From: Catenulispora sp. MAP5-51
Lineage (GTDB): Bacteria > Actinomycetota > Actinomycetes > Streptomycetales > Catenulisporaceae
Length of the DNA stretch: 64,000 nucleotides
Reading direction: 5' to 3'
NCBI RefSeq assembly: GCF_041261205.1
Contig: NZ_JBGCCH010000006.1
Span: 310,001 to 374,000 of the forward strand
The notes beneath the pieces were generated by a model, which was not told the origin of the DNA, ran no database searches, and saw only the letters and a program-made list of their open reading frames with translations. This document shows positions 1-64,000 of the stretch, piece after piece. The translations under genes and the position numbers were made by a program. The stretch's first letter is position 1, and the number at the start of each line of letters is the position of its first letter.

Positions 1-2769
1 ACCACGGGCAACCTGGCGCCGGCCGCCACCGACGGCGACCCCGGCACCCGCTGGGAGAGCGCGTATAGCGACCCGCAGTGGCTGGACGTGGACCTGGGGA
101 CCCAGCAGCAGATCTGCGGCATCGGCCTTCTGTGGGAGGACGCCTACGCCTCGGCCTTCCAGATCCAGGTCTCCAACGACAACGCGACCTGGACGACCGT
201 CTACTCCACGACCACCGGCACCGGCGGCCACCAGACGTTCCCGGTCTCCGCGACCGACCGCTACGTCCGGATGTACGGCACGGCCCGCGCCACCCAGTGG
301 GGCTACTCGATCCTGGAGTTCGACGTCTACGGCCTGACCAGCACCCCGCCGGTCACCGGGGGCAACGGCAACGGCGGCAACGGGGTCTGCCCCTGGGTCG
401 GCTCCACCGCGCCGGTCGCGCAGCGGGTTCAGCAGGTGCTGAACACCATGAACCAGTCCGAGGAACTGACGCTGGTCGCCGGCGACGGCACGACGAACTA
501 CATCGGCCACGTCGCGGGCGTTCCCAACCTGTGCATCCCGCAGATCAACATGGAGGACGGACCCTCCGGGGTCGGTGACGGCAACGGCGGCGTGACGGCC
601 TTCCCCGACGGGGAGTCCGCGGCGTCCACCTGGGACCCGGGGCTGATCCAGCAGGAGGGCACGGCCAAGGGCGCCGAGTTCGCCGGCAAGGGCGTCACCG
701 TCGCGCTCGGCCCGACCAGCAACCTGGTGCGCGACCCGCGCTGGGGCCGGACCTACGAGACATACGGCGAGGACCCGTTCCTGGCCGGGGAGATCACCTC
801 CTCCGAGGTGAAGGGCCTGCAGAGCCAGGGCGTGATGGCCGACGTGAAGCACGTGGCCGCCTACGACCAGGAGCAGTATCCGAACGGCGGCAACAACGAG
901 ATCGTCGGCACGCAGGCCATGCAGGAGCTGTACCTGGCTCCGTTCCAGGACTCGATCGCGCAGTCCGCACCGGCCTCGTTCATGTGCTCCTACGCCGTGG
1001 TCAACGGTGCCTCGTCCTGCGCGAGCGCCCCGATGCTCCGCAACGGCCTGGACACCCAGGCGAACTACGGCGGCTTCGTGGTCTCCGACTGGGGCGCCGC
1101 GGGTCCGGCGGTCGCCGACGCCAACGGCGGCCTGGACATCGCGATGCCGTTCAACTCCTACGCGACCAACCTGGGCAACGCGCTGGCCGCCGGCCAGTTC
1201 GACCAGGGCACCCTGAACTCCATCGTGGCCAGGATCCTGACCCAGCTGTTCGCGTTCGGCGCGTTCGACAACCCGGCGAGCGGTTCGCTGTCCGCCACGG
1301 TCACGAACGCGGCGCACCAGCAGACGGCGCTGCAGCTCGGCCAGGAAGGCACGGTCCTGTTGAAGAACAACGGCCTGCTGCCGCTGAATCCGAACCCGAC
1401 CACCGCCAAGTCCATCGCCGTGCTCGGGACCGACGGCGGCGCCGCGGTCGAGCTCGCCGGCGGCGGCAGTGGCGGGGTCGACAGCTCGAACACGGTCTGG
1501 CCGGTCACCGGCATCCAGAACGCGGTCGGGCCGAACGTCAAGGTGACGTACACGCCCGGCGACGACAACGGGACGACCAATATCCCGCAGGCGGTGGCCG
1601 CGGCGCAGGCCGCGACCTACGCGATCGTCTTCGTCAGCGCGCCGGAGGGCGAGGAGAGCGACCTGAAGACGCTCGACGTGTCCGCCGCGGACGAGACGAT
1701 GGTCGCGGATGTGGCGGCGGTGAACCCGAACACCATCGTGGTGATCAACAGCGGTTCGCCGGTGGTCATGCCGTGGCTGAACAGCGTGGCCGGTGTCTTC
1801 GAGAACTGGTACGGCGGCCAGGAAACCGGGGCTGCGGTGGCCTCGCTGATCTTCGGCACGGCGAACCCGTCGGGCAAGTTGCCGGTGACGTTCCCGTCGT
1901 CGTTGAGTCAGGTTCCGGCGCAGACCACGGCGCAGTGGCCGGGTACGCCGACCGGGCCGGTGTACAGCGAGGGTGTGAACATCGGGTACCGCTGGTATCA
2001 GTCGCAGAACATCACGCCGGCGTTCCCGTTCGGGTTCGGCCTTTCCTACACCAAGTTCTCGTTCTCCAACCTGGCTGTGGGCGGCTTCAACGCCAATGGT
2101 CAGGCCACGGTGACCGCGACGGTGACCAACACCGGATCGGTCGCTGGTGCGGAAGTGGCGCAGATGTATGTGGGGGATCCGGCCGCCAGTCAGGATCCGC
2201 CGAATCAGTTGGCGGGGTTCCAGCGGGTGATGCTGAATCCGGGGCAGAGTGCGACGGTCACGTTCCCGCTGTCGGTCCACAATCTGGCGTCGTGGTCGGC
2301 CACTGACAACCAGTGGGAGGCCCAGGCCGGCAGCTATGCGATCCGGGTCGGGGATGCCTCCAACAACCTGCCGTTGACCGGTTCGACGTCGCTGGCGCAC
2401 ACGTTGACCGGGCAGGTGGCCGCTGGTGCGTCCTATGCCGGGGTGTCGTCGGCGAACACGGCGGTCAGCGCGAATGTCACGCCGAACTCGGGTGTGGCGG
2501 GTTCGGAGACGGTCGGCGTGGTCAACCCGTTCGGATACAGCAGCCCCAAGGGCACCGGGGTGTCGTTCCCGATGCAGGCTGTGGACTCCAACACCGCGGC
2601 CACACTCACCTACACCGCCACCGGGTTGCCGCCGGGCATCAGTATCAGCGGCAACGGCACGATTTCCGGCAGCGGAACCACGCTGGGGACCTACACCGTG
2701 ACCGTCACCGCCACCGACGGAGCGGGGGTGTCAGGCACAGCCACCTTCGTGTGGTCGATCGTGCAGTGA
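1..2769 (+). CDS. GH3 beta-glycosidase with discoidin-like and Ig-like domains (5' partial)
   Basis: The open frame runs in from the window edge, so the start and any signal peptide are missing; 922 residues remain. Domains in order: an F5/8 type C (discoidin, carbohydrate-binding) domain over about the first 112 residues, a Gly-Asn linker (nt 358-387), the GH3 catalytic TIM barrel with D-P-R-W-G-R-T-Y-E-T-Y-G-E-D-P, the nucleophile Asp in V-S-D-W-G (codon 1087-1089), the second GH3 sandwich domain ending near the G-F-G-L-S-Y motif, a fibronectin III-like domain (about nt 2060-2390) and a C-terminal putative-Ig (He_PIG) module. Expected to be a secreted beta-glucosidase or beta-xylosidase acting on plant polymers; substrate cannot be told. 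Family assignment is firm, the exact specificity is inference. A 17-nt unit is duplicated across the stop codon (2754-2787). Confidence 0.93.
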   Translation, partial: TTGNLAPAATDGDPGTRWESAYSDPQWLDVDLGTQQQICGIGLLWEDAYASAFQIQVSNDNATWTTVYSTTTGTGGHQTFPVSATDRYVRMYGTARATQWGYSILEFDVYGLTSTPPVTGGNGNGGNGVCPWVGSTAPVAQRVQQVLNTMNQSEELTLVAGDGTTNYIGHVAGVPNLCIPQINMEDGPSGVGDGNGGVTAFPDGESAASTWDPGLIQQEGTAKGAEFAGKGVTVALGPTSNLVRDPRWGRTYETYGEDPFLAGEITSSEVKGLQSQGVMADVKHVAAYDQEQYPNGGNNEIVGTQAMQELYLAPFQDSIAQSAPASFMCSYAVVNGASSCASAPMLRNGLDTQANYGGFVVSDWGAAGPAVADANGGLDIAMPFNSYATNLGNALAAGQFDQGTLNSIVARILTQLFAFGAFDNPASGSLSATVTNAAHQQTALQLGQEGTVLLKNNGLLPLNPNPTTAKSIAVLGTDGGAAVELAGGGSGGVDSSNTVWPVTGIQNAVGPNVKVTYTPGDDNGTTNIPQAVAAAQAATYAIVFVSAPEGEESDLKTLDVSAADETMVADVAAVNPNTIVVINSGSPVVMPWLNSVAGVFENWYGGQETGAAVASLIFGTANPSGKLPVTFPSSLSQVPAQTTAQWPGTPTGPVYSEGVNIGYRWYQSQNITPAFPFGFGLSYTKFSFSNLAVGGFNANGQATVTATVTNTGSVAGAEVAQMYVGDPAASQDPPNQLAGFQRVMLNPGQSATVTFPLSVHNLASWSATDNQWEAQAGSYAIRVGDASNNLPLTGSTSLAHTLTGQVAAGASYAGVSSANTAVSANVTPNSGVAGSETVGVVNPFGYSSPKGTGVSFPMQAVDSNTAATLTYTATGLPPGISISGNGTISGSGTTLGTYTVTVTATDGAGVSGTATFVWSIVQ

Positions 2770-2787
2770 GGTCGATCGTTCAGTGAG
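2754..2787. repeat. 17-nt tandem duplication spanning the GH3 stop codon
   Basis: Two copies of a 17-nt unit beginning GTCGATCG (2754-2770 and 2771-2787) differ at one position. The first copy contains the GH3 TGA stop and the second carries the end of the convergent dehydratase gene on the minus strand. Confidence 0.85.
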
Positions 2788-3736
2788 CCAGATCGGACGG
2801 ATCGGTGTTCGCGCCGCAGAGCACGACACCGATCCGTTCGCCCTCGCGCGGAGAGTACTGGCCGGACAGTAGGGCGGCCAGCGCGGTCGCGGCGCCGTGT
2901 TCCACCAGGACCCGCCGGTGCTCCCACAGTGCTGTGCGGGCCGCGACGATCTGCTCGTCGGTGACCAGGACCGAGGTCGCGAGCGGGTCGGTGGCCAGCT
3001 GGTAGGCCGTCTCCGAGACGCGCCGCGCGCCGAGCGAGTCGGCCGCGACGGAGTCCACGTCGACGTCGGTAGGGCCTCCGGCCTCCAGCGCCGCGTTGAG
3101 GGCCCGGCAGTTCTCGGGCTCGACGGCGACCACGCGGACCCCGTGCGGGAACATCGCGGCGGCGGTTCCGGAGAACAGGCCGCCCCCGCCGACCGCGACC
3201 ATGACGGTGTCCAGGTCCGGGACCTGCTCGCGCAGCTCGGCGGCGCAGGTTCCGGCGCCGGCGGCGATCAGGGGGTTGTCGTAGGCGTGGGACAGGAGGG
3301 CGCCGGTGGCCTCGGCGTGCCGGATGGAGGCTTCGAGGGCGTGCGCGTAGACGGTGCCTTCGAGGCGGACGTCGGCGCCGAGGGCGCGGAGCTTCTCGAT
3401 CTTCACGGCCGGCGCGGTCGCCGGGAGGAAGACGGTGACCTTGATGCCGGCGGTGCGGCCGGCCCAGGCCGCGGCGATCCCGGCGTTGCCGCCCGAGGCG
3501 ATGGTGATGCCCTCGGCGGGCATGGTGCCGTTCTCGAGGTGGTGCAGGGCGAGGTTGAGGGCGCCGCGGGCTTTGAAGGAGCCGCCGTGCTGCATGAATT
3601 CGCAGGCCAGCCACAGCGCGCCGGTGCCGGGCACGGTGCCGGCGTCGGCGGGGCTGATGGTCAGGGGGCGGACCCGGGTGGCGATGCGGTCGGCGGCCGC
3701 CTTGACGTCGGCCTCGGTGATGACAGGGGCACTCAT
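2780..3736 (-). CDS. PLP-dependent threonine/serine dehydratase family protein
   Basis: 318-residue member of the tryptophan-synthase-beta (fold type II) PLP family, the class that holds threonine and serine dehydratases. The PLP lysine is in G-G-S-F-K-A-R-G (Lys55), the phosphate-binding loop is G-G-G-G-L-F-S-G, and S-G-G-N-A-G replaces the common S-x-G-N-H-A substrate loop. There is no C-terminal ACT regulatory domain, so it resembles catabolic or racemase-like members rather than IlvA. ATG at 3736 is supported by AAGGAG 8 nt upstream. Convergent with the GH3 gene and about 50 nt downstream of the serine hydrolase gene, in the same direction. Exact substrate (Thr, Ser or a beta-hydroxy amino acid) is not determined. 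Confidence 0.88.
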   Translation of the reverse strand: MSAPVITEADVKAAADRIATRVRPLTISPADAGTVPGTGALWLACEFMQHGGSFKARGALNLALHHLENGTMPAEGITIASGGNAGIAAAWAGRTAGIKVTVFLPATAPAVKIEKLRALGADVRLEGTVYAHALEASIRHAEATGALLSHAYDNPLIAAGAGTCAAELREQVPDLDTVMVAVGGGGLFSGTAAAMFPHGVRVVAVEPENCRALNAALEAGGPTDVDVDSVAADSLGARRVSETAYQLATDPLATSVLVTDEQIVAARTALWEHRRVLVEHGAATALAALLSGQYSPREGERIGVVLCGANTDPSDLAH

Positions 3737-3740
3737 CGAT

Positions 3741-3776
3741 GGTCTCCTTGGTCTGCTTGGTCTGCTTGGTCGCCTT
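3741..3776 (-). repeat. Four tandem 9-nt units containing the dehydratase Shine-Dalgarno
   Basis: Read on the minus strand the units are AAGGCGACC, AAGCAGACC, AAGCAGACC and AAGGAGACC. Only the unit nearest the ATG (3736) keeps a perfect GGAG. The array fills almost the whole gap between the two genes. Confidence 0.8.
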
Positions 3777-3786
3777 GGGGAGGTCG

Positions 3787-5013
3787 TCAGGCGGCGGCTC
3801 GCACGGCCAGAGCATCGAACTCGGCCGTGGTGCCGTTGAAGATCGCGTCAGTGGTCTGCGACAGGAAGATCGTGCACAGGCCGAGGTGCGGATGGTTGGA
3901 CCAGAAGGTGCCGTAGCCGCCGTCCCAGCCGTACCGGCCGTCGGCGGTGACCGACATGCCCATGCCCCAGCCGGCGCCGTCGAGGGGGAAGGGGGCCTCG
4001 GCGACCTGGTCCGGGGTCAGCTGGTTGGTGGTCATGAGCTCGACGGATTCCGCCGACAGAACCCGGCGGCCTTCGTGCGTCCCGTGGCGCAGGAGCATGC
4101 GGGCGAAGGCGTAGTAGTCGTCGAGGGTGCTGATCAGGCCCGCCGCGCCGGAGGGGAAGACAGCGGGGGCTGCCCAGGTCTGCCAGGGGTCGGCGGGCTG
4201 TTGGGCCAGCTTCCCGGTGGCGGAGTCGGTCGCGTAGTAGGCGGGGAGCCTGCGGGCCTGCTCCTCGGGGACGGTGAAACCGGTGCCGGTCATGCCCAAC
4301 GGACCCAGGACGTGCTCCTCGACGACGTCTTCGAGCGGCTTGCCGGCGGCGCGCGCGAGCAGGACGCCCTGCACGAGCGAGCCGACGTTGTAGCGCCAGC
4401 GGGTCCCGGGCTGGTCCATCAACGGGAGCTCGCCGAACAGGCGGATCCACTCGTCCGGCGCGTGGGCCGTCCGCGGCTCCGGCTGCGCGAGCACCAGACC
4501 GCGCTCCTCGGCCGCGAGGTTGACCGGGATCGGCGGGTTGACGGCCGGAGGCGCGCCGTTCATGCCGAAGCCGAGCCGGAAGGTGAGCAGGTCGCGGACG
4601 GTGACGGCGCGGTCGGCGGGCACGGTCTGCTCCAGCGGCCCGTCCAGCCGCTTCAGAACCCTGCGGTCGGCTAACTCCGGCAGGAACGGGTCCACCGGGC
4701 CGTCGAGCTCCAGCACACCGGCGTCGACCAGGGCCAGGACCGCGGCGGCGACGACCGGCTTGGTCATCGAGGTGATGCGGAACGGCGTGTCGCGGGTCAT
4801 GGGGACGGCGGAGCCGAAGGCCGTCTCGCCGAAGGTGGCGACGTCGACGTGCTCGGTGTCGGTGTCGGTGTCGGTGGCGGCGGCGCTGTCGTCGTCGCCG
4901 ATCCGGGCCACGAGAGTGACCGCACCGGGCAGCTCGCCGCGTTCGACCCGGCCCGCGATCGTCCGATGGAGGTCCTGAAGGGCGTCCTGGTCCAAGTGAG
5001 GTGCCGATGCCAT
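3787..5013 (-). CDS. Serine hydrolase, class C beta-lactamase / esterase EstB family
   Basis: About 408 residues with the penicillin-recognising fold. The active-site tetrad S-x-x-K is seen as S-M-T-K in I-T-S-M-T-K-P, and a Tyr-containing motif W-R-Y-N-V-G stands where the YxN element is expected; a G-W-G-M-G-M segment lies near the C-terminus. No signal peptide is visible, which favours a cytoplasmic esterase or amidase-like role over periplasmic antibiotic hydrolysis. The start is uncertain: ATG at 5013 leaves a 19-nt gap to the divergent GNAT gene, while ATG at 5034 would overlap it. A run of Asp-Thr codons (4847-4876) forms an acidic low-complexity insert. Family is clear, substrate unknown. 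Confidence 0.85.
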   Translation of the reverse strand: MASAPHLDQDALQDLHRTIAGRVERGELPGAVTLVARIGDDDSAAATDTDTDTEHVDVATFGETAFGSAVPMTRDTPFRITSMTKPVVAAAVLALVDAGVLELDGPVDPFLPELADRRVLKRLDGPLEQTVPADRAVTVRDLLTFRLGFGMNGAPPAVNPPIPVNLAAEERGLVLAQPEPRTAHAPDEWIRLFGELPLMDQPGTRWRYNVGSLVQGVLLARAAGKPLEDVVEEHVLGPLGMTGTGFTVPEEQARRLPAYYATDSATGKLAQQPADPWQTWAAPAVFPSGAAGLISTLDDYYAFARMLLRHGTHEGRRVLSAESVELMTTNQLTPDQVAEAPFPLDGAGWGMGMSVTADGRYGWDGGYGTFWSNHPHLGLCTIFLSQTTDAIFNGTTAEFDALAVRAAA

Positions 5014-5032
5014 ACCGCTATTGTCCATATCC

Positions 5033-5551
5033 ATGACGATCACCGTCCGCCGCGCCAACCTCCCCACCGAAGCCGATGAGATCGCGAAGCTCCTGACGGA
5101 CTACATCACCACCGCTCTCCAGGAGCTCCACGCCACCTTCGGCATCGAGGACTCACCGACCGAGGTCTCCACCCTGCGCGACTCCCTGGAGGAGTACACC
5201 GACCCGGCGAAAGCCCTGTTCGTGGCCCAGGACCAGGCCTCCGGCGCCCTGATCGGCGTGGCGGGCCTGCGCACCCTGGAACCAGGCGTCGTCGAGGTGA
5301 AGCGCATGTACGTGGTCCCGGAGAGCCGCGGCCAACGCGTCGGATCGCAGCTGCTCGACCGCCTCCTCGAGGAGGCCGCCCGAATGGAGGCCACGGTCGT
5401 CCGGCTCGACACGGTGCGCTTCATGGCCGACGCGCAGCGGCTCTACCGGTCGCGCGGGTTCGTGGAGCGGACGCCGTATGCCGGAACGGAGATTCCGCCG
5501 CATCTTCAGCAGTACTGGGTCTTCTTCGAGCGGGGCGGGCAGTCGGTTTAG
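5033..5551 (+). CDS. GNAT family N-acetyltransferase
   Basis: 172 residues with the GNAT core: acetyl-CoA pyrophosphate-binding motif R-G-Q-R-V-G in V-V-P-E-S-R-G-Q-R-V-G, preceded by the beta4 strand V-K-R-M-Y-V and followed by the L-Y-R-S-R-G-F element near the C-terminus. Acceptor substrate unknown. Start chosen at ATG 5033; a TTG at 5021 in frame would add four residues. There is no convincing ribosome-binding site, and a TATTGT hexamer at 5019-5024 suggests a leaderless or nearly leaderless transcript. Divergent from the serine hydrolase gene with about 20 nt between the starts, so the two probably share one compact promoter region. Confidence 0.88.
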   Translation: MTITVRRANLPTEADEIAKLLTDYITTALQELHATFGIEDSPTEVSTLRDSLEEYTDPAKALFVAQDQASGALIGVAGLRTLEPGVVEVKRMYVVPESRGQRVGSQLLDRLLEEAARMEATVVRLDTVRFMADAQRLYRSRGFVERTPYAGTEIPPHLQQYWVFFERGGQSV

Positions 5552-5595
5552 CGCTGCTTGGCACGTGCCCAGACGTATTCGAGCCCGCATAGCGA

Positions 5596-6016
5596 GTGAC
5601 CACGCGGTTGAATGACCGCGTGGAGAACGAAGACCTCTTCGGAATGCGGGCGTTGAACGGCCTCGGCCTTGAGGCCGTCCCGACCCGCGAGCTGCTGGAA
5701 AGATTCGAATCCACGATGCGCGACCGGCACCACGGACGGCATCGCGGCCTGGCCCACGCGCTGGCTCGGCGCGGAGGCGGCGAGGTCGAGCGCTTCGTGG
5801 TGCGCGTGCTGGGTGAAGACGGGCCGGTCCCCAGCTCGAACCACCTGGTCTGGTTGGCCGGCCGGCTTCGGGTCGAGGACGCGGTGCCCCGGCTGATCAA
5901 GAGGATGCCGGATCCCGGCGAAAGGCGTACCCGAGAAGGATGTGGTGAGCTGCGTGCGCGATGCCGCCGCGGCCGCCCTTCGGCGTCGTGCCGCCGACGA
6001 GCGCCTATCCTTGTAG
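5596..6016 (+). pseudogene. Small gene broken by an apparent frameshift, upstream of miaB
   Basis: From GTG 5596 the frame reads as a plausible small soluble protein ([12 protein letters not shown], then L-V-W-L-A-G-R-L, then A-V-P-R-L-I-K-R-M) that looks HEAT-like at the end. After about 5905 that frame turns into Arg-rich, shadow-like sequence. The +1 frame then reads [21 protein letters not shown] and stops at TAG 6014-6016, two bases before the miaB ATG. A one-base indel between about 5897 and 5925 would join them into one protein of roughly 139 residues. It may be a true pseudogene or a sequencing error. Function not recognised. Confidence 0.5.
6006..6011 (+). promoter_or_regulatory. Candidate -10 for leaderless miaB transcript
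   Basis: TATCCT ends 7 nt before the miaB ATG, the spacing expected if transcription starts at the A of the start codon. No Shine-Dalgarno is present. Confidence 0.5.
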
Positions 6017-6018
6017 CC

Positions 6019-7572
6019 ATGCCCGACACCGCGACCGACAAGACCTACATCGTCCGCACCTACGGCTGCCAGATGAACGTCCACGACTCCGAACGCCTCT
6101 CCGGCCTGCTTGAGGGCGCCGGCTATGTGCGTGCGGCCGATGGGGCCAGTGAGGCTGATGTGGTGGTGCTCAACACCTGCGCGGTGCGGGAGAACGCCGA
6201 CAACCGGCTCTATGGGAACCTCGGGCACCTGGCGTCGGTGAAGGCGGGGCGGCCCGGGATGCGGATCGCGGTCGGCGGGTGCCTGGCGCAGAAGGACCGG
6301 GGCGAGATCACGCGGCGGGCGCCGTGGGTGGACGTGGTGTTCGGGACGCACAACATCGGTGCGTTGCCGGTGTTGCTGGAGCGGGCCCGGGTGCAGGACG
6401 AGGCCCAGGTGGAGATCCTGGAGTCGCTGGACGTCTTCCCCTCCACGCTGCCGACGCGGCGGGAGTCCGCCTACGCGGCGTGGGTCAGCGTGTCGGTCGG
6501 ATGCAACAACACCTGCACGTTCTGCATCGTGCCCGCGCTGCGGGGCAAGGAGAAGGACCGGCGGCCGGGCGAGATCCTGTCGGAGATCGAGGCGCTGGTG
6601 GCCGAGGGCGTGTGCGAGGTGACGCTGCTCGGGCAGAACGTCAACGCGTACGGCTCCGAATTCGGCGGAGCCGCCAATGGGCACAGTGGGGACCGGGAGG
6701 CCTTCGCGAAGCTGCTGCGGGCGTGCGGCCGGATCGAGGGGCTGGAGCGGGTGCGCTTCACCTCGCCGCATCCCCGGGACTTCACCGACGACGTGATCGC
6801 GGCGATGGCCGAGACGCCGAACGTCATGCCGCAGCTGCACATGCCGCTCCAGTCCGGGTCGGACACCGTGCTGCGCGCGATGCGCCGCTCCTACCGGCAG
6901 GACCGGTACCTGGGCATCATCGAGCGGGTGCGGGCCGCGATGCCGGACGCGGCGATCACCACCGACATCATCGTCGGCTTCCCCGGGGAGACCGAGGAGG
7001 ACTTCGAGCAGACGATGCACGTCGTGCGCGAGGCGCGGTTCTCGGCCGCGTTCACGTTCCAGTACTCCAAGCGGCCCGGGACGCCCGCGGCCACGATGGA
7101 GGAGCAGGTGCCCAAGGAGGTCGTGCAGGCGCGGTACGAGCGGTTGGTCGCGCTGCAGGAGGAGATCTCCTGGGAGGAGAACAAGAAGCAGGTCGGGCGG
7201 ACCGTCGAGCTGCTGGTCGCCGAGGGCGAGGGGCGCAAGAACGGGGAGACCCGGCGGATGTCGGGGCGGGCTCCGGACAACCGGCTGGTGCACTTTGGTG
7301 TAGGGGACACCGCTTCTGCTGACCTGCCGCGTCCCGGGGACATGGTCTCGGTGGAGATCACGTACGCCGCTCCGCACCACCTGAACGCCGACGGCGCGGA
7401 CGGCGGGAGCGCCATCAAGGCCCTGCGGCGTACCCGGTCCGGCGACGCGTGGCAGGCCAGGCAGGAGCAGCCGGAGTCGGAGCGGGGCAAGGCGGTGGTG
7501 ACGCTGGGGATGCCGTCGATCGGCAAGCCGGCCGCGCAGCCCGAGGCGGAGAACGCCTGCGGGGTCTGCTGA
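6019..7572 (+). CDS. miaB: tRNA-2-methylthio-N6-isopentenyladenosine37 synthase MiaB
   Basis: 517-residue radical SAM methylthiotransferase that adds the 2-methylthio group to i6A37 of tRNAs, acting after MiaA (encoded at 13836). The N-terminal UPF0004 domain supplies the auxiliary cluster cysteines C17 (Y-G-C-Q-M-N), C54 (L-N-T-C-A) and C88 (V-G-G-C-L). The radical SAM triad C-x3-C-x2-C is C162, C166 and C169 (G-C-N-N-T-C-T-F-C). A TRAM domain follows at the C-terminus, then a tail ending N-A-C-G-V-C with two extra cysteines. ATG 6019 matches family N-termini; the longer upstream frame belongs to a different, broken gene. A strong hairpin terminator follows. Confidence 0.97.
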
Positions 7573-7597
7573 TCCCCTGAGATATTCCTAGACATTC

Positions 7598-7632
7598 GAA
7601 GGCCCCTGCGAATCAGTTCGCAGGGGCCTTCG
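7598..7632. terminator. Bidirectional hairpin terminator after miaB
   Basis: A 12-bp perfect stem GGCCCCTGCGAA (7601-7612) with a 4-nt loop pairs with 7617-7628, flanked by CGAA and TTCG so that it works on either strand. It separates convergent miaB and the pseudokinase gene. Confidence 0.85.
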
Positions 7633-7650
7633 TCATGTGCGGGTGCCGGG

Positions 7651-10395
7651 CTACTGGTTGCCGGACCAGTTGTCCGGGCCGGCGGTGTCCACGGCCTTCT
7701 TCGCGGCGGCGTCCAGCCACGGCGCGATGCTGGTGGACTGCGAGTGGTTCACGGCCAGCGCCACCGACAGGATGATGTAGCGGTGCTGCTGCTCGCGGTA
7801 CTGCTTGATGGTGGCCGACTGGTAGTCGCCCTGGCAGGTCGTCGAGCCGGGGCCGCTGCCCGGGCACCAGATGCCGAAGTCGGCGGCGGACTGCTGCGCG
7901 AGGTCGTTGTAGACCGTGGTCGCGGTGTGCTGGTCGGGCAGCGGGAGGACCTTGACGGAGACCAGGTACTGGCCGCTGTCGTCGACGTAGGCGGCCGCGA
8001 TCTCCTTGCTGCAGCTGTTGGAGGTCAGGATGTCCTGCATGTTCGAGGACATGTCGGTCTGCACGCAGGGCTGCACGCTGCCGGCCTTGAGCGTGTAGTG
8101 CACGCCCTTGTCGTCGGTGAACTGCTGCGGCACCAGCGCGTCGAGCTCCAGCGGCGTCTTGTCGGTCTGGAAGGCGTTGAGCTGGGCCGGGTCGAACGGC
8201 GTCGAGGTCAGGGCGGGCGGCGAGTCGGTGCTGGTCGCGGTGTCGGAGCCGTCGCTGGAGGTGTCGCTGCCGGTGTCGGTCGGCACCGAGTCGTCGGAAC
8301 TCGACGTCGAGGAACCGGTCGGGAAGTTGGTCCCGGGCACCGACGACGGCCCGGTCGGACCCGCGTTCGACGAGGCCGTGGAGTGCCCGGCGTTGCCGAG
8401 CGTGTCGGAGGACCCGCTGCCGTTGCTCCGCGTGGTGAGCACCACCAGCGACACCACCGCCGCGACCGCGGCCACCGCCCCGACGATGATCGCCGCGGTC
8501 TTGCCGCCGTTGCCCTTGCCGGGCGGCGGCCCCTGCTGGGGGAAGTAGGGCGGCTGGTTGGGCGGGTACGGGGGCTGGCCGGGGCCGGGGCCGGGGCCGG
8601 GGCCCGGGCCCCATGCGCCCTGCTGCGGCTGGGGGCCGGGGCCGCTTTGCTGCCAGGCGCCTTGCGGCTGGGGCTGGGGCTGCGGCTGGCCAAAGGGCTG
8701 GGGTTGGGGCTGCGGCTGGCCCAAAGGCTGGGGCTGCGGGGGCTGAAGCCACGGGTTCGGGGCGCCGCCGGGCGGGACCGCGTCGGCGGCCTGGGTCGGC
8801 GGGGTCGCGAACGGCTGCGGCTGCGGCGGGACAATGTCGGCGGCCTGCGTCGGGGCGACGAAGGGGTTGTTCTGCGCCGGCGCCGGCGCCGGGGACGGAA
8901 CGGGCTCGGAGAGCGCGGCCGCCGGGATGGGGAGCGCGCGGGTCGCCGAGTCGTCGGGGGAGGAGATCTCCTGGGTGGGCGACTCGGGGATCGCGTCGGA
9001 GGCCGCTGCGGTCTCGACGATCGGGACGGGGCGGGTGATGGTGGAGTCGGCGTCGGGGGCGGTGACGGGCGACGGGACAATCTGGGTGGCGTCGGCGTCG
9101 GCCGTGTCGGCGGCAGCGACCAGCGGTACTTGGCGAGTGGGATCCTCGCTGCTGTCGCTGTCGCTGTCGGGCGCCGGGACCTGCTGGGTCACCTCGGCAT
9201 CACCATCGGCGTCGGCAGCTGCGACCAGCGGCACTTGGCGAGTGGAGTCCTCGCTGCCGTCGCTGTCCGGAGCCGAGATCTGCTGAGTGGCCTCGGCGTC
9301 TTCGGGCTCGTCGCTGGCGTCGCTCTTGCTCACGCTGTCCGGAGCCGAGGCCTCCTGGGCGACCTCATCACGCTCAGCGGAGTCGTCCTCATCGTCAGCG
9401 TCTTCACCGTCAGCTTCCTCGTCATCGTCGAGGAGCTCCGAGGGCGACATGGCCTGTGTGGCGTCGTTCGTGTCAGCGCCCTCGGTCACGTGCGTCGCGT
9501 CCGGGTCGGCGCCGTCCTCAGCGTCATTGTCCTCGTCGTCGTCGAGCAACTCGGAGGGCGACATCGCCTGCGTGGCGTCGTTCGTGTCAGCGCCCTCGCT
9601 CACATGCGTCGCCTCCGGGTCGTCCTCGGCCGAGTCAGCCGAGTCAGCCGCCTCAGCAGCCTCGGCGCTCGCCGTCTTCGCCTCGTGCAGGGTGTCGGCG
9701 CCGTGGGCGGCGTCGAGGGGGGCGCCGAGGCGGGACAGTTCCGCGAAGGTGCGGTCCAGGGTGGTGTCGCGGTCGGCTTCCTGGTCGCGCAGGGTGCTGA
9801 TCAGGGGGGCGAGGGTTGGTTGGTGCGGGGGTTCGGCGGGGCGGTCGGGGTGGCCTTCGGCGGCCAGGTGCAGGGAGGTGGCGAGGGTGGCGAGGTCGTT
9901 CTCCGTCGTCTCGATGGGGAGGAGGAGGACTTGGCCGTCGTCGGTGAGGAGGATGTGGTCCGCGGTGGCGGCGATGCGGGGGCCTGTTGCGGACAGGGCC
10001 GTTATGGCGCCGGCTGCGATCAGGAGGACCTGCTCGGCCGGGAGCGCGCCCCATTGGGACACGGCCTCGGTGAGGGTGCGGGCCGCTATCGGTTCGGTCA
10101 CCAGCCAGGCGCCGGCGTCGCCGGTCGCGGTGCCGGTCACCGGTAGGACGCCGCGGCGGTCTCGCCAGCGGTCGGTGTTCAGGGCGTCGGCGGTGTCGAG
10201 GGCGCTGGTCGCGCCTTCGTCGTCGCCGGCGCTGTCGCCGTCCCGCGCCGGTGCCGCGATCGGTATCAGCACCACTTCGGTGCCGCCGGTCTCGTCGTGC
10301 GCCCGCCACGCCGGCCCCAGCGGCTCGCCGGTCCGGTATCGTCCGGCGACCAGATCCCCACGCTGTACGGACAAGGCCCCGCCCTCCCTCGTCAT
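7651..10395 (-). CDS. Membrane pseudokinase with T-Q/T-R motif ladder and four-Cys sensor domain
   Basis: 914 residues. Residues 18-230 are a degenerate Ser/Thr kinase domain: G-R-Y-R-T-G-E-P-L-G-P-A-W aligns to the neighbouring kinase but has lost five glycine-loop residues. The catalytic Lys is replaced (V-V-L-I-P), and neither H-R-D nor D-F-G is present (I-L-L-T-D-D-G-Q-V-L-L-L-P-I). Residues 260-328 hold a 38-residue repeat, 370-485 alternating T-Q and T-R motifs, and 520-625 Pro/Gln-rich sequence. A membrane helix at about 633-655 is followed by an extracytoplasmic domain homologous to that of the kinase encoded upstream (V-L-P-L-P-D, F-G-I-W-C-P). ATG 10395 lies 20 nt after the kinase stop with AGGGA before it, so they are probably co-transcribed. 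Likely a kinase substrate or scaffold (inference). Confidence 0.8.
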   Translation of the reverse strand: MTREGGALSVQRGDLVAGRYRTGEPLGPAWRAHDETGGTEVVLIPIAAPARDGDSAGDDEGATSALDTADALNTDRWRDRRGVLPVTGTATGDAGAWLVTEPIAARTLTEAVSQWGALPAEQVLLIAAGAITALSATGPRIAATADHILLTDDGQVLLLPIETTENDLATLATSLHLAAEGHPDRPAEPPHQPTLAPLISTLRDQEADRDTTLDRTFAELSRLGAPLDAAHGADTLHEAKTASAEAAEAADSADSAEDDPEATHVSEGADTNDATQAMSPSELLDDDEDNDAEDGADPDATHVTEGADTNDATQAMSPSELLDDDEEADGEDADDEDDSAERDEVAQEASAPDSVSKSDASDEPEDAEATQQISAPDSDGSEDSTRQVPLVAAADADGDAEVTQQVPAPDSDSDSSEDPTRQVPLVAAADTADADATQIVPSPVTAPDADSTITRPVPIVETAAASDAIPESPTQEISSPDDSATRALPIPAAALSEPVPSPAPAPAQNNPFVAPTQAADIVPPQPQPFATPPTQAADAVPPGGAPNPWLQPPQPQPLGQPQPQPQPFGQPQPQPQPQGAWQQSGPGPQPQQGAWGPGPGPGPGPGQPPYPPNQPPYFPQQGPPPGKGNGGKTAAIIVGAVAAVAAVVSLVVLTTRSNGSGSSDTLGNAGHSTASSNAGPTGPSSVPGTNFPTGSSTSSSDDSVPTDTGSDTSSDGSDTATSTDSPPALTSTPFDPAQLNAFQTDKTPLELDALVPQQFTDDKGVHYTLKAGSVQPCVQTDMSSNMQDILTSNSCSKEIAAAYVDDSGQYLVSVKVLPLPDQHTATTVYNDLAQQSAADFGIWCPGSGPGSTTCQGDYQSATIKQYREQQHRYIILSVALAVNHSQSTSIAPWLDAAAKKAVDTAGPDNWSGNQ
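8940..9290 (-). repeat. Coding ladder of alternating T-Q-x-[V/I] and T-R-x-V-P-[L/I] motifs
   Basis: Within the pseudokinase, Thr 370, 403, 437 and 474 are followed by Gln (E-A-T-Q-Q-I, E-V-T-Q-Q-V, D-A-T-Q-I-V, S-P-T-Q-E-I). Thr 385, 420, 454 and 485 are followed by Arg (D-S-T-R-Q-V-P-L, D-P-T-R-Q-V-P-L, T-I-T-R-P-V-P-I, S-A-T-R-A-L-P-I). The two kinds alternate strictly. Confidence 0.85.
9412..9618 (-). repeat. Two tandem 38-residue coding repeats in the pseudokinase linker
   Basis: Residues about 260-290 and 298-328 are near-identical copies containing A-T-H-V, E-G-A-D-T-N-D-A-T-Q-A-M and S-P-S-E-L-L-D-D-D. The unit is 114 nt. Both copies contain a D-A-T-Q motif (Thr275 and Thr313). Confidence 0.85.
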
Positions 10396-10415
10396 CAGGT
10401 CCCTGCTATCTCGAG

Positions 10416-12314
10416 TTACTGGGCCGCGACCTGCGGTCCGCCCAGCTTCGCCGCGCTGGTGGCGGCGGGCTGGAGCCAGGACTGCGCGGACTTGTCCGAT
10501 GTGAGGTTCGCGTAGAGCGAGACCGCGTGGATCAGGTACCGGTGGTCCGGCTGGATGTAGCCGTACTGCTGGGCGTTGGCGGTGTTCTTGTTCGACGTGC
10601 AGATGTCGGAGCCCGGGCCGGTCTTGGGGCACCAGATGCCCCAGTCCTCGACCGTGAACGCCGTCTTGGCCTGCATGTTCGTGAACGCTGTCTTCGCCGT
10701 CTTGGCGTCGGGCAGCGGAAGCACCGCCACGTCGACCATGATGCGGCCCGCGCTGTCGGTGTAGGTGCCGATCGCTTGGGTGTCGCACTTGTACTGCGTC
10801 AGCATCGCCTTCAACTGCGGGCTCTCATAAGAGTTGACGCACTTGTCGGTCCAACGGTTGGTCGCCGTGTACACGACGCCCTTGTCGTCCGTGAATGTCA
10901 CGGGCAGCAGCGCGTCCGTGGTGAACGGCGTCTGGTCCGTCGAGGACGAGTCCCAGGTCGCAGGATCCGTGGACGAGGCCGTGGTCGGCGTGTCCGAGGG
11001 CTGCGAGGAGTCCGGCCCGTTCACCGTCGCCGACGCTCCCGAGGCCGGGGCCGAACGAGGCGGAGAAGTCGAGCTCGAAGGGGTGGTGGCCGGGGGAGTG
11101 CTCGCGGTCTGGGTCTTCTTGCCGCCTCCGCCGGACAGCGCGATCGCCGCGACGACTCCGCCGACGACCACCAGCGCGCCGACACCGAGGCCGAGGCCGA
11201 CGTTGCGCCCCGTGTTCTTCTTCGGTGCGGGCATCGGTGAGGGCATCGGTGCGGGCATTGGAGCGGGCATCAGCGAGGGCTGGAAGATGGGGGGCGGGCC
11301 CATGGGTCCGGAAGGTATGCCCTGCGACGGATAAGGAGTCTGCGAGCTGGAGCCGGGGCCGAACCCGCCGGGCATCCCGAAGCCAGGAGTACTGCTGCTC
11401 CCATTCGTCCCGGCCACCATCGTCACCGGCACAAAAGGATTCGCCATCCCGCCACCCGGCGTCGCCCCGCTGAGCCGCTCCAGCTCCGCCCGCGCCCGGG
11501 CCGCGTTCCAGCGGGTCGCCGGGGCCTTCGTCAGCAGACCGCTGATCAGCGGCGCCAGCGCGGGAACCCGCGTGACCGGCGTCGTCTCCTCGAACAGGAT
11601 CGCCGTCAGTACGCCGACAGCCGTGTCGCGCAGGAAGGGCGAGCGGCCCTCGGTGGCGAAGAACAGGGTCGCGCCGAGGGAGAACAGGTCGGAGGCGCCG
11701 TCACTGGCCTCGCCGCGGGCGCGCTCGGGGGCCACGTACTCCGGGGAGCCGATCAGGACGCCGGAGGCGGTCATGGTGAGGTCGGCTTCCTGGACCGCGA
11801 TGCCGAAGTCGGTGAGCAGGACGCGGCCGTCTGTGGTGAGCAGTACGTTCGCCGGCTTCACATCGCGGTGCAGGATGCCGGCCGCGTGGCTGGCGGTGAG
11901 GGCGTCCAGGACGCCGAGGCCGATCTTGGCGACCTGCTCCTGGGGGAGCGGGCCGTGCCGTTCGACGGCCTGCAGGAGGTTCTGGGAGGGGATCAGGTCC
12001 ATGACGATCCACGGCATGCCCTTGTCGGACACCATGTCGTGCACGGAGACGATGTGCGGGTGGTTGCGCATCCGGGCCGCGTTGCGGGCCTCGCGCTGCG
12101 CGCGCTCCAGGCGCTCGGCGCGCTCGGAGTCCGACAGCATCGGCGGCAGCCAGACCTCCTTGACCGCCACGTCGCAGTCCAGCGATTCGTCGTGCGCCCG
12201 CCAGACGCGGCCCATGCCGCCGGCGCCGAGCCGTTCGATGAGCCGGTACCGCCCGGCGACCAGGATCCCCTCCGCGCCGTGGCTGTCCTGCCCGTTGTCT
12301 TGTTCCCCAGCCAC
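10416..12314 (-). CDS. PknB-type membrane Ser/Thr protein kinase
   Basis: 632 residues. The kinase domain is complete: glycine loop G-A-G-G-M-G (30-35), ATP lysine K52 in D-V-A-V-K, catalytic H149-R150-D151 with K153 and N156, D169-F170-G171, and A-P-E in the activation segment. A Pro/Met-rich juxtamembrane segment (about 285-368) leads to a single membrane helix (371-394). The extracytoplasmic domain of about 170 residues contains four cysteines (T-D-K-C-V, Y-K-C-D, I-W-C-P-K, D-I-C-T); no PASTA repeats are present. ATG 12314 gives a start just before the conserved G-R-Y-R-L-I. Its tandem paralogue downstream has a dead kinase domain, so this gene is the probable enzyme of a two-gene unit. 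The ligand of the outer domain is unknown. Confidence 0.93.
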   Translation of the reverse strand: MAGEQDNGQDSHGAEGILVAGRYRLIERLGAGGMGRVWRAHDESLDCDVAVKEVWLPPMLSDSERAERLERAQREARNAARMRNHPHIVSVHDMVSDKGMPWIVMDLIPSQNLLQAVERHGPLPQEQVAKIGLGVLDALTASHAAGILHRDVKPANVLLTTDGRVLLTDFGIAVQEADLTMTASGVLIGSPEYVAPERARGEASDGASDLFSLGATLFFATEGRSPFLRDTAVGVLTAILFEETTPVTRVPALAPLISGLLTKAPATRWNAARARAELERLSGATPGGGMANPFVPVTMVAGTNGSSSTPGFGMPGGFGPGSSSQTPYPSQGIPSGPMGPPPIFQPSLMPAPMPAPMPSPMPAPKKNTGRNVGLGLGVGALVVVGGVVAAIALSGGGGKKTQTASTPPATTPSSSTSPPRSAPASGASATVNGPDSSQPSDTPTTASSTDPATWDSSSTDQTPFTTDALLPVTFTDDKGVVYTATNRWTDKCVNSYESPQLKAMLTQYKCDTQAIGTYTDSAGRIMVDVAVLPLPDAKTAKTAFTNMQAKTAFTVEDWGIWCPKTGPGSDICTSNKNTANAQQYGYIQPDHRYLIHAVSLYANLTSDKSAQSWLQPAATSAAKLGGPQVAAQ

Positions 12315-12388
12315 CGCTGGCCCCTCCAGATTCCGACTTTACGCAGACCAGTGTGTCAGCACCGGCCGGAAGCCGCGACCACGTGCCC

Positions 12389-12394
12389 TACCCT
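12389..12394 (+). promoter_or_regulatory. Candidate leaderless -10 (TACCCT)
   Basis: TACCCT ends 6 nt before GTG 12401; there is no Shine-Dalgarno. Lies in the 86-nt divergent gap with the kinase gene. Confidence 0.5.
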
Positions 12395-12400
12395 GGACGG

Positions 12401-13102
12401 GTGTTGATCGCCGCCGCCGTCGTGCCCCACCCTCCGGTCCTTCTGCCCGAGGTCGCGCAGGGTTTCGCCCCGGACCTCGACACGCTGCGCTCCGCCTGCC
12501 AGACAGCTGTCGGCCGCCTGTACGCGGCCGGAGCCGACGAAGTGCTGATTGTAGGGGCAGGACCTGAGCAGGGTGGCGCGGTCCTCGCCCAGGGAAGTTT
12601 TCGCGCGTACGGAGTGGACCTGGACGTCGACGGCCGGTGGGGTCCGGTCGCCGGGAACGCGGTGCCGATGACGTTGCCGTTCCTGGTCGCCGCCTGGCTG
12701 CTGCGCGACCGGCCGGCCGAGCCGGTGCGGCGCGCGGTGATGGTGGACGAGCGCGGCGGGGCGGCGGTACCCGCGGTGCCGGCGATCGGCGGCGCGCGCC
12801 AGGCGATGCTGGTCCTCGGCGACGGCAGCGCCTCCCGCACCCCGCAGGCCCCCGGACACTTCGACGAACGCGCCGAACCCTATGACGCGCTGGTGGCGCG
12901 GGCTCTGGCGACCGCGGACACCAAGGCGCTCGCCGGCCTGGATCCCGAGCTGTCCCGCGAGCTGCACGTCGCGGGCCTTCCCGCCTGGCGGGTCCTGGCC
13001 GACGCGGCAGCCGCCTCAGGCGTCGAATACGACGCCGACCTGCTCTACGACCAGGCGCCCTACGGGGTCGGCTACTTCGTCGCCACCTGGCTCGCCCGAT
13101 AA
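12401..13102 (+). CDS. LigB/class III extradiol dioxygenase-like protein of unknown function
   Basis: 233 residues of the class III extradiol dioxygenase (LigB/MEMO-like) fold: N-terminal A-A-V-V-P-H-P-P-V-L-L-P-E with the first metal His, then V-L-I-V-G-A-G-P-E, M-V-D-E-R, M-L-V-L-G-D-G-S and a C-terminal Y-G-V-G-Y-F-V-A. The position that normally supplies the second metal His (S-P-H in enzymes) reads G-A-G-P-E, so a true dioxygenase activity is doubtful. This gene type commonly sits between miaB and miaA in actinomycetes, as here (recalled synteny). Start at GTG 12401; TTG 12404 is also possible. The stop is followed by an in-frame duplicate stop 12 nt later. Confidence 0.8.
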   Translation: MLIAAAVVPHPPVLLPEVAQGFAPDLDTLRSACQTAVGRLYAAGADEVLIVGAGPEQGGAVLAQGSFRAYGVDLDVDGRWGPVAGNAVPMTLPFLVAAWLLRDRPAEPVRRAVMVDERGGAAVPAVPAIGGARQAMLVLGDGSASRTPQAPGHFDERAEPYDALVARALATADTKALAGLDPELSRELHVAGLPAWRVLADAAAASGVEYDADLLYDQAPYGVGYFVATWLAR

Positions 13103-13132
13103 CTCGCCCGATAGTCGGTAATCGGTAATCGG
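13091..13132 (+). repeat. Micro-duplications across the LigB-like stop codon
   Basis: A 12-nt unit CTCGCCCGATA(A/G) occurs twice (13091-13102, 13103-13114), giving two in-frame stops, TAA then TAG. It is followed by a 7-nt unit TCGGTAA twice. Confidence 0.85.
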
Positions 13133-13156
13133 CGGGATACCGCACCCCGTATATAC

Positions 13157-13219
13157 GGACACGGCATCAGGCACGGCATCAGGTCACCGCATCAGGCACG
13201 CCATCAGGCACCGCATCAG
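13157..13219. repeat. Intergenic tandem array of about 12-nt CA(G)GCAC-GGCAT units
   Basis: Five to six imperfect copies of a unit like GGCACGGCATCA fill the gap between two convergent genes. The units are contiguous with no spacers, and the array ends at a terminator hairpin. Confidence 0.8.
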
Positions 13220-13267
13220 AACACGGCAACGGCCGCGGCCGTCGTTCCCGGCCGCCGCGGCCGTGTT
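13220..13267. terminator. Hairpin terminator between convergent genes
   Basis: AACACGGC (13220-13227) pairs with GCCGTGTT (13260-13267) around an inner GC-rich stem (GGCCGCGGCC region). It separates the LigB-like gene and the antitoxin-like gene. Confidence 0.7.
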
Positions 13268-13316
13268 GCGTCCCCCTTCCGACGGCGCCTTCCGCTGAAC
13301 CGGCGCCGCAGGTTTG

Positions 13317-13694
13317 TCAGCCCAGCTTGTCCTTCGCCTGCTGGACCCCGGAGTCGATCTTCTCGTCGAAACGGTTCCCGGTCGCGCCCTCGGCCATCTC
13401 CCCGGCCTTGTCCGCGCCCTTGGCGACGTTGTCCTTGATGCTCTGCGTCATCCCGCCGGACTCGCTCGGGGCCGGGGCCCCGTCGTCGCCGACGCCGGGA
13501 GCCGCCTCGCCGGTGGCCGACACGGGCGCGCCTTCGGAGACCATGGTGGACGCCTCATCCTCGGTGGCGGCCTCGGGGTCGGCCGGGGCCGGGGCGGAGG
13601 GACCGTCCGCGTCGTCCTTCTTCTTGTCCATCATGTCCGAGACCTTGTCCGCGGCCTCGTTCATCTTGGTCTTGAAAACGTCGAAGATGCCCAT
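13317..13694 (-). CDS. MT0933-type antitoxin family protein, no toxin partner nearby
   Basis: 125 residues. The ends resemble the MT0933 (Rv0909) antitoxin family: N-terminal M-G-I-F-D-V-F-K-T-K with amphipathic Lys-rich helices, and C-terminal K-D-N-V-A-K-G-A-D-K-A-G-E-M then G-N-R-F-D-E-K-I-D-S-G. Between them is an unusually long acidic Ala/Pro/Glu-rich linker (about residues 28-80). The family's partner toxin is a START-like protein; none is encoded next to it, so a toxin-antitoxin role here is doubtful. ATG 13694 has a purine-rich GGAAGGAAA upstream. Divergent from miaA. Confidence 0.7.
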   Translation of the reverse strand: MGIFDVFKTKMNEAADKVSDMMDKKKDDADGPSAPAPADPEAATEDEASTMVSEGAPVSATGEAAPGVGDDGAPAPSESGGMTQSIKDNVAKGADKAGEMAEGATGNRFDEKIDSGVQQAKDKLG

Positions 13695-13835
13695 GCCGTC
13701 TCCGTTTCCTTCCGTGAAGGGGGACCTTCCCCCAAGTGGATCACGGCATCCGTCACCTGTCGAGCCGAGGTGACTACACACTGTGATGGCTCGGGGATGG
13801 GAGAATCGCCGGGTGAGCGCAGCAGGGTTGCCCGT

Positions 13836-14750
13836 ATGAACACAGCCGATGTCCCGGTGATCGCCGTCGTCGGCCCGACCGCCTCCGGCAAGTCCGACCT
13901 CGGGGTCGCGGTGGCCCGGGCGCTGCACGGCGAGGTGGTCAACGCCGACTCGATGCAGCTGTACCAGGGCATGGACGTGGGCACCGCGAAGCTGACCGCC
14001 GCCGAGCGCGGCGGCGTGCCGCACCACCTGCTCGACATCTGGCCGGTGACCCGCACCGCCAACGTCGCGGAGTACCAGACGCTGGCCCGGGTCGAGGCGG
14101 ACCGGCTGATCGCGCGCGGCCGGCCGGCGGTGTTCGTCGGCGGGTCCGGGCTGTACGTGCGCGGCGCCCTGGACGAGTTCGAGTTCCCCGGCACCGACGG
14201 CCTGATCCGCGAGCGGCTGGAGGCCGAACTCGCCGAGGCCGGTCCGAACGCCCTGCACCAGCGGCTGGCCGAGCACGACCCGCAGGCCGCCGCGACGATC
14301 CTGCCGTCCAACGGGCGCCGGATCGTGCGCGCGCTGGAGGTCATCGAGCTGACCGGCGGCCGTTTCACCGCGACCCTGCCGGAGCACACCGACCACTACC
14401 CGCGCACCGTGCACCTCGGCCTGGACATCGACCGCCCCGCCCTCGACGAGCGCATCGCGCTGCGCGTGGACCGCATGTGGGACGCCGGCTTCGTCCAGGA
14501 AGTGCGCGACCTGGAGCCCCGGGGGCTGCGCGACGGCCTCACCGCCAGCCGCGCCCTCGGCTACGCGCAGGTCCTGCGCTTCCTGGCCGGGGAGTGGACC
14601 GAGGAGCAGGCGAAGGAGGAGACGGTGCGCGCCACCAAGCGGTTCGCGCGGCGCCAGGACTCCTGGTTCCGGCGGGACCCGCGCGTGCACTGGTTGCGAT
14701 ACGACCGGTCCGACCTGGTGGAGGCGGCGCTCGATAGGATCGGGGCATGA
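13836..14750 (+). CDS. miaA: tRNA dimethylallyltransferase MiaA
   Basis: 304 residues. Transfers the dimethylallyl group from DMAPP to N6 of A37 in tRNAs reading U-starting codons, making the i6A substrate of MiaB (encoded at 6019). P-loop G-P-T-A-S-G-K-S at 13-20, D-S-M-Q-L-Y-Q-G-M-D (DSxQ motif), G-G-S-G-L-Y at the active site and R-A-L-E-V-I. Start ATG 13836 gives the expected short N-terminus. The ATG overlaps the TGA of an eight-codon frame from GTG 13813. The stop overlaps dapF by 4 nt (ATGA), so translation is coupled. Confidence 0.97.
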   Translation: MNTADVPVIAVVGPTASGKSDLGVAVARALHGEVVNADSMQLYQGMDVGTAKLTAAERGGVPHHLLDIWPVTRTANVAEYQTLARVEADRLIARGRPAVFVGGSGLYVRGALDEFEFPGTDGLIRERLEAELAEAGPNALHQRLAEHDPQAAATILPSNGRRIVRALEVIELTGGRFTATLPEHTDHYPRTVHLGLDIDRPALDERIALRVDRMWDAGFVQEVRDLEPRGLRDGLTASRALGYAQVLRFLAGEWTEEQAKEETVRATKRFARRQDSWFRRDPRVHWLRYDRSDLVEAALDRIGA

Positions 14751-15673
14751 TCCTCGACGGCCTGCCGGCCCGCACCACGCTGACCAAGGGGCACGGCACC
14801 GAGAACGACTTCGTCATCGTCCCGGACCCGGACGGCAAGCTGGAGATCACGCCCGCGCAGGTCGCCGCCTTGTGCGACCGCCGGGCCGGGATCGGCGCCG
14901 ACGGGGTGCTGCGCGTGGTGCGCACCGCCGAAGTCCCCGGCTACGAGGACCAGGCGGCGGAGGCGGAGTTCTTCATGGACTACCGCAACGCCGACGGCAG
15001 CGTGGCCGAGATGTGCGGGAACGGAGTCCGTGTCTTCGCGCTGTTCGTCACCGCGCGCGGCCTCGTCAAGGGCGGCGCCGTCGGCGAGCCGGTGGAGTTC
15101 GCCGTCGGCACGCGCGGCGGGATCAAGCGCGTCAAGCTGACGGCCACCGGCGAGCACACCGCCGATGTGACCGTCGACATGGGCGTCCCGCTGTTCCCCG
15201 CCGAGCGCGGCGCGGTCACGGTCGACGTCAAGGGGACTCCCCAAGCCGCCGTGGACGTCGACATGGGGAATCCGCACGCTGTCGTGTTCGTGGACTCCAC
15301 CGACGACGCCGGCCCCCTCTACGAGATGCCCGCGGTCTGGCCGGAAGGCGTCTACGCCGAGGGCGTCAACGTCGAGTTCGCCGCCGACCTCGCCCCGCGC
15401 CACCTCGCCATGCGCGTCTACGAACGCGGAGTCGGCGAGACCCGCTCCTGCGGGACCGGCGCCTGCGCGGTGATGATCGCCGCCGCGCGCCGCGACTCCG
15501 CGGAGCCCGGCACGCAGTACACCGTGGACGTCCCCGGCGGACGGCTGCGCTTCGTCGAGCGCGCCGACGGCCACCTGGAGATGACCGGTCCGGCGGCGCT
15601 CATTTTCGACATCATCATCTCGGCTGCCGAAGTTTCAGTAAGCCCCAGTGAACCGGTGACGGAGTCCCGCTGA
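14747..15673 (+). CDS. dapF: Diaminopimelate epimerase
   Basis: 308 residues. PLP-independent epimerase converting LL-diaminopimelate to the meso form for lysine and peptidoglycan. The two catalytic cysteines are present: C90 in E-M-C-G-N-G and C235 in S-C-G-T-G-A-C. The N-terminal [10 protein letters not shown] signature is intact. Somewhat longer than the usual 275-290 residues because of a linker after the first half. Overlaps miaA by 4 nt; hemH begins one base after its stop, so the three form an operon. The meso-DAP product fits the DNPR-type MurE encoded at 48140. Confidence 0.97.
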
Positions 15674-15674
15674 C

Positions 15675-16766
15675 ATGTCGAACACCGCTCCGTACGACGC
15701 CCTGCTCCTGGTGTCCTTCGGCGGCCCCGAAGGCCCCGAGGACGTGGTGCCCTTCCTGGAGAACGTGACCCGCGGCCGAGGCATCCCGCCGGAACGGCTC
15801 AAAGAGGTCGGTGCGCACTACTTCGAGTTCGGCGGCGTCAGCCCGATCAACGAGCAGTGCCGCGACCTCATCGCCGCGCTGCGCCAGGACTTCGCGGACA
15901 CCGGCCTGAAGCTGCCGGTCTACTGGGGCAACCGGAACTGGAACCCCTTCCTGGCCGACACCCTGGCCGAGATGGAGGCCGACGGAGTCCGGCGCGCGCT
16001 GGCGGTCTTCACCAGTGCCTACTCCTCATACTCCGGCTGCCGGCAGTACCGCGAGGATCTGGCGCGCGCCCTGGAGCAGTCCGGCACCTCGATCCAGTTC
16101 GACAAGATCCGGCCGTACTTCAACGATCCCGGGTTCGTCGAGCCGATGGCCGACACCGTCGCGGCCGCGGTCGCCGGGCTGCCGGAGAGCGCGCGCACGG
16201 CGCCGCGTCTGGTCTTCGTCACGCATTCCCTGCCGCGCACCTACGCCGAGACCTCCGGTCCCATCGGCGGCGCGTACGTCGCGCAGCACCTGGAGGTGGC
16301 GCGTCTGGTGGCCGAGGGCGTGAGCCGGCGCACCGGCCTGGTGCTGCCGCACGAACTCGTCTTCTGCTCGCGCAGCGGCCCGCCGCAGATGCCGTGGCTG
16401 GAGCCGGACGTCAACGACCACCTGCGCGACATCAAGGAGCAGGGCGCGACCGGCGCGGTGCTGGCCCCGATCGGCTTCGTGTCCGACCACATGGAGGTCA
16501 TCTACGACCTGGACACCCAGGCCGCCGAGACCGCGCAGGAGATCGGCCTGCCGATGGCGCGCGCCGCCACGGTCGGGACCGATCCGCGGTTCGTGGGCGC
16601 CTTGCGGCGTCTGGTCCTGGAGCGCGCGGCGGTGGCGCGCGGGGACAGCGAGGGCGGCTCGCTGTCCACCGTCGTCGGCCGGCTGCGCGCGTTCCCGGAT
16701 GTGTGTCCCCTCAACTGTTGTCCCAATCCTCGCGCGCCGTTGCCCGCGGTCGCGGGGGAGGACTAG
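15675..16766 (+). CDS. hemH: Coproporphyrin III / protoporphyrin ferrochelatase
   Basis: 363 residues. Inserts ferrous iron into the porphyrin; actinobacterial enzymes mostly use coproporphyrin III. The N-terminal [27 protein letters not shown] and the catalytic His region F-V-T-H-S-L-P are present. Cysteines that could ligate a [2Fe-2S] cluster, as in the mycobacterial enzyme, are seen in Y-S-G-C-R-Q-Y and in the C-terminal C-P-L-N-C-C. Starts one base after the dapF stop, and the next gene begins 11 nt after its own stop. Confidence 0.95.
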
Positions 16767-16777
16767 GAAGGCTTCCC

Positions 16778-17617
16778 ATGTCTGAGAACGTCGATCCCAA
16801 GAACGTCGATCCCAAGGACCTGCTGGAACTGGCGGTGCGGCTGGCCGCCGAGGCGGGACGGATCCTGGTCCAGGAACGTCCGCGCGATCTCGGTGTGGCC
16901 GACACCAAGTCCAGCCCCACCGACATCGTGACCGTCATGGACCAGCGGTCGGAGAAGTTCATCGTCGAGGGCATCCTGGCCGAGCGGCCCGACGACGCCA
17001 TCCTCGGCGAGGAGGGTTCGGACCGCGAGGGCACCTCCGGGGTGCGCTGGGTCATCGATCCCATCGACGGAACCGTCAACTACCTCTACGAGATCCCGCT
17101 GTGGGGCGTCTCCATCGGCGTGGAGATCGACGGCGAGACGGTGGCCGGCGTGGTCGAGATCCCGATGCTGCGCGAGACCTTCACCGCCTTGCGCGGCCAT
17201 GGCGCCTACCGCGACGGGGAACCGATCAGTGCGTACAGCGCGCAGTCGGAGGGCAAGCCGGTCCCGCTGGAACGTGCACTCGTGGCCACCGGTTTCGGCT
17301 ACGCGGCCCAGCGGCGCGCGGTGCAGGGGGCGATCGTCGCCGATCTGCTGCCGCTGGTGCGGGACATCCGGCGCGGCGGTTCGGCGGCGCTGGACCTGTG
17401 CTCGGTGGCGTGCGGGCGCGTGGACGCCTACTACGAGCGCGGCGCGAAGCCCTGGGACCTGTCCGCCGGCGCGCTCATCGCGCAGGAGGCCGGCGCCAAG
17501 GTGGGCGGCCTATATGGAGCGGCCGCCTCCGACGAGATGACGGTGGCGGCCGCTGACGGTCTGTTCGAGGCGCTGTGCGGTTTTCTCGAGGGACGGGACG
17601 CGGCGCGGGACTCCTGA
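16778..17617 (+). CDS. Inositol monophosphatase family phosphatase
   Basis: 279 residues with the lithium-sensitive Mg-dependent phosphatase signature: L-G-E-E-G-S (first metal Glu), I-D-P-I-D-G-T-V-N-Y (metal Asp pair) and the C-terminal K-P-W-D-L-S-A-G. Likely dephosphorylates inositol-1-phosphate or a related sugar phosphate (histidinol phosphate or PAP remain possible). An internal repeat D-P-K-N-V near the N-terminus (V-D-P-K-N-V-D-P-K-D) comes from a 15-nt DNA duplication. ATG 16778 is preceded by GGAAG. Last gene of the miaA-dapF-hemH run. Confidence 0.92.
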   Translation: MSENVDPKNVDPKDLLELAVRLAAEAGRILVQERPRDLGVADTKSSPTDIVTVMDQRSEKFIVEGILAERPDDAILGEEGSDREGTSGVRWVIDPIDGTVNYLYEIPLWGVSIGVEIDGETVAGVVEIPMLRETFTALRGHGAYRDGEPISAYSAQSEGKPVPLERALVATGFGYAAQRRAVQGAIVADLLPLVRDIRRGGSAALDLCSVACGRVDAYYERGAKPWDLSAGALIAQEAGAKVGGLYGAAASDEMTVAAADGLFEALCGFLEGRDAARDS

Positions 17618-17658
17618 GGGGTTTCTGGCGAGTCCGGCGCCTTCCTGCCGGGTTTCGG

Positions 17659-17841
17659 TCAGGCAGCGCGGGGGAGGTCGTCGCGGACCTCCACATGGTG
17701 GTTCGCGGCGATCCGGAGCAGGTTGTCCAGCTCCGCCTGTTCCACCTGGACCGCGTACACATCCTCGGCGATCATCGCACCTTGCAGGCGGGACTTCGTC
17801 TCGCGGATACGCTGGGTCAGGCCGGTGACGAATTCGAGCAT
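17659..17841 (-). CDS. Conserved small actinobacterial protein, unknown function
   Basis: 60 residues, predicted mostly helical and acidic, beginning M-L-E-F-V-T-G-L-T-Q-R-I and ending V-R-D-D-L-P-R-A-A. ATG 17841 has a perfect AGGAG 7 nt upstream, which supports a real gene. Convergent with the phosphatase gene and divergent from the response regulator. Function not recognised. A short protein is often found at this place next to CutRS-type regulators in related genomes (recalled, not checked). Confidence 0.65.
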   Translation of the reverse strand: MLEFVTGLTQRIRETKSRLQGAMIAEDVYAVQVEQAELDNLLRIAANHHVEVRDDLPRAA

Positions 17842-17913
17842 GGTTTCTCTCCTGCGGGGTGACGCTAGGGGGCTTCGTGCCTTCTGCCCGGCATCTTTGC
17901 CGGGGAAACTTTG

Positions 17914-17938
17914 GATCACCTGAGAAAACCCTGTGATC
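17914..17938. promoter_or_regulatory. Inverted repeat GATCAC-N13-GTGATC in the divergent gap
   Basis: Perfect 6-bp arms at 17914-17919 and 17933-17938. It lies between the small protein gene and the cutR-like gene in an unusually AT-rich stretch. Candidate operator, for example for autoregulation. Confidence 0.35.
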
Positions 17939-18030
17939 ATGAGACGTTTGTCACTTACCCGGTGTTTACGCGATGACCAGGCATGATGGCCGGAGCCGTC
18001 GATTGTCCGTTGTACTGAGGAGAGCGTGCT

Positions 18031-18687
18031 GTGCGGGTGCTGGTCGTTGAGGACGAGCAGGTTCTGGCCGACGCTGTGGCCACCGGACTGCGCCGGGATT
18101 CGATGGCGGTCGATGTCGTCTACGACGGGGACGCCGCGCTGGAACGCATAGGCGTCAACGACTATGACGTCGTCGTGCTGGACCGCGACCTGCCTCTGGT
18201 GCACGGCGACGACGTCTGCCGCCACATCGTGCACAGCGGTCTGTCCACCCGGGTCCTGATGCTGACGGCGGCCGGCGACGTCGCGGACCGCGTGGAGGGG
18301 CTCACCCTCGGCGCGGACGACTATCTCGCCAAGCCTTTCGCGTTCCCGGAACTGATCGCGCGCATCCGCGCTCTGGGCCGCCGCGCGGTCCCGGCGCTGC
18401 CGCCGGTGCTGGAGCGCGCGGGGATCCGCGTGGACCCGAGTCGGCGCGAGGTGGTGCGGGACGGACGCATGGTGCCGTTGTCGCCCAAGGAATTCGCGGT
18501 GCTGGAGGTGCTCATGCGTGCCGACGGTGCGGCTGTGAGTTCTGAGCAGTTGCTGGAGAAGGCGTGGGACGAGAACGCCGACCCGTTCACCAATGTGGTG
18601 CGGGTCACGGTGATGACGCTGCGCCGCAAGCTGGGCGAGCCGCCGGTCGTGGTGACCGTCCCGGGCGCCGGATATCGGATTCCCTGA
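18031..18687 (+). CDS. cutR: OmpR-family response regulator (CutR-like)
   Basis: 218 residues. Receiver domain with acidic pocket E7-D8, phospho-acceptor D51 in V-V-V-L-D-R-D, Thr/Ala switch M-L-T-A-A and Lys in L-A-K-P-F. The C-terminal winged helix carries L-S-P-K-E-F-A-V-L and ends V-T-V-P-G-A-G-Y-R-I-P. GTG 18031 follows GAGGAGAG. One-base overlap (TGATG) with the sensor kinase gene means coupled translation. Its place after hemH and the phosphatase matches Streptomyces CutRS, a redox and secretion-stress-linked pair; the symbol rests on similarity and remembered synteny. Confidence 0.85.
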   Translation: MRVLVVEDEQVLADAVATGLRRDSMAVDVVYDGDAALERIGVNDYDVVVLDRDLPLVHGDDVCRHIVHSGLSTRVLMLTAAGDVADRVEGLTLGADDYLAKPFAFPELIARIRALGRRAVPALPPVLERAGIRVDPSRREVVRDGRMVPLSPKEFAVLEVLMRADGAAVSSEQLLEKAWDENADPFTNVVRVTVMTLRRKLGEPPVVVTVPGAGYRIP

Positions 18688-19967
18688 TGCAGGACGTCGA
18701 GGGTATACAAGGCCTGATGGCGGGTAACTCGGGAGCGGTCGACAGCACCTACGGCGGCGAGGTCGGGGCGACGCCGGCGCCCGTGCACGGCGGACGGCGC
18801 GGGCTCACCATCCGGCTGCGGATGACCATCGCGTACGGCGCGGCGGTGTTCCTCACCGGAGCGGTGCTGATCATCACGGCCTACTTCCTGTTCCGGTGGC
18901 GCTTGTCCCACCCGAACAAGGACCTGGCCCCACCGCCGGGCTGCCCGGTGCTCAAACCCAGGGACGCCCCGGGGCAGGCGGCCTACTGCGATTCGGTGCG
19001 GAACAACCAGGTTCTCAGCCAGATCGACAAGCCCCTGATCATCGTGCTGCTGGTCTCCGCCGTGGTGGCGGTGCTGATCGGCTATTTCCTGGCCGGCCGC
19101 TTCCTGCACCCGATCAACCAGATCACGCGCACCGCCCGCCGGGTCGCCAGCCGTCCGGACCGCGCCCTGCACGCCCGCATCGACATGGAGGGCCCGGCCG
19201 GCGACGAGCTGGTCACCCTGGCCCAGACCTTCGACGGCATGCTGGACCGGCTCGACCACGCCTTCGAGGGCCAGCGCCGGTTCGTCGGCAACGCCTCGCA
19301 CGAGCTGCGCACCCCGTTGGCGATCAACCGCACGCTGCTCGAAGTGACGCTGATGGATCCGGAGGCCGACGACCAGACCCGGCAGCTGTGCCGCACCCTG
19401 CTGGCCACCAACGAGCGCAGCGAGCGCATGATCGAGGGCCTGCTGCTGCTGGCGAAGGCGGACAACGAGCCGACCAACCGCGAGGACATCGACCTCGCGG
19501 AGGTCGCCTACCGCTCGGTGACGCAGTGCGAGCTGGAGGCCGCCGACCGGCAGGTCGCGATCCGGACCTCGCTGCAATCGGTGAACGTCTCCGGCGACGG
19601 CATCCTCATCGAGCGCATAGCGATGAACCTGATCCAGAACGCGCTGCGCCACAACATCGGCGCCGGCGGCTGGGTCGACGTGCTCAGCTACGACCGCTCC
19701 CACGACACGCCCGGCCACGGCCTGCTGGTGGTCGCCAACACCGGCCGGGAGGTCCCGCCGTACGCGGTGGAGACGCTGTTCGAGCCGTTCAAGCGCGGCA
19801 CCCAGCCCTCCGGCGCCTCCGCGGCGCGCGATCCGAAGGACAAGGGCGTCGGCCTGGGGCTGTCGATCGTGCGCTCCGTGGTGCGCGCGCACGGCGGCCG
19901 GGTCGCCGCCGAGCCGCGGCCCGGGGGCGGGCTCATCGTGCGGGTGTGGCTGCCGGTCGGGGTGTGA
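18687..19967 (+). CDS. cutS: HAMP sensor histidine kinase (CutS-like)
   Basis: 426 residues. Two membrane helices (about 46-68 and 116-137) enclose a short extracytoplasmic loop of about 47 residues with two cysteines (C86 in P-G-C-P and C101 in Y-C-D). A disulfide-sensing loop of this kind has been proposed for CutS-type sensors. A HAMP segment follows; the phospho-acceptor is H205 in N-A-S-H-E-L-R-T-P. The N box is N-L-I-Q-N-A-L-R-H-N and the G box is G-V-G-L-G-L-S-I-V. ATG 18687 overlaps the regulator stop. Partner of the response regulator just upstream. Confidence 0.88.
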   Translation: MQDVEGIQGLMAGNSGAVDSTYGGEVGATPAPVHGGRRGLTIRLRMTIAYGAAVFLTGAVLIITAYFLFRWRLSHPNKDLAPPPGCPVLKPRDAPGQAAYCDSVRNNQVLSQIDKPLIIVLLVSAVVAVLIGYFLAGRFLHPINQITRTARRVASRPDRALHARIDMEGPAGDELVTLAQTFDGMLDRLDHAFEGQRRFVGNASHELRTPLAINRTLLEVTLMDPEADDQTRQLCRTLLATNERSERMIEGLLLLAKADNEPTNREDIDLAEVAYRSVTQCELEAADRQVAIRTSLQSVNVSGDGILIERIAMNLIQNALRHNIGAGGWVDVLSYDRSHDTPGHGLLVVANTGREVPPYAVETLFEPFKRGTQPSGASAARDPKDKGVGLGLSIVRSVVRAHGGRVAAEPRPGGGLIVRVWLPVGV

Positions 19968-19977
19968 GAGCGGCGCC

Positions 19978-20193
19978 CTAGCGGGGATCCGCGTTCTGAT
20001 TCCCGACCAGACTCTCGAGCGCCTCGACTCGGCGACGCAGATCGTCGATCTCCTGGTGGACGTGCGGCGGAACCCGGCCGGGCCGTGCAGTTCTCGAACC
20101 GCCGGGCAGCGCTTCTTGGCCGGGCGGATAGGCGAGGCCCATACGTACGGCCAGCGATCTGAGGATGGAACGCGAAGGGGCGCCTTGAGTCAC
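19978..20193 (-). CDS. Small coiled-coil protein, unknown function
   Basis: 71 residues from GTG 20193. Central M-G-L-A-Y-P-P-G-Q-E-A-L-P-G-G is Pro/Gly-rich; the C-terminal half H-Q-E-I-D-D-L-R-R-R-V-E-A-L-E-S-L is a short amphipathic coiled coil. The GTG start is chosen because TACCGT lies 7 nt upstream, the leaderless pattern common in this window; an upstream ATG at 20244 would add 17 residues. Convergent with the sensor kinase and divergent from the thiamine-binding gene. Function not recognised. Confidence 0.55.
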   Translation of the reverse strand: MTQGAPSRSILRSLAVRMGLAYPPGQEALPGGSRTARPGRVPPHVHQEIDDLRRRVEALESLVGNQNADPR

Positions 20194-20200
20194 GTGTCGA

Positions 20201-20206
20201 ACGGTA
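20201..20206 (-). promoter_or_regulatory. Candidate leaderless -10 (TACCGT) on the minus strand
   Basis: Hexamer ends 7 nt before GTG 20193; no Shine-Dalgarno is seen. Confidence 0.4.
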
Positions 20207-20244
20207 GCGGTGTGTGGCTGCCGGTGGGGCGTGACTGTCGGCAC

Positions 20245-20250
20245 TAAGAT
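20245..20250 (+). promoter_or_regulatory. Candidate leaderless -10 (TAAGAT)
   Basis: TAAGAT ends 6 nt before ATG 20257; no Shine-Dalgarno is seen. Confidence 0.5.
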
Positions 20251-20256
20251 CGAACC

Positions 20257-20553
20257 ATGATTGTCGCGTTCTCAGTGACCCCCATCGGTGTCGGCGAAGG
20301 CGTCAGCGAGTATGTCGCCGACGCGGTGCGCGTCGTGCGCGAAAGCGGCCTGCCCAATTCCACCGACGCGATGTTCACCAGCATCGAGGGGGAGTGGGAC
20401 GAGGTGATGGCGGTGGTGAAGGCGGCCGTGGACGCCGTGGCCGCGAAGGCGCCGCGGGTCAGCGTGGTGTTGAAGGCGGACATCCGCGCGGGTGTCACCG
20501 ACGGGCTCACCGCGAAGGTGGCCGCGGTCGAGGAGAAGCTCGCCGGCGAGTGA
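20257..20553 (+). CDS. MTH1187/UPF0045 family thiamine-binding protein
   Basis: 98 residues, ferredoxin-like fold of the UPF0045/YkoF group: [13 protein letters not shown] at the N-terminus, [14 protein letters not shown] and then [10 protein letters not shown], with [10 protein letters not shown] near the end. Proteins of this group bind thiamine or its derivatives. Likely leaderless from ATG 20257. The 3' end is duplicated so that a second in-frame TGA follows 15 nt after the first (20543-20586). Confidence 0.85.
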
Positions 20554-20586
20554 CCGTCCGGCGAGTGACCGGCGAGTGACCGTCCG
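20543..20586 (+). repeat. Stop-codon micro-duplication after the thiamine-binding gene
   Basis: CCGGCGAGTGACC appears three times in 44 nt. The first TGA is the real stop and the second is in frame 15 nt later. Confidence 0.85.
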
Positions 20587-20594
20587 ACTGTCGC

Positions 20595-21104
20595 TCACTC
20601 CGTGAGGAGTTCGGCCATCGCCGAGCGCAGTTGCCGCCACGGGAACTGCTGAACATCCTCGTCCGGCTGGATGAAACGGACGCCGCTCTCGAAGAGCAGC
20701 TGCGCGTGCCCCTCGAACGCCGGGTGCCGCTGGAGCTCGTCCTTGGCCCACACCGATGCCGCGATCGGCAGGCCGGCGCCCAGATACTCGTTGAGGATGC
20801 CCAGGACCAGGGTGTCGGAGATGCCCAGGGCCCACTTGTTGAGGGTGTTGAACGTCGCGGGGGCGACCATGATCGCGTCCGGGGACGGCAGGACGTCCGG
20901 TTCGCCGGGCAGGCGCGGCTCCACGCGCACCGGGTAACCCGTCGCGATCGACACGGCGGCGCTGTCCAGGAAACGCGCTCCGGGCGGTGAGCAGAGGACG
21001 CACACGGTCCAGCCGTCGGCCTGCAGACCCGGTACCGCCTCGGGGTGGGACAGCAGTTCAGCGGCCGGCGGGGCGCCGCAGGCGATGAGGTAGAGCACTG
21101 GCAC
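20595..21104 (-). CDS. Flavoprotein (phosphopantothenoylcysteine decarboxylase-like fold)
   Basis: 169 residues of the HFCD flavoprotein family (CoaC/EpiD-like): beta strand L-Y-L-I-A-C-G-A at the start, P-D-A-I-M-V-A-P-A-T-F-N-T-L-N-K-W-A-L-G-I-S-D (the conserved P-A-T-x-N-x-x-x-K FMN segment) and the L-P-I-A-A-S strand. The PXMNxxMW substrate-recognition clamp of true CoaC is not obvious, so the substrate is unknown. GTG 21104 is chosen because GGGAGG lies 6 nt upstream. Divergent from the XRE regulator gene. Confidence 0.82.
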   Translation of the reverse strand: MPVLYLIACGAPPAAELLSHPEAVPGLQADGWTVCVLCSPPGARFLDSAAVSIATGYPVRVEPRLPGEPDVLPSPDAIMVAPATFNTLNKWALGISDTLVLGILNEYLGAGLPIAASVWAKDELQRHPAFEGHAQLLFESGVRFIQPDEDVQQFPWRQLRSAMAELLTE

Positions 21105-21225
21105 AGGGAACCTCCCGGCTGGTCGGGGACATTTTGCCGTCCTGGCCCGAACGCCACCGCGCCGGGGCGGACCATGAGACTCGCAATCGGGATGTTCCTC
21201 ATTGACCCACTTGTGAGGGCTTGGC

Positions 21226-22431
21226 ATGGTCACCTACGAGCAGGAGCCCGACGGCGGGCGCATCCGCCGTCTGCGCAGGCGCGCCGGCCTCACGCAGGCC
21301 GAGTTCGGACAACTGATGGGCCGCTCCCAGGGCTGGGTGTCGGGCATCGAGAACGGGGACCTGGAGCTCGATTCGGTGACGCTGATCGTACGCGCCGCGA
21401 GCGTCCTGAAGGTCTACCCCAACGAAATCACCGGACGTCCCTACGATCCGGGCACCCCGGCCGAGGACCGCGGCCACCGTGCCATCCCCGCCATCCGGCG
21501 CGTGGTCTCCCGGCACGACCTCCCGCCGGACTGGCCGGTGGAACCGCGGTCGCGCCGGGAACTGGAGACCGCCGTGGAGCGCCTGGCGATCCTGCGGATG
21601 GCCGCGCGCTACGCCGATCTCGGCGAAGCCGCGCCGAACCTCATCCGGGAGATCCACGCGGCGGCGTACCTGGCGAGCCCGGGCGAGGAGTCGGAACGGA
21701 TGCACGGCCTGCTCGCGCGCGCCTATAAGGAAGCTGACACCGTCGCCCACGAACTCGGCTACGACGACCTGTCCACCCTCACCACGGAACGCTTCCGCGC
21801 CGCCGCGGACCGCGCCGGGGACCCCTGCCTGTCGGTGGTCTTCGACTACCTCCGTGTCCGCGACTTATGGGCCGCGGACTTGTGGCCCGACGCGCTGGAC
21901 CTGATCGACGGCGCCATCAGCGTCGTGGGCGAGCCGCGGGAGAAGCCGCAGGCGTCGGTATGGGGCTCGCTCCAACTGCGCGCGGCGATCACCGCGGCGC
22001 TGTCGTCCAAGGAGGACGAGGCCTGGGAGCGGATCAGCCTGGCCGCCGCGACCGCGCACCGCCTCGGCGAGGGGTACGACCCGTACAAGCTCGCCTTCTG
22101 CCCGGCGAACGTCGACATCCACAAGCTCGCCGTGGCCGTGGAGATCCGCGACGGGGCGCGCGCCGTCGCGCTGGCGTCCCAGATCAAGCTCCCGCCGAGT
22201 TTCCCGGCCTCCCGGCGCGGCCGCTTCCACCTGGACGCGGCGCGCGGCTGGATCTACTACGGCGGCTACGACCAGGCGCTGGACGAGATAGAGCGGGCCG
22301 AGCGGATCGCGCCGCTGCTGGTGCGCAACAACCCGGTCGCCAAGGCCGCCGTGCGCTCGCTGCTGAGCCACGAGCGGCGCAGCCAGCGGGAGCGGCTGCG
22401 GCGGATGGCGGGGCGGATGCACATCGCCTGA
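21226..22431 (+). CDS. XRE-family regulator with long helical C-terminal domain
   Basis: 401 residues. N-terminal helix-turn-helix (about 11-70) with L-T-Q-A-E-F-G-Q-L-M-G-R-S-Q-G-W-V-S-G-I-E-N. The remaining 320 residues are all-helical, with A-A-R-Y-A-D-L-G-E, Y-L-R-V-R-D-L-W and Y-G-G-Y-D-Q-A-L-D-E-I-E-R-A-E, consistent with degenerate TPR-like repeats. Streptomycete-type regulators of this layout often work with a small DUF397 partner, which is not found next to it. ATG 21226 assumed, though no clear ribosome-binding site is seen. Target genes unknown. Confidence 0.85.
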   Translation: MVTYEQEPDGGRIRRLRRRAGLTQAEFGQLMGRSQGWVSGIENGDLELDSVTLIVRAASVLKVYPNEITGRPYDPGTPAEDRGHRAIPAIRRVVSRHDLPPDWPVEPRSRRELETAVERLAILRMAARYADLGEAAPNLIREIHAAAYLASPGEESERMHGLLARAYKEADTVAHELGYDDLSTLTTERFRAAADRAGDPCLSVVFDYLRVRDLWAADLWPDALDLIDGAISVVGEPREKPQASVWGSLQLRAAITAALSSKEDEAWERISLAAATAHRLGEGYDPYKLAFCPANVDIHKLAVAVEIRDGARAVALASQIKLPPSFPASRRGRFHLDAARGWIYYGGYDQALDEIERAERIAPLLVRNNPVAKAAVRSLLSHERRSQRERLRRMAGRMHIA

Positions 22432-22631
22432 GGCGCAGGAGGCGTACTTAGTGGGGGCATGAAGCGCACTCAGTGAGGCAGGAGGTTCGGAAAATCTGAA
22501 GAGACGACAGGGCGGCGTGGGCGGCCTCCAGGCGGCCGGTGCAGGCGTCGGCCACCCGCCGACATGCCCCGTGCCGTGTAAGGGGCTCCAGGGCCTCGCG
22601 CAGGGCGCCGCCGCGCCGGCCCCGCCGGGCG

Positions 22632-23150
22632 TCAGCCGATGCGGCGCAGTTCCTCGCGGTAGCGCTTGCCGTTGGCCACGTAGCGCGCGACCGCGTCGTC
22701 GAAGCTGCCCTCGGGGACCGCGTTCTCGCGGATCTTGGCCGGGACGCCGAGCGCCATCGCGCGGGAGGGGACCTCCGTGCCGTTGCTCACGACCGCGTTC
22801 GCACCCACCAGGGCCCCTGTGCGCACCACCGCCCGGTGCAGTACCACGGAGCCCGAACCAATCAGGCATCCGTCCTCCACCACACACCCCTCCAGGTGCG
22901 CGATGTGACCAACGACACAGTCCGAACCGATCACTGTGGGCAAGGTCTCAGTGGCATGCACTACGGTGCCGTCCTGGATCGACGTTCGGTCGCCCACCGT
23001 GATCCGGCCGTAATCGCCGCGCAGGACCGCGCCGGGCCACACCGTACTGCCGGCACCCACGCTGACCTGGCCGATCACTGTCGCGTCCGGGTGGATGTAG
23101 GCGTCGGGGTGGATTTCCGGCACTGCGTCACCGATTGCGTAGACGGCCAT
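22632..23150 (-). CDS. Gamma-class carbonic anhydrase family protein
   Basis: 172 residues forming a left-handed beta helix of hexapeptide repeats (V-I-G-Q-V-S, V-W-P-G-A-V, and so on) with a C-terminal helix. Candidate zinc ligands are the His in V-V-H-A-T and the two in V-G-H-I-A-H-L, the CamH-like arrangement. The R-G-D-Y-G-R segment is typical. May be a carbonic anhydrase or an acyl-carnitine-type hexapeptide protein. ATG 23150 follows GGAAGGA. A 30-codon frame with a strong ribosome-binding site lies 79 nt upstream in the same direction. Confidence 0.9.
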   Translation of the reverse strand: MAVYAIGDAVPEIHPDAYIHPDATVIGQVSVGAGSTVWPGAVLRGDYGRITVGDRTSIQDGTVVHATETLPTVIGSDCVVGHIAHLEGCVVEDGCLIGSGSVVLHRAVVRTGALVGANAVVSNGTEVPSRAMALGVPAKIRENAVPEGSFDDAVARYVANGKRYREELRRIG

Positions 23151-23229
23151 GGTTGGTCATCCTTCCTTCGTGTGGCTGACGTGATGTCCGGAAAGAAACG
23201 GGGCGAGAGGGGACGCTTGGGGCCGGCGA

Positions 23230-23322
23230 TCAGGCACTCGGATCACCTGTTCGGGTCTGTTCCGGGGTGTCGATTGCGTAACGGGTCTTGAAGTACGGCA
23301 CAATCTGCGCTTCAGCGGGCAC
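23230..23322 (-). CDS. Putative 30-residue small protein with strong ribosome-binding site
   Basis: GTG 23322 is preceded by AAAGGAG at ideal spacing. The frame encodes 30 residues starting M-P-A-E-A-Q-I-V-P-Y-F-K-T-R-Y and ending at TGA 23230. It lies upstream of and codirectional with the gamma-carbonic anhydrase gene. Composition (several aromatic, Thr and Gln residues) is unlike random high-GC sequence. No family recognised; it could be a small protein or a leader peptide. Confidence 0.45.
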   Translation of the reverse strand: MPAEAQIVPYFKTRYAIDTPEQTRTGDPSA

Positions 23323-23489
23323 AATTGCGCTCCTTTCCGCGTTACTGCGCTGACGGCGAAACGCCGACGGCGCCCGAGCGCAGACGGTAGCGCACCGCTT
23401 GTGCCGGCCGCGTCGGGGCGCCACCGCCGTCGCCGCACTGAAAAGCACCAACACGACGACGAAAAGCCGTCAGGGGAGAGGGATCAAGA

Positions 23490-23783
23490 ATGGCTACCGA
23501 CTACGACACACCGCGCAAGACCGACGACGACCTCAACGAGGACAGCCTGGAGGAGCTCAAGGCCCGGCGGACCGACAAGGCCGCGGGTCTGGCCGACCTG
23601 GACGAGGGCGACAACGAGTCGCTCGAGCTGCCCGGTGCCGATCTGTCCAACGAGGAACTCTCGGTGCGCGTGTTGCCACGCCAGGCGGACGAGTTCACGT
23701 GCACCAGCTGTTTCCTGGTGCACCACCGCAGCCAGCTGGCGCGCGAGAAGGGCAACGAGATGACCTGCAAGGACTGCGCCTGA
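23490..23783 (+). CDS. DUF4193 zinc-ribbon-like small acidic protein
   Basis: 97 residues: acidic N-terminal part (M-A-T-D-Y-D-T-P-R-K-T-D-D-D-L-N-E-D), then a C-terminal C-T-S-C-F-L-V-H-H-R and C-K-D-C-A. The two CxxC pairs can bind zinc. This matches the actinobacterial DUF4193 family, whose members sit close to dut and related genes (recalled). ATG 23490 has GGGGAGAGG upstream. Followed by a hairpin terminator. Role unknown. Confidence 0.9.
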   Translation: MATDYDTPRKTDDDLNEDSLEELKARRTDKAAGLADLDEGDNESLELPGADLSNEELSVRVLPRQADEFTCTSCFLVHHRSQLAREKGNEMTCKDCA

Positions 23784-23817
23784 CCGCGTCGTCGGTAGGT
23801 AGTCTCTGCGCCCCTTG

Positions 23818-23840
23818 GGCCCCGCGTTCGCGGGGCCTTT
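23818..23840 (+). terminator. Hairpin terminator after the DUF4193 gene
   Basis: GGCCCCGC pairs with GCGGGGCC across a short GTTC loop, followed by TTT. Confidence 0.8.
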
Positions 23841-23953
23841 GCGTTTTGTGGCCGTACCTGGAACAGAATCCGTGCCGGCCCCGGGGCGGGTCAAGGAATG
23901 CCGGCGGAAGTTGCTGCGAACGGGCGAGTAACGCCGGTGGGGCAGCGCGCGCC

Positions 23954-24403
23954 TCAGCGGGCTGAGAGCACCTTGACCAGCTTGTCCGGGCGCCGCGTCG
24001 ACAGGTACAGGTACGGCGTCGGGTCAGTCGGGTCCGTGATGTCGACCCGTACCGCGGTGCTGACATAGCCCCGCAGCAACATGAACGCGCGCGCGTCGGC
24101 CTCCGTGGTCCGCAGGCGGCGCGCGGCCTCGGCGTCCAGGGCGGTGGCTGCCCCGAGCGCCGACAGGGGGAGGCGGGCCGGACCGGCTTCCAGGTACCCG
24201 TCTTGGACGCGGACCCCGACGCGTCCGTAGGCGACCACGAGGGCCCCGCACAGGGCCGCGGTGACGAGGAACGCCACGAGGGCGGCGACCGGGCTCACGC
24301 GCAGAAAGATGAGCCCGCCCATCACGCCGGCCATCGCGGTGACGGCCCACCAGCCGGCCGGCGCGGTGAGGCGTTCGTCGTATGTGCTGTCCTTGCCTGC
24401 CAT
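23954..24403 (-). CDS. DUF3093 membrane protein
   Basis: 149 residues. Two closely spaced membrane helices (A-V-T-A-M-A-G-V-M-G-G-L-I-F-L and A-L-V-A-F-L-V-T-A-A-L-C-G-A) near the N-terminus are followed by a cytoplasmic PH-like beta domain ending Y-L-Y-L-S-T-R-R-P-D-K-L. The Y-D-E-R-L N-terminus and the tail V-D-I-T-D-P-T-D-P-T-P-Y match the DUF3093 family. ATG 24403. Sits between DUF4193 and dut genes, a conserved actinomycete neighbourhood. Function unknown. Confidence 0.85.
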   Translation of the reverse strand: MAGKDSTYDERLTAPAGWWAVTAMAGVMGGLIFLRVSPVAALVAFLVTAALCGALVVAYGRVGVRVQDGYLEAGPARLPLSALGAATALDAEAARRLRTTEADARAFMLLRGYVSTAVRVDITDPTDPTPYLYLSTRRPDKLVKVLSAR

Positions 24404-24474
24404 GCCGACAATCTCCCACATCCTCCTAGGGGGCCCGCAGCGGTCCCCTCTCGTAGGACGCATCCGTCGGACGC

Positions 24475-24702
24475 CTAGCGGTCCATGGCCGCTCCCTCCC
24501 TTCCGGCGCCGGCCGAGTCCCACCCGGGAATCTCGGTGATGGTGTCGGGCTCCACGTCCCACTCGCGCCCCCCGCCGGGCGGGCGGAGCCACGCCCTCGC
24601 CCGGGTGTACGCCATCAGCCGGCCGATCCGGCCGCTGGCGTCGCGGACGAGTGCGCCGACTTGGGGAAGACCGTCCGTTTCAGGGCTCTTCATGGACTTC
24701 AT
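24475..24702 (-). CDS. Small conserved protein, unknown function
   Basis: 75 residues. The core V-G-A-L-V-R-D-A-S-G-R-I-G-R-L-M and W-L-R-P-P-G-G-G-R-E-W-D-V looks like a small SH3-like or beta-barrel fold. Start at ATG 24702 because TACCTT lies 7 nt upstream (leaderless pattern); ATG 24693 is the alternative. Divergent from the thioesterase-dut operon. Function not recognised. Confidence 0.65.
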   Translation of the reverse strand: MKSMKSPETDGLPQVGALVRDASGRIGRLMAYTRARAWLRPPGGGREWDVEPDTITEIPGWDSAGAGREGAAMDR

Positions 24703-24709
24703 ACCCAGG

Positions 24710-24715
24710 AAGGTA
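24710..24715 (-). promoter_or_regulatory. Candidate leaderless -10 (TACCTT) on the minus strand
   Basis: Ends 7 nt before ATG 24702; no ribosome-binding site is seen. Confidence 0.45.
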
Positions 24716-24838
24716 GGACGCGGTCGCGACGTGGATATCAGTGGCGGTGATACGAGACACATACAAAGCGTGTCCTTTGGCCCCCCGTTCGGGTGTGAGG
24801 CGGGCCACGCCCCGTCAGATGCGCCTGGGGCTTGCCGG

Positions 24839-24844
24839 TAGATT
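24839..24844 (+). promoter_or_regulatory. Candidate leaderless -10 (TAGATT)
   Basis: Ends 7 nt before GTG 24852 of the thioesterase gene; no ribosome-binding site is seen. Confidence 0.5.
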
Positions 24845-24851
24845 CCTCATC

Positions 24852-25430
24852 GTGAGACCTGCCTCTACGACTCCGCCGGCCGATGCCGTGATGCCGGACA
24901 AGCACCCGAACGCCCCCGGTCCCGGGACGAAGCTCGGTTCGCACTACTCGCGCTGCTTCGGCTGCGGCGACGACGCGCTGGGCGGCCTGCGGGTGTCCTC
25001 GACGGTCGGCGAGGGGCTGAGCGTCACCACCGAGTTCACCGTCACCGACAACCACCAGGGCGCCCCCGGCCTGGCCCACGGCGGCCTGCTCGCCCTGGCC
25101 TTCGACGAGGCGCTGGGCGCCGTGAACTGGCTGATCGGCGCGATCGCCGTCACCGGCCGCCTGGAGACCGACTACCTGCTGCCGGTCCCGGTCGGCACCA
25201 CGCTGCACATCACGGCGCAGTGCGACGGCATCTCCGGCCGCAAGATCTACACCTCCGCGGTGGGCCGCCTGGACGGTCCCGAGGGCGAGGTCGCGGTCCG
25301 GGCGACCGCGATCTTCATCCAGGTGGGCGTCGACCACTTCCTGGAGAACGGGCGCCTGGAGGACGTGCAGGAAGCGATGCACGACCCCGAGCAGCTCCGG
25401 GCGGCGCGCGCCTTCGAGGTCAACCCGTAG
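24852..25430 (+). CDS. PaaI/hotdog-fold thioesterase
   Basis: 192 residues with a single hotdog domain: R-C-F-G-C-G-D-D followed by [20 protein letters not shown] (the His-Gly-Gly active-site helix), and [13 protein letters not shown] strand. Probable acyl-CoA thioesterase, substrate unknown. GTG 24852 selected for the leaderless TAGATT just upstream. The stop overlaps the dut start (TAGTG), so the two are co-translated. Confidence 0.88.
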
Positions 25431-25888
25431 TGTCCGGCGTCGACGTCCTCATCCGGCGGCTCGACGAGACCCTTCCGCTCCCGTCATACGCCCATCCGGG
25501 GGATGCCGGGGCTGATCTGTTGACGACCGTGGACGCCACCCTGGCCCCGGGCGAGCGGACCGTGCTGCCCACCGGCGTGGCCATCGCGCTGCCGGACGGC
25601 TACGCGGCTTTCGTGCACCCGCGCTCGGGTCTGGCCGCACGCTGCGGGGTCGCGCTGGTCAACGCGCCGGGCACGATCGACGCCGGGTACCGCGGCGAGA
25701 TCAAAGTCATCCTGGTCAACCTGGACCCGGTGCACCCGGTGACGCTCAAGCGGGGCGACCGGGTCGCGCAGCTTGTAGTACAAAGGGTCGAGAGGGCGGT
25801 CTTCCACGAGGTCGCCGAGCTCCCGGGTTCACACCGCGGTGACGGCGGTTTCGGTTCGACCGGGACGGCTGCGGGAACACCCGCTTAG
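25430..25888 (+). CDS. dut: dUTP diphosphatase (dUTPase)
   Basis: 152 residues. Trimeric dUTPase that converts dUTP to dUMP, keeping uracil out of DNA and supplying thymidylate synthesis. All five motifs are seen: [35 protein letters not shown], and the C-terminal lid [13 protein letters not shown] 25430 shares its G with the thioesterase stop. Confidence 0.97.
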
Positions 25889-26095
25889 GTTCTGTGCGTT
25901 TCCCTGAGAGAGGCCGAGTGGCGGTACTCTCACCGAGGTCTCGCGTGACGACCGTGCACCAACCCGGCCCGCGCGGGCCGGGGTAGAACCGTGTCCGTCG
26001 GCGTGGCCAACCGGCCTTGGCGGCCGGGGCGGGTAGCGCCCCGTGGAGCAGAGCGCTGCGTCGTAAGGACGCAGAGATAGAGAGAGTGGGAAGCC
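25889..26095 (+). other. 207-nt structured intergenic region / leader of the DUF3710 gene
   Basis: Contains a perfect 20-nt GC palindrome (25963-25982), further GGCC-rich stems around 26000-26045, and a clean 7-bp hairpin CTGCGTC/GACGCAG (26056-26074) just before the purine-rich AGAGAGAGTGGGA ribosome-binding region. No coding frame is convincing. May be terminator plus structured 5' leader. Confidence 0.5.
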
Positions 26096-26860
26096 GTGGT
26101 TTTCCGACGCGGACAGAAGGGCGACTCGGACCGGCGCGACCGGGTGAGCGAGGCCGACGCCTACGGCGACCTGAGTGAGATCAAGGACGAGGAGCGCAAG
26201 ATCAGCCTCGCCGACGTCTCGCGGGCCGCGGGTCCCTGGGACTTCAACGAGGTCGAGGACCCCAAGGCCGGCCGCGTCGACCTCGGCGCGCTCCTGGTGC
26301 CGGCCGTGGAGGGCATGGAACTGCGGCTGGAGATGGCCGACGCCGAGCAGGTCATCGCGGCCACCGTGGTGGCCCGCCAGTCGGCGGTGCAGCTGCAGGC
26401 CTTCGCCGCGCCCCGCAGCGAGGGCATCTGGGCCGAGGTCCGCGCCGAGATCGCCCTGGAGATCTCCAAGCAGGGCGGCACGGTCGACGAGCGCGAGGGG
26501 CCCTTCGGCATCGAGCTGCGCGCCCAGGTGCCGGTGCAGGCGCCGGACGGCAGCCGCGGCATCCAGCTGGTCCGCTTCATCGGCGTGGACGGCCCGCGGT
26601 GGTTCCTGCGCGGCGTGGTGTCCGGGCAGGGCGCGGTGCAGCCCAAGGAGGCCCTGGACATAGAGCACGTGTTCCGCGACACGGTGGTCAGCCGCGGCAA
26701 TTCCCCGATGGCCCCGCGCGACCCGATCCCGCTGCGGATGCCCGCCGAGGCGCAGCAGGCCATGCAGCAGCAGGCCGAGCCGGACGACGAGGGCGGCCAG
26801 TACGCGCAGGGCGACCTGAACCCGTTCGAGCGCGGGCCCGAGATCACTGAGCGGCGCTGA
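26096..26860 (+). CDS. DUF3710 protein
   Basis: 254 residues: charged N-terminus (M-V-F-R-R-G-Q-K-G-D, then a Glu/Asp-rich stretch), a central beta-rich core A-G-P-W-D-F-N-E-V, L-G-A-L-L-V-P, R-F-I-G-V-D-G-P-R-W-F-L-R-G-V-V-S-G, and a Gln/Glu-rich tail. Matches the actinobacterial DUF3710 family, normally found downstream of dut. GTG 26096. The OB-fold gene that I recall following it in relatives is absent here; a DUF3159 gene comes next. Function unknown. Confidence 0.9.
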   Translation: MVFRRGQKGDSDRRDRVSEADAYGDLSEIKDEERKISLADVSRAAGPWDFNEVEDPKAGRVDLGALLVPAVEGMELRLEMADAEQVIAATVVARQSAVQLQAFAAPRSEGIWAEVRAEIALEISKQGGTVDEREGPFGIELRAQVPVQAPDGSRGIQLVRFIGVDGPRWFLRGVVSGQGAVQPKEALDIEHVFRDTVVSRGNSPMAPRDPIPLRMPAEAQQAMQQQAEPDDEGGQYAQGDLNPFERGPEITERR

Positions 26861-26975
26861 GCTCACCGAGCGCCAGTGGACCCGCCGCGGTCCCCGCAGC
26901 CTGTGAGGGCTGGGTAATCCGCGCCAAGGAGTGACTAGTGGGCCGAGCAGTCCTGTTTGGGACAGCTCGGCCCGC

Positions 26976-26981
26976 TACAGT
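26976..26981 (+). promoter_or_regulatory. Candidate leaderless -10 (TACAGT)
   Basis: Ends 7 nt before ATG 26989 of the DUF3159 gene. Confidence 0.5.
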
Positions 26982-26988
26982 TCGCAGT

Positions 26989-27843
26989 ATGTCCTTGGAA
27001 AGCGGCCAGCGCGCCGAACCGATGAGCCGGAGCCGGCACGCGGCGCCGGGCACCGAGGCCGGCGGTGAGCGGGCCGTGTTCGGTGCCGACCCGGAGGCCC
27101 TCGCTCAGGCCGAGCGCGACGCGCAGGCCAAGCAGGTCGAGACCAAGGCCTACGAGGACGCCGTCAAGAAGGCGTTCGGCGGCAAGATGGGCATGGCCGA
27201 CGCGGGCCTGCCGTCGATCTGCTTCCTGATCGTCTACACCGCGACCAACAACCTCAACCCGGCTGTGATCGGCTCGGTGGCGGTCGCGGTGGTCATGTTC
27301 GTCATCCGGCTGCTGCGCAAGGAGACGCTCCAGCACGCGCTGTCCGGCCTGTTCGGCGTCGTGGTCTGCGCGGCGTTCGCGAAGTTCTCCGGCCACGCGC
27401 AGAACTACTACCTGCCGGGCATCCTGATCAACCTCGGCTCCTTCCTGCTGTTCGCCATCTCCGCGGCGGTCCGCTGGCCGGTCGCGGGCCTGATGATCGG
27501 CCCGATCACCGGCGAGATGACCACCTGGCGCCAGGTCCCCGGCCGGCTGCGGGCCTTCACCAAGGCCACCTGGCTGCTGGCCGGCCTGTTCGCGGTGAAG
27601 CTGGCGGTGCAGGTGCCGCTGTACCTGACGCACCACACGACCGCGCTCGGCGTGGCCAGGCTCGCGCTGGGCTACCCGCCCTACCTCGCCTGCCTGTACG
27701 TCGCGTGGCAGTGGATCAAGAACGCGCCGCCGCCGGTCATGCCGGTCACCGAGGATGACGCGGACGCGGACGCCGACGTCACCGCGAACTCCGGCGCCAA
27801 CTCAGGCACCAACTCCGGTGCCAACGCGGCGGAGACCGCCTAA
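26989..27843 (+). CDS. DUF3159 integral membrane protein
   Basis: 284 residues. Cytoplasmic N-terminus of about 75 residues, then five or six hydrophobic helices between F-L-I-V-Y-T-A-T-N-N and L-A-C-L-Y-V-A-W-Q-W, with the family features G-L-P-S-I-C-F-L and W-P-V-A-G-L-M-I-G-P. The acidic tail holds three copies of N-S-G-[AT]. ATG 26989 follows a leaderless-type TACAGT. The last four bases overlap the convergent TetR gene. Conserved in actinomycetes near trkA genes; function unknown. Confidence 0.88.
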   Translation: MSLESGQRAEPMSRSRHAAPGTEAGGERAVFGADPEALAQAERDAQAKQVETKAYEDAVKKAFGGKMGMADAGLPSICFLIVYTATNNLNPAVIGSVAVAVVMFVIRLLRKETLQHALSGLFGVVVCAAFAKFSGHAQNYYLPGILINLGSFLLFAISAAVRWPVAGLMIGPITGEMTTWRQVPGRLRAFTKATWLLAGLFAVKLAVQVPLYLTHHTTALGVARLALGYPPYLACLYVAWQWIKNAPPPVMPVTEDDADADADVTANSGANSGTNSGANAAETA

Positions 27844-28394
27844 GCGCGCATCCCCTCGACGACGATCGCGGCGATCTGCGTCCCGATCGTGTCGGAATCC
27901 ACCTGCTCCGGGTCAGGGTCGCGCGCCATGCGCAGAGCGGCCGACAGCGCGCCGAACAGCGCGGCGCTAAGCACGTCCGGGGCCACGTCCCCGCGCAGCT
28001 CTCCGCCGGCCTGGCCGTCGGCGATCAGCGCGTCGACGCCGGCGACGAGCTCGCCGACGTCCCGCGTGTGCGGGTTCTGCACCACGATCGGGTAGTCGGC
28101 GCCGATCCGGGCCAGTTCGCGGATCAGGCGGGCCAGGGTCGCGGCCGCGCCGTCGCCGGCGGCCCGCGCGTGGCCCAGCGCCGCGGCGAAGTCCCTGGCC
28201 GCCTCCTGGCCGATCGCCTCGACCAGGGCCTCCTTGGTCGGGTGGCAGTGGTAGACGGCGGGGCGGCCCACCTTCGCCTCGTCGGCGATCTCCTGCATGC
28301 TCGCCGCCGGGTCGTCGGCCAGGACCCGGGCCGCGGCCAGCAGGATCCGCCGGTGCGCGGTCCCGGATTGATGCGTTTCCATGTCATTTGCCAC
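27840..28394 (-). CDS. TetR-family transcriptional regulator
   Basis: 184 residues. N-terminal helix-turn-helix: R-R-I-L-L-A-A-A-R-V-L, then M-Q-E-I-A-D-E-A-K-V-G-R-P-A-V-Y-H-C-H-P-T-K-E-A-L. The C-terminal ligand domain is Ala-rich and not assignable. Start uncertain between ATG 28394 (M-A-N-D-M-E-T) and ATG 28382. Convergent with and overlapping the DUF3159 gene by 4 nt; no obvious target next to it. Confidence 0.88.
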   Translation of the reverse strand: MANDMETHQSGTAHRRILLAAARVLADDPAASMQEIADEAKVGRPAVYHCHPTKEALVEAIGQEAARDFAAALGHARAAGDGAAATLARLIRELARIGADYPIVVQNPHTRDVGELVAGVDALIADGQAGGELRGDVAPDVLSAALFGALSAALRMARDPDPEQVDSDTIGTQIAAIVVEGMRA

Positions 28395-28409
28395 CGTACG
28401 CGCATGCGA

Positions 28410-28438
28410 AAGGCCCGCAGGAAACTCCTGCGGGCCTT
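28410..28438 (-). terminator. Hairpin terminator of the trkA pair
   Basis: AAGGCCCGCAGGA pairs perfectly with TCCTGCGGGCCTT around a 3-nt loop, just beyond the trkA stop (28467) on the minus strand. Confidence 0.85.
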
Positions 28439-28466
28439 TACATGTACATCCGTATAGCGTTCGCGC

Positions 28467-29138
28467 TCAGCTCTCGATGGGAGCCGGGGACAGCAGCTCC
28501 TCCAGCTCCTCCTCGCGGTCCACGTGGGCCACGAACAGCAGCTCGTCCAGGGCCGCCAGCGGCTCCTCCGGGGTCGGGATCAGCACCCGGCCGCCGCGGA
28601 TGATCGTCACCAGCGCGGTGTCCTCCGGCCAGTCGACCTCGCCGACGGTGATGCCCACCAGGGAGGTGTCCTTCGGCAGGGTCAGCTCGACCAGGTTGGC
28701 GTCGCCCTGGCTGAAGCGCAGCAGGCGGACCAGGTCGCCGACCGAGACGGCCTCCTCGACCAGGGCCGAGAGCAGGCGCGGGGTGGAGACGGCGACGTCC
28801 ACGCCCCACTTCTCGTCGAACATCCACTCGTTCTTCGGGTGGTTGATGCGGGCCACCACGCGGGGCACCCCGTACTCGGTCTTGGCCAGCAGCGACACGA
28901 CCAGGTTGGCCTTGTCGTCGCCGGTGGCCGCGACCACCACGTTGCAGCGCTGCAGGGCCGCCTCGTCCAGCGAGGAGATCTCGCAGGCGTCGGCCAGCAG
29001 CCACTCGGCCGTCGGCAGGCCCTCCACGGCGATCCGCGACGGGTCGCGGTCGATCAGCAGGACCTCGTGGCCGTTCTCCAGCAGTTCCTTGGCGATGGAG
29101 TTGCCGACGTTGCCGGCTCCGGCGATTGCGACTCGCAT
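28467..29138 (-). CDS. trkA: TrkA-type K+ channel/transport regulatory protein (second of pair)
   Basis: 223 residues: RCK/KTN domain with NAD-binding G-A-G-N-V-G-N-S-I-A, acidic residue at the end of beta2 (L-I-D-R-D), A-T-G-D-D-K-A-N, and a TrkA-C domain (P-K-D-T-S-L-V-G-I-T-V-G-E). Gating subunit of a potassium transporter or of an APC-type K+/solute carrier; no membrane subunit is encoded in this window. Overlaps the upstream trkA by one base. Followed by a strong terminator. Confidence 0.9.
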   Translation of the reverse strand: MRVAIAGAGNVGNSIAKELLENGHEVLLIDRDPSRIAVEGLPTAEWLLADACEISSLDEAALQRCNVVVAATGDDKANLVVSLLAKTEYGVPRVVARINHPKNEWMFDEKWGVDVAVSTPRLLSALVEEAVSVGDLVRLLRFSQGDANLVELTLPKDTSLVGITVGEVDWPEDTALVTIIRGGRVLIPTPEEPLAALDELLFVAHVDREEELEELLSPAPIES

Positions 29139-29797
29139 CAGGCGCCCGGTCCCTTCGCGAAAGAAGCCTCGACCCGGGCGATGTCCGCCGGGTTCACCAT
29201 GACCTGGACCAGGTCGCCGTCCTGCAGGACGGTGTCGGAGGCGGGCAGCACGCCCTCCCCCAGCCGGGTCAGGTAGGCGACGCGCTGGCCGGTGGCCTCC
29301 TCCAGCTTGGCCACCCGGTGGCCCATCCAGGCCGGGGCGGTGTGCACCTCGACCAGGGCCACCTGGCCGCTGGGGTCGCGCCACAGCTCGGTGGAGCCGG
29401 TCGGGAGCAGGCGCCGCAGCATCTGGTCGGCGGTCCACCGCACGGTGGCCACCGTCGGGATGCCCAGGCGCTGGTATATCTCCGCGCGGCGCGGGTCGTA
29501 GATGCGGGCGCAGACGTTCTCCACACCGAAGTTCTCGCGGGCCACCCGCGCGGCGATGATGTTGGAGTTGTCGCCGCTGGACACCGCGGCGAAAGCGCCG
29601 GCGTCGCCGATCCCCGCCTCGGCGAGGGTGTCGCGGTCGAATCCGGCCCCGGTGACGCGGCGGCCGGCGAAGTGCGGGCTGAGCCTGCGGAAGGCCCCGG
29701 GGTCCTGATCGATGACCGCGACCGTGTGGCCGAGATCCTCCAGGCTGTGCGCCAGGGTGGAGCCCACCCGGCCACACCCCATGATGACGACGTGCAC
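29138..29797 (-). CDS. TrkA-type K+ transport regulatory protein (first of pair)
   Basis: 219 residues with the same RCK-N/RCK-C layout: G-C-G-R-V-G-S-T-L-A-H-S-L, V-I-D-Q-D-P at the end of beta2, S-S-G-D-N-S-N-I-I-A-A-R, and a TrkA-C domain with G-A-x-x-P-A-W-M-G-H-R-V. About one-third identical to its neighbour by eye; a heteromeric ring is plausible. ATG 29797. Divergent from the RNA methyltransferase gene. Confidence 0.9.
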   Translation of the reverse strand: MHVVIMGCGRVGSTLAHSLEDLGHTVAVIDQDPGAFRRLSPHFAGRRVTGAGFDRDTLAEAGIGDAGAFAAVSSGDNSNIIAARVARENFGVENVCARIYDPRRAEIYQRLGIPTVATVRWTADQMLRRLLPTGSTELWRDPSGQVALVEVHTAPAWMGHRVAKLEEATGQRVAYLTRLGEGVLPASDTVLQDGDLVQVMVNPADIARVEASFAKGPGA

Positions 29798-29913
29798 GTT
29801 CGACCCTCTCGGGAGACTTAGGACGACGGACTTTCGATGTTCGTAATCTCGACGGTACTACGGGGCGTGAGCCCCTGTTTCCGTGCCCGGCGGTGGGCGG
29901 ACTCGACTACCCC

Positions 29914-29919
29914 TAGGCT
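29914..29919 (+). promoter_or_regulatory. Candidate leaderless -10 (TAGGCT)
   Basis: Ends 6 nt before GTG 29926. Confidence 0.5.
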
Positions 29920-29925
29920 TGCGAT

Positions 29926-31314
29926 GTGAAACGAGCTGCCGACCGTCCCCGCCCCGCCGAAGCCGCCACCGCCGACCGCCGCCCGCCGGCGCCGGAGCGC
30001 GATTCCGGAGACATGGTCGGCACCCGGATCGAGGTCGAGGTCGGCCCGCCCGGACACGGCGGTTTCTGCGTCGCGCGGCACGAGGGGCGCGCGGTGTTCG
30101 TGCGGCACGCGCTGCCGGGGGAGCGGGTCGTCGCGGAGGTGACGGAGGGCAGCGCCAAGGACTCGTTCTGGCGTGCCGACGCGGTGGAGGTCCTCGAGGC
30201 CTCCGAGGACCGCGTGGAGCCCCCTTGCGAGTACGCCGGGCCCGGCCGGTGCGGCGGCTGCGACTGGCAGCACGCGGCCTACGAGGCGCAGCTCCGGATC
30301 AAGGGCGAGGTCGTCGCCGAGCAGCTGCGGCGGCTGGCGAAGGTGGACCGCGAGGTGGTCGTCGAGGAGGTCGCCTCGCCGTTCGGCTGGCGGACACGGG
30401 TGCAGTTCGCGGTGGATCCCGACGGGAAGCTGGGGTTCCGGAAGCACCGTTCCCACGAAGTGGTCCCCGTTGAGGAATGCGCCATCGCCTCCTCCGGGGT
30501 CGACGAGGTCGGCGCCCTCCAGCGGAACTGGCCGCGGGTGGAGATGGTCGAGGTGATCGCCGCGACCGGCTCCACGGACCGCGCGCTGGTCGTCACGCCG
30601 AAGCGCGGGGAGCAGATGCCCTATGTGGACGCCGACGTAAAGGCGTCCGTTCTGCGGGGCGTCTCCAGGCACACGCATATCTCCGGTGTGCAGCGCATCC
30701 ATGGGCGTCCTTACGTACGCGAGGTCGCCGAGGGCCGTACCTGGCGGGTCAGCGGCAGCGGCTTCTGGCAGGTGCATCCGGCGGCGCCGGATGTGCTGAC
30801 CGAGGCGGTCCTGGACTTCCTGAATCCCAAGGAAGGGGACGTGGCGCTCGACCTCTATTGCGGAGTCGGCCTGTTCGCCGCTCCGTTGGCCGAAGGGGTC
30901 GGCGAGAGCGGTGCGGTGATGGCCGTGGAGCTGGACCGGCAGGCCGTCCGGGACGCCGCGCACAATCTCGGGTTCGTGGACGACCAGGAGGAGAGCTCCG
31001 AGTTCCCGTGGCTGGACCTCGTGGAGGGCTCCGTCGACGAGGTCCTGGCGGACGAGAACTACGTCCCGGACCACGCGGACATCGTCGTGCTCGACCCGCC
31101 GCGCGCCGGGGCCGGCCGGGACGTGTGCGACCGCATCGCCGCCCTCGGGCCGCGCGCCGTGGCGTACGTCGCGTGCGACCCGGCGTCGCTGGCGCGGGAC
31201 GTCGCGTACTTCGCGGAGGCCGGCTATGAGCTGACCGACCTGCGGGCCTTCGACCTGTTCCCGATGACCCGGCATGTGGAATGCGTGGCGCTGCTGCGAC
31301 CCGCACAGCGATAG
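29926..31314 (+). CDS. TRAM-domain class I SAM RNA m5U methyltransferase (TrmA/RlmD superfamily)
   Basis: 462 residues. TRAM domain (about 25-95), then four cysteines for a [4Fe-4S] cluster: C-E-Y-A-G-P-G-R-C-G-G-C with a later E-E-C-A-I. SAM motif L-D-L-Y-C-G-V-G-L-F, conserved F-W-Q-V-H-P, D-P-P-R-A-G-A-G, and the catalytic nucleophile Cys in V-A-C-D-P-A-S-L-A-R-D. Methylates a uridine C5 in rRNA or tRNA; the site cannot be told. GTG 29926 is favoured by the leaderless -10. Divergent from the trkA pair and upstream of glyA. Confidence 0.92.
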   Translation: MKRAADRPRPAEAATADRRPPAPERDSGDMVGTRIEVEVGPPGHGGFCVARHEGRAVFVRHALPGERVVAEVTEGSAKDSFWRADAVEVLEASEDRVEPPCEYAGPGRCGGCDWQHAAYEAQLRIKGEVVAEQLRRLAKVDREVVVEEVASPFGWRTRVQFAVDPDGKLGFRKHRSHEVVPVEECAIASSGVDEVGALQRNWPRVEMVEVIAATGSTDRALVVTPKRGEQMPYVDADVKASVLRGVSRHTHISGVQRIHGRPYVREVAEGRTWRVSGSGFWQVHPAAPDVLTEAVLDFLNPKEGDVALDLYCGVGLFAAPLAEGVGESGAVMAVELDRQAVRDAAHNLGFVDDQEESSEFPWLDLVEGSVDEVLADENYVPDHADIVVLDPPRAGAGRDVCDRIAALGPRAVAYVACDPASLARDVAYFAEAGYELTDLRAFDLFPMTRHVECVALLRPAQR

Positions 31315-31325
31315 CATTTGTCCAT

Positions 31326-31425
31326 CGCGACTGGCGCAGACCGCGTGAAGGCACGTGGAGGTGGAACCGACCACCGGGAAGCGATCGACGTAGCGGGCAC
31401 CGCGCGCCTGGGTGTCCTTCCGGAC
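31326..31425 (+). ncRNA. ZTP (pfl) riboswitch upstream of glyA
   Basis: The leader carries the hallmark blocks of the ZTP aptamer in order: GACTGGCG (31329-31336), the GGTGG-AACCGA-CCACC hairpin and following CCGGGAAGCGA, a variable linker, then CCGCGCGCCTGGG (31400-31412). These match the pfl motif known upstream of glyA and purine/one-carbon genes, which turns expression on when ZTP/ZMP signals a 10-formyl-THF shortage. After the aptamer, GGGTGTC (31410-31416) can pair with GACGCCC just before the GAGGAGG ribosome-binding site (31435-31441), a possible expression platform. Boundaries approximate. Confidence 0.8.
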
Positions 31426-31448
31426 GAAGACGCCCGAGGAGGCATCAC

Positions 31449-32711
31449 ATGCACTCGCCCGCCATTCCCGAGCTCGCACAGGAAGACCCGCAGATCGCCG
31501 GCCTGATCCAGGACGAGGCCCGCCGCCAGTACGAGAAGATCCGCATGATCGCCTCGGAGAACTACGTCTCCGCGGCGGTCCTGGAGGCCTCCGGCACGGT
31601 CCTGACCAACAAGTACTCCGAGGGGTACGCCGGCCGCCGCTACTACGAGGGCCAGCAGTTCATCGACCCGATCGAGACGATCGCGATCGACCGCGCCAAG
31701 TCGCTGTTCGGCGTGGACCACGCCAACGTGCAGCCCTACTCCGGCTCCCCGGCGAACCTCGCGGTGTACCTGGCGTTCCTGAAGCCCGGCGACACCTTCA
31801 TGGGCGCGGGCCTGGCCGCCGGCGGCCACCTCACCCACGGCTCCCCGGTGTCGGTGACCGGCAAGTGGTTCAACGCGGTCGCCTACGGCGTCTCCCGCGA
31901 GACCGGCATCGTGGACATGAACGAGGTCCGCGACCTGGCCCTCAAGGAGCGCCCGAAGGTCATCTTCTGCGGCGGCACCGCGATCCCGCGCACCATCGAC
32001 TTCCCGGCCTTCGCCGAGATCGCCAAGGAGATCGGCGCCATCCTGGTCTCCGACATCGCGCACATCGCCGGCCTGGTCGCCGGCGGCGCGCACCCCTCGC
32101 CGGTCGGCTACGCGGACGTCATCACCACCACCACGCACAAGACCCTCCGCGGTCCGCGCGGTGCGATGATCATGACCACCGAGGAGTACGCGACCCCGAT
32201 CGACAAGGCCGTCTTCCCCGGCCTGCAGGGCGGCCCGCACAACCACACCACCGCCGGCATCGCGGTGGCGCTGAAGGAGGCCGCGCAGCCGGAGTTCAAG
32301 ACCTACGCGGCCACCGTCGTGGCCAACGCCAAGGCCCTGGCCGCCGGCCTCACCGAGCGCGGCTGGGACCTGGTGTCCGGCGGCACGGACAACCACCTGA
32401 TCCTGGCCGACCTGACGCCCAAGGGCGTCACCGGCAAGGTGGCGGCCAAGGCGCTGGACGCGGCCGGCATCGAGCTGAACTACAACTCGGTGCCCTTCGA
32501 CCCCCGCAAGCCGTTCGACCCCTCGGGCATCCGCCTCGGCGCCGCCGCGATCACCACCCGCGGCCTGAAGCCGGAGCAGATGGCGCAGATCGCGCAGTGG
32601 ATGGACGAGACGGTGCAGGCCGCCGCCAAGGGCGACACCGACCAGTACGAGCGGATCGCCGGGCAGGTGCGCGAGCTGATGGCGCAGTACCCGATGCCGG
32701 GTTGGGCGTAG
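31449..32711 (+). CDS. glyA: Serine hydroxymethyltransferase
   Basis: 420 residues. PLP enzyme interconverting serine plus THF with glycine plus 5,10-methylene-THF. Seen: I-A-S-E-N-Y-V-S near the N-terminus, Y-A-G-R-R-Y-Y-E-G, H-G-S-P-V-S, D-I-A-H-I-A-G-L-V-A-G and the PLP lysine in T-T-T-H-K-T-L-R-G-P-R-G. Start ATG 31449 with GAGGAGG 8 nt upstream. Controlled by the ZTP riboswitch in its leader. A perfect 20-bp terminator stem follows. Confidence 0.98.
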   Translation: MHSPAIPELAQEDPQIAGLIQDEARRQYEKIRMIASENYVSAAVLEASGTVLTNKYSEGYAGRRYYEGQQFIDPIETIAIDRAKSLFGVDHANVQPYSGSPANLAVYLAFLKPGDTFMGAGLAAGGHLTHGSPVSVTGKWFNAVAYGVSRETGIVDMNEVRDLALKERPKVIFCGGTAIPRTIDFPAFAEIAKEIGAILVSDIAHIAGLVAGGAHPSPVGYADVITTTTHKTLRGPRGAMIMTTEEYATPIDKAVFPGLQGGPHNHTTAGIAVALKEAAQPEFKTYAATVVANAKALAAGLTERGWDLVSGGTDNHLILADLTPKGVTGKVAAKALDAAGIELNYNSVPFDPRKPFDPSGIRLGAAAITTRGLKPEQMAQIAQWMDETVQAAAKGDTDQYERIAGQVRELMAQYPMPGWA

Positions 32712-32719
32712 TCGTTCAA

Positions 32720-32765
32720 CGCTAAGGGCGCCCGCACAGTTGTTGCTGTGCGGGCGCCCTTAGCG
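32720..32765. terminator. Perfect 20-bp bidirectional terminator
   Basis: Positions 32720-32739 pair perfectly with 32746-32765 around a TTGTTG loop, between convergent glyA and pirin genes. Confidence 0.9.
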
Positions 32766-32771
32766 TTTCCT

Positions 32772-33734
32772 CTAGCGGGGTCCGCGTCCGCGCGGCTTGA
32801 GGCGGATGCCGGGCAGCGGGGGTGCGGGGATGCGCTCTTCGACGGTGTGGCCCGCGATGTCCGGGAAGCGCTCCACGGTGCGCTTCTCCCAGTCGTTGCG
32901 GGCCTCCTCGATGTCCTCGTGGCTGCGCCCCACGAAGTTCCACCACATGACGATGTCCTCGCGGAACGGTTCGCCGCCCAGCAGGATCAGGTGCGCGCCG
33001 GCGCGGCTGGTGAGGGTCAGTTCACTGCGACCGGTGCCGAGGTAGAGCAGGGGGCCGGGCGGGACGTCTGTTCCGGCGGCTGTCAGGTCGCCGTCGATGA
33101 CCATCACGGCGTGCTCGTGGTAGTTGGTCAGCGGGATCGTCGCGGCCGCGCCGGGGTTGACGGTGATGTCGGCGCCGACGATCGGGGAGTAGGCGGTCGC
33201 CGGGGAGGTGACGCCGCCGAGGGTGCCGAGGAAGACCAGCGCGCGCAGGCCCGGCAGCTCGTAGACCGGCAGGTCCTGGTGCTGCTCGAAGTGCGGCGCG
33301 GTGTCCCGGTGCTCGTCGGGCAACGCGGTCCAGAGCTGGAGACCGTGGCTCGCCGCTCCGGTTTCCAATCCGAACTCTGAATGCGCGATCCCGCGCCCGG
33401 CGGTCATGATGTTCAGCTGGCGCGGCCGCACGACCACGTCGGAGCCGACGCTGTCGCGGTGCCGGATCTCGCCTTGGAAGGGCCAGGTCACGGTCTGCAG
33501 GCCGATGTGCGGGTGCGGGTTGACGTTCATCGGCTCGGCGTGCGGCCCGAAGTGGTCCAGGAAGCACCACGCGCCGACCGTCGGGAGCACGCGCTGCGGC
33601 AGGGCGCGCATCACGTGCACGCCGCGTACGCCGCCGAGGGGGACGTCGCGGGCCTCGTGGAAATCGGCGACCGGGCCCGGATCGTCCTTGGCCCGGCAGT
33701 CCTGCTCCGCGGGGTTCGCGTCGAGGTTGCTCAC
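32772..33734 (-). CDS. Pirin family cupin protein
   Basis: 320 residues, bicupin of the pirin family. Metal ligands are seen in the N-terminal cupin: H-P-H-I-G-L-Q-T-V-T-W and G-I-A-H-S-E; F-L-D-H-F-G-P precedes them. The second cupin is degenerate. Members act as quercetinase-like enzymes or as metabolic regulators; which applies is unknown. GTG 33734 overlaps the GNAT stop by 4 nt (GTGA), so the two genes are translationally coupled. Confidence 0.9.
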   Translation of the reverse strand: MSNLDANPAEQDCRAKDDPGPVADFHEARDVPLGGVRGVHVMRALPQRVLPTVGAWCFLDHFGPHAEPMNVNPHPHIGLQTVTWPFQGEIRHRDSVGSDVVVRPRQLNIMTAGRGIAHSEFGLETGAASHGLQLWTALPDEHRDTAPHFEQHQDLPVYELPGLRALVFLGTLGGVTSPATAYSPIVGADITVNPGAAATIPLTNYHEHAVMVIDGDLTAAGTDVPPGPLLYLGTGRSELTLTSRAGAHLILLGGEPFREDIVMWWNFVGRSHEDIEEARNDWEKRTVERFPDIAGHTVEERIPAPPLPGIRLKPRGRGPR

Positions 33735-34054
33735 GACGCGGGCCACTTCACGTGCTCGTCGTACTCGGGGTGCTTGCGAAGGTAGGCCGAGATGAAGGGG
33801 CACACCGGGACGATCTCCTCCCCGCGCGCCACGGTCGCGTCCAACGCGTGCCGTGCCAGCACCGACCCGAGCCCCTTGCCCTCGAACTCCGGCTCGATCA
33901 CGGTGTGCACGAAGACCGTGCCCCCGTCGCGGCGCCGGTAGGCGGCGAAGCCCGCTAGGCGGTCGCCGTACCAGAGCTCGAAGCGATCTTCGAGTTCGTT
34001 GTCGACGACCTCGGGCTGTACCGGCTCGTCAACCAGTGTGGGCTCATCAGTCAT
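33731..34054 (-). CDS. Minimal GNAT-fold acetyltransferase
   Basis: 107 residues, the short single-domain GNAT type (YjdJ/PF14542): V-I-E-P-E-F-E-G-K-G-L-G-S-V-L-A acetyl-CoA loop, then C-P-F-I-S-A-Y-L-R-K-H-P-E-Y. About 30 acidic N-terminal residues precede the fold. ATG 34054. Overlaps the pirin gene downstream. Confidence 0.9.
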   Translation of the reverse strand: MTDEPTLVDEPVQPEVVDNELEDRFELWYGDRLAGFAAYRRRDGGTVFVHTVIEPEFEGKGLGSVLARHALDATVARGEEIVPVCPFISAYLRKHPEYDEHVKWPAS

Positions 34055-34144
34055 GGTGCCGATGCTAACGCCGGGGTCGAGGCGGTGCGCGACGAGCTTG
34101 TGGGCCGTGGTGGGGGCGCGGACCGCGGACCGTCGGCGCGCGGC

Positions 34145-35797
34145 TCAGGCGGTGTCTGACTCGGCGTCGGGCTCGGTGTCGGGCTCGGTGTCGGACTCGT
34201 CGGCGGGCGTCCCGGCGAGCCGTGCCAGCGCCTCGCGCGCGACCGTCGCCGCGTCGACCAGGTGCAGCGCCGGGTCGTCGGCCCGCACCGTCTTGATGCG
34301 CCCGCGCCCCGACCACGGGCTCTCGAAGCGCACCGTGACCCGGCCCAGGCCGCTGCCCTGGACCCAGCCGCTGCCGAACTCGTCGTGGGCCACGTCCTGC
34401 CCGGGCAGGAAGCGGCGCTCGCTGACCGCCGCCTCGACCGCGCCGCGGGTGCCGGGCGGCAGCGGGCCGAACTGGCGCGGCGAGCGCTCGCCCTCGACCG
34501 TGGTGACCGGGGTCGTGATGTCGGCCGGATCCGGTTCGGGCTGTTGGTCCGGAGCCGAAGCCGGAGCCGGAGCCGTGACCGTCCCCCGGGGCATGTCGAA
34601 GTCGGTGTCCTCGGCCGCCGGCGGCGCCGCCGGCTCCGAGGCCTGCTCCCACAGTTCCAGGGCGGCCTCGGGGTCCTCGGCGGCGGTGAACAGGTCGAGC
34701 TGGGCCCACTCGGCCAGCCCCGACAGGCCCACGCCGAGCAGGCGGATGCCGGGGACCAGCTGGGTGGCGGCGGCCACGGCGCCGGGGAGCATGCGGTGCG
34801 TGGCCGCGCGGATCGCGGTCGGGTCGTCGGTGGGGTTGGCGGTGGTCTCGCTGCGGGAGACGGTCGTGAAGTCGTGGCCGCGGACCTTGATGGTGATGGT
34901 GCGGCCCGAGCGGCCCGCCTTGCGGATGCGGCTGCCCAGGCGGGTCACCAGGTCGTCCATATGGGCGGTGATGGTGGCGGGGTCCAGCAGATCCTCGGCG
35001 TAGGTGTCCTCGACGCTCACCGACTTCATCTCGCGGTCGGTGCTCACGTCGCGGTCGTCCCGGCCGCGGGCTATCGCGTACAGAGTGGTCCCGTAGGAGG
35101 CGCCGACGACGGCGGTCAGCTCGGTCAGGCTCAGGGTTCTCAGGTCGGCGACCGTGGTGGCGCCGATCTTGCGCAGGCGTTCGGCGGTGGCCGGGCCGAC
35201 TCCCCACAGCGCGCGGACGGGGAGGGGGTCCAGCCAGGTCTGTTCGGCGCCCGGTTCGATGACGACCAGACCGTCGGGCTTCTCGGCGTCGGAGGCGATC
35301 TTGGCGATGAGCTTGCTGGTCCCGGCGCCCACTGAGGCGGTCAGGCCGGTCTCGTCTTTGATGCGGGTTCTCAAGGTGTCGGCGATGTGCCGTGCTTTGA
35401 GTGTCGCATTGTGCGTACTTTCGATGTCAAGTGGTTCGAATAAGTGTGATATGTCGATGAAGGCCTCGTCGAGACTGAGCGGCTCCACCAGCGGCGACAG
35501 CTCGTGCATCACCGCCATGACCCGCTCGCTGTACGCCTGGTACGCGCCGAAGCGCGGGATCAGGTACGCCGCGTTCGGCGCGCGCCGCCGGGCGATGCCG
35601 GTCGCCAGCGCCGAGTGCACGCCGAAGGCCCGCGCCTCGTAGGAGGCCGTCGAGACCACGCCCCGGTTCCCGATCCCGCCGACCACCACCGGCTTGCCGC
35701 GCAGGCTCGGCTTGTGCAGCTGCTCGACCGACGCGTAGAACGCGTCCAGGTCGACGTGGAAGATCGAGGGCAGCCTGCGCACGTCTCCATCGTGCAC
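34145..35797 (-). CDS. dinB: DNA polymerase IV with Tudor-like C-terminal extension
   Basis: 550 residues. Y-family translesion polymerase: H-V-D-L-D-A-F-Y-A-S-V-E metal motif, S-L-D-E-A-F-I-D catalytic acidic pair, G-V-G-P-A-T-A-E-R-L thumb HhH, and Q-L-D-L-F, a good beta-clamp motif, after the little-finger domain. Beyond it lies an unusual tail: a disordered Pro/Glu segment, then about 60 residues (F-L-P-G-Q-D-V-A-H-D-E-F-G-S-G-W-V and G-R-V-T-V-R-F) resembling the Tudor-type domain at the end of UvrD/PcrA helicases, then an acidic repeat tail D-T-E-P. Start GTG 35797 assumed; no signal distinguishes it strongly. Confidence 0.93.
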   Translation of the reverse strand: MHDGDVRRLPSIFHVDLDAFYASVEQLHKPSLRGKPVVVGGIGNRGVVSTASYEARAFGVHSALATGIARRRAPNAAYLIPRFGAYQAYSERVMAVMHELSPLVEPLSLDEAFIDISHLFEPLDIESTHNATLKARHIADTLRTRIKDETGLTASVGAGTSKLIAKIASDAEKPDGLVVIEPGAEQTWLDPLPVRALWGVGPATAERLRKIGATTVADLRTLSLTELTAVVGASYGTTLYAIARGRDDRDVSTDREMKSVSVEDTYAEDLLDPATITAHMDDLVTRLGSRIRKAGRSGRTITIKVRGHDFTTVSRSETTANPTDDPTAIRAATHRMLPGAVAAATQLVPGIRLLGVGLSGLAEWAQLDLFTAAEDPEAALELWEQASEPAAPPAAEDTDFDMPRGTVTAPAPASAPDQQPEPDPADITTPVTTVEGERSPRQFGPLPPGTRGAVEAAVSERRFLPGQDVAHDEFGSGWVQGSGLGRVTVRFESPWSGRGRIKTVRADDPALHLVDAATVAREALARLAGTPADESDTEPDTEPDAESDTA

Positions 35798-36046
35798 CGG
35801 GCCACTGACATCTGCTGGCAGTGACAGGTGTGGCGGCTGGGACGACCCGCCGCGCCCCGCCATGCGTCCGCTCGGGTGACCCGGACGCCGCGACCGGCCA
35901 CGACGTCCGGAAGACGCCCCGCGAGACACCCCGGTCCGTGACCGGCCCGGTCCACTACGCTGGCCCTGAAGCCTCTCCGCGGCTGAGCCGGCCTCCGGGC
36001 CCGGACCGGCCCGGAGCCCGAGCCGACCCGCAGGAGTGCACCCCTC

Positions 36047-36883
36047 ATGGCCGACAGCGCCGCCAGCGCGACCGCCACCTCCGCCGCCTCAGGACCCGCC
36101 GAAGGCGCCGCGGGGCCGGGTGGGCCAGGCGGGTCCGCCGGCCCCGCCGCGGCCCGCCGTGCCCAGGCCCGCACCGCCGTCCTGTGGCAGGCCCTGCGCA
36201 CCGTCCTGGACGCCTCCGGCTCCCGCGACGTCCTCGACGTCGGCGGCGGCACCGGCGGCTTCGCCGTCCCGATCGCCGAGCTCGGCCACCGGGTCACCGT
36301 CGTGGACCCCAGTCCTGACGCGCTGGCCGCCCTGGAGCGCCGCGCCAGCGAGGCCGGCGTGCCCAAGGACGCCCTGCGCGCCGTCCAGGGCGACCTGGCC
36401 GGCCTGCTGGAGTACGTAGAGGCCGGCAGCGTGGACCTGGTCCTGTGCCACGGCGTCCTGGAGATGGCCGACGACCCGGCGGCGGGCCTGGCCGTGGTCG
36501 CCGACGTGCTGCGCCCCGGCGGCGTGGTGAGCCTGCTCGCGGCCAACCGCACCGCGGCGGTGGTGGCCCGGGCGCTCGGCGGCCACTTCGCTGAGGCCCG
36601 GCGCGCGCTGGCCGACCCCAGCGGCCGCTTCGGCGCCCAGGACCCGCTGGCCGCGCGCTTCGACGAGGAGCAGCTGGGCCGGCTGCTGAGCCAGGCCGGG
36701 CTCACGGTGCAGTCGGTGCACGGCGTGCGCGTGTTCACCGACCTCATGCCCGGCGCCCTGGTCGACGCCGACCCCCAGGCCGCCTCCGACCTCGCGGCGC
36801 TGGAGGCCGCCGTCGCCGACCGCCCGGAGTTCCGCGCCGTGGCCGGCCGCCTGCACCTGCTGGCCCGGAAGATCGCTTCTTAA
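36047..36883 (+). CDS. Class I SAM-dependent methyltransferase
   Basis: 278 residues. About 40 Ala/Gly/Pro-rich N-terminal residues precede a Rossmann methyltransferase fold: V-L-D-V-G-G-G-T-G-G-F (motif I), T-V-V-D-P-S-P (acidic residue after beta2), C-H-G-V-L-E-M (motif IV region) and V-L-R-P-G-G-V-V-S-L-L-A-A-N (post-motif). Resembles the tRNA-modifying CmoM/SmtA-like subfamily; substrate not assignable. ATG 36047 with AGGAG upstream. Divergent from dinB. Confidence 0.88.
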   Translation: MADSAASATATSAASGPAEGAAGPGGPGGSAGPAAARRAQARTAVLWQALRTVLDASGSRDVLDVGGGTGGFAVPIAELGHRVTVVDPSPDALAALERRASEAGVPKDALRAVQGDLAGLLEYVEAGSVDLVLCHGVLEMADDPAAGLAVVADVLRPGGVVSLLAANRTAAVVARALGGHFAEARRALADPSGRFGAQDPLAARFDEEQLGRLLSQAGLTVQSVHGVRVFTDLMPGALVDADPQAASDLAALEAAVADRPEFRAVAGRLHLLARKIAS

Positions 36884-37164
36884 CACCTGCTTACGAGGGA
36901 ACTTCCAGCCGTTCCCGGCGAACCTTTTCGGGCCCCGAAACGTTCTTGTCATTGAAGGTGCAAGGGCAGGTTTGAGGGGCGGACCCGGCAGAGTCCTCTC
37001 CGTCGGGATCGACCATGCGTAGCACAGCGCATACCAGGGCATCGTTCCGATGAAGGGGTCTCACCGATCCGTTCCGGTGGGAGCTTTCGTAGACCCCGGG
37101 GTCTGCTTATTCTTAAGACAGTCACCGCCTATGTGTGGCTGTGGATGCTGGGAGGATAGGCCAA
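36884..37164. other. 281-nt intergenic region, no gene seen
   Basis: Holds a 14-nt perfect palindrome (AGACCCC/GGGGTCT, 37091-37104), a CACCG...CGGTG hairpin around 37063-37080 and an AT-rich patch TTATTCTTAAGA. Probably the promoter of the DUF3040 gene and possibly a terminator for the methyltransferase gene. Nothing coding is supported. Confidence 0.4.
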
Positions 37165-37572
37165 GTGCCGCTGTCTGATCATGAGCAGCGCCTGCTGGAG
37201 CAGATGGAGCGCGCGCTGCACGCGGAGGACCCCAAGTTCGCCTCCGCGCTGCAGGGAGCGGATCTGCGCGCACTCTTCCGGCGTCGCGCCCTGCTGGCCG
37301 TGATCGGGTTCGTCCTCGGCATCGGCATGCTGGTGGCCGGCCTGGTGATCAACCAGATCGCGCTGAGCGTGGGCGGGTTCGTGGTGATGCTGGGCTGCGC
37401 CTGGCTGGCCTACGCCAGCTGGCGCCGGATCCCCGCGCCCGGCGAGATCGTGCCGGTGGCGCGCCGCAAGGCCCGCGCGGTCACCGGGAAGTCCGGACGC
37501 CAGAACCGGCAGCCGACGATGCGGCGGTTCGAGGAGCGCTGGCAGCGGCGGCGCGACGAGGGCAACCTCTAA
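37165..37572 (+). CDS. DUF3040 membrane protein
   Basis: 135 residues: P-L-S-D-H-E-Q-R-L-L-E-Q-M-E-R-A-L family signature at the N-terminus, two membrane helices (A-V-I-G-F-V-L-G-I-G-M-L-V-A-G-L and S-V-G-G-F-V-V-M-L-G-C-A-W-L) and a basic C-terminal tail. GTG 37165 with GGAGG at the right distance. DUF3040 genes recur near the cell-division cluster of actinomycetes; function unknown. Ends at a perfect palindromic terminator. Confidence 0.92.
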   Translation: MPLSDHEQRLLEQMERALHAEDPKFASALQGADLRALFRRRALLAVIGFVLGIGMLVAGLVINQIALSVGGFVVMLGCAWLAYASWRRIPAPGEIVPVARRKARAVTGKSGRQNRQPTMRRFEERWQRRRDEGNL

Positions 37573-37588
37573 AAAAGCCCGAAAAGCT

Positions 37589-37626
37589 CGAAGGCCGGGC
37601 CCCCGAATTCGGGGGCCCGGCCTTCG
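37589..37626. terminator. 38-nt perfect palindrome terminator
   Basis: CGAAGGCCGGGCCCCCGAA followed immediately by its exact complement, between convergent DUF3040 and transglutaminase genes. Confidence 0.85.
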
Positions 37627-37653
37627 CTCTTCCGTCCTGTCACTTGACCGCCG

Positions 37654-40338
37654 TCAGCGCGGCGACCGCCCGCCCCGCCCCGCCCCCGGCGCCCGGGAGC
37701 GCAGCCGCGAACCGGCGCTCTGCACCCGCTCGTACACCCGCCCGGTGAAGTCCTCCCGGCGCTCCCGCAGCGCGGTCAGCGCCGACGGCGGCAGCACCGT
37801 GGCCCGGATCCGGGTCCGGCGGGAGACCGGTTCGGCCAGGCCGGCCCGGATCTCCTTGAGGTCCTCCAGCAGGTTCGGCGCGGGCGCCGCCCCGGAGGCC
37901 GTCGGACGCTGCAGTGTCCGCGCGTAGTTGGCGCGCTCGGCCAGCACCGTGACCCGGCCCATGGCGTCCTGCGCGGGGCGCGACAGGTGCGCCTGTTTGA
38001 TGATCCGCTCGGCGCTGCGCCGCGGGGTCTCCGAGCTCGGCCAGGTGTAGCCCAGGTCGGTGGCGCTGTCCCGGACCTCGTCCCAGGCCGCCAGGATCCG
38101 CAGCCGCTCCGGGTCCTGCTCGGGCCGGCGTGCGGAGGGCACGTCCGCGGACTCCCAGTCGAGTCCGTCCGTGTCCTCGCCACCGGACTTCGCGCGCCGC
38201 CCGGCGCGCCGGCCGGAGGCCAGCTTCCAGCGGGCCCGGCGCCGCGCGATGCGCACCGCCATCGGGACGCACGCGATGAGCAGCAGGCCCAGCAGGATGA
38301 AGCGCACGGCGATGGCGTAGCCGGATCCGCCGAACAGCCAGTACTGCAGGAACCGCGGCACGGCCCCGAACCAGCCCAGCCAGCTGAACTTGGACGCGGG
38401 CGCGGCCGGCGCGGCACCGGTGTCGGAGTTGGGGCCGCAGCCGCCGGCCTTGCGGATGTTCACCGGGCAGTTGGTCGCCGAGGAGGCCCCGGCGCCGGAG
38501 GGCGCCGTGGTGGTCGGGCTCTGCGACGGCGAGGTCGTGGCGCTGCCGGAGGCGTTGGTGCTGTAGTGCGGTACCCGACCGTGGCCCCCGCTGAGGTTGC
38601 CGTTGTCGATGCCCACCGTCGGCTCGAACCGCAGCCAGCCCACGCCGTGGAAGAACAGCTCCGGCCAGGAGTGGTAGTCGTGCATGTTGACCTGGTAGCC
38701 GCCGGCGACAGGCGAGCCAGGCGTGAAGCCCACCGCGACCCGGGCCGGGATGCCGAGCGAGCGCGCCATGGCCGCCATGGTGTCGGCGTAGTACTGGCAG
38801 AAGCCCCGCTTGTTCTGCAGCAGCCACTCCATCGCGGTGTCGCCGGTCTGCTGCTGCTTCGGGACGTTCATCGAGTACGAGTAGCCGTTGGCGGGGTTCT
38901 GGAAGTAGTCCTGGATCGCCTGGGCCTGGTCGACCGGGTTGGTCAGGCCCTTGGTGATCTGCTTGGCCAGCGCGCTCACGTCGGCCGGGATGTTGGCGGC
39001 GTCCAGGTCCTTGCCCAGGCTGTAGAACGTCTTGTCGTCGTTGGTGGCCGGGGCGGCCGTCGCCAGCTCGGCCGGGGGCAGCGAGGAGGTGTCAAAGACC
39101 GTGGCCTTGTAGTCCATGCCCGGGAAGACCGTGGTGGATCCCAGGACCGCCAGCGAGTCCGGGTCGGCCGAGAAGCCCGGCGTCAGGCCGGTGACCTGCT
39201 TGGCCGGATAGGGGAGCGGCAGGGAGCTGAAGTTGCTGCCCGGCAGCTTGGTGCTCTCGTTCGTCTGGTACGTGATCTCCAGCTGGTTCGTCTTCGGCTG
39301 GGTCTGGTTCACGGTGAACCCCGGCACCGTGGTGGAGATCGTCCCGTCGTCCTGGATCGGCCTCAGCGGCGCCGTCGGATCCGGGGTCCAGGGCGTGGTG
39401 CTCTTGCCGTCGAACAGGTCCAGCGTCTGCAGCCGGATGTACTGGGGCGTGCCGGTGTACTTGAGCACCGGGTCGTCGGTCAGCGAGCCCAGGTTCGCCT
39501 TCAGGTCCAGGACCTGGCTGAAGGAGCCCTTGCCCTTGTGGCCGCTGCCGTTCCCGGTGCCGCCGTCCGGCCCGATCCCGAACAGGCCGCCGGAGACGGT
39601 GGGCAGCAGGACCGGCGCCAGGACCGCGACGATCAGCGCGTACATCGTGATCTGGTGGCCGGTGGCGGCGATCGGCCCGGTGTCCGCCCGGGCCTTGGGC
39701 GCGGCCACCGGCTTGCCGTCGGGGCCGGTCCGCTGCCGTCCGGCGTGCACCAGCGGGCGGCCCCAGCGGCCCAGCCGGTCGCGGCCCTCGGCCGACAGCA
39801 GCGCGGTGTAGCCGGCCGCGGCCAGCGCGAACGCCAGCCAGTCGTAGCCGCCACCGCTGCGGGTGGCCGGGACCAGGTACAGCGCCAGCAGCGGCAGGCC
39901 GGCCAGCGGGGCCGCGGCGTACGTCGCGGCCAGCGCGTCCACCAGCACCGCCAGCGCGCTCAGCGAGAGCACCAGGATCGCGGCGATGCCCGCGGTGGCC
40001 GGGCCGCCGACGAAGGTGTCGCGGATGTCGTGGGCGCCGGTGGAGTACAGGTTCCCGAGCTTGCTGAACACCGACCAGGTCGGCAGGACGCCGAAGAAGG
40101 CGGTGCCGTGCGCCAGCAGCACCATGTCGTACCAGAACACCACCGCGGCCTGGGCCAGCACGACCAGCGGCCGGGGCCGGATCAGCCGCCGGAACAGCTC
40201 GCCGGAGGCGGTGGCCACGATCACGGCCAGCACGATCGGCCAGACCCACGAGCCGGGGGCCAGCAGCCGCAGCAGCCCCGAGGAGGTGAGCAGCAGCGCG
40301 ACGGCCGCGGCTATGCCTATGCGCAGTCTGCCGGTCAT
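37654..40338 (-). CDS. TgpA-type membrane transglutaminase-like protein
   Basis: 894 residues. About six N-terminal membrane helices (residues 1-260), a large extracytoplasmic region with a transglutaminase-like domain (Cys in G-F-C-Q-Y-Y-A-D, His in D-Y-H-S-W-P-E, Asp/Glu-region W-L-R-F-E-P-T), a Ser/Thr/Pro-rich linker, another helix (Y-A-I-A-V-R-F-I-L-L-G-L-L-L-I-A) and a cytoplasmic DUF4129-like tail. With DUF58 and MoxR it forms a well-known gene trio of unproven function, probably peptidoglycan or exported-protein processing. ATG 40338 is 28 nt after the DUF58 stop. Confidence 0.9.
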   Translation of the reverse strand: MTGRLRIGIAAAVALLLTSSGLLRLLAPGSWVWPIVLAVIVATASGELFRRLIRPRPLVVLAQAAVVFWYDMVLLAHGTAFFGVLPTWSVFSKLGNLYSTGAHDIRDTFVGGPATAGIAAILVLSLSALAVLVDALAATYAAAPLAGLPLLALYLVPATRSGGGYDWLAFALAAAGYTALLSAEGRDRLGRWGRPLVHAGRQRTGPDGKPVAAPKARADTGPIAATGHQITMYALIVAVLAPVLLPTVSGGLFGIGPDGGTGNGSGHKGKGSFSQVLDLKANLGSLTDDPVLKYTGTPQYIRLQTLDLFDGKSTTPWTPDPTAPLRPIQDDGTISTTVPGFTVNQTQPKTNQLEITYQTNESTKLPGSNFSSLPLPYPAKQVTGLTPGFSADPDSLAVLGSTTVFPGMDYKATVFDTSSLPPAELATAAPATNDDKTFYSLGKDLDAANIPADVSALAKQITKGLTNPVDQAQAIQDYFQNPANGYSYSMNVPKQQQTGDTAMEWLLQNKRGFCQYYADTMAAMARSLGIPARVAVGFTPGSPVAGGYQVNMHDYHSWPELFFHGVGWLRFEPTVGIDNGNLSGGHGRVPHYSTNASGSATTSPSQSPTTTAPSGAGASSATNCPVNIRKAGGCGPNSDTGAAPAAPASKFSWLGWFGAVPRFLQYWLFGGSGYAIAVRFILLGLLLIACVPMAVRIARRRARWKLASGRRAGRRAKSGGEDTDGLDWESADVPSARRPEQDPERLRILAAWDEVRDSATDLGYTWPSSETPRRSAERIIKQAHLSRPAQDAMGRVTVLAERANYARTLQRPTASGAAPAPNLLEDLKEIRAGLAEPVSRRTRIRATVLPPSALTALRERREDFTGRVYERVQSAGSRLRSRAPGAGRGGRSPR

Positions 40339-40366
40339 CGGTCCATACCCCCGTCGTCCCCGTCGG

Positions 40367-41776
40367 TCATCGCGCCGCCCCCAGTTCGGTCCCGGCCATC
40401 CCGGCCGTCCCGGCCGCTCCCGCGGCTCCGGCCGCCCGGGAGGCGGCCGTGCTGCCGGTGCCGGTGCCGCCGTTCCCGCGCCGCGCCGCCAGCTCCCACA
40501 GCTCCGGCAGCCGGTCGCCCGGCTCCACCTCCACCACGCGCCAGCCCCCGACCCGCAGCACCTGCGCCGAGCCGACGAACCGGGCCTGCGCCTGCGCCAT
40601 CGGCTTGCCGCCGAGCCAGGACGCGGTGTCCATGGCGAAGGCCACGCCGGAGGTCGTGGAGTGCCGGACCCGGGCCAGCTCCGAGGCGTCGTCCCCGGAC
40701 AGGTCGCCGAGCACGGCGATCACCAGGCTGTCCCCGCCGCCCTGGCGCAGCATCGCGTTCGCGCCGGACAGCGTCGCGGCGTTGCTCATCTCCACCACGG
40801 CCAGCGCGTCCAGCAGCATGCCCTCGAAGTCCAGGCCGACCGCCGCCGAGGAGTCGTGCGCCGCCGCGGTCACCGCCTGGCCGGTCTCGGTCAGCAGCCG
40901 CACCGCGTAGCCGTGGCGGGCCATGTGGATGGCGATCGAGGCCGCGGAGGAGACCGCCCACTCGAAGGAGGAGGCCGGGCCGTCGCCGCGGTGCGCGATC
41001 GCGCGGGTGTCCAGCAGGATCGTGGCCCGGCTCTGCCACACCTGCTCCTCGCGGCGCACCATCAGCTCGCCGGTGCGGGCCGTGGAGCGCCAGTGCACGC
41101 GGCGCAGGTCGTCGCCGTGGCGGTACTCGCGGGTGCCGATGTCGTCCTCGCCGGCCGCGGCCACCGAGGTCGCGTGGCCCTCGCCGCGTCCGCTCCAGGC
41201 CTGCCCGACCGGGGCGTTCGGCAGCGCGTGGACCTGCGGGGTCACGGTCAGCGCGTGCTGCGCCGAGAACGAGCGCGACAGCTCCACCAGCCCGAACGGG
41301 TCGGCCAGCCGCAGCGCCAGCGGCCCCAGCAGGTAGCGGCCGCGCACGTCGGAGCGCACGCGGTAGACCACCCGGCGCCGGCCGTTGGGTTCGACCTTGT
41401 TCAGCACGAAGCGCGGCCGGGAGCCCAGCACGTACGGCACCCGGTCCTCGACCAGCAGCGTGCCCGAGGGCAGCCGGGAGACGTTCTCCAGCCGCAGGTG
41501 CACGCGCGCCTCCTGCCCGACCCCGACCCGGGCCGGCTCCAGCGCACGGCGGCACGAGACCCGGTAGCGGGTCCGGGCCAGCACCATGATCGCGATCAGC
41601 GGCAGCATCGCCAGCATCGCGCCGACCCGCAGCAGCACCTTGTAGTCGAACAGCATGCCGCAGGCCATCGCGGCCAGCCCGGCGGCCAGGAAGGACCGGC
41701 CGCGGGTGGTCAGGCCCGCCAGCCGCCCGCCGCGGCCCTCGGTGTTCTCCGTGTTCTGATTCTGTTGGGCGGACAT
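40367..41776 (-). CDS. DUF58 (VWA-like) membrane-anchored protein
   Basis: 469 residues. Two N-terminal membrane helices (F-L-A-A-G-L-A-A-M-A-C-G-M and V-G-A-M-L-A-M-L-P-L-I), a beta-rich middle, then the DUF58 core Y-R-H-G-D-D-L-R-R-V-H-W-R-S-T-A-R and a von Willebrand A-like domain. The tail is Ala/Gly-Thr repetitive. Works with the MoxR ATPase as an AAA-VWA chaperone pair. Third gene downstream of the dcw promoter region, transcribed away from it. Confidence 0.9.
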   Translation of the reverse strand: MSAQQNQNTENTEGRGGRLAGLTTRGRSFLAAGLAAMACGMLFDYKVLLRVGAMLAMLPLIAIMVLARTRYRVSCRRALEPARVGVGQEARVHLRLENVSRLPSGTLLVEDRVPYVLGSRPRFVLNKVEPNGRRRVVYRVRSDVRGRYLLGPLALRLADPFGLVELSRSFSAQHALTVTPQVHALPNAPVGQAWSGRGEGHATSVAAAGEDDIGTREYRHGDDLRRVHWRSTARTGELMVRREEQVWQSRATILLDTRAIAHRGDGPASSFEWAVSSAASIAIHMARHGYAVRLLTETGQAVTAAAHDSSAAVGLDFEGMLLDALAVVEMSNAATLSGANAMLRQGGGDSLVIAVLGDLSGDDASELARVRHSTTSGVAFAMDTASWLGGKPMAQAQARFVGSAQVLRVGGWRVVEVEPGDRLPELWELAARRGNGGTGTGSTAASRAAGAAGAAGTAGMAGTELGAAR

Positions 41777-41814
41777 GGTTGCCCTTTTCTGTTTCTGTGA
41801 ACGGCCGGCAGGGC

Positions 41815-42882
<1,068 letters not shown>

Positions 42883-42892
42883 AGGATCCTCC

Positions 42893-43289
42893 CACCATGT
42901 CCGATCAGCCGCGCGGTGTTCCGCGCGGCCGCCCCGCCCGGGCCCGCCCCGTGCCGGATCCGGTCCGATCCGCCCGGGCTCGGTCGCCAGGCCCCCGCCA
43001 CGTGCTCCGCCACGTGTGGGGCGTCCACTCTTCCCGCTGATCGCACGGCGCGCCCAGCGAAAACATGTACTCCTCAGATCTTCGCTCACTGCGGGGCGCC
43101 TAGGGCAATAGATGCCGCCAAATCTTTGGCCCAGTGGTCTGGACCACCCCCGTCACGCGCCCGTTGGAAGCAAGACGCCTTCTGGACGGTTCGCGTTGCA
43201 GAGCCCGTTCGGGGCAATCACCCATCCGGGGTCCGGGGCCACTGTGACCTGCCCTGATCCAATGTTCGACGGTTGCCCGCGACGTTTGG
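42893..43289. other. Divergent intergenic region between moxR and mraZ
   Basis: The whole gap is 541 nt (42883-43423). This left part is GC-rich with no supported gene and must contain the moxR promoter. The right end carries the mraZ operator. AT-richer patches occur around 43060-43125 and 43350-43385. Confidence 0.5.
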
Positions 43290-43314
43290 TGGAGTACAGT
43301 GGGGGGAAGTGGAG
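43290..43314 (+). promoter_or_regulatory. MraZ operator: three TGGRG boxes with 5-nt spacers
   Basis: TGGAG (43290), TGGGG (43300) and TGGAG (43310) stand exactly 10 nt apart, the layout of the TGGGN-N5 direct repeats bound by MraZ in its own promoter. TACAGT between boxes 1 and 2 may be part of the promoter. Confidence 0.7.
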
Positions 43315-43423
43315 CGGGACCGGGGCCGATTTCGGACTACCGCGCAATGCGCAGATTTTTTACGGACCCGGCTGTTCTTAATCGGTACCGACCTGGACGC
43401 CGACTGGCCGGGAGGAGGCGCGC

Positions 43424-43876
43424 GTGTTCCTCGGGACCTACACGCCCTCCCTGGACGACAAGGGCCGGCTGATCCTGCCCGCGCGCTTCCGCGAGGAACT
43501 GGCCGCGGGCCTGGTGGTGACCAAGGGGCAGGAGCGCTGCCTGGCGGTGTGGACCGCCGAGGGCTTCGCCGAACTGACCGCGCAGATGCGCAGCGCCTCC
43601 CGGCCCGGGGCCCCGGACGCGGCGATAGGCCGCTCGTCCCGGGACTACCACCGGGTGTTCTTCGCCAGCGCCTACGACTGCCAGCCCGACGCGCAGGGGC
43701 GGATCGTCATCCCGCCCCCGCTGCGCGCCTACGCGGGGCTGACCCGGGAATGCGTGGTGATCGGCGCCGACACCCGGCTGGAGGTCTGGGACGCCGCGGC
43801 GTGGGCCGATTACCTGGCCGGGGCCGAGTCCGCGTTCTCCGCGTCCGGATCGGAGGCGGCCCCGGACCAGATCTGA
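43424..43876 (+). CDS. mraZ: Transcriptional regulator / cell-division protein MraZ
   Basis: 150 residues with two SpoVT-AbrB-like MraZ repeats: [12 protein letters not shown] and [15 protein letters not shown]-binding repressor of the division cluster that recognises TGGGN repeats, found just upstream. GTG 43424 follows GGAGGAGG. First gene of the dcw cluster; rsmH begins 276 nt later. Confidence 0.96.
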
Positions 43877-44152
43877 ACCCCATCCGAGCCCGGATCTGAA
43901 CCCGCATCTGAACCCGCGCGGCACCCGGAAACGTTCCGGTGGCCGTCGGAGCACGGCGCACGCCGCGTGCCCTGTGGCCTCCTCCCGCTCGACCGGACCG
44001 CCCGGCTGGCACACCTTCCCCGGTGCCAGCCCGGCGGCACCCGGCCTTGAACGGGCGGGGACCAGAAGGCGCGCGGCGTGCTCCGGTTCTGCGGTCCGCT
44101 CGGTACCGTGGGCCCGAACCAAAGGCAGACTTCGAAGGCGGAACCACCACCG
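43877..44152 (+). other. 276-nt leader between mraZ and rsmH with strong stem-loops
   Basis: Begins with three short ATCTGAACCC-like repeats (43871-43915). A stable hairpin CGGCTGGCAC/GTGCCAGCC sits at 44003-44033, with another GC stem around 43955-43968. A structured RNA named the mraW motif is known upstream of this gene in actinobacteria; I cannot confirm identity from memory. Confidence 0.35.
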
Positions 44153-45103
44153 ATGACAAGCGCGACGCACATCCCGGTCATGCTCGAACGCTGTGTCGAG
44201 ATCCTCGGCCCGGCCCTTGAGCGCCCCGGAGCGGTCGTGCTCGACGCCACTTTGGGGCTGGGCGGGCACAGCGAGGCGTTCCTCCAGCGCTTCCCCGGCG
44301 TGCGCCTGATCGGCCTGGACCGCGACCCGCAGGCCCTGGAGGCCTCCGGCCGGCGCCTGGCACCCTTCGGCGAGCGCGCGACGCTGGTGCACGCGGTGTA
44401 CGACGAGATCCCCGAGGTGCTGGAGCGGCTCGGCGTCGCGGAACTGGCGGGGACGCTGTTCGACCTCGGAGTCTCCTCGCTCCAGCTGGACATGCGCGAG
44501 CGCGGGTTCGCCTACAGCTACGACGCGCCGCTGGACATGCGCATGGACTCCTCGCGCGGCATCACGGCGGCGGAGATCGTGAACACCTATCCGGCCGCCG
44601 ACATCGCCCGCATCCTGCGCGACTACGGCGAGGAACGCTTCGCCCGGCGCATCGCGGACAAGATCGTGGCAGAGCGCGAACGGGAACCGTTCACCACCAC
44701 GGCGCGTCTGTCCGATCTGGTGCGGGACGCCATCCCGGCGGCCACCCGGCGCACCGGAGGGCACCCGGCCAAGCGCACATTCCAGGCCCTGCGCATCGCG
44801 GTGAACGACGAACTGCCGGTCCTGGAGCGGGCACTGCCGGCGGCGGTGGCGGCCACCGGCCTCGGCGGCCGCATCGCGGTCCTGTCGTACCACTCGCTGG
44901 AGGACCGGCTGGTCAAGCGGGCGTTCGCGAAGGCCTCGGAATCGGCGGCCCCGCCCGGACTGCCGGTGGTGCCGGAGCAGTACCAGCCGAAGTTCAGGCT
45001 GCTGACGCGGGGCGCCGAGCCGCCGACCGAGGCCGAGATCGCGGAGAACCCGCGGGCCGCCTCGGCGAAGCTGCGGGGCGCCGAGCGCGTGAGGGAGGGG
45101 TAG
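44153..45103 (+). CDS. rsmH: 16S rRNA m4C1402 methyltransferase RsmH
   Basis: 316 residues. N4-methylates C1402 in the 16S decoding centre. Conserved H-I-P-V-M-L start, [14 protein letters not shown] motif, [26 protein letters not shown] and [15 protein letters not shown] 44153 gives the normal N-terminus; the ribosome-binding site (GAAGGCGGA) is distant. Followed 2 nt later by ftsL. Confidence 0.96.
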
Positions 45104-45105
45104 CG

Positions 45106-45855
45106 ATGGGGACGGGGTCTTCGGGCGGCGGGGACGGCGGCGGGCGGGAGGACCGGGCGGATCGGGAGGACCGGCCTGATGCGGCTGATCGGGCTGATCG
45201 GGCGAGCGGTGGTTCTGGCGGACCCGGCGGACCTGGCGGTTCTGGCAGTTCCGGCGGGCCCGGAGGCCCTGGCCGTACCGTCTCGCCGCGGCTGGTGGTC
45301 CTGGCCGGGCGCAAGGGGACTCCGTCGCTGCTGCCGTTCGTGGCGGTGCTGCTGGTGCTCGGCGTGGTCGGGCTGCTGGCGCTGCTGTTGCTGAACACCG
45401 AGCTGAACAAGGGCGCGTTCACGATAAAGCAGCAGAAAGCCACGGCGACCAAGCTCGAGCAGCAGTCGGAGCAGATCCAGCAGTCGCTGAACGGCTTGGA
45501 CGATCCCGGAGCCCTGGCATCCCAGGCTTCGCAGATGGGCATGGTGCCGAACCCGAATCCGGCCTTCCTGGCCCCGAACGGCTCGGTCCTCGGCTCCCCG
45601 ACGCCCGCACCCACGCCGACTCCCTCGCCCGCCGCGCCGACAGCGAACGGTGCTGCTCCCGGTGAAGCTGTTCTGCCGACGACGCCTGCGCCGACCACTC
45701 CGACGACACCGAGCACACCGAGCACACCGAGCACACCGAGCACACCGAGCACACCGACTCCCAGTGCCCCAGCCGCCAAGCCTGGTGTGGTCCCGGCGCC
45801 CGCTCCGGCACCGATCCCCAAGCCGATCCCCACCCCGACCGGGGCCGGCCGATGA
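45106..45855 (+). CDS. ftsL: FtsL-like division protein with long low-complexity termini
   Basis: 249 residues. Identified by position between rsmH and ftsI and by layout: cytoplasmic Gly/Asp/Arg-rich N-terminus (1-60), one membrane helix (74-96), then a coiled-coil segment (L-E-Q-Q-S-E-Q-I-Q-Q-S-L-N-G-L). The Pro/Thr-rich tail includes five exact T-P-S units encoded by a 9-nt tandem repeat. Expected to join the FtsQLB complex at the septum. The tail is much longer than in E. coli FtsL. ATG 45106. Confidence 0.82.
   Translation: MGTGSSGGGDGGGREDRADREDRPDAADRADRASGGSGGPGGPGGSGSSGGPGGPGRTVSPRLVVLAGRKGTPSLLPFVAVLLVLGVVGLLALLLLNTELNKGAFTIKQQKATATKLEQQSEQIQQSLNGLDDPGALASQASQMGMVPNPNPAFLAPNGSVLGSPTPAPTPTPSPAAPTANGAAPGEAVLPTTPAPTTPTTPSTPSTPSTPSTPSTPTPSAPAAKPGVVPAPAPAPIPKPIPTPTGAGR
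45706..45750 (+). repeat. Five exact 9-nt tandem repeats in ftsL
   Basis: ACACCGAGC is repeated five times, encoding T-P-S units; prone to slippage. Confidence 0.9.
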
Positions 45856-45897
45856 CTTCCACCAGCAACCCCTCCCGAGCAGCGACGGGGAGCAAGC

Positions 45898-47976
45898 ATG
45901 AGTGACCGAGACCGCCCCGACGAGCCCCACCCCGGCCGTCCGCGCCGGCCCGCCGACGGCCCCGAAGGCCGTAAACCGCGCCGACCGGCCCGGCCACCCC
46001 ACCAAAGCACCGAGCGCGACGGTTCCGACCCCGCCGCCGGAGCCCGCCCCCGCCCCCGCAAAACCGCCGTCCGCCAGCTCCCCCCGCGCCGCCCCACCGC
46101 CGGTGCGAGCCCGGCGCCGGCGCGTCCGCGGCCGCCGGGCCCGCGCACTCCGACCCTGCGCATGGGCTCCCCGCGGCGGCGGCTGCGGGTCACCATGTTC
46201 GGGCTGCTGTTCGCCTTCTCCCTGTTCGCCGGGCGGCTGTTCCAGCTCCAGGCCGTCGATGCCGGCGGGTATGCGCAGGCCGCCTCGACCGGGCGCGAGG
46301 CCACCGCCGTGCTGCACGCCTCGCGGGGCGCGATACTGGCCGCCGACGGGACGCCGCTGGCCGAGTCCGTCGAGGCCTATGACGTCACCGCCGATCCGAC
46401 GCTGGTCGCTCGCTACCACGAGGACGTCGACGAGCTCGCCGCCAAGCTGGCCGGGCTGTTGTCGGCCGCGCCCGAGTACGCGCAGGGCGGCGCGCCCAGC
46501 GTCTCGGATCTGCAGGCCGGGCTGACCAAGCCGAATACCCGGTACGTCGTGCTGGCGCACAAGGCCTCGCCGGCCACGTGTGCCAAGATCCGGGCGCTGG
46601 CGGTGTCCAACACCAGCGACCCGGCCAGCATCGTCGGGGTCTACACCAACTCCCGCGACGACCGTCGTACCTATCCCGGGGGCACGCTGGCGGCGAACGT
46701 CATCGGCTTCACCGACGCCGACGGTGTCGGCAAGGGCGGGATCGAGCAGATGCTGAACGACCGGCTGGCCGGCAAGGACGGCCAGGAGTCGTATCAGGCG
46801 GCCTCCGGGGTGGAGATCCCCACCACCGGGGTGAATCTGAAGCCGGCGGTGGACGGGCAGAGCGTGAAGACCACCATCGACCCGGACATCCAGTGGGCTG
46901 CCGACCAGGCGCTGTCCCAGGAGGTGAAGAAGACCGGCTCGCTGTCGGGGACGGTCGTGGTGCAGGACGTGAAGACCGGCCAGATCCTTGCCCTGTCGAA
47001 CTACCCGACCTTCGACCCGCGCCACATCAGCAAGGCCGACACGCCCAACCTGGGCAACCGCGCGTTCACCGACCCCTTCGAGCCCGGGTCGGTGGCCAAG
47101 GTCATCACCATGTCCGCGGCCATCGAGACCGGCGTGGCCGAGCCGGACACGCAGCTGCCGCAGTTCTCCTCGCCGAAGCTGTTCAACGGCGTCTTCTACC
47201 ACGACGACGTGGACCACGGCCCGTGGAGCCTGACCATGACCGGAGTCCTGGCCGCGTCCTCCAACGTCGGCACCATCGAGGTCGCCGACCTGTTCCAGCC
47301 GCACGGCGTGGACCGCGACCAGACCATCGCCAAATACCAGCGGCTGTACGGCTTCGGGCAGAAGACCGGCATCGGCTTCCCCGGCGAGAGCGCGGGCATC
47401 CTGGACCCGCCGAACAAGTGGAGCGACTCCGAGCGCTACACGGTGCTCTACGGCCAGGGCCTGGCCGCCACCGCCGTCCAGGACGCCTCGGTCTACCAGA
47501 CCATCGCCAACGGCGGCGTGCGTATCGCGCCGTCCCTGATCCAGGGCTACACCGACTCCTCCGGCAAGTACACGCCGGCTCCGGCGCCGCAGCAGACGCA
47601 GGTGGTCAGCGCCGCGACCGCCGGCAAGGTGGCCGACATGCTGGAGGCGGTCACCACCTCCCAGCGCGGCACCGGTACCACGGCCAAGATCCCGGGCTAC
47701 CGGGTCGCCGGCAAGACCGGCACCGCGAACCGTTACGACCAGAAGACCGGCGGCTACAACGGCTACACCGCGTCGTTCATCGGCTTCGCCCCGACCGACA
47801 AGCCGCAGATCGTCGTCGCCGTGTCGTTGCAGGCCCCGGTCGGCGCGCACTTCGGCGCCGAGATCGCCGCGCCGGTGTTCACGCAGGTCATGGGGTTCGC
47901 GTTGCAGAGCCGCGGGGTCGCGCCGACGGACACGCCGCCGGCCGATCTGCCGACCACATACGGCACCGGTGACTGA
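45898..47976 (+). CDS. ftsI: Septal penicillin-binding protein FtsI (PBP3)
   Basis: 692 residues. Class B PBP, the septal peptidoglycan transpeptidase. Long Arg/Pro-rich cytoplasmic N-terminus, membrane helix at 97-117, dimerisation domain from S-R-G-A-I-L-A-A-D-G, and the transpeptidase domain with S398-V-A-K (S-x-x-K, serine codon 47089), S-S-N and K-T-G-T-A. ATG 45898 with GGGGAGCA upstream. Followed by 163 nt before murE, which has its own apparent promoter. Confidence 0.96.
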   Translation: MSDRDRPDEPHPGRPRRPADGPEGRKPRRPARPPHQSTERDGSDPAAGARPRPRKTAVRQLPPRRPTAGASPAPARPRPPGPRTPTLRMGSPRRRLRVTMFGLLFAFSLFAGRLFQLQAVDAGGYAQAASTGREATAVLHASRGAILAADGTPLAESVEAYDVTADPTLVARYHEDVDELAAKLAGLLSAAPEYAQGGAPSVSDLQAGLTKPNTRYVVLAHKASPATCAKIRALAVSNTSDPASIVGVYTNSRDDRRTYPGGTLAANVIGFTDADGVGKGGIEQMLNDRLAGKDGQESYQAASGVEIPTTGVNLKPAVDGQSVKTTIDPDIQWAADQALSQEVKKTGSLSGTVVVQDVKTGQILALSNYPTFDPRHISKADTPNLGNRAFTDPFEPGSVAKVITMSAAIETGVAEPDTQLPQFSSPKLFNGVFYHDDVDHGPWSLTMTGVLAASSNVGTIEVADLFQPHGVDRDQTIAKYQRLYGFGQKTGIGFPGESAGILDPPNKWSDSERYTVLYGQGLAATAVQDASVYQTIANGGVRIAPSLIQGYTDSSGKYTPAPAPQQTQVVSAATAGKVADMLEAVTTSQRGTGTTAKIPGYRVAGKTGTANRYDQKTGGYNGYTASFIGFAPTDKPQIVVAVSLQAPVGAHFGAEIAAPVFTQVMGFALQSRGVAPTDTPPADLPTTYGTGD

Positions 47977-48126
47977 CCGGTCACCAGGAGCTGTCCATGA
48001 AGTCATTGACATTCAAGGCGGCCCCTGCCGCGTCCGTCACGTTTCACCAGCGGGTTTGGTCCGCGAGCGCGGCGGACGCGAATATTCAGCGAGGAGCTGA
48101 ACGCACGACCGCGCTCTGCGAACCGG

Positions 48127-48132
48127 TAGCCT
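48127..48132 (+). promoter_or_regulatory. Candidate leaderless -10 (TAGCCT) for murE
   Basis: Ends 7 nt before GTG 48140; suggests murE-murF-mraY can be transcribed separately from ftsI. Confidence 0.5.
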
Positions 48133-48139
48133 TCCGCAC

Positions 48140-49758
48140 GTGCCCCATCTGACCGTCTCCGCCGATCCGAGGACGTATCGGGATCCCATGACCTCCACAC
48201 CGCGCCCGCACCACCTTCCGCAGCACAGCGTCCGCGCCTGTGCGGAGTACGTCGGCGCTGCCGTGGCCGCGACAGCGGCCGCGACCACGGAGGCCCTGGA
48301 CACGGCGGTCACCGGGCTCTCGCACGATTCGCAGGGCATCCGGCCCGGCGACCTGTACGTCGCCTGGCCGGGCGCGGCGCGGCACGGGGCCGAGTTCGCC
48401 CCCGGCGCCGTGGCCGCCGGAGCGGTCGCGGTCGTGACCGACGCCGCGGGCGCGATGATGCTCGACGGCCTCGCGGCCCCGGTCCTGGTGGCCGAGGACG
48501 TGCGCGGCCTGGCCGGCCGGCTGTCGGCGTTCGTCTACGGCGAACCGGCGGCGCGGCTGGCGATGTACGGCGTCACCGGCACCAACGGCAAGACCACGAC
48601 CAGCTACCTGATCGACGGCGGCCTGCGCCGCGCCGGCCTGAAGACCGGCGTGATCGGGACCGTGCAGATCCTCATCGGCGACGAGGTGGTGCCCTCCGTG
48701 CGCACCACGCCGGAAGCCCCGGACCTGCAGGCGATCCTGGCCACGGCCGTGGAGAAGGACGTCGACGCGGTCGCGATGGAGGTCTCCAGCCACGCGCTGG
48801 CCTACGGCCGCACCGCCGGGATCCGGTTCAAGGCGGCCGCGTTCCTGAACCTGACGCAGGACCACCTGGACTTCCACGCCGACTTCGAGGACTACTTCGA
48901 GGCCAAGGCCAAGCTGTTCACCCCGGAGTACACCGAGCGGGCCGTCGTCGACGTGGACGACGAGCACGGCCGCCGGATCGTCGAGCGGTGCCGGGCCAAC
49001 GGCGTCGAGGTGCACACCTTCTCCATCAAGGGCGCCGCCGCGGACTGGACCGCCGAGGACATCGTGCTCGGCGCCGACGCCTCGACGTTCACCGTCGTCG
49101 GCCCGGACGGCCGCCGGCACAAGGCCTCCGCCGGGCTGCCCGGCGACTTCAACGTCGCCAACGCGCTGGCCGCGATCGTGCTGCTGGCCGTCACCGGGAT
49201 CGACCTGGAGACCGCCGTCGCCGGCGTCGCCGACGTGCACGGCGTTCCGGGCCGCATGGAGCGGGTCCAGGTCCCCGGCCAGGAGTTCCTCGCGGTCGTC
49301 GACTACGCCCACACCCCCGACGCGGTGCTGACGGCGCTTCGCGCGCTGCGGCCGGTGGCCGAGCGCGGCCACGGCCGGCTGCGCGTGGTGGTGGGCTGCG
49401 GCGGGGACCGCGACAAGACCAAACGGCCGCTGATGGGCGCCGCCGCGGTGCGGCTCGCCGACGAGGCCGTATTCACCGATGACAACCCGCGTACGGAAAG
49501 TTCAGCGGACATTCTCGCGGCCGTCACCGCCGGCGCCGACGCCGAACTGGCCGGTGCCGAGCAGAATTACCGCGTGGTCGCCGACCGGGCCGAGGCGATC
49601 GCGTACGCGGTCGCCGCCAGCGGCCCCGGCGACGTGCTGATCGTCGCCGGCAAGGGACATGAGCAGGGGCAGGAGATCGCAGGAGTGAAGAAGCCGTTCG
49701 ACGACCGGGTGGTGCTGCGCGCCGCTTTGGAAGCGGCCGGAAAGGACCGCAGCGAGCA

Positions 49759-49762
<4 letters not shown>
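48140..49762 (+). CDS. murE: UDP-MurNAc-tripeptide synthetase MurE (meso-DAP adding)
   Basis: 540 residues. Adds meso-diaminopimelate to UDP-MurNAc-L-Ala-D-Glu. ATP loop G-V-T-G-T-N-G-K-T-T-T, S-S-H-A-L, carbamylated-Lys region D-Y-F-E-A-K-A-K-L-F and D-N-P-R-T-E, the motif of DAP-specific enzymes, in line with dapF at 14747. GTG 48140 is supported by the leaderless -10; ATG 48188 would trim 16 residues. Overlaps murF by 4 nt (GTGA). Confidence 0.96.
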
Positions 49763-51347
<1,585 letters not shown>

Positions 51348-51351
<4 letters not shown>

Positions 51352-52493
51352 GCAACTTCGCGGCGGTCCAGACCGGGGTGGGCGCGATCGTGCCGCACGC
51401 CGGTTCGGAAGGCGGCCTGCAGATGCGCGGGGTGCTGTACGCGGCGGGGATCGCGCTGTTCTTCTCGCTGATCGGCACGCCGATGGCGATCAAGACCCTG
51501 GCGCGCTACGGCTTCGGCCAGCCCATCCGTGAGGACGGCCCGACCACGCACCAGGCCAAGCGCGGCACGCCGACCATGGGCGGCGTGGTGATCGTGCTGG
51601 CCACCCTGCTCGGCTACGGCTTCACCAAGCTGGCCACGATGAAGGTGCCGACCGCCTCCGGGCTGCTGGTGCTGTTCCTGATGGCCGGCATGGGCGTGGT
51701 GGGCTTCACCGACGACTTCCTGAAGGTGTTCCGGCAGCGCTCGCTGGGCCTGCGGGCCAAGGCGAAGATGGTCGGGCAGTGGATCGTGGCGATCGCCTTC
51801 GCGGTGATGGCCATCCACTTCCCCAACGCGCTGGGCTACACCCCGGGCAACACGCACCTGTCGTTCGTGCGGAACATCTCGGCGGTCGACCTGGGCGCGG
51901 TGCTGTTCGTGATCTGGGCCGGGCTGCTCATCGCCGGCACGTCCAACGGCGTGAACCTGACCGACGGACTGGACGGCCTGGCCACCGGCTCGTGCGTGAT
52001 GGTGTTCGCCTCCTACGTGCTGATCGGCGTGTGGCAGCACGGCGAGTCCTGCGCGACGCTCGGCACCGGTGTGCAGGGCTGCTATCCGGTCCGAGATCCG
52101 CTCGACCTGGCGATCGTGGCCGCGGCCATCATGGGGGCCTGTTTCGGCTTCCTGTGGTGGAACACCTCGCCGGCCAAGATCTACATGGGCGACACCGGCT
52201 CCCTGGCCCTCGGCGGCGCCCTGGCGGGCCTGGCGATCTGCTCGCAGACCGAGCTGCTGCTGGCGCTGCTCGGCGGGCTGTTCGTGATCATCACCCTGTC
52301 GGTGGTGATCCAGGTCGGCTACTTCAAGATCAGCGGCGGCAAACGGGTCTTCAAGATGGCCCCGCTGCACCACCACTTCGAGCTCGTCGGCTGGGCCGAG
52401 GTGACGGTGGTGGTGCGGTTCTGGATCATCTGCGGACTGTTCGTCGGACTGGGGCTGGGCGTGTTCTACGCCGGGTGGATCACGGTCAAGTAG
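51348..52493 (+). CDS. mraY: Phospho-MurNAc-pentapeptide transferase MraY
   Basis: 381 residues, about ten membrane helices. Makes lipid I from UDP-MurNAc-pentapeptide and undecaprenyl phosphate. Catalytic motifs F-T-D-D-F-L-K (Asp pair), N-L-T-D-G-L-D-G-L and P-L-H-H-H-F-E. GTG 51348 overlaps murF and has GGGAGG upstream; internal ATG 51423 (M-R-G-V-L-Y) would give a more usual 356 residues. The next gene is not murD: a terminator and an opposing gene follow, so the dcw cluster is cut here. Confidence 0.95.
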
Positions 52494-52507
52494 CTTCGTT
52501 CGACGTC

Positions 52508-52538
52508 AGGCCCCGCTGCTACGAAGGCAGCGGGGCCT
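52508..52538. terminator. Terminator after mraY
   Basis: AGGCCCCGCTGC pairs perfectly with GCAGCGGGGCCT across a 7-nt loop. Its right arm overlaps the last codons of the opposing exported-protein gene. Confidence 0.85.
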
Positions 52539-53112
52539 TCGTCGTCGCGGTGACGGTCCAGTGCGCTGTGTCCAGTGTCCGCAGCGACGCGTCGGCGTAG
52601 AGCCCGCACAGGTCGCGCGGCAGATCGACGCGCACAGCGGTGCCCTGCGCGTCGACCAGCGCGATCGCCAACGGCACGACGCCGATGGCCGGACACACCA
52701 AGACCGGGCCGGCGGGCTCGGGGATGAGCGGGGGTTTGAGGGCGGCGAGCACCGCTTGGAGATCGGCCGCGGTCGAGGTCTGGGAACTCGTCACGGTGAA
52801 GGCACCGGTGTCCCAGCTGTCCGTGCAGCGCACCGCACGGACCGGGGCGAAGCCCGGCGGGACGCGGCCCGCGGTCTGCTGCGCGGGCGGCGTCCCGGAG
52901 TCGGCCGGCGTGGGCGGCAGCGGCCGGAAGGCCGGTTGCGGGGCGATCGCGCACGCGGGCAGGACGTAGACCGGCGGTCCGGTCGGCACCGTGGCCAGGA
53001 CCAGTCGGGTCGGGATGTCGGTGGAGCCGGGGGCCAGGCGCCATCCCAGGCCGGCTCCGCCGACCGCGGCGATCGCCGCAGCTCCGAGTGCCGCCACAAC
53101 CGCGAGTCTCAT
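52519..53112 (-). CDS. Exported hypothetical protein
   Basis: 197 residues. An N-terminal hydrophobic segment (L-A-V-V-A-A-L-G-A-A-A-I-A-A-V) is a signal anchor or signal peptide. The rest contains paired cysteines (P-A-C-A-I, V-R-C-T-D, V-L-V-C-P, D-L-C-G-L) and a Pro-rich linker, suggesting a disulfide-bonded secreted domain. No lipobox and no family recognised. ATG 53112. Convergent with mraY; the stop lies in the terminator stem. Confidence 0.7.
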   Translation of the reverse strand: MRLAVVAALGAAAIAAVGGAGLGWRLAPGSTDIPTRLVLATVPTGPPVYVLPACAIAPQPAFRPLPPTPADSGTPPAQQTAGRVPPGFAPVRAVRCTDSWDTGAFTVTSSQTSTAADLQAVLAALKPPLIPEPAGPVLVCPAIGVVPLAIALVDAQGTAVRVDLPRDLCGLYADASLRTLDTAHWTVTATTKAPLPS

Positions 53113-53196
53113 GGCTTTTCGACGCGGGGCGGGCGCCGCCGGTTCCCCGGGTCATCATCGCCGGTCACCCGCGATCCGCCATCCGCGATCAGCCTG

Positions 53197-54372
53197 CTAG
53201 CTGTGCGACCAGCTCTTCGCCACCCGCTCCGCCAGGGCCGTCAGGTGGAACTCGGCATGGGCCATTGCCTCCTGCGCGGAGCCGGCCTGCTCGGCGACCT
53301 CGTACGCGGCCGCGAATCCGGCGGCGGCCAGTTCTCGCTTGCCCACTTCCACCACGCCGGCCAGGACCAGGCACGGCCGGCCGGACTTCAGGGCGGCCTC
53401 GGCGACGCCGGTGGGGACCTTGCCGCCCAGGGAGCTGTGGTCGAAGCGGCCCTCGCCGGTGATGACCAGGTCCGCGTGCGCGATCAGGTCGGCCAGGCCG
53501 GTCTCGGTGATGACGGTGCCGATGCCGGCGACGCGGCGGCCGCCCAGGAGCATCAGGCCGTAGCCCAGGCCTCCGCCCGCGCCGGCGCCGGGGGCGTCCA
53601 GGGTGCGGCGGATCGCGCCGGGTTCCTGGCCGATGGCGCCGGCGAGCTCGGCGAAGTGCGTGAGGGCGGCGTCCAGGCGCTGGACGTCGTCGTCGGTCGC
53701 GCCCTTCTGCGGGCCGAAGACGGCCGCGGCGCCGCGCAGGCCCAGCAGCGGGTTGTCGACGTCGCTGGCGATGACGATCTCGACGCCCTCCAGCCGGCGC
53801 CGGGGCTCGGTCAGGTCCAGCGTGTGCAGGCTCTTCAGGGCCGCGCCCCCGGCGCGCAGCACCTCGGCCGGCTCGGCGCCCAGGGCCGCCAGAAGCCCTG
53901 CGCCGCCGTCCGTGCTGCAGGTCCCGCCGAGCCCGATGACCAGGCGCTTCGCGCCGTCCTCCACGGCCGCGGCGATGAGCTCGCCGACGCCGTAGGTGCC
54001 GGCGGCCTTGGCGTCGCGCTCCTCGGCCGGGACCAGGTGCAGTCCGCAGGCCTCGGCGACCTCGATGTACGCGGTCGGGTGTCCCGCGACCTCGGTGTCG
54101 CCGGCCGGGCCGCCGCTCAGCTCGATCAGGTAGCGCCCGGTGACCTCGGTCCCCAACGGCCCGGTGACCGTGGCCAGCCGCTCCCCGAAGCGCCGCCGGC
54201 CCTCGAAGGCGTCGGCGAGGGCGTCCAGGAAGCCGGGGCCGCCGTCCGACATCGGGACGGCCGTCACGGTGTCCTCCGGCGAGGTCCGGAGCCAGCCGGC
54301 GGCGACGGCCTGCACGGCCTCCGGGGCGGTGAGCGTTCCGGCGAACTTGTCCATGGCGATGACGATGTGCAC
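53197..54372 (-). CDS. Glycerate kinase (GK-I type)
   Basis: 391 residues of the bacterial glycerate kinase family: A-M-D-K-F-A-G-T-L-T-A-P-E-A at the start, M-S-D-G-G-P-G-F-L-D-A-L, G-L-G-G-T-C-S-T-D-G-G-A-G, D-V-D-N-P-L-L-G and T-G-E-G-R-F-D-H-S-S-L-G-G-K. Phosphorylates D-glycerate to 2- or 3-phosphoglycerate. In mycobacteria the homologue lies near the HesB and adoK genes, as here (recalled). ATG 54372. Divergent from nadA. Confidence 0.93.
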   Translation of the reverse strand: MHIVIAMDKFAGTLTAPEAVQAVAAGWLRTSPEDTVTAVPMSDGGPGFLDALADAFEGRRRFGERLATVTGPLGTEVTGRYLIELSGGPAGDTEVAGHPTAYIEVAEACGLHLVPAEERDAKAAGTYGVGELIAAAVEDGAKRLVIGLGGTCSTDGGAGLLAALGAEPAEVLRAGGAALKSLHTLDLTEPRRRLEGVEIVIASDVDNPLLGLRGAAAVFGPQKGATDDDVQRLDAALTHFAELAGAIGQEPGAIRRTLDAPGAGAGGGLGYGLMLLGGRRVAGIGTVITETGLADLIAHADLVITGEGRFDHSSLGGKVPTGVAEAALKSGRPCLVLAGVVEVGKRELAAAGFAAAYEVAEQAGSAQEAMAHAEFHLTALAERVAKSWSHS

Positions 54373-54449
54373 GCACCGGATGGTAATCGCTTTCCCCCAG
54401 CCGGAGCTGTGACGTCCGCCACGGCGCGCGGTCCTCGCTTCTCGTCACA

Positions 54450-54500
54450 CTGACACTAGGGTATGATCCTTTAACGTCAGATAGACGAAAAGGGGTGACG
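54450..54500 (+). promoter_or_regulatory. AT-rich promoter region of nadA with a small inverted repeat
   Basis: A conspicuously AT-rich patch for this genome (ACTAGGGTATGATCCTTTAA) contains TATGAT as a likely -10. CGTC-AGATA-GACG (54475-54487) lies just before the ribosome-binding site and may be an operator. Confidence 0.4.
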
Positions 54501-54502
54501 GG

Positions 54503-55720
54503 ATGTCCACAGCGTCCACCGAGGCACCGGCTCCGGCCTTCCAGGAGCCGACTCCGACGCCGGTCAGCCTGCTCCTGCTGGGCCGCTCCGCCGACCCGCG
54601 CAGCGAGCGCGGCGTGGAGTGCCCGGGCGATCTGCCCCCGGCCTCCGACCCCGACCTGGTGGCCCGCGCCGAGGCGGCGAAGGCCAAGCTGGGCGACCGG
54701 CTGTTCATCCTGGGGCACCACTACCAGCGCGACGAGGTCATCCGGTTCGCCGACGTCACCGGCGACTCCTTCAAGCTGGCCCAGCAGGCCGCGGCCCGCC
54801 CCGAGGCGGAGTACATCGTCTTCTGCGGCGTGCACTTCATGGCCGAATCGGCGGACATCCTCACCAGCGCCGACCAGCAGGTGATCCTGCCCGACCTGGC
54901 CGCCGGCTGCTCGATGGCCGACATGGCCACCGCCGAGCAGGTCGAGCGCTGCTGGGAGCGCCTGCAGGACCTTGCCCGCGGCGGAGCCGCTGATGGATAC
55001 AGCGCGGAGAACGTTGTACCGGTCTCCTACATGAACTCCTCCGCCGACATCAAGGCCTTCACCGGCCGCCACGGCGGCACGATCTGCACCTCCTCGAACG
55101 CCCAGCGGGCCCTGGAGTGGGCCTTCGCCAAGGGCGAGCAGGTCCTGTTCCTGCCGGACCAGCACTTGGGGCGCAACACGGCGGTGCGCGACATGGGCTT
55201 CTCCCTGGACGACTGCGTGGTCTACAACCCGCACCGCCCCGACGGCGGCCTGACGGACGACCAACTCCGCGGCGCGAAGATGATCCTGTGGCGCGGCCAC
55301 TGCTCGGTCCACGGCCGCTTCACCCCGGAGTGCGTGGACGACGTGCGCGAGCGCGTCCCCGGCGTGAACGTCCTGGTGCACCCCGAGTGCCGCCACGAAG
55401 TGGTCGAGAAGGCCGACTACGTGGGCAGCACGGAGCGCATCATCACCCTGCTGAACGAGGCCGAGCCCGGCAGCGCGTGGGCCATCGGCACGGAGCTGAA
55501 CCTGGTGAAGCGCCTCGCGACCGAGCACCCGGACAAGCAGATCGTGTTCCTGGACAAGAGCATCTGCTACTGCTCGACGATGAACCGCATCGACCTCCCG
55601 CACCTGGTGTGGGCGCTGGAGGCGCTGGCCGACGGCCGGGTGCCGAACGTGATCGAGGTGGACGCGGACACGGCGCACTACGCGCGCGTGGCGCTGGAGC
55701 AGATGCTCGCGCTGCCGTAG
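54503..55720 (+). CDS. nadA: Quinolinate synthase NadA
   Basis: 405 residues. Condenses iminoaspartate and DHAP to quinolinate in NAD synthesis, using a [4Fe-4S] cluster. Signature G-H-H-Y-Q-R-D-E-V and S-Y-M-N-S-S-A-D-I-K, with cluster cysteines expected in F-C-G-V-H-F, H-P-E-C-R-H-E and S-I-C-Y-C-S. ATG 54503 with AAGGGG upstream. nadB and nadC are not adjacent, unlike in many bacteria. Followed by a terminator facing the TetR gene. Confidence 0.96.
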   Translation: MSTASTEAPAPAFQEPTPTPVSLLLLGRSADPRSERGVECPGDLPPASDPDLVARAEAAKAKLGDRLFILGHHYQRDEVIRFADVTGDSFKLAQQAAARPEAEYIVFCGVHFMAESADILTSADQQVILPDLAAGCSMADMATAEQVERCWERLQDLARGGAADGYSAENVVPVSYMNSSADIKAFTGRHGGTICTSSNAQRALEWAFAKGEQVLFLPDQHLGRNTAVRDMGFSLDDCVVYNPHRPDGGLTDDQLRGAKMILWRGHCSVHGRFTPECVDDVRERVPGVNVLVHPECRHEVVEKADYVGSTERIITLLNEAEPGSAWAIGTELNLVKRLATEHPDKQIVFLDKSICYCSTMNRIDLPHLVWALEALADGRVPNVIEVDADTAHYARVALEQMLALP

Positions 55721-55750
55721 GGCGGGGGACAAGCGGGGGATCAGGCGTGG

Positions 55751-55778
55751 GGCCGGGCTCTTGAGGGTGAGCCCGGCC
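55751..55778. terminator. Hairpin between convergent nadA and tetR
   Basis: GGCCGGGCTC pairs with GAGCCCGGCC around an 8-nt loop. Confidence 0.75.
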
Positions 55779-55783
55779 TCATT

Positions 55784-55825
55784 GGTTTTCGTTCACTGGG
55801 TTTCGTTGACTGGGTTTCGTTCACA
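55784..55825 (-). repeat. Three 14-nt tandem units at the tetR 3' end
   Basis: Units like GGGTTTCGTTCACT repeat three times; the last one contains the TetR stop codon (55821-55823, minus strand). Confidence 0.85.
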
Positions 55826-56432
55826 GGTCTTCGCTCACCCTGTCCAGCGCCGCGAACATCCGCCCGGCCGCGGCCGTCACCTCGGCGCGCACCGCCTCGA
55901 TCTCCTCCCCGGCGGCGAGCTTGCGCCGGATCTCTGCGACCACCGCGCGGAACGTGCCGGCGAGCGCTCCGGCCAGCAGGCGGGGGAGCGGGTCGCCGGG
56001 CGCGGCCTCCTCGGCCAGGGCGGCGGCGAGCGCGGCTTCCGAGCGCTCGGCGATCTCGCGGGTGCGGGCCCGCAGCGACGAGCTCTCGTCGACGATGTGC
56101 CAGAAGGCGTCCGCCTCCTTGCTCAGGCCGAGCGCCGGGTCGCCCTGGGCCAGTGCGCTCAGGACGCCGTCGCGGACGGCCGCGGTCGGCGTCGTGCCGC
56201 GGGGGCGGGTGCGGACCCAGGCGGCCAGGCGGTTCTCGACTTCGGACTGGCGGTCGAAGAACAGGTCCTCCTTGGTCGGGAAGTAGTTGAAGGCCGTGTT
56301 CACCGACACCCCGGCCTCCGCCGCGACTTCCGTCACCGTCACCTGGTCGAAGCCGTGGGCGGTGAACAGGGCCAGGGCGGCGTCGGCCAGGGCGGTCCGG
56401 GTTTGCTGCTTCTTCTGCTCGCGGAGTCCCAC
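55821..56432 (-). CDS. TetR-family regulator, divergent from a glycosidase-like gene
   Basis: 203 residues. Helix-turn-helix: R-T-A-L-A-D-A-A-L-A-L-F, V-T-E-V-A-A-E-A-G-V-S-V-N-T-A-F-N-Y-F-P-T-K-E-D-L-F. The ligand domain is Ala/Arg-rich. GTG 56432 is selected because TACAAT lies 6 nt upstream on the minus strand. It shares a 79-nt gap with the glycosidase-like gene, which contains an inverted repeat suited to a TetR dimer, so it probably represses that gene and itself. Confidence 0.9.
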   Translation of the reverse strand: MGLREQKKQQTRTALADAALALFTAHGFDQVTVTEVAAEAGVSVNTAFNYFPTKEDLFFDRQSEVENRLAAWVRTRPRGTTPTAAVRDGVLSALAQGDPALGLSKEADAFWHIVDESSSLRARTREIAERSEAALAAALAEEAAPGDPLPRLLAGALAGTFRAVVAEIRRKLAAGEEIEAVRAEVTAAAGRMFAALDRVSEDL

Positions 56433-56438
56433 GGGAGG

Positions 56439-56444
56439 ATTGTA
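56439..56444 (-). promoter_or_regulatory. Candidate leaderless -10 (TACAAT) of tetR
   Basis: Ends 6 nt before GTG 56432 on the minus strand. Confidence 0.5.
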
Positions 56445-56457
56445 GTGCCGCTCCAAG

Positions 56458-56491
56458 ATTGGTGTGGCATCAAACTTTAAGTGACACCAAT
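56458..56491. promoter_or_regulatory. Candidate TetR operator ATTGGTGT-N18-ACACCAAT
   Basis: Perfect 8-bp arms (56458-56465 and 56484-56491) with an AT-rich centre. The right arm overlaps the expected -35 of the glycosidase-like gene. Confidence 0.6.
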
Positions 56492-56499
56492 ATTCGAGG

Positions 56500-56505
56500 T
56501 AGGGT
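56500..56505 (+). promoter_or_regulatory. Candidate leaderless -10 (TAGGGT)
   Basis: Ends 6 nt before ATG 56512. Confidence 0.45.
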
Positions 56506-56511
56506 CGCGGC

Positions 56512-57486
56512 ATGTCCTTCACCTTCGGCATCTATCCCGGGGGCGCCGTCGGCGGCGACCTCGGCGTTGTCGAACCCGTCCACGCCGACGACCCCGCCCT
56601 GATCAACCGCGCCCTCGACGAGCTGCAGGGCTCCCTGCCCGACTTCCTCGTCCGCGCCTACCTCCACTTCCGCTCGACGGCCGCCTCCGGCGAACGGCTC
56701 ACCCCGGCCGAGCCCGAGCGGCTCCTGGGAGCCGGCGCCCGCCGCCTCGAACTCGTCCTCGGCTTCCGCGATCCCGCCGGCGACGTCGAGAGTTGGCTCG
56801 CCTTCATCCGCGAAGCCATCGACACCTACGGGGACCGCATAGCCCTCCTCCAGATCTGCGAGGAGCCCACCGTCGACGCCCCCTACCTGGACGGCTCCAC
56901 TCCCCACGTCCTGAGCGCGCTCGTCCGCGGCGTCGTCGCGGCCCGCGACCACGCTCGCGACCTGGGCCTCACGGACCTCGCCGTCGGCTTCAACGCGACC
57001 CCGGCTCTCGGCCCCGACCTGTCCTTCTGGCACGACCTCGCCGCGACCGCCGCCAAGGTGGCCCCGGACTTCCACGACGCCCTCGGCTACGTCGGCTTCG
57101 ACTTCTTCCCCGACGTCTTCCGCCCGATCCCCGGGCCCGACCTCGCCCGCGCGGTCGAGCTCGTCCTCACCGACTTCCGCGAGCGTGTCCTCCCGACTGC
57201 CGGGATCGGCGCCGACGTCCCCATACGCATCGCCGAGAACGGCTGGTCCACTGGCGGCGGACGTTCCGAGCAGCGCCAGGCCGAGGTGGTCGAGACCGTC
57301 CTGGCGACCGTCCTGCGCCTCAGGGAGCGCTTGAGCATCACCGGTTACAGCCATTTCTGTCTGCGCGACGCCGATTCCGCCGCCACCGGATCCCTCTACT
57401 ACGGCTTCGGTCTACTCCATACCGACTACACGCCCAAGCCCGCCTTCGCCGTCTACCGAGCCGCCTGTCGGCAGGCCGGGCACTAG
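56512..57486 (+). CDS. Putative clan GH-A TIM-barrel glycosidase-like protein
   Basis: 324 residues, no signal peptide. Alternating strands and helices fit a (beta/alpha)8 barrel. Two Glu positions match clan GH-A: Q-I-C-E-E-P-T (E117/E118, acid/base after strand 4, with E-E-P instead of N-E-P) and I-A-E-N-G-W-S (E242, nucleophile after strand 7). L-G-Y-V-G-F-D-F-F-P-D and H-F-C-L-R-D-A-D also fit barrel strand ends. I cannot place it in a numbered family. ATG 56512 follows a leaderless-type -10 and a TetR operator. Probably intracellular; substrate unknown. Confidence 0.65.
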   Translation: MSFTFGIYPGGAVGGDLGVVEPVHADDPALINRALDELQGSLPDFLVRAYLHFRSTAASGERLTPAEPERLLGAGARRLELVLGFRDPAGDVESWLAFIREAIDTYGDRIALLQICEEPTVDAPYLDGSTPHVLSALVRGVVAARDHARDLGLTDLAVGFNATPALGPDLSFWHDLAATAAKVAPDFHDALGYVGFDFFPDVFRPIPGPDLARAVELVLTDFRERVLPTAGIGADVPIRIAENGWSTGGGRSEQRQAEVVETVLATVLRLRERLSITGYSHFCLRDADSAATGSLYYGFGLLHTDYTPKPAFAVYRAACRQAGH

Positions 57487-57655
57487 AAACGCCCCGACCG
57501 GGTATGAGCCGCCGCACAGCCGCGCTCTGTCCAGCACCACTGATCCGGGACCTGTGCGACGATGGGGACGGAATAGCTTCCGGCGGCGCGTGGTTCCCCC
57601 TTGTTGTGCAGGCGCGCTCCACGGGGCGCCGGTGTCCAGAAGAAGGAGTACGCAT

Positions 57656-58021
57656 ATGACCGTGCAGACGGAGGCCTCGCAGGAGGCGACTGTCGCGCAG
57701 GGCATCATCTTGACGGCCGAGGCGGCCTCCAAGGTGAAGTCCCTGCTGGAGCAGGAGGGCCGCGACGACCTGTCGCTGCGCGTCGCCGTTCAGCCCGGTG
57801 GCTGCTCGGGTCTGCGCTACCAGCTCTACTTCGACGACCGCACCCTCGACGGCGACGTGGTCGCCGGCTTCGACGGTGTGAACGTCGTCACCGACCGGAT
57901 GTCGGCGCCGTACCTGGCCGGGGCGACGGTGGACTTCGTCGACACCATCGAGAAGCAGGGCTTCACGATCGACAACCCGAACGCGGGTTCGTCGTGTGCC
58001 TGCGGCGACAGCTTCAGCTAA
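57656..58021 (+). CDS. erpA: A-type iron-sulfur cluster insertion protein (HesB/ErpA)
   Basis: 121 residues. A-type carrier that delivers Fe-S clusters to target enzymes. The three conserved cysteines are present: G-G-C-S-G and the C-terminal S-C-A-C-G-D-S. ATG 57656 has GAAGGAG 6 nt upstream. Its neighbourhood (glycerate kinase, adoK, cta genes) recalls mycobacteria. Local Fe-S clients could include NadA (54503) and the SAM enzymes. Followed by a UUCG-loop terminator. Confidence 0.93.
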   Translation: MTVQTEASQEATVAQGIILTAEAASKVKSLLEQEGRDDLSLRVAVQPGGCSGLRYQLYFDDRTLDGDVVAGFDGVNVVTDRMSAPYLAGATVDFVDTIEKQGFTIDNPNAGSSCACGDSFS

Positions 58022-58094
58022 AGAGGAAACGACCCGCCCGGGCCCGCACGGCACCCTCGAAGGTGTGTGAAGGCCCCGGCGGCGGTTAATACGG

Positions 58095-58125
58095 TGGGTG
58101 GGCCCGTTCGCGGGTCCACCCATTT
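58095..58125 (+). terminator. Terminator with TTCG tetraloop after erpA
   Basis: TGGGTGGGCCCG and CGGGTCCACCCA pair (one G-T wobble) around TTCG, followed by a short T run. Confidence 0.85.
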
Positions 58126-58233
58126 GCCGTGCCCGCGAGATGCCCGCCAGAACCGCGACACCCGCGAGGTCCCCGGACGCCGGAGCGACCGGTGCCGCGG
58201 CCGACTTCCCCGCCGAACAGAATCGAGTCTCCC

Positions 58234-59223
58234 GTGCGTGTTGCCGTCGCCGCCTCCATCGCGACCGACCACCTGATGAGCTTCCCCGGCCGCTTCGCCG
58301 AGCAGCTGGTGGCCGACCAGCTCCACACCGTCTCGCTGTCGTTCCTGGTCGACTCCCTGGAGATCCGCCGCGGCGGCGTGGCCCCGAACATCTGCTTCGG
58401 CATGGGCAAGCTGGGCATGCGCCCGATCCTGGTCGGCAGCGCCGGCGAGGACTTCGCCGAGTACCGGTCCTGGCTGGAGCGGCACAACGTGGACTGCGAG
58501 TCGGTCCGGATCAGCGACCTGCTGCACACCGCGCGCTTCGTGTGCACCACCGACTCCGACCACAACCAGATCGCCTCCTTCTACACCGGGGCGATGGCCG
58601 AGGCCCGGCTGATCGAGATCGGCCCGATCGCCACCCGGCTCGGCGGTCTGGACCTGGTGCTGATCGGCGCCGACGACCCCGAGGCGATGCTGCGGCACAC
58701 CGAGGAGTGCCGCGAGCGCGGCATCCCGTTCGCCGCCGACCCCTCCCAGCAGCTGGCGCGCATGGAGGCCGAGGACATCAAGCGGCTCGTGGACGGCGCG
58801 CAGTACCTGTTCACCAACGAGTACGAGGCCGCGCTGATCGAACAGAAGACCGGGTGGGACGCCGACGAGATCCTGCGCCGTGTCGGCGCCCGGGTGGTCA
58901 CCCTCGGCGCCAACGGCGTGCGCATCACCCGGCGGACCGCGGACGGCGAGGTCCAGGTCCTGGAGGTCGCCACCCCCAAGGAGGAGGCGAAGGCCGACCC
59001 GACCGGCGTCGGCGACGCCTTCCGCGCCGGCTTCATCGCCGGCCTGTCCTGGGGTGCCGGCGAGGAACTGGCGGCCCAGGTCGGCTGCATGCTGGCGACC
59101 CTGGTGATCGAGACGATCGGCACCCAGGAGTACGACCTGAGCCGCGGCCGCTTCCTGGAGCGCTTCGCGGTGGCTTACGGCAGTGCCGCGGCCGGCGAGG
59201 TCGTGAAGCACCTGGCGGCCTGA
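58234..59223 (+). CDS. adoK: PfkB-family carbohydrate / adenosine kinase
   Basis: 329 residues, ribokinase fold: R-R-G-G-V-A-P-N-I-C-F-G-M-G-K-L-G substrate region and the C-terminal D-P-T-G-V-G-D-A-F-R-A-G-F with the catalytic Asp. Closest in memory to mycobacterial Rv2202c (AdoK/CbhK), which lies in the same gene order near ctaC and hesB, so adenosine is a likely substrate; the symbol is provisional. GTG 58234 gives the usual N-terminus V-R-V-A-V-A-A-S-I-A-T-D. Three in-frame TGA codons 9 nt apart end the gene. Confidence 0.85.
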   Translation: MRVAVAASIATDHLMSFPGRFAEQLVADQLHTVSLSFLVDSLEIRRGGVAPNICFGMGKLGMRPILVGSAGEDFAEYRSWLERHNVDCESVRISDLLHTARFVCTTDSDHNQIASFYTGAMAEARLIEIGPIATRLGGLDLVLIGADDPEAMLRHTEECRERGIPFAADPSQQLARMEAEDIKRLVDGAQYLFTNEYEAALIEQKTGWDADEILRRVGARVVTLGANGVRITRRTADGEVQVLEVATPKEEAKADPTGVGDAFRAGFIAGLSWGAGEELAAQVGCMLATLVIETIGTQEYDLSRGRFLERFAVAYGSAAAGEVVKHLAA

Positions 59224-59241
59224 GTGCCCTGAGTGTGCTGA
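59221..59241 (+). repeat. Triple in-frame stop codons 9 nt apart after adoK
   Basis: TGA occurs at 59221, 59230 and 59239 within 9-nt units TGAGTGCCC/TGAGTGTGC/TGAGCA. Confidence 0.85.
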
Positions 59242-59303
59242 GCAGTCTGGGCAGCCCGAGCCGGCCCGGTGCTTTCACTCGATCGGGTCAGTGCAGGTTC
59301 TGG

Positions 59304-60515
59304 TCAGCGCAGCTTCTCCACAACGCGCGGCAGCACGGCGAGGAAGCGGTCGACGTCTTCCTCCGCCGTGCCGAACGGCAGCGAGACCCGCACGTTGCCC
59401 CGGTCCGCGGCGCCCATGGCGACCAGCACGTGGCTCGGGGTGACGGTGTCCGAGGTGCACGCCGAGCCCGACGACACCTCGAACCCGGCCTCGTCCAGGT
59501 CCAGCACCAGGGCCTCGGCGTTGACCGCCGGACAGGAGAAGGCGACCAGGTTCGGCAGCCGGTCCACCGGGTCGCCGAAGACCTCGATGTCGTCGGCCAC
59601 CGTCGGCAGCACCGCCCGCAGCCGCTCGGTCAGCGCGCGCAGCCTTACCGCCTCGGCCTCCCGCTCCTGCTCCCGGGCCAGCAGCGCGGCGGCGGCCGCG
59701 ACGATCCCGGGCAGGTTCACCGCCCCGGGCACCCGGCCGTCCTCGTGCTCGTCGACGGCCCACGCCGGGGCGAACCGCGTCCCCTTGCGGACGGCGAGGA
59801 TCCCGACGCCGGCCGGCCCTCCCCATTTGTGAGACGAAGCACACAGCACCGACCACTCCCGGGGCACCGGCAACCGCCCCACGACCTGGGCGGCGTCCAC
59901 CAACAGCGGGACCCCGGCCCCGACCGCGGCCTCGAACACCGGCGCCAGCGGCTGGACCGTGCCGACTTCGTGGTTCGCCGCCTGCAGGCAGGCCAGGGCG
60001 GTCCCCGGCACCCGCACCTCGCGCGCGAAGACCTCGGGGTCCACGCGGCCGAGCGGGTCCACGCCGACCACCGACACCACGCCGGAGGCGGCCAGGACCT
60101 CGGCGATCGTCGGTTCGCTGCCGCTGCCGCTGCCGCTGCCGCCGGTGCCGCTGCTGCTACCGCCTCCACCACCACTCCCGACCGTCGCGACATGCAGCTC
60201 CGCCGCGTGCAGCACCGCCGAGTGCTCGACCGCTGAGACCACCAGCCGCTGTCCGGTCCGCCGCCGCCCGGCCAGCACCCCGGCGACCCCATAGTGGATC
60301 GCCGCCGTCCCCGAAGGAGTGAAGAACACCTCCCGGGCCCGGCACCCGAGCACCTCGGCCACCGCCGCCCGGGACTGGTCCAGCAGCATCCGTGCCTGCC
60401 GTCCGGCCCGGTACAGCCGGCCCGGGTCGGCCCAGCCCTCGTCGAACGCCGCCAGCAGCGCGGCGCGGGCGGCCGGGTGCGGGGGCTCGGCGGAGGCGGC
60501 GTCGAAATGAGTCAC
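59304..60515 (-). CDS. Cysteine desulfurase family protein with Gly/Ser insert
   Basis: 403 residues of the NifS/IscS PLP family: D-A-A-S-A-E-P-P-H-P substrate segment, F-F-T-P-S-G-T-A-A-I-H, A-N-H-E-V-G-T, V-D-A-A-Q-V-V-G, PLP lysine in S-S-H-K-W-G-G-P and the reactive Cys in S-S-G-S-A-C-T-S-D. A Gly/Ser-rich insertion (about 112-134) interrupts the domain after H-V-A-T-V. Supplies sulfur for Fe-S or thio-modification; close to erpA but on the other strand. GTG 60515 with TATCGT 7 nt upstream. Confidence 0.92.
   Translation of the reverse strand: MTHFDAASAEPPHPAARAALLAAFDEGWADPGRLYRAGRQARMLLDQSRAAVAEVLGCRAREVFFTPSGTAAIHYGVAGVLAGRRRTGQRLVVSAVEHSAVLHAAELHVATVGSGGGGGSSSGTGGSGSGSGSEPTIAEVLAASGVVSVVGVDPLGRVDPEVFAREVRVPGTALACLQAANHEVGTVQPLAPVFEAAVGAGVPLLVDAAQVVGRLPVPREWSVLCASSHKWGGPAGVGILAVRKGTRFAPAWAVDEHEDGRVPGAVNLPGIVAAAAALLAREQEREAEAVRLRALTERLRAVLPTVADDIEVFGDPVDRLPNLVAFSCPAVNAEALVLDLDEAGFEVSSGSACTSDTVTPSHVLVAMGAADRGNVRVSLPFGTAEEDVDRFLAVLPRVVEKLR
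60118..60141 (-). repeat. Four 6-nt tandem repeats encoding Gly-Ser in the desulfurase
   Basis: CTGCCG occurs four times in a row and encodes the alternating Gly-Ser part of the insert. Confidence 0.9.
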
Positions 60516-60522
60516 AGCCTTG

Positions 60523-60528
60523 ACGATA
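60523..60528 (-). promoter_or_regulatory. Candidate leaderless -10 (TATCGT) of the desulfurase gene
   Basis: Ends 7 nt before GTG 60515 on the minus strand. Confidence 0.4.
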
Positions 60529-60776
60529 CGGCGTGTTCCCCCGCTCCGATCTTCGGATGAACGCTCGTCAGTTCGGCCGTAAGCGTGACCGCCGCACCCC
60601 GCCACAAGCGTTAACCGGGACCTGCACGCGGGAGGCAATTGGGGCTGGAGTAGGGTTTGGCCGCGAGAGAGAAGACACCGCCCCTGGCAGGGCCGTGACG
60701 TGCGGGCACACCGGGTGCGATCCCGGCGGGTCCGCCGCCTGCCTGCCGCCAAGGCTTGAACCTCGGGAAGGCAACC

Positions 60777-61724
60777 TTGAGTCCACACGGCTCCGACCCG
60801 TCGCCGCAGCGCACCACCCCGGCGCGGCGATCGCGGCGCGCGAAGCTCGGCGTTCTTGCCGTGGCCGGGCTGGTCGCCGCGACCGCCACCGGCTGCGACA
60901 GCGGCCAGTTCAAACGGCTGGGCGTCCCCGCGCCGGCCACCAAGGAAGCGCCGATCATCCTGCACCTGTGGCAGGGCTCGTGGATCGCCGCGCTCGCCGT
61001 CGGCGCCCTGGTGTGGGGCCTGATCCTGTGGTGCGTCATCTTCTACCGCCGCAAGCGCACCGGTGTGGAGATCCCCGCTCAGACCCGCTACAACGTGCCG
61101 ATCGAAGTGCTGTTCACGGTCGTGCCGTTCATCATGATCGCGGTGTTGTTCTTCTTCACGGCCAAGGACGAGTCCAAGCTCCTGGCGCTGCACAAGGACC
61201 CCGCCGTCAAGGTGAACGTCGTGGGCCGGCAGTGGTCCTGGTCGTGGAACTACAACTACGACGCGACCACGCAGCAGGCCACCCCCGGCCAGCTGGCCGT
61301 GTACGACGCCGGCACGCCGGCGGACCTGCCGGTGCTGTGGCTGCCGGTGAACGAGCGGGTGCGCTTCACCCTGACCTCCACCGACGTCATCCACTCCTTC
61401 TGGGTGCCGAACTTCCTGTTCAAGCTGGACGTGGTGCCCGGCCGGGTCAACGAGTTCGAGCTCACCCCGAACAAGGAGGGCGAGTTCATCGGCCGCTGCG
61501 CCGAGCTGTGCGGCGTCGACCACTCCCGGATGCTGTTCAAGGTCAAGGTCGTCTCCGCGGCCGACTACCAGGCCCACCTGGAGGCCCTGGCGAACAAGAT
61601 CGACCCGGTGACCGGCAAGGGTCAGACCGGCCAGATGCCCGTGGGCTACAACCCGAACGGCGTCCCGCTGCGCGTCGGCCCGCTGACCGGTATCGGCAAC
61701 GACACCACAGGGAAAGAAAAGTGA
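60777..61724 (+). CDS. ctaC: Cytochrome c oxidase subunit II
   Basis: 315 residues. Lipoprotein-type signal (V-A-A-T-A-T-G-C-D as lipobox), two membrane helices, then the CuA domain W-S-W-S-W-N-Y and [12 protein letters not shown], with all CuA ligands. Receives electrons from cytochrome c (in actinobacteria from the bcc complex) for the aa3 oxidase. TTG 60777 is chosen with GGGAAGG 7 nt upstream and matches S-P-x-G-S-D starts of relatives; TTG 60756 is possible. Overlaps ctaD by 4 nt. Confidence 0.95.
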
Positions 61725-63475
61725 CGGCCATCAGTGAACCGCGCGCGGTCAGCGCGCCGTACGAGCGCCGTGTCCCCGGCAACATCGTGGTCAAGTGGCT
61801 GACGTCCACCGACCACAAGGTGATCGGGTACATGTACCTCATCACGTCGTTCTGCTTCTTCGGGATCGGCGGCCTGCTCGCCCTGCTGATGCGCGCCGAG
61901 CTCGCCCGGCCGGGTCTGCAGTTCCTGACCACCGAGCAGTTCAACCAGGCGTTCACCATGCACGGCACGATCATGCTGCTGATGTTCGCCACCCCGCTGT
62001 TCATCGGGTTCGCGAACGTCATCGTGCCGCTGCAGATCGGCGCCCCGGACGTGGCCTTCCCGCGGCTGAACATGTTCGCCTACTGGCTGTTCCTGTTCGG
62101 CTCGCTGATCGCCGTCGGCGGCTTCCTCACCCCGCAGGGCGCCGCGGACTTCGGGTGGTTCGCCTACTCGCCGCTGACCGACGCCATCCACTCCCCGGGC
62201 ATCGGCGCGGACATGTGGATCATGGGTCTGGCGCTGTCCGGCTTCGGCACGATCCTCGGTGGCGTCAACTTCATCACCACGATCGTGTGCATGCGCGCGC
62301 CCGGCATGACGATGTTCCGCATGCCGATCTTCACCTGGAACATCCTGCTGACCGCGGTGCTGGTCCTGATGGCGTTCCCGGTGCTGGCCGCCGCGCTGTT
62401 CGCGCTGGAGGCCGACCGGCGCCTGGGGGCGCAGATCTTCGAGTCGGACAACGGCGGGGCGCTGCTGTGGCAACACCTCTTCTGGTTCTTCGGACACCCA
62501 GAGGTGTACATCGTCGCGCTGCCGTTCTTCGGCATCATCTCCGAGATCATCCCGGTCTTCAGCCGTAAGCCGATCTTCGGCTACAACACGCTGGTGATGG
62601 CGACGATGTCGATCGCCGGCCTGTCGGTGACGGTGTGGGCGCACCACATGTTCACCACCGGCGCGGTGATGCTGCCGTTCTTCGCCTTCATGTCGTACCT
62701 GATCGCGGTGCCCACCGGCATCAAGTTCTTCGACTGGATCGGCACCATGTGGCGCGGCTCGCTGAGCTTCGACACGCCGATGCTGTGGTCGGTGGGCTTC
62801 CTGGTCACCTTCCTGTTCGGCGGTCTGACCGGCGTGCTGCTGGCCTCCCCGCCGATCGACTTCCACGTGCAGGACTCGTACTTCGTGGTCGCGCACTTCC
62901 ACTACGTGCTGTTCGGCACCGTGGTGTTCGCGATGAACGCCGGCTTCTACTTCTGGTGGCCGAAGTTCACGGGCAAGATGCTGGACGAGCGCCTGGGCAA
63001 GATCCACTTCTGGATCCTGTTCGTCGGCTTCCACACCACCTTCCTGGTGCAGCACTGGCTCGGCGCCGAGGGCATGCCCCGCCGCTACGCGGACTACCTG
63101 GCCAGCGACGGGTTCACCACGCTGAACACGATCTCCTCGATCGGCTCGTTCGTCCTGGGCGCCTCGACCCTGCCCTTCCTGTACAACGTGTACATCACCG
63201 CCAAGCGCGGCAAGAAGGTCACGGTCGACGACCCGTGGGGCTACGGCCGCTCCCTGGAGTGGGCCACCTCCTGCCCGCCGCCGCGGCACAACTTCACCTC
63301 GCTGCCGCGCATCCGCTCCGAATCCCCGGCCTTCGACCTGCACCACCCCGAGGTCGCGGCCCTGGACCTGGGCCACGGGCACGGCAAGAAGCCCGCGGTG
63401 GCCGCCGCCAAGTCGGCGCCGGCGCAGGACACTCAGGACACGACCGGGACTGACACGGAGGACGGTGCCAAGTGA
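61721..63475 (+). CDS. ctaD: Cytochrome c oxidase subunit I
   Basis: 584 residues, twelve membrane helices. Haem-copper ligands are present: T-M-H-G-T (haem a), [10 protein letters not shown] (CuB His and cross-linked Tyr), H-H-M-F (CuB His pair), and H-F-H-Y-V (haem a3 and a His). The proton-path Glu is in the H-P-E-V-Y motif region. The C-terminal tail is Asp/Thr-rich. GTG 61721 overlaps ctaC and its stop overlaps ctaF, giving one tightly coupled operon. Confidence 0.97.
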
Positions 63476-63891
63476 AGGTCGAGGCCAAGCTCTTCGGGTT
63501 CGTCGCCGTCTTCCTGATGATCGACATCCCGGTGTACTGGTTCCTGTCCAAGGACACCGTCGGCACCACCGCGCTGTCCATGGCCTTCGGCCTGTGCGCG
63601 CTGGTGTGGTTCTACCTGTACTTCACCGCGATCCGCATCGGGCCGCGCCCGGAGGACCGCGACGACGCGGAGATCTCGGAGATGGCCGGCGAGCTCGGCT
63701 TCTTCTCCCCGCACTCGTGGTGGCCGCTGTACACCGCGGGGTCCGCGGCGATCGCCTTCATGGGCATCATCTTCGGATGGTGGCTGCTGCTGGTGGCGGT
63801 CCCGTTCGGCGCCTACTCGGTGATCGGGCTGGTGTTCGAGTACTACCGGCGTGAGAACAACCGGTACGGCGAGGCCGGCGCCGGGCACTGA
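63472..63891 (+). CDS. ctaF: Actinobacterial cytochrome c oxidase subunit IV
   Basis: 139 residues, four membrane helices, M-K-V-E-A-K-L-F start typical of the actinobacterial aa3 subunit IV that binds subunit I in the bcc-aa3 supercomplex. Contains [11 protein letters not shown] between helices 2 and 3. GTG 63472 overlaps the ctaD stop by 4 nt. Followed by a strong terminator. Confidence 0.93.
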
Positions 63892-63931
63892 ACCGGCGCG
63901 GCTGCCCCCGGGCGGTCTGCTGAAGTTGGAG

Positions 63932-63972
63932 AAGGGCCCGGGCCCCGGAGCGATCCGGGGCCCGGCCCTTTT
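63932..63972 (+). terminator. Strong terminator of the ctaC-ctaD-ctaF operon
   Basis: A 17-bp GC-rich stem with one bulged C around a GCGA loop, followed by TTTT. Confidence 0.9.
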
Positions 63973-64000
63973 GCTTTCCAATGTCTGCGCCCTGTCCCAG

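Follow-up and report, generated by a model that had tools for sequence, protein, structure and literature searches.

A repeated threonine motif in the linker of a Catenulispora membrane pseudokinase, a candidate phosphothreonine docking array

What use could a receptor-like protein that has lost the residues of kinase catalysis have for a linker filled with regularly placed threonine motifs? The question is raised by a gene at 7654–10395 on the minus strand of the window, the 64,000-nucleotide stretch of DNA analysed here, from the soil actinobacterium Catenulispora. The gene encodes a protein of 914 amino acids. Residues 1–226 (9718–10395, minus strand; model pLDDT 81) form a pseudokinase domain in which, by alignment with the active neighbour, the Gly loop is shortened, the Lys, HRD and DFG are absent and the activation segment is deleted. 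When three pseudokinases were aligned with three active neighbours, the equivalents of Lys, HRD and DFG were missing in all three pseudokinase rows, as were the 33 alignment columns 177–209. A linker of about 400 residues precedes a predicted membrane helix at approximately residues 634–655 (8431–8496, minus strand), read as the hydrophobic stretch after GKGNGGKT. The helix is followed by a Ser/Thr-rich stalk that is presumably extracellular (8218–8430, minus strand) and by an extracellular domain, residues 727–914 (7654–8217, minus strand), whose fold weakly matches those of TiME and the PknH sensor. No Pfam family matched any part of the protein at E values up to 1. Long plus-strand frames over the gene (for example 7744–10146) were judged by eye to be high-GC shadows.

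The neighbouring gene (10416–12314, minus strand) encodes a kinase that aligns with the GxGxxG, HRD and DFG motifs in place. Its ectodomain is homologous to that of the pseudokinase (39% identical) and it carries no ladder of threonine motifs; it is the putative partner of the pseudokinase and the kinase proposed to act on it in trans. The genome holds 50 places with a kinase domain (48 over the cut-off) and 13 with an FHA domain; the window has no FHA domain.

Descent of the pseudokinase and its closest known counterparts

Structural comparison of the pseudokinase domain model with VIA-align placed Rv3910/MviN chains in the top rows (Z 17.6), with TNIK at 17.0 and PknB at 16.6, and the Foldseek ranking by E-value placed Staphylococcus aureus Stk1 first and MviN second. 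A phmmer search of PDB sequences with the domain returned nothing meaningful, and when the MurJ-linked pseudokinase was searched against PDB sequences, MviN was absent among the best 60 of 95 matches. No fold matched the ectodomain model (pLDDT 61.5) with an E-value of 0.001 or lower; above that limit stood TiME, with E 3.6e-3, and the sensor of PknH, with E 4.9e-3, at a probability of 0.99 and a TM-score below 0.4.

The genome has another pseudokinase gene, which adjoins its MurJ. In a quick tree of 49 rows, which drew on 29 of the genome's 50 kinase loci and left out the own kinase L135 and the partner of the orthologue in genome G006, the pseudokinase grouped with the neighbour kinases (support 65, not starred). 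Placing it in one clade with nine MurJ-linked pseudokinases was 23.4 log units worse (p-AU 0.046). The tree would thus lean, weakly, against common descent with the MviN-type pseudokinases.

The protein nevertheless resembles MviN (Rv3910/MurJ) of Mycobacterium tuberculosis, an ActPs3 protein, which is also an actinobacterial membrane pseudokinase with the three catalytic motifs gone, the activation segment deleted and a Thr-bearing tail beside the pseudokinase domain. ActPs3 pseudokinases have an ATP pocket filled by bulky residues and form a back-to-back dimer, and the phosphorylated tail of MviN recruits FhaA (PMC12599244). Unlike MviN, the present pseudokinase is not linked to MurJ, has its own ectodomain, carries many motifs in place of a short tail and is placed with the neighbour kinase in the tree. 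With PknB of M. tuberculosis and StkP of Streptococcus pneumoniae it shares a multi-Thr linker between kinase fold and membrane, but these two are active kinases. The phosphorylated juxtamembrane domain of PknB binds FhaA, and seven Thr are phosphorylated in that of StkP (PMC12077195). The weak fold match of the low-confidence ectodomain model may point to mycobacterial PknH-type receptor kinases; they differ in that catalysis is lost in the present pseudokinase.

The threonine ladder and its orthologues

The initial annotation described eight Thr motifs between residues 370 and 485 that alternate between T-Q and T-R, and direct reading bore this out exactly (8926–9288, minus strand; the codons of Thr370 to Thr485 span 8941–9288). 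At the T-Q sites, Thr370, Thr403, Thr437 and Thr474 are followed by QQI, QQV, QIV and QEI, respectively; at the T-R sites, Thr385, Thr420, Thr454 and Thr485 are followed by RQVPL, RQVPL, RPVPI and RALPI. Thr275 and Thr313 sit in NDATQAMSPSEL, and the 38-residue duplication reported around them was recovered as a 114-nt tandem repeat (9416–9622, minus strand; 1.8 copies, 90% matches) in which each of the two lies in TQAMSPSELLDDD. Reading and orthologue comparison also revealed two PTQAAD boxes at Thr516 and Thr534 (8782–8865, minus strand), with T-Q and no hydrophobic residue at +3; they are absent from the initial annotation, and one to three such boxes were seen per orthologue.

This density lies far above what chance would produce. 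T[QR]x[VILM] occurs ten times in linker residues 227–545 against a shuffle mean of 0.19, and none of 100,000 shuffles reached ten (maximum four). Within 130 residues the gene reaches eight copies, against a best of three in 1,572 other sampled genes of the same genome; for the stricter T[QR]x[VIM][PS] the values are seven and at most two. The kinase frames of the genome also have at most two motifs in 130 residues (42 frames from the 50 kinase loci, eight of which gave no frame under the HRD pattern used). No comparable array was found in either of these samples.

Tandem duplications underlie part of the alternation and of the even spacing. A second tandem repeat, of 105 nt, lies inside the ladder (9066–9267, minus strand; Tandem Repeats Finder, 2.0 copies, 80%), and its unit consists of one T-Q and one T-R motif. 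Over all ten motifs there are seven switches out of nine (permutation P 0.12); for the eight motifs alone 2 of 70 orders alternate, a figure that follows from a post hoc choice.

The pseudokinase appears, by sequence searches, to be specific to the genus. When residues 1–226 were compared to 41 genomes, eight of the nine other Catenulispora members matched at E 1e-48 or better, while the 31 genomes of other genera had no match better than E 1.5e-9; their matches, at about 30–40% identity, were read as ordinary kinases, and one genome had no match at all. Patterns for close relatives, searched across 84,980 named genomes, found four loci, all in Catenulispora. The ectodomain is 80–96% identical across nine other genomes of the genus.

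Six orthologues could be compared with the window's array; those in G001, G002 and G009 were left out as the contig breaks off ahead of the linker or within it. The order of the motifs is QQ-QRQRQRQR in the window, QQ-RQQRRQR in G008, Q-RQRRQR in G004, QQ-RRR in G006 and QQ-RQRRR in G007, and it is shorter in G003 and G005. Strict alternation is kept by none of the six and the spacings differ in every one, which rejects both alternation as a code and fixed spacing as a ruler. The initial annotation named non-conserved positions or spacing as grounds for refutation; on these grounds the ladder falls as a ruler, but the motif class stands. The suggestion of two codes for two readers or kinases is not supported, and the strict alternation seems to be a side effect of duplications that took place in this one species. 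What an alignment of orthologues does preserve is the class of motif, T[QR]x-hydrophobic-[P/S], which recurs in each of the seven species compared: TQ-x-[MIV]-[S/P], present in 6/6 orthologues, and TR-x-[VL]-P survive while the remaining linker changes. In the window, G008, G004, G006 and G007 none of 20,000 shuffles reached the observed count of T[QR]x[VILM]; 3 did so in G003, and 38 and 9 in the two pieces of G005.

Individual Thr positions vary: G008 has Pro opposite Thr370, and the central T-Q is missing from G006. The final unit of G006 has E in place of Q and K in place of R, with both Thr retained. Asp/Ser/Thr repeats swell the linker of G004 to 455 residues, compared with 319 for the linker in the window. 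Of the motif Thr, 40 of 46 have Asp or Glu at −1 to −3; for the remaining Thr of the linkers the figure is 98 of 141 (Fisher P 0.02 on pooled counts). G004 runs opposite, with 4 of 7 motif Thr against 31 of 34 others. None of the 74 Thr in seven orthologous stalks lies in a ladder motif.

A looser form of the motif in cell-wall proteins

In a looser form, the Thr motif of the ladder is shared with linkers that correspond to FhaA-docking regions of M. tuberculosis. By reading, T..[VILM][PS] is present in the juxtamembrane linker of 24/24 PknB orthologues; a scripted count, in which three tails had been truncated to nothing, gave 21/24 against an expectation of 1.95, with one motif per linker within the counted stretch (G005, where no orthologue was found, is left out). 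TQxV or T..MP was found in the tail of RodA in 20 of 23 cases and TQ[QA]V in FhaB in 8/8 Catenulispora, both counts leaving out G003 and G005, the latter again without an orthologue. The tail of the MurJ-linked pseudokinase has TTVMP and TxAMP in nine of nine Catenulispora (per-tail p 0.005–0.015; G003, with no orthologue found, is left out). In Streptomycetaceae it has TQx[VL]P in 8/10, matches that are singly non-significant (p 0.24–0.45) in stretches running past the membrane helix. Among the kinases of the genome, 38 linkers contain 19 T..[VILM][PS] against 8.1 expected by shuffling (38 of 50 loci with a usable linker, boundaries set by a rough rule).

Such a pattern is matched more readily than T[QR]x[VIM][PS], being less strict: the +1 residue is often neither Q nor R, and +4 is R in the RodA of Streptomycetaceae (TQVVR) and Ala in five of eight FhaB. 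The relatives are moreover not independent, and the PknB, RodA and FhaB cluster was chosen partly post hoc. In G003 the best RodA and FhaB matches, on contig C9, look like Streptomycetaceae, whereas matches of 95–97% to Catenulispora were obtained for its PknB and for a fragment of RodA.

A candidate docking array and its alternatives

We consider it somewhat probable that the linker serves FHA proteins as a disordered docking array of many phosphothreonine sites, carried by a single-pass membrane pseudokinase and phosphorylated in trans. The linker would be cytoplasmic and disordered; its Thr would be phosphorylated by the paired kinase, perhaps after pairing of the ectodomains, or by PknB; FHA-domain proteins would then bind them, and the many sites could confer avidity or a graded output. 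The array would work like MviN–FhaA with many sites in place of one short tail. Since the looser motif recurs in core cell-wall signalling proteins of relatives, the linker is probably phosphorylated and a place where signalling proteins land, and the initial proposal of a multisite phospho-acceptor platform gains comparative support from PknB, RodA, the MurJ-linked pseudokinase and FhaB. Also in favour are the excess of the motif over shuffles in every linker or piece read, the acidic residues ahead of motif Thr, the motif-free stalks, the want of a comparable array in the sampled genes and kinase frames, the excess of T..[VILM][PS] in the kinase linkers of the genome, the published FhaA docking on MviN and PknB, an active paralogue with a homologous ectodomain next door and a motif class that is kept in 7/7 species as copy number and order drift.

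Other observations count against the docking array. Published preferences in M. tuberculosis are acidic residues at −1 and −3 to −6, Pro at −1 and +2 and Leu/Val at +3 (PMC7164672), and Thr-x-Pro, Pro-Thr and Glu-x-x-Thr (PMC5845002). The ladder meets part of them, which supports the initial proposal, but Arg/Gln at +1 is not among the preferences cited from these two sources. The phosphorylated Thr of the StkP linker do not match the StkP substrate motif, and streptococci are without FHA domains (PMC12077195); the listed sites of PkaI in MreC and PBP2 of Streptomyces coelicolor have no visible T-x-x-hydrophobic-P (PMC4416010). The acidic reversal in G004, the single Thr that are not fixed, the looseness of the motif elsewhere and a window free of FHA domains weigh on the same side.

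A neutral low-complexity expansion, in which slippage and recombination have produced the repeats of a disordered spacer and the motifs are meaningless, would explain the DNA-level tandem repeats, the swollen linker of G004 and the drift of copy number and order. We hold it to be unlikely, as the motif stands above shuffles in every linker or piece read, even where the copies are not the duplicates of the window, both motif forms persist in seven species within an otherwise changing linker, and the looser motif is found again in unrelated wall proteins. Alternatively the linker could be an array of docking peptides that needs no phosphate, T-R-x-V-P itself being recognised by, for example, a partner from wall synthesis or the cytoskeleton; beyond the Thr, R/Q (+1), V (+3) and P (+4) are kept, and a +1 Arg that is not among the mycobacterial kinase preferences cited above fits such a reader. 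The last unit of G006, however, keeps both Thr after losing Q and R, and the looser motif occurs in linkers known from M. tuberculosis as phospho-docking sites (PMC12077195, PMC12599244), which leaves this a rather doubtful reading. The many substrate-like motif copies on a catalysis-free protein beside an active paralogue would also suit a decoy that draws off kinase activity or FHA proteins and thereby imposes a threshold on PknB or the paired kinase. A mere sink needs no conserved ectodomain, and the conservation of this one makes a decoy improbable.

The phosphorylated tails known to recruit FHA proteins in bacteria have single or few sites, and no description of such a Thr-motif array was found among the literature matches listed. 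One section on a Streptomyces albus PknB phosphoproteome names FolK, GroL, CslA and SppA, none of which figures here (PMC13432765). The docking array may also be likened to HER3/ErbB3, an animal receptor pseudokinase whose tail bears repeated phospho-motifs and is used by an active paralogue: both are receptor-like pseudokinases with a repeated region of candidate phospho-acceptors and an active paralogue. HER3 differs in using tyrosine and SH2 readers, and no homology is claimed.

More tentatively, and with real doubt, T-x-x-hydrophobic, usually followed by Pro/Ser, could serve throughout the order as a docking code based on phosphothreonine, joining PknB, RodA, the MurJ-linked pseudokinase and the FhaB of Catenulispora in one FHA-read network of wall growth. 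To this would be added a dedicated receptor-like kinase/pseudokinase pair in Catenulispora, whose pseudokinase displays the code in multivalent, arrayed form and would be a bacterial analogue of HER3. In any case a pseudokinase with 7–10 motif copies would be a multivalent version of the known tails, and avidity, a graded response or condensate formation would be possible. The looser motif offers a sequence rule for proposing candidate FHA docking sites in Catenulispora and its Streptomyces relatives.

Architecture of the array gene and excess of the motif

The gene at 7654-10395 (minus strand) encodes a 914-residue pseudokinase that comprises, in order, a kinase-like domain (residues 1-226), a long linker that is acidic at first and then Pro/Gln-rich, a single hydrophobic stretch (about residues 634-655), a stalk rich in Ser and Thr and, at residues 727-914, a conserved domain taken to be extracellular. 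The product matched no Pfam family at E-values up to 1; its upstream neighbour (10416-12314, minus strand) is a kinase (Pfam Pkinase, E 3.7e-40). Four relatives were found in the named genome collection, every one of them in Catenulispora.

The initial annotation described a ladder of eight linker Thr motifs, T-Q at residues 370, 403, 437 and 474 and T-R at 385, 420, 454 and 485, and direct reading confirmed every residue number. Together with Thr275 and Thr313, linker residues 227-545 contain ten T[QR]x[VILM] motifs, as compared to a mean of 0.19 and a maximum of 4 in 100,000 shuffles. A simple GC3 rule predicted 1,573 genes in about 2.06 Mb of this genome, the window included; the array gene has eight such motifs in 130 residues and the next-best gene three, and for T[QR]x[VIM][PS] the figures are seven and at most two. 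None of the 42 kinase frames obtained from 50 kinase loci of this genome (eight loci gave no frame) has more than two motifs, and the neighbour kinase has no ladder. The ladder is a real and strong feature.

Conservation of the motif class and variable motif order

Six Catenulispora orthologues were read, five of them whole (G003, G004, G006, G007 and G008) and that of G005 as two unjoined pieces. Both TQ-x-[MIV]-[S/P] and TR-x-[VL]-P are present in 7/7 species, in G005 on separate pieces. In five linkers none of 20,000 shuffles attained the observed T[QR]x[VILM] count; 3 did so in G003, and 38 and 9 in the respective pieces of G005. Single sites are variable: the counterpart of Thr370 in G008 is aligned as Pro, and the last unit of G006 has Q replaced by E and R by K, with both Thr retained. 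Asp or Glu at -1 to -3 is found at 40/46 motif Thr vs 98/141 other linker Thr (pooled P 0.02), a trend that is reversed in G004. The Thr-rich stalks include no ladder motif among 74 Thr.

The strict alternation of T-Q and T-R had been read as perhaps serving two classes of reader or two kinases. We found it in only one of seven species, the window's own (QQ-QRQRQRQR); the other orders are QQ-RQQRRQR in G008, Q-RQRRQR in G004, QQ-RRR in G006, QQ-RQRRR in G007 and QQ-R in G003. Across all ten window motifs the permutation P is 0.12. Tandem Repeats Finder reported a 114-nt unit (9416-9622, 90%) and, within the ladder, two copies of a 105-nt unit (9066-9267, 80%), each with one T-Q and one T-R; in G007 another such unit is doubled at a 38-residue offset (T-Q 304 and 342, T-R 326 and 364). 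Since two-motif units are copied in this way, runs of alternation are explained without a code, and the alternation is incidental.

In the G004 orthologue (L043, minus strand), a very long Asp/Ser/Thr repeat separates the T-Q portion of the linker from the T-R portion. Downstream of the ladder, PTQAAD boxes without a hydrophobic +3 residue (window 8782-8865) were seen one to three times per orthologue. Directly ahead of the first box lies NPFV, which is found again in the linker of the neighbour kinase (NPFVPVTM) and is perhaps a trace of the duplication.

The pseudokinase domain and its proposed partner

Alignment with active neighbours showed a shortened Gly loop, missing Lys, HRD and DFG motifs and a deletion of 33 activation-segment columns. 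The best VIA-align match of the domain model (pLDDT 81) was the Rv3910/MviN pseudokinase (Z 17.6, rmsd 3.2, 204 residues), ahead of TNIK (17.0) and PknB (16.6); Foldseek E-values ranked S. aureus Stk1 first and MviN second. ActPs3, which includes MviN, is described as having lost all motifs and part of the activation loop, and many of its members have a membrane region after the domain (PMC12599244). The array pseudokinase likewise lacks the catalytic motifs and has a deleted activation segment, and by analogy it may function in the MviN manner. When 49 kinase domains were placed in a quick tree, however, its clade grouped weakly with the neighbour kinase (support 65, not starred), and forcing it together with nine MurJ-linked pseudokinases was 23.4 log units worse (p-AU 0.046). 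The evidence leans against descent from the MviN family.

The ectodomains of the pseudokinase and the neighbour kinase share 39% identity, which agrees with a local duplication. A poor ectodomain model (pLDDT 61.5) weakly resembles TiME and the PknH sensor. Matches to both genes share a contig in eight (G002 to G009) of the nine other Catenulispora genomes; in the ninth, G001, the partner-like kinase lies at the edge of one contig and the ectodomain on another. Sequence comparison shows a predicted catalytically dead pseudokinase that carries an array of a conserved motif class and is paired with an active paralogue.

Probable phospho-docking and a looser motif in wall-growth proteins

With moderate confidence, we regard phospho-docking as the best explanation of the array. 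The linker would be cytoplasmic and disordered, the partner kinase or PknB would phosphorylate its Thr in trans, FHA proteins would read the candidate phospho-Thr, and the many sites would give a multivalent output. In M. tuberculosis, the MviN pseudokinase tail recruits FhaA after phosphorylation by PknB (PMC12599244), and FhaA also binds the juxtamembrane domain of PknB when this is phosphorylated (PMC12077195). In S. pneumoniae StkP, the juxtamembrane domain is phosphorylated on seven Thr (PMC12077195). PknA-dependent sites favour acidic residues ahead of Thr, Leu/Val at +3 and Pro at both -1 and +2 (PMC7164672), and Glu-x-x-Thr and Thr-x-Pro were associated with PknA/PknB inhibition (PMC5845002). 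The array fits the acidic and +3 hydrophobic parts of these preferences and, in places, the Pro parts. Against phospho-docking, the StkP linker sites do not match the substrate motif (PMC12077195), and the S. coelicolor PkaI sites listed for MreC and PBP2 do not visibly follow the array motif (PMC4416010).

FHA neighbourhoods of this genome were taken as a source of likely readers. On the basis of gene order and sequence, with domain tests for the FHA and kinase domains, we take one neighbourhood to be the pknB-pbpA-rodA-pstP-fhaB-fhaA cluster, a partly post hoc choice. Three of its genes carry the motif outside their folded domains, and orthologues were then read in up to 25 genomes. The PknB juxtamembrane linker has T..[VILM][PS] in 24/24 orthologues by reading (L311-L334), a count over genomes that, as in all such counts here, are not independent; it takes the form TRAMP in 9/9 Catenulispora and T[ST]MLPP in 10/10 Streptomycetaceae. 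A script counted 21/24, vs 1.95 expected; the three it missed had tails that trimming left empty. The RodA tail (L226-L249) has a candidate phospho-site in 20/23 genomes: T[EQ][PA]MP and TQAVP in 8/8 Catenulispora (per-tail p 0.006-0.047), EMTQVVRP in 10/10 Streptomycetaceae (some with one extra Ser), and TQVV in two of the other five. Pro is absent after the Val of TQVV-type tails, which is followed by Arg, Gln or Leu-preceding Arg. The Catenulispora RodA tail is long and also has TQA[IM] (8/8). FhaB has TQ[QA]V ahead of its FHA domain in 8/8 Catenulispora (next residue P/S in three, A in five) and in 0/15 genomes of other genera.

In this genome a MviN-like pseudokinase is a separate gene adjoining MurJ rather than a fused domain (L170, minus strand), and its tail contains TTVMP and TTAMP. 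In this gene and its orthologues, TTVMP and TxAMP are found in 9/9 Catenulispora (per-tail p 0.005-0.015), TQx[VL]P in 8/10 Streptomycetaceae (singly not significant, p 0.24-0.45, in stretches extended beyond the membrane helix) and T-x-x-[VL]-P in 3/5 remaining genomes. Across 38 kinase linkers of this genome T..[VILM][PS] occurs 19 times vs 8.1 expected. The common pattern is looser than the ladder, and Q/R at +1 is not general. Since the MviN tail and the PknB linker bind FhaA in M. tuberculosis, the looser motif there points to FHA docking. Within the Catenulispora bin G003, contig C9 is probably contamination: its FhaB and RodA (L220, L240) look like those of Streptomycetaceae and match the window's genome at 58-59%.
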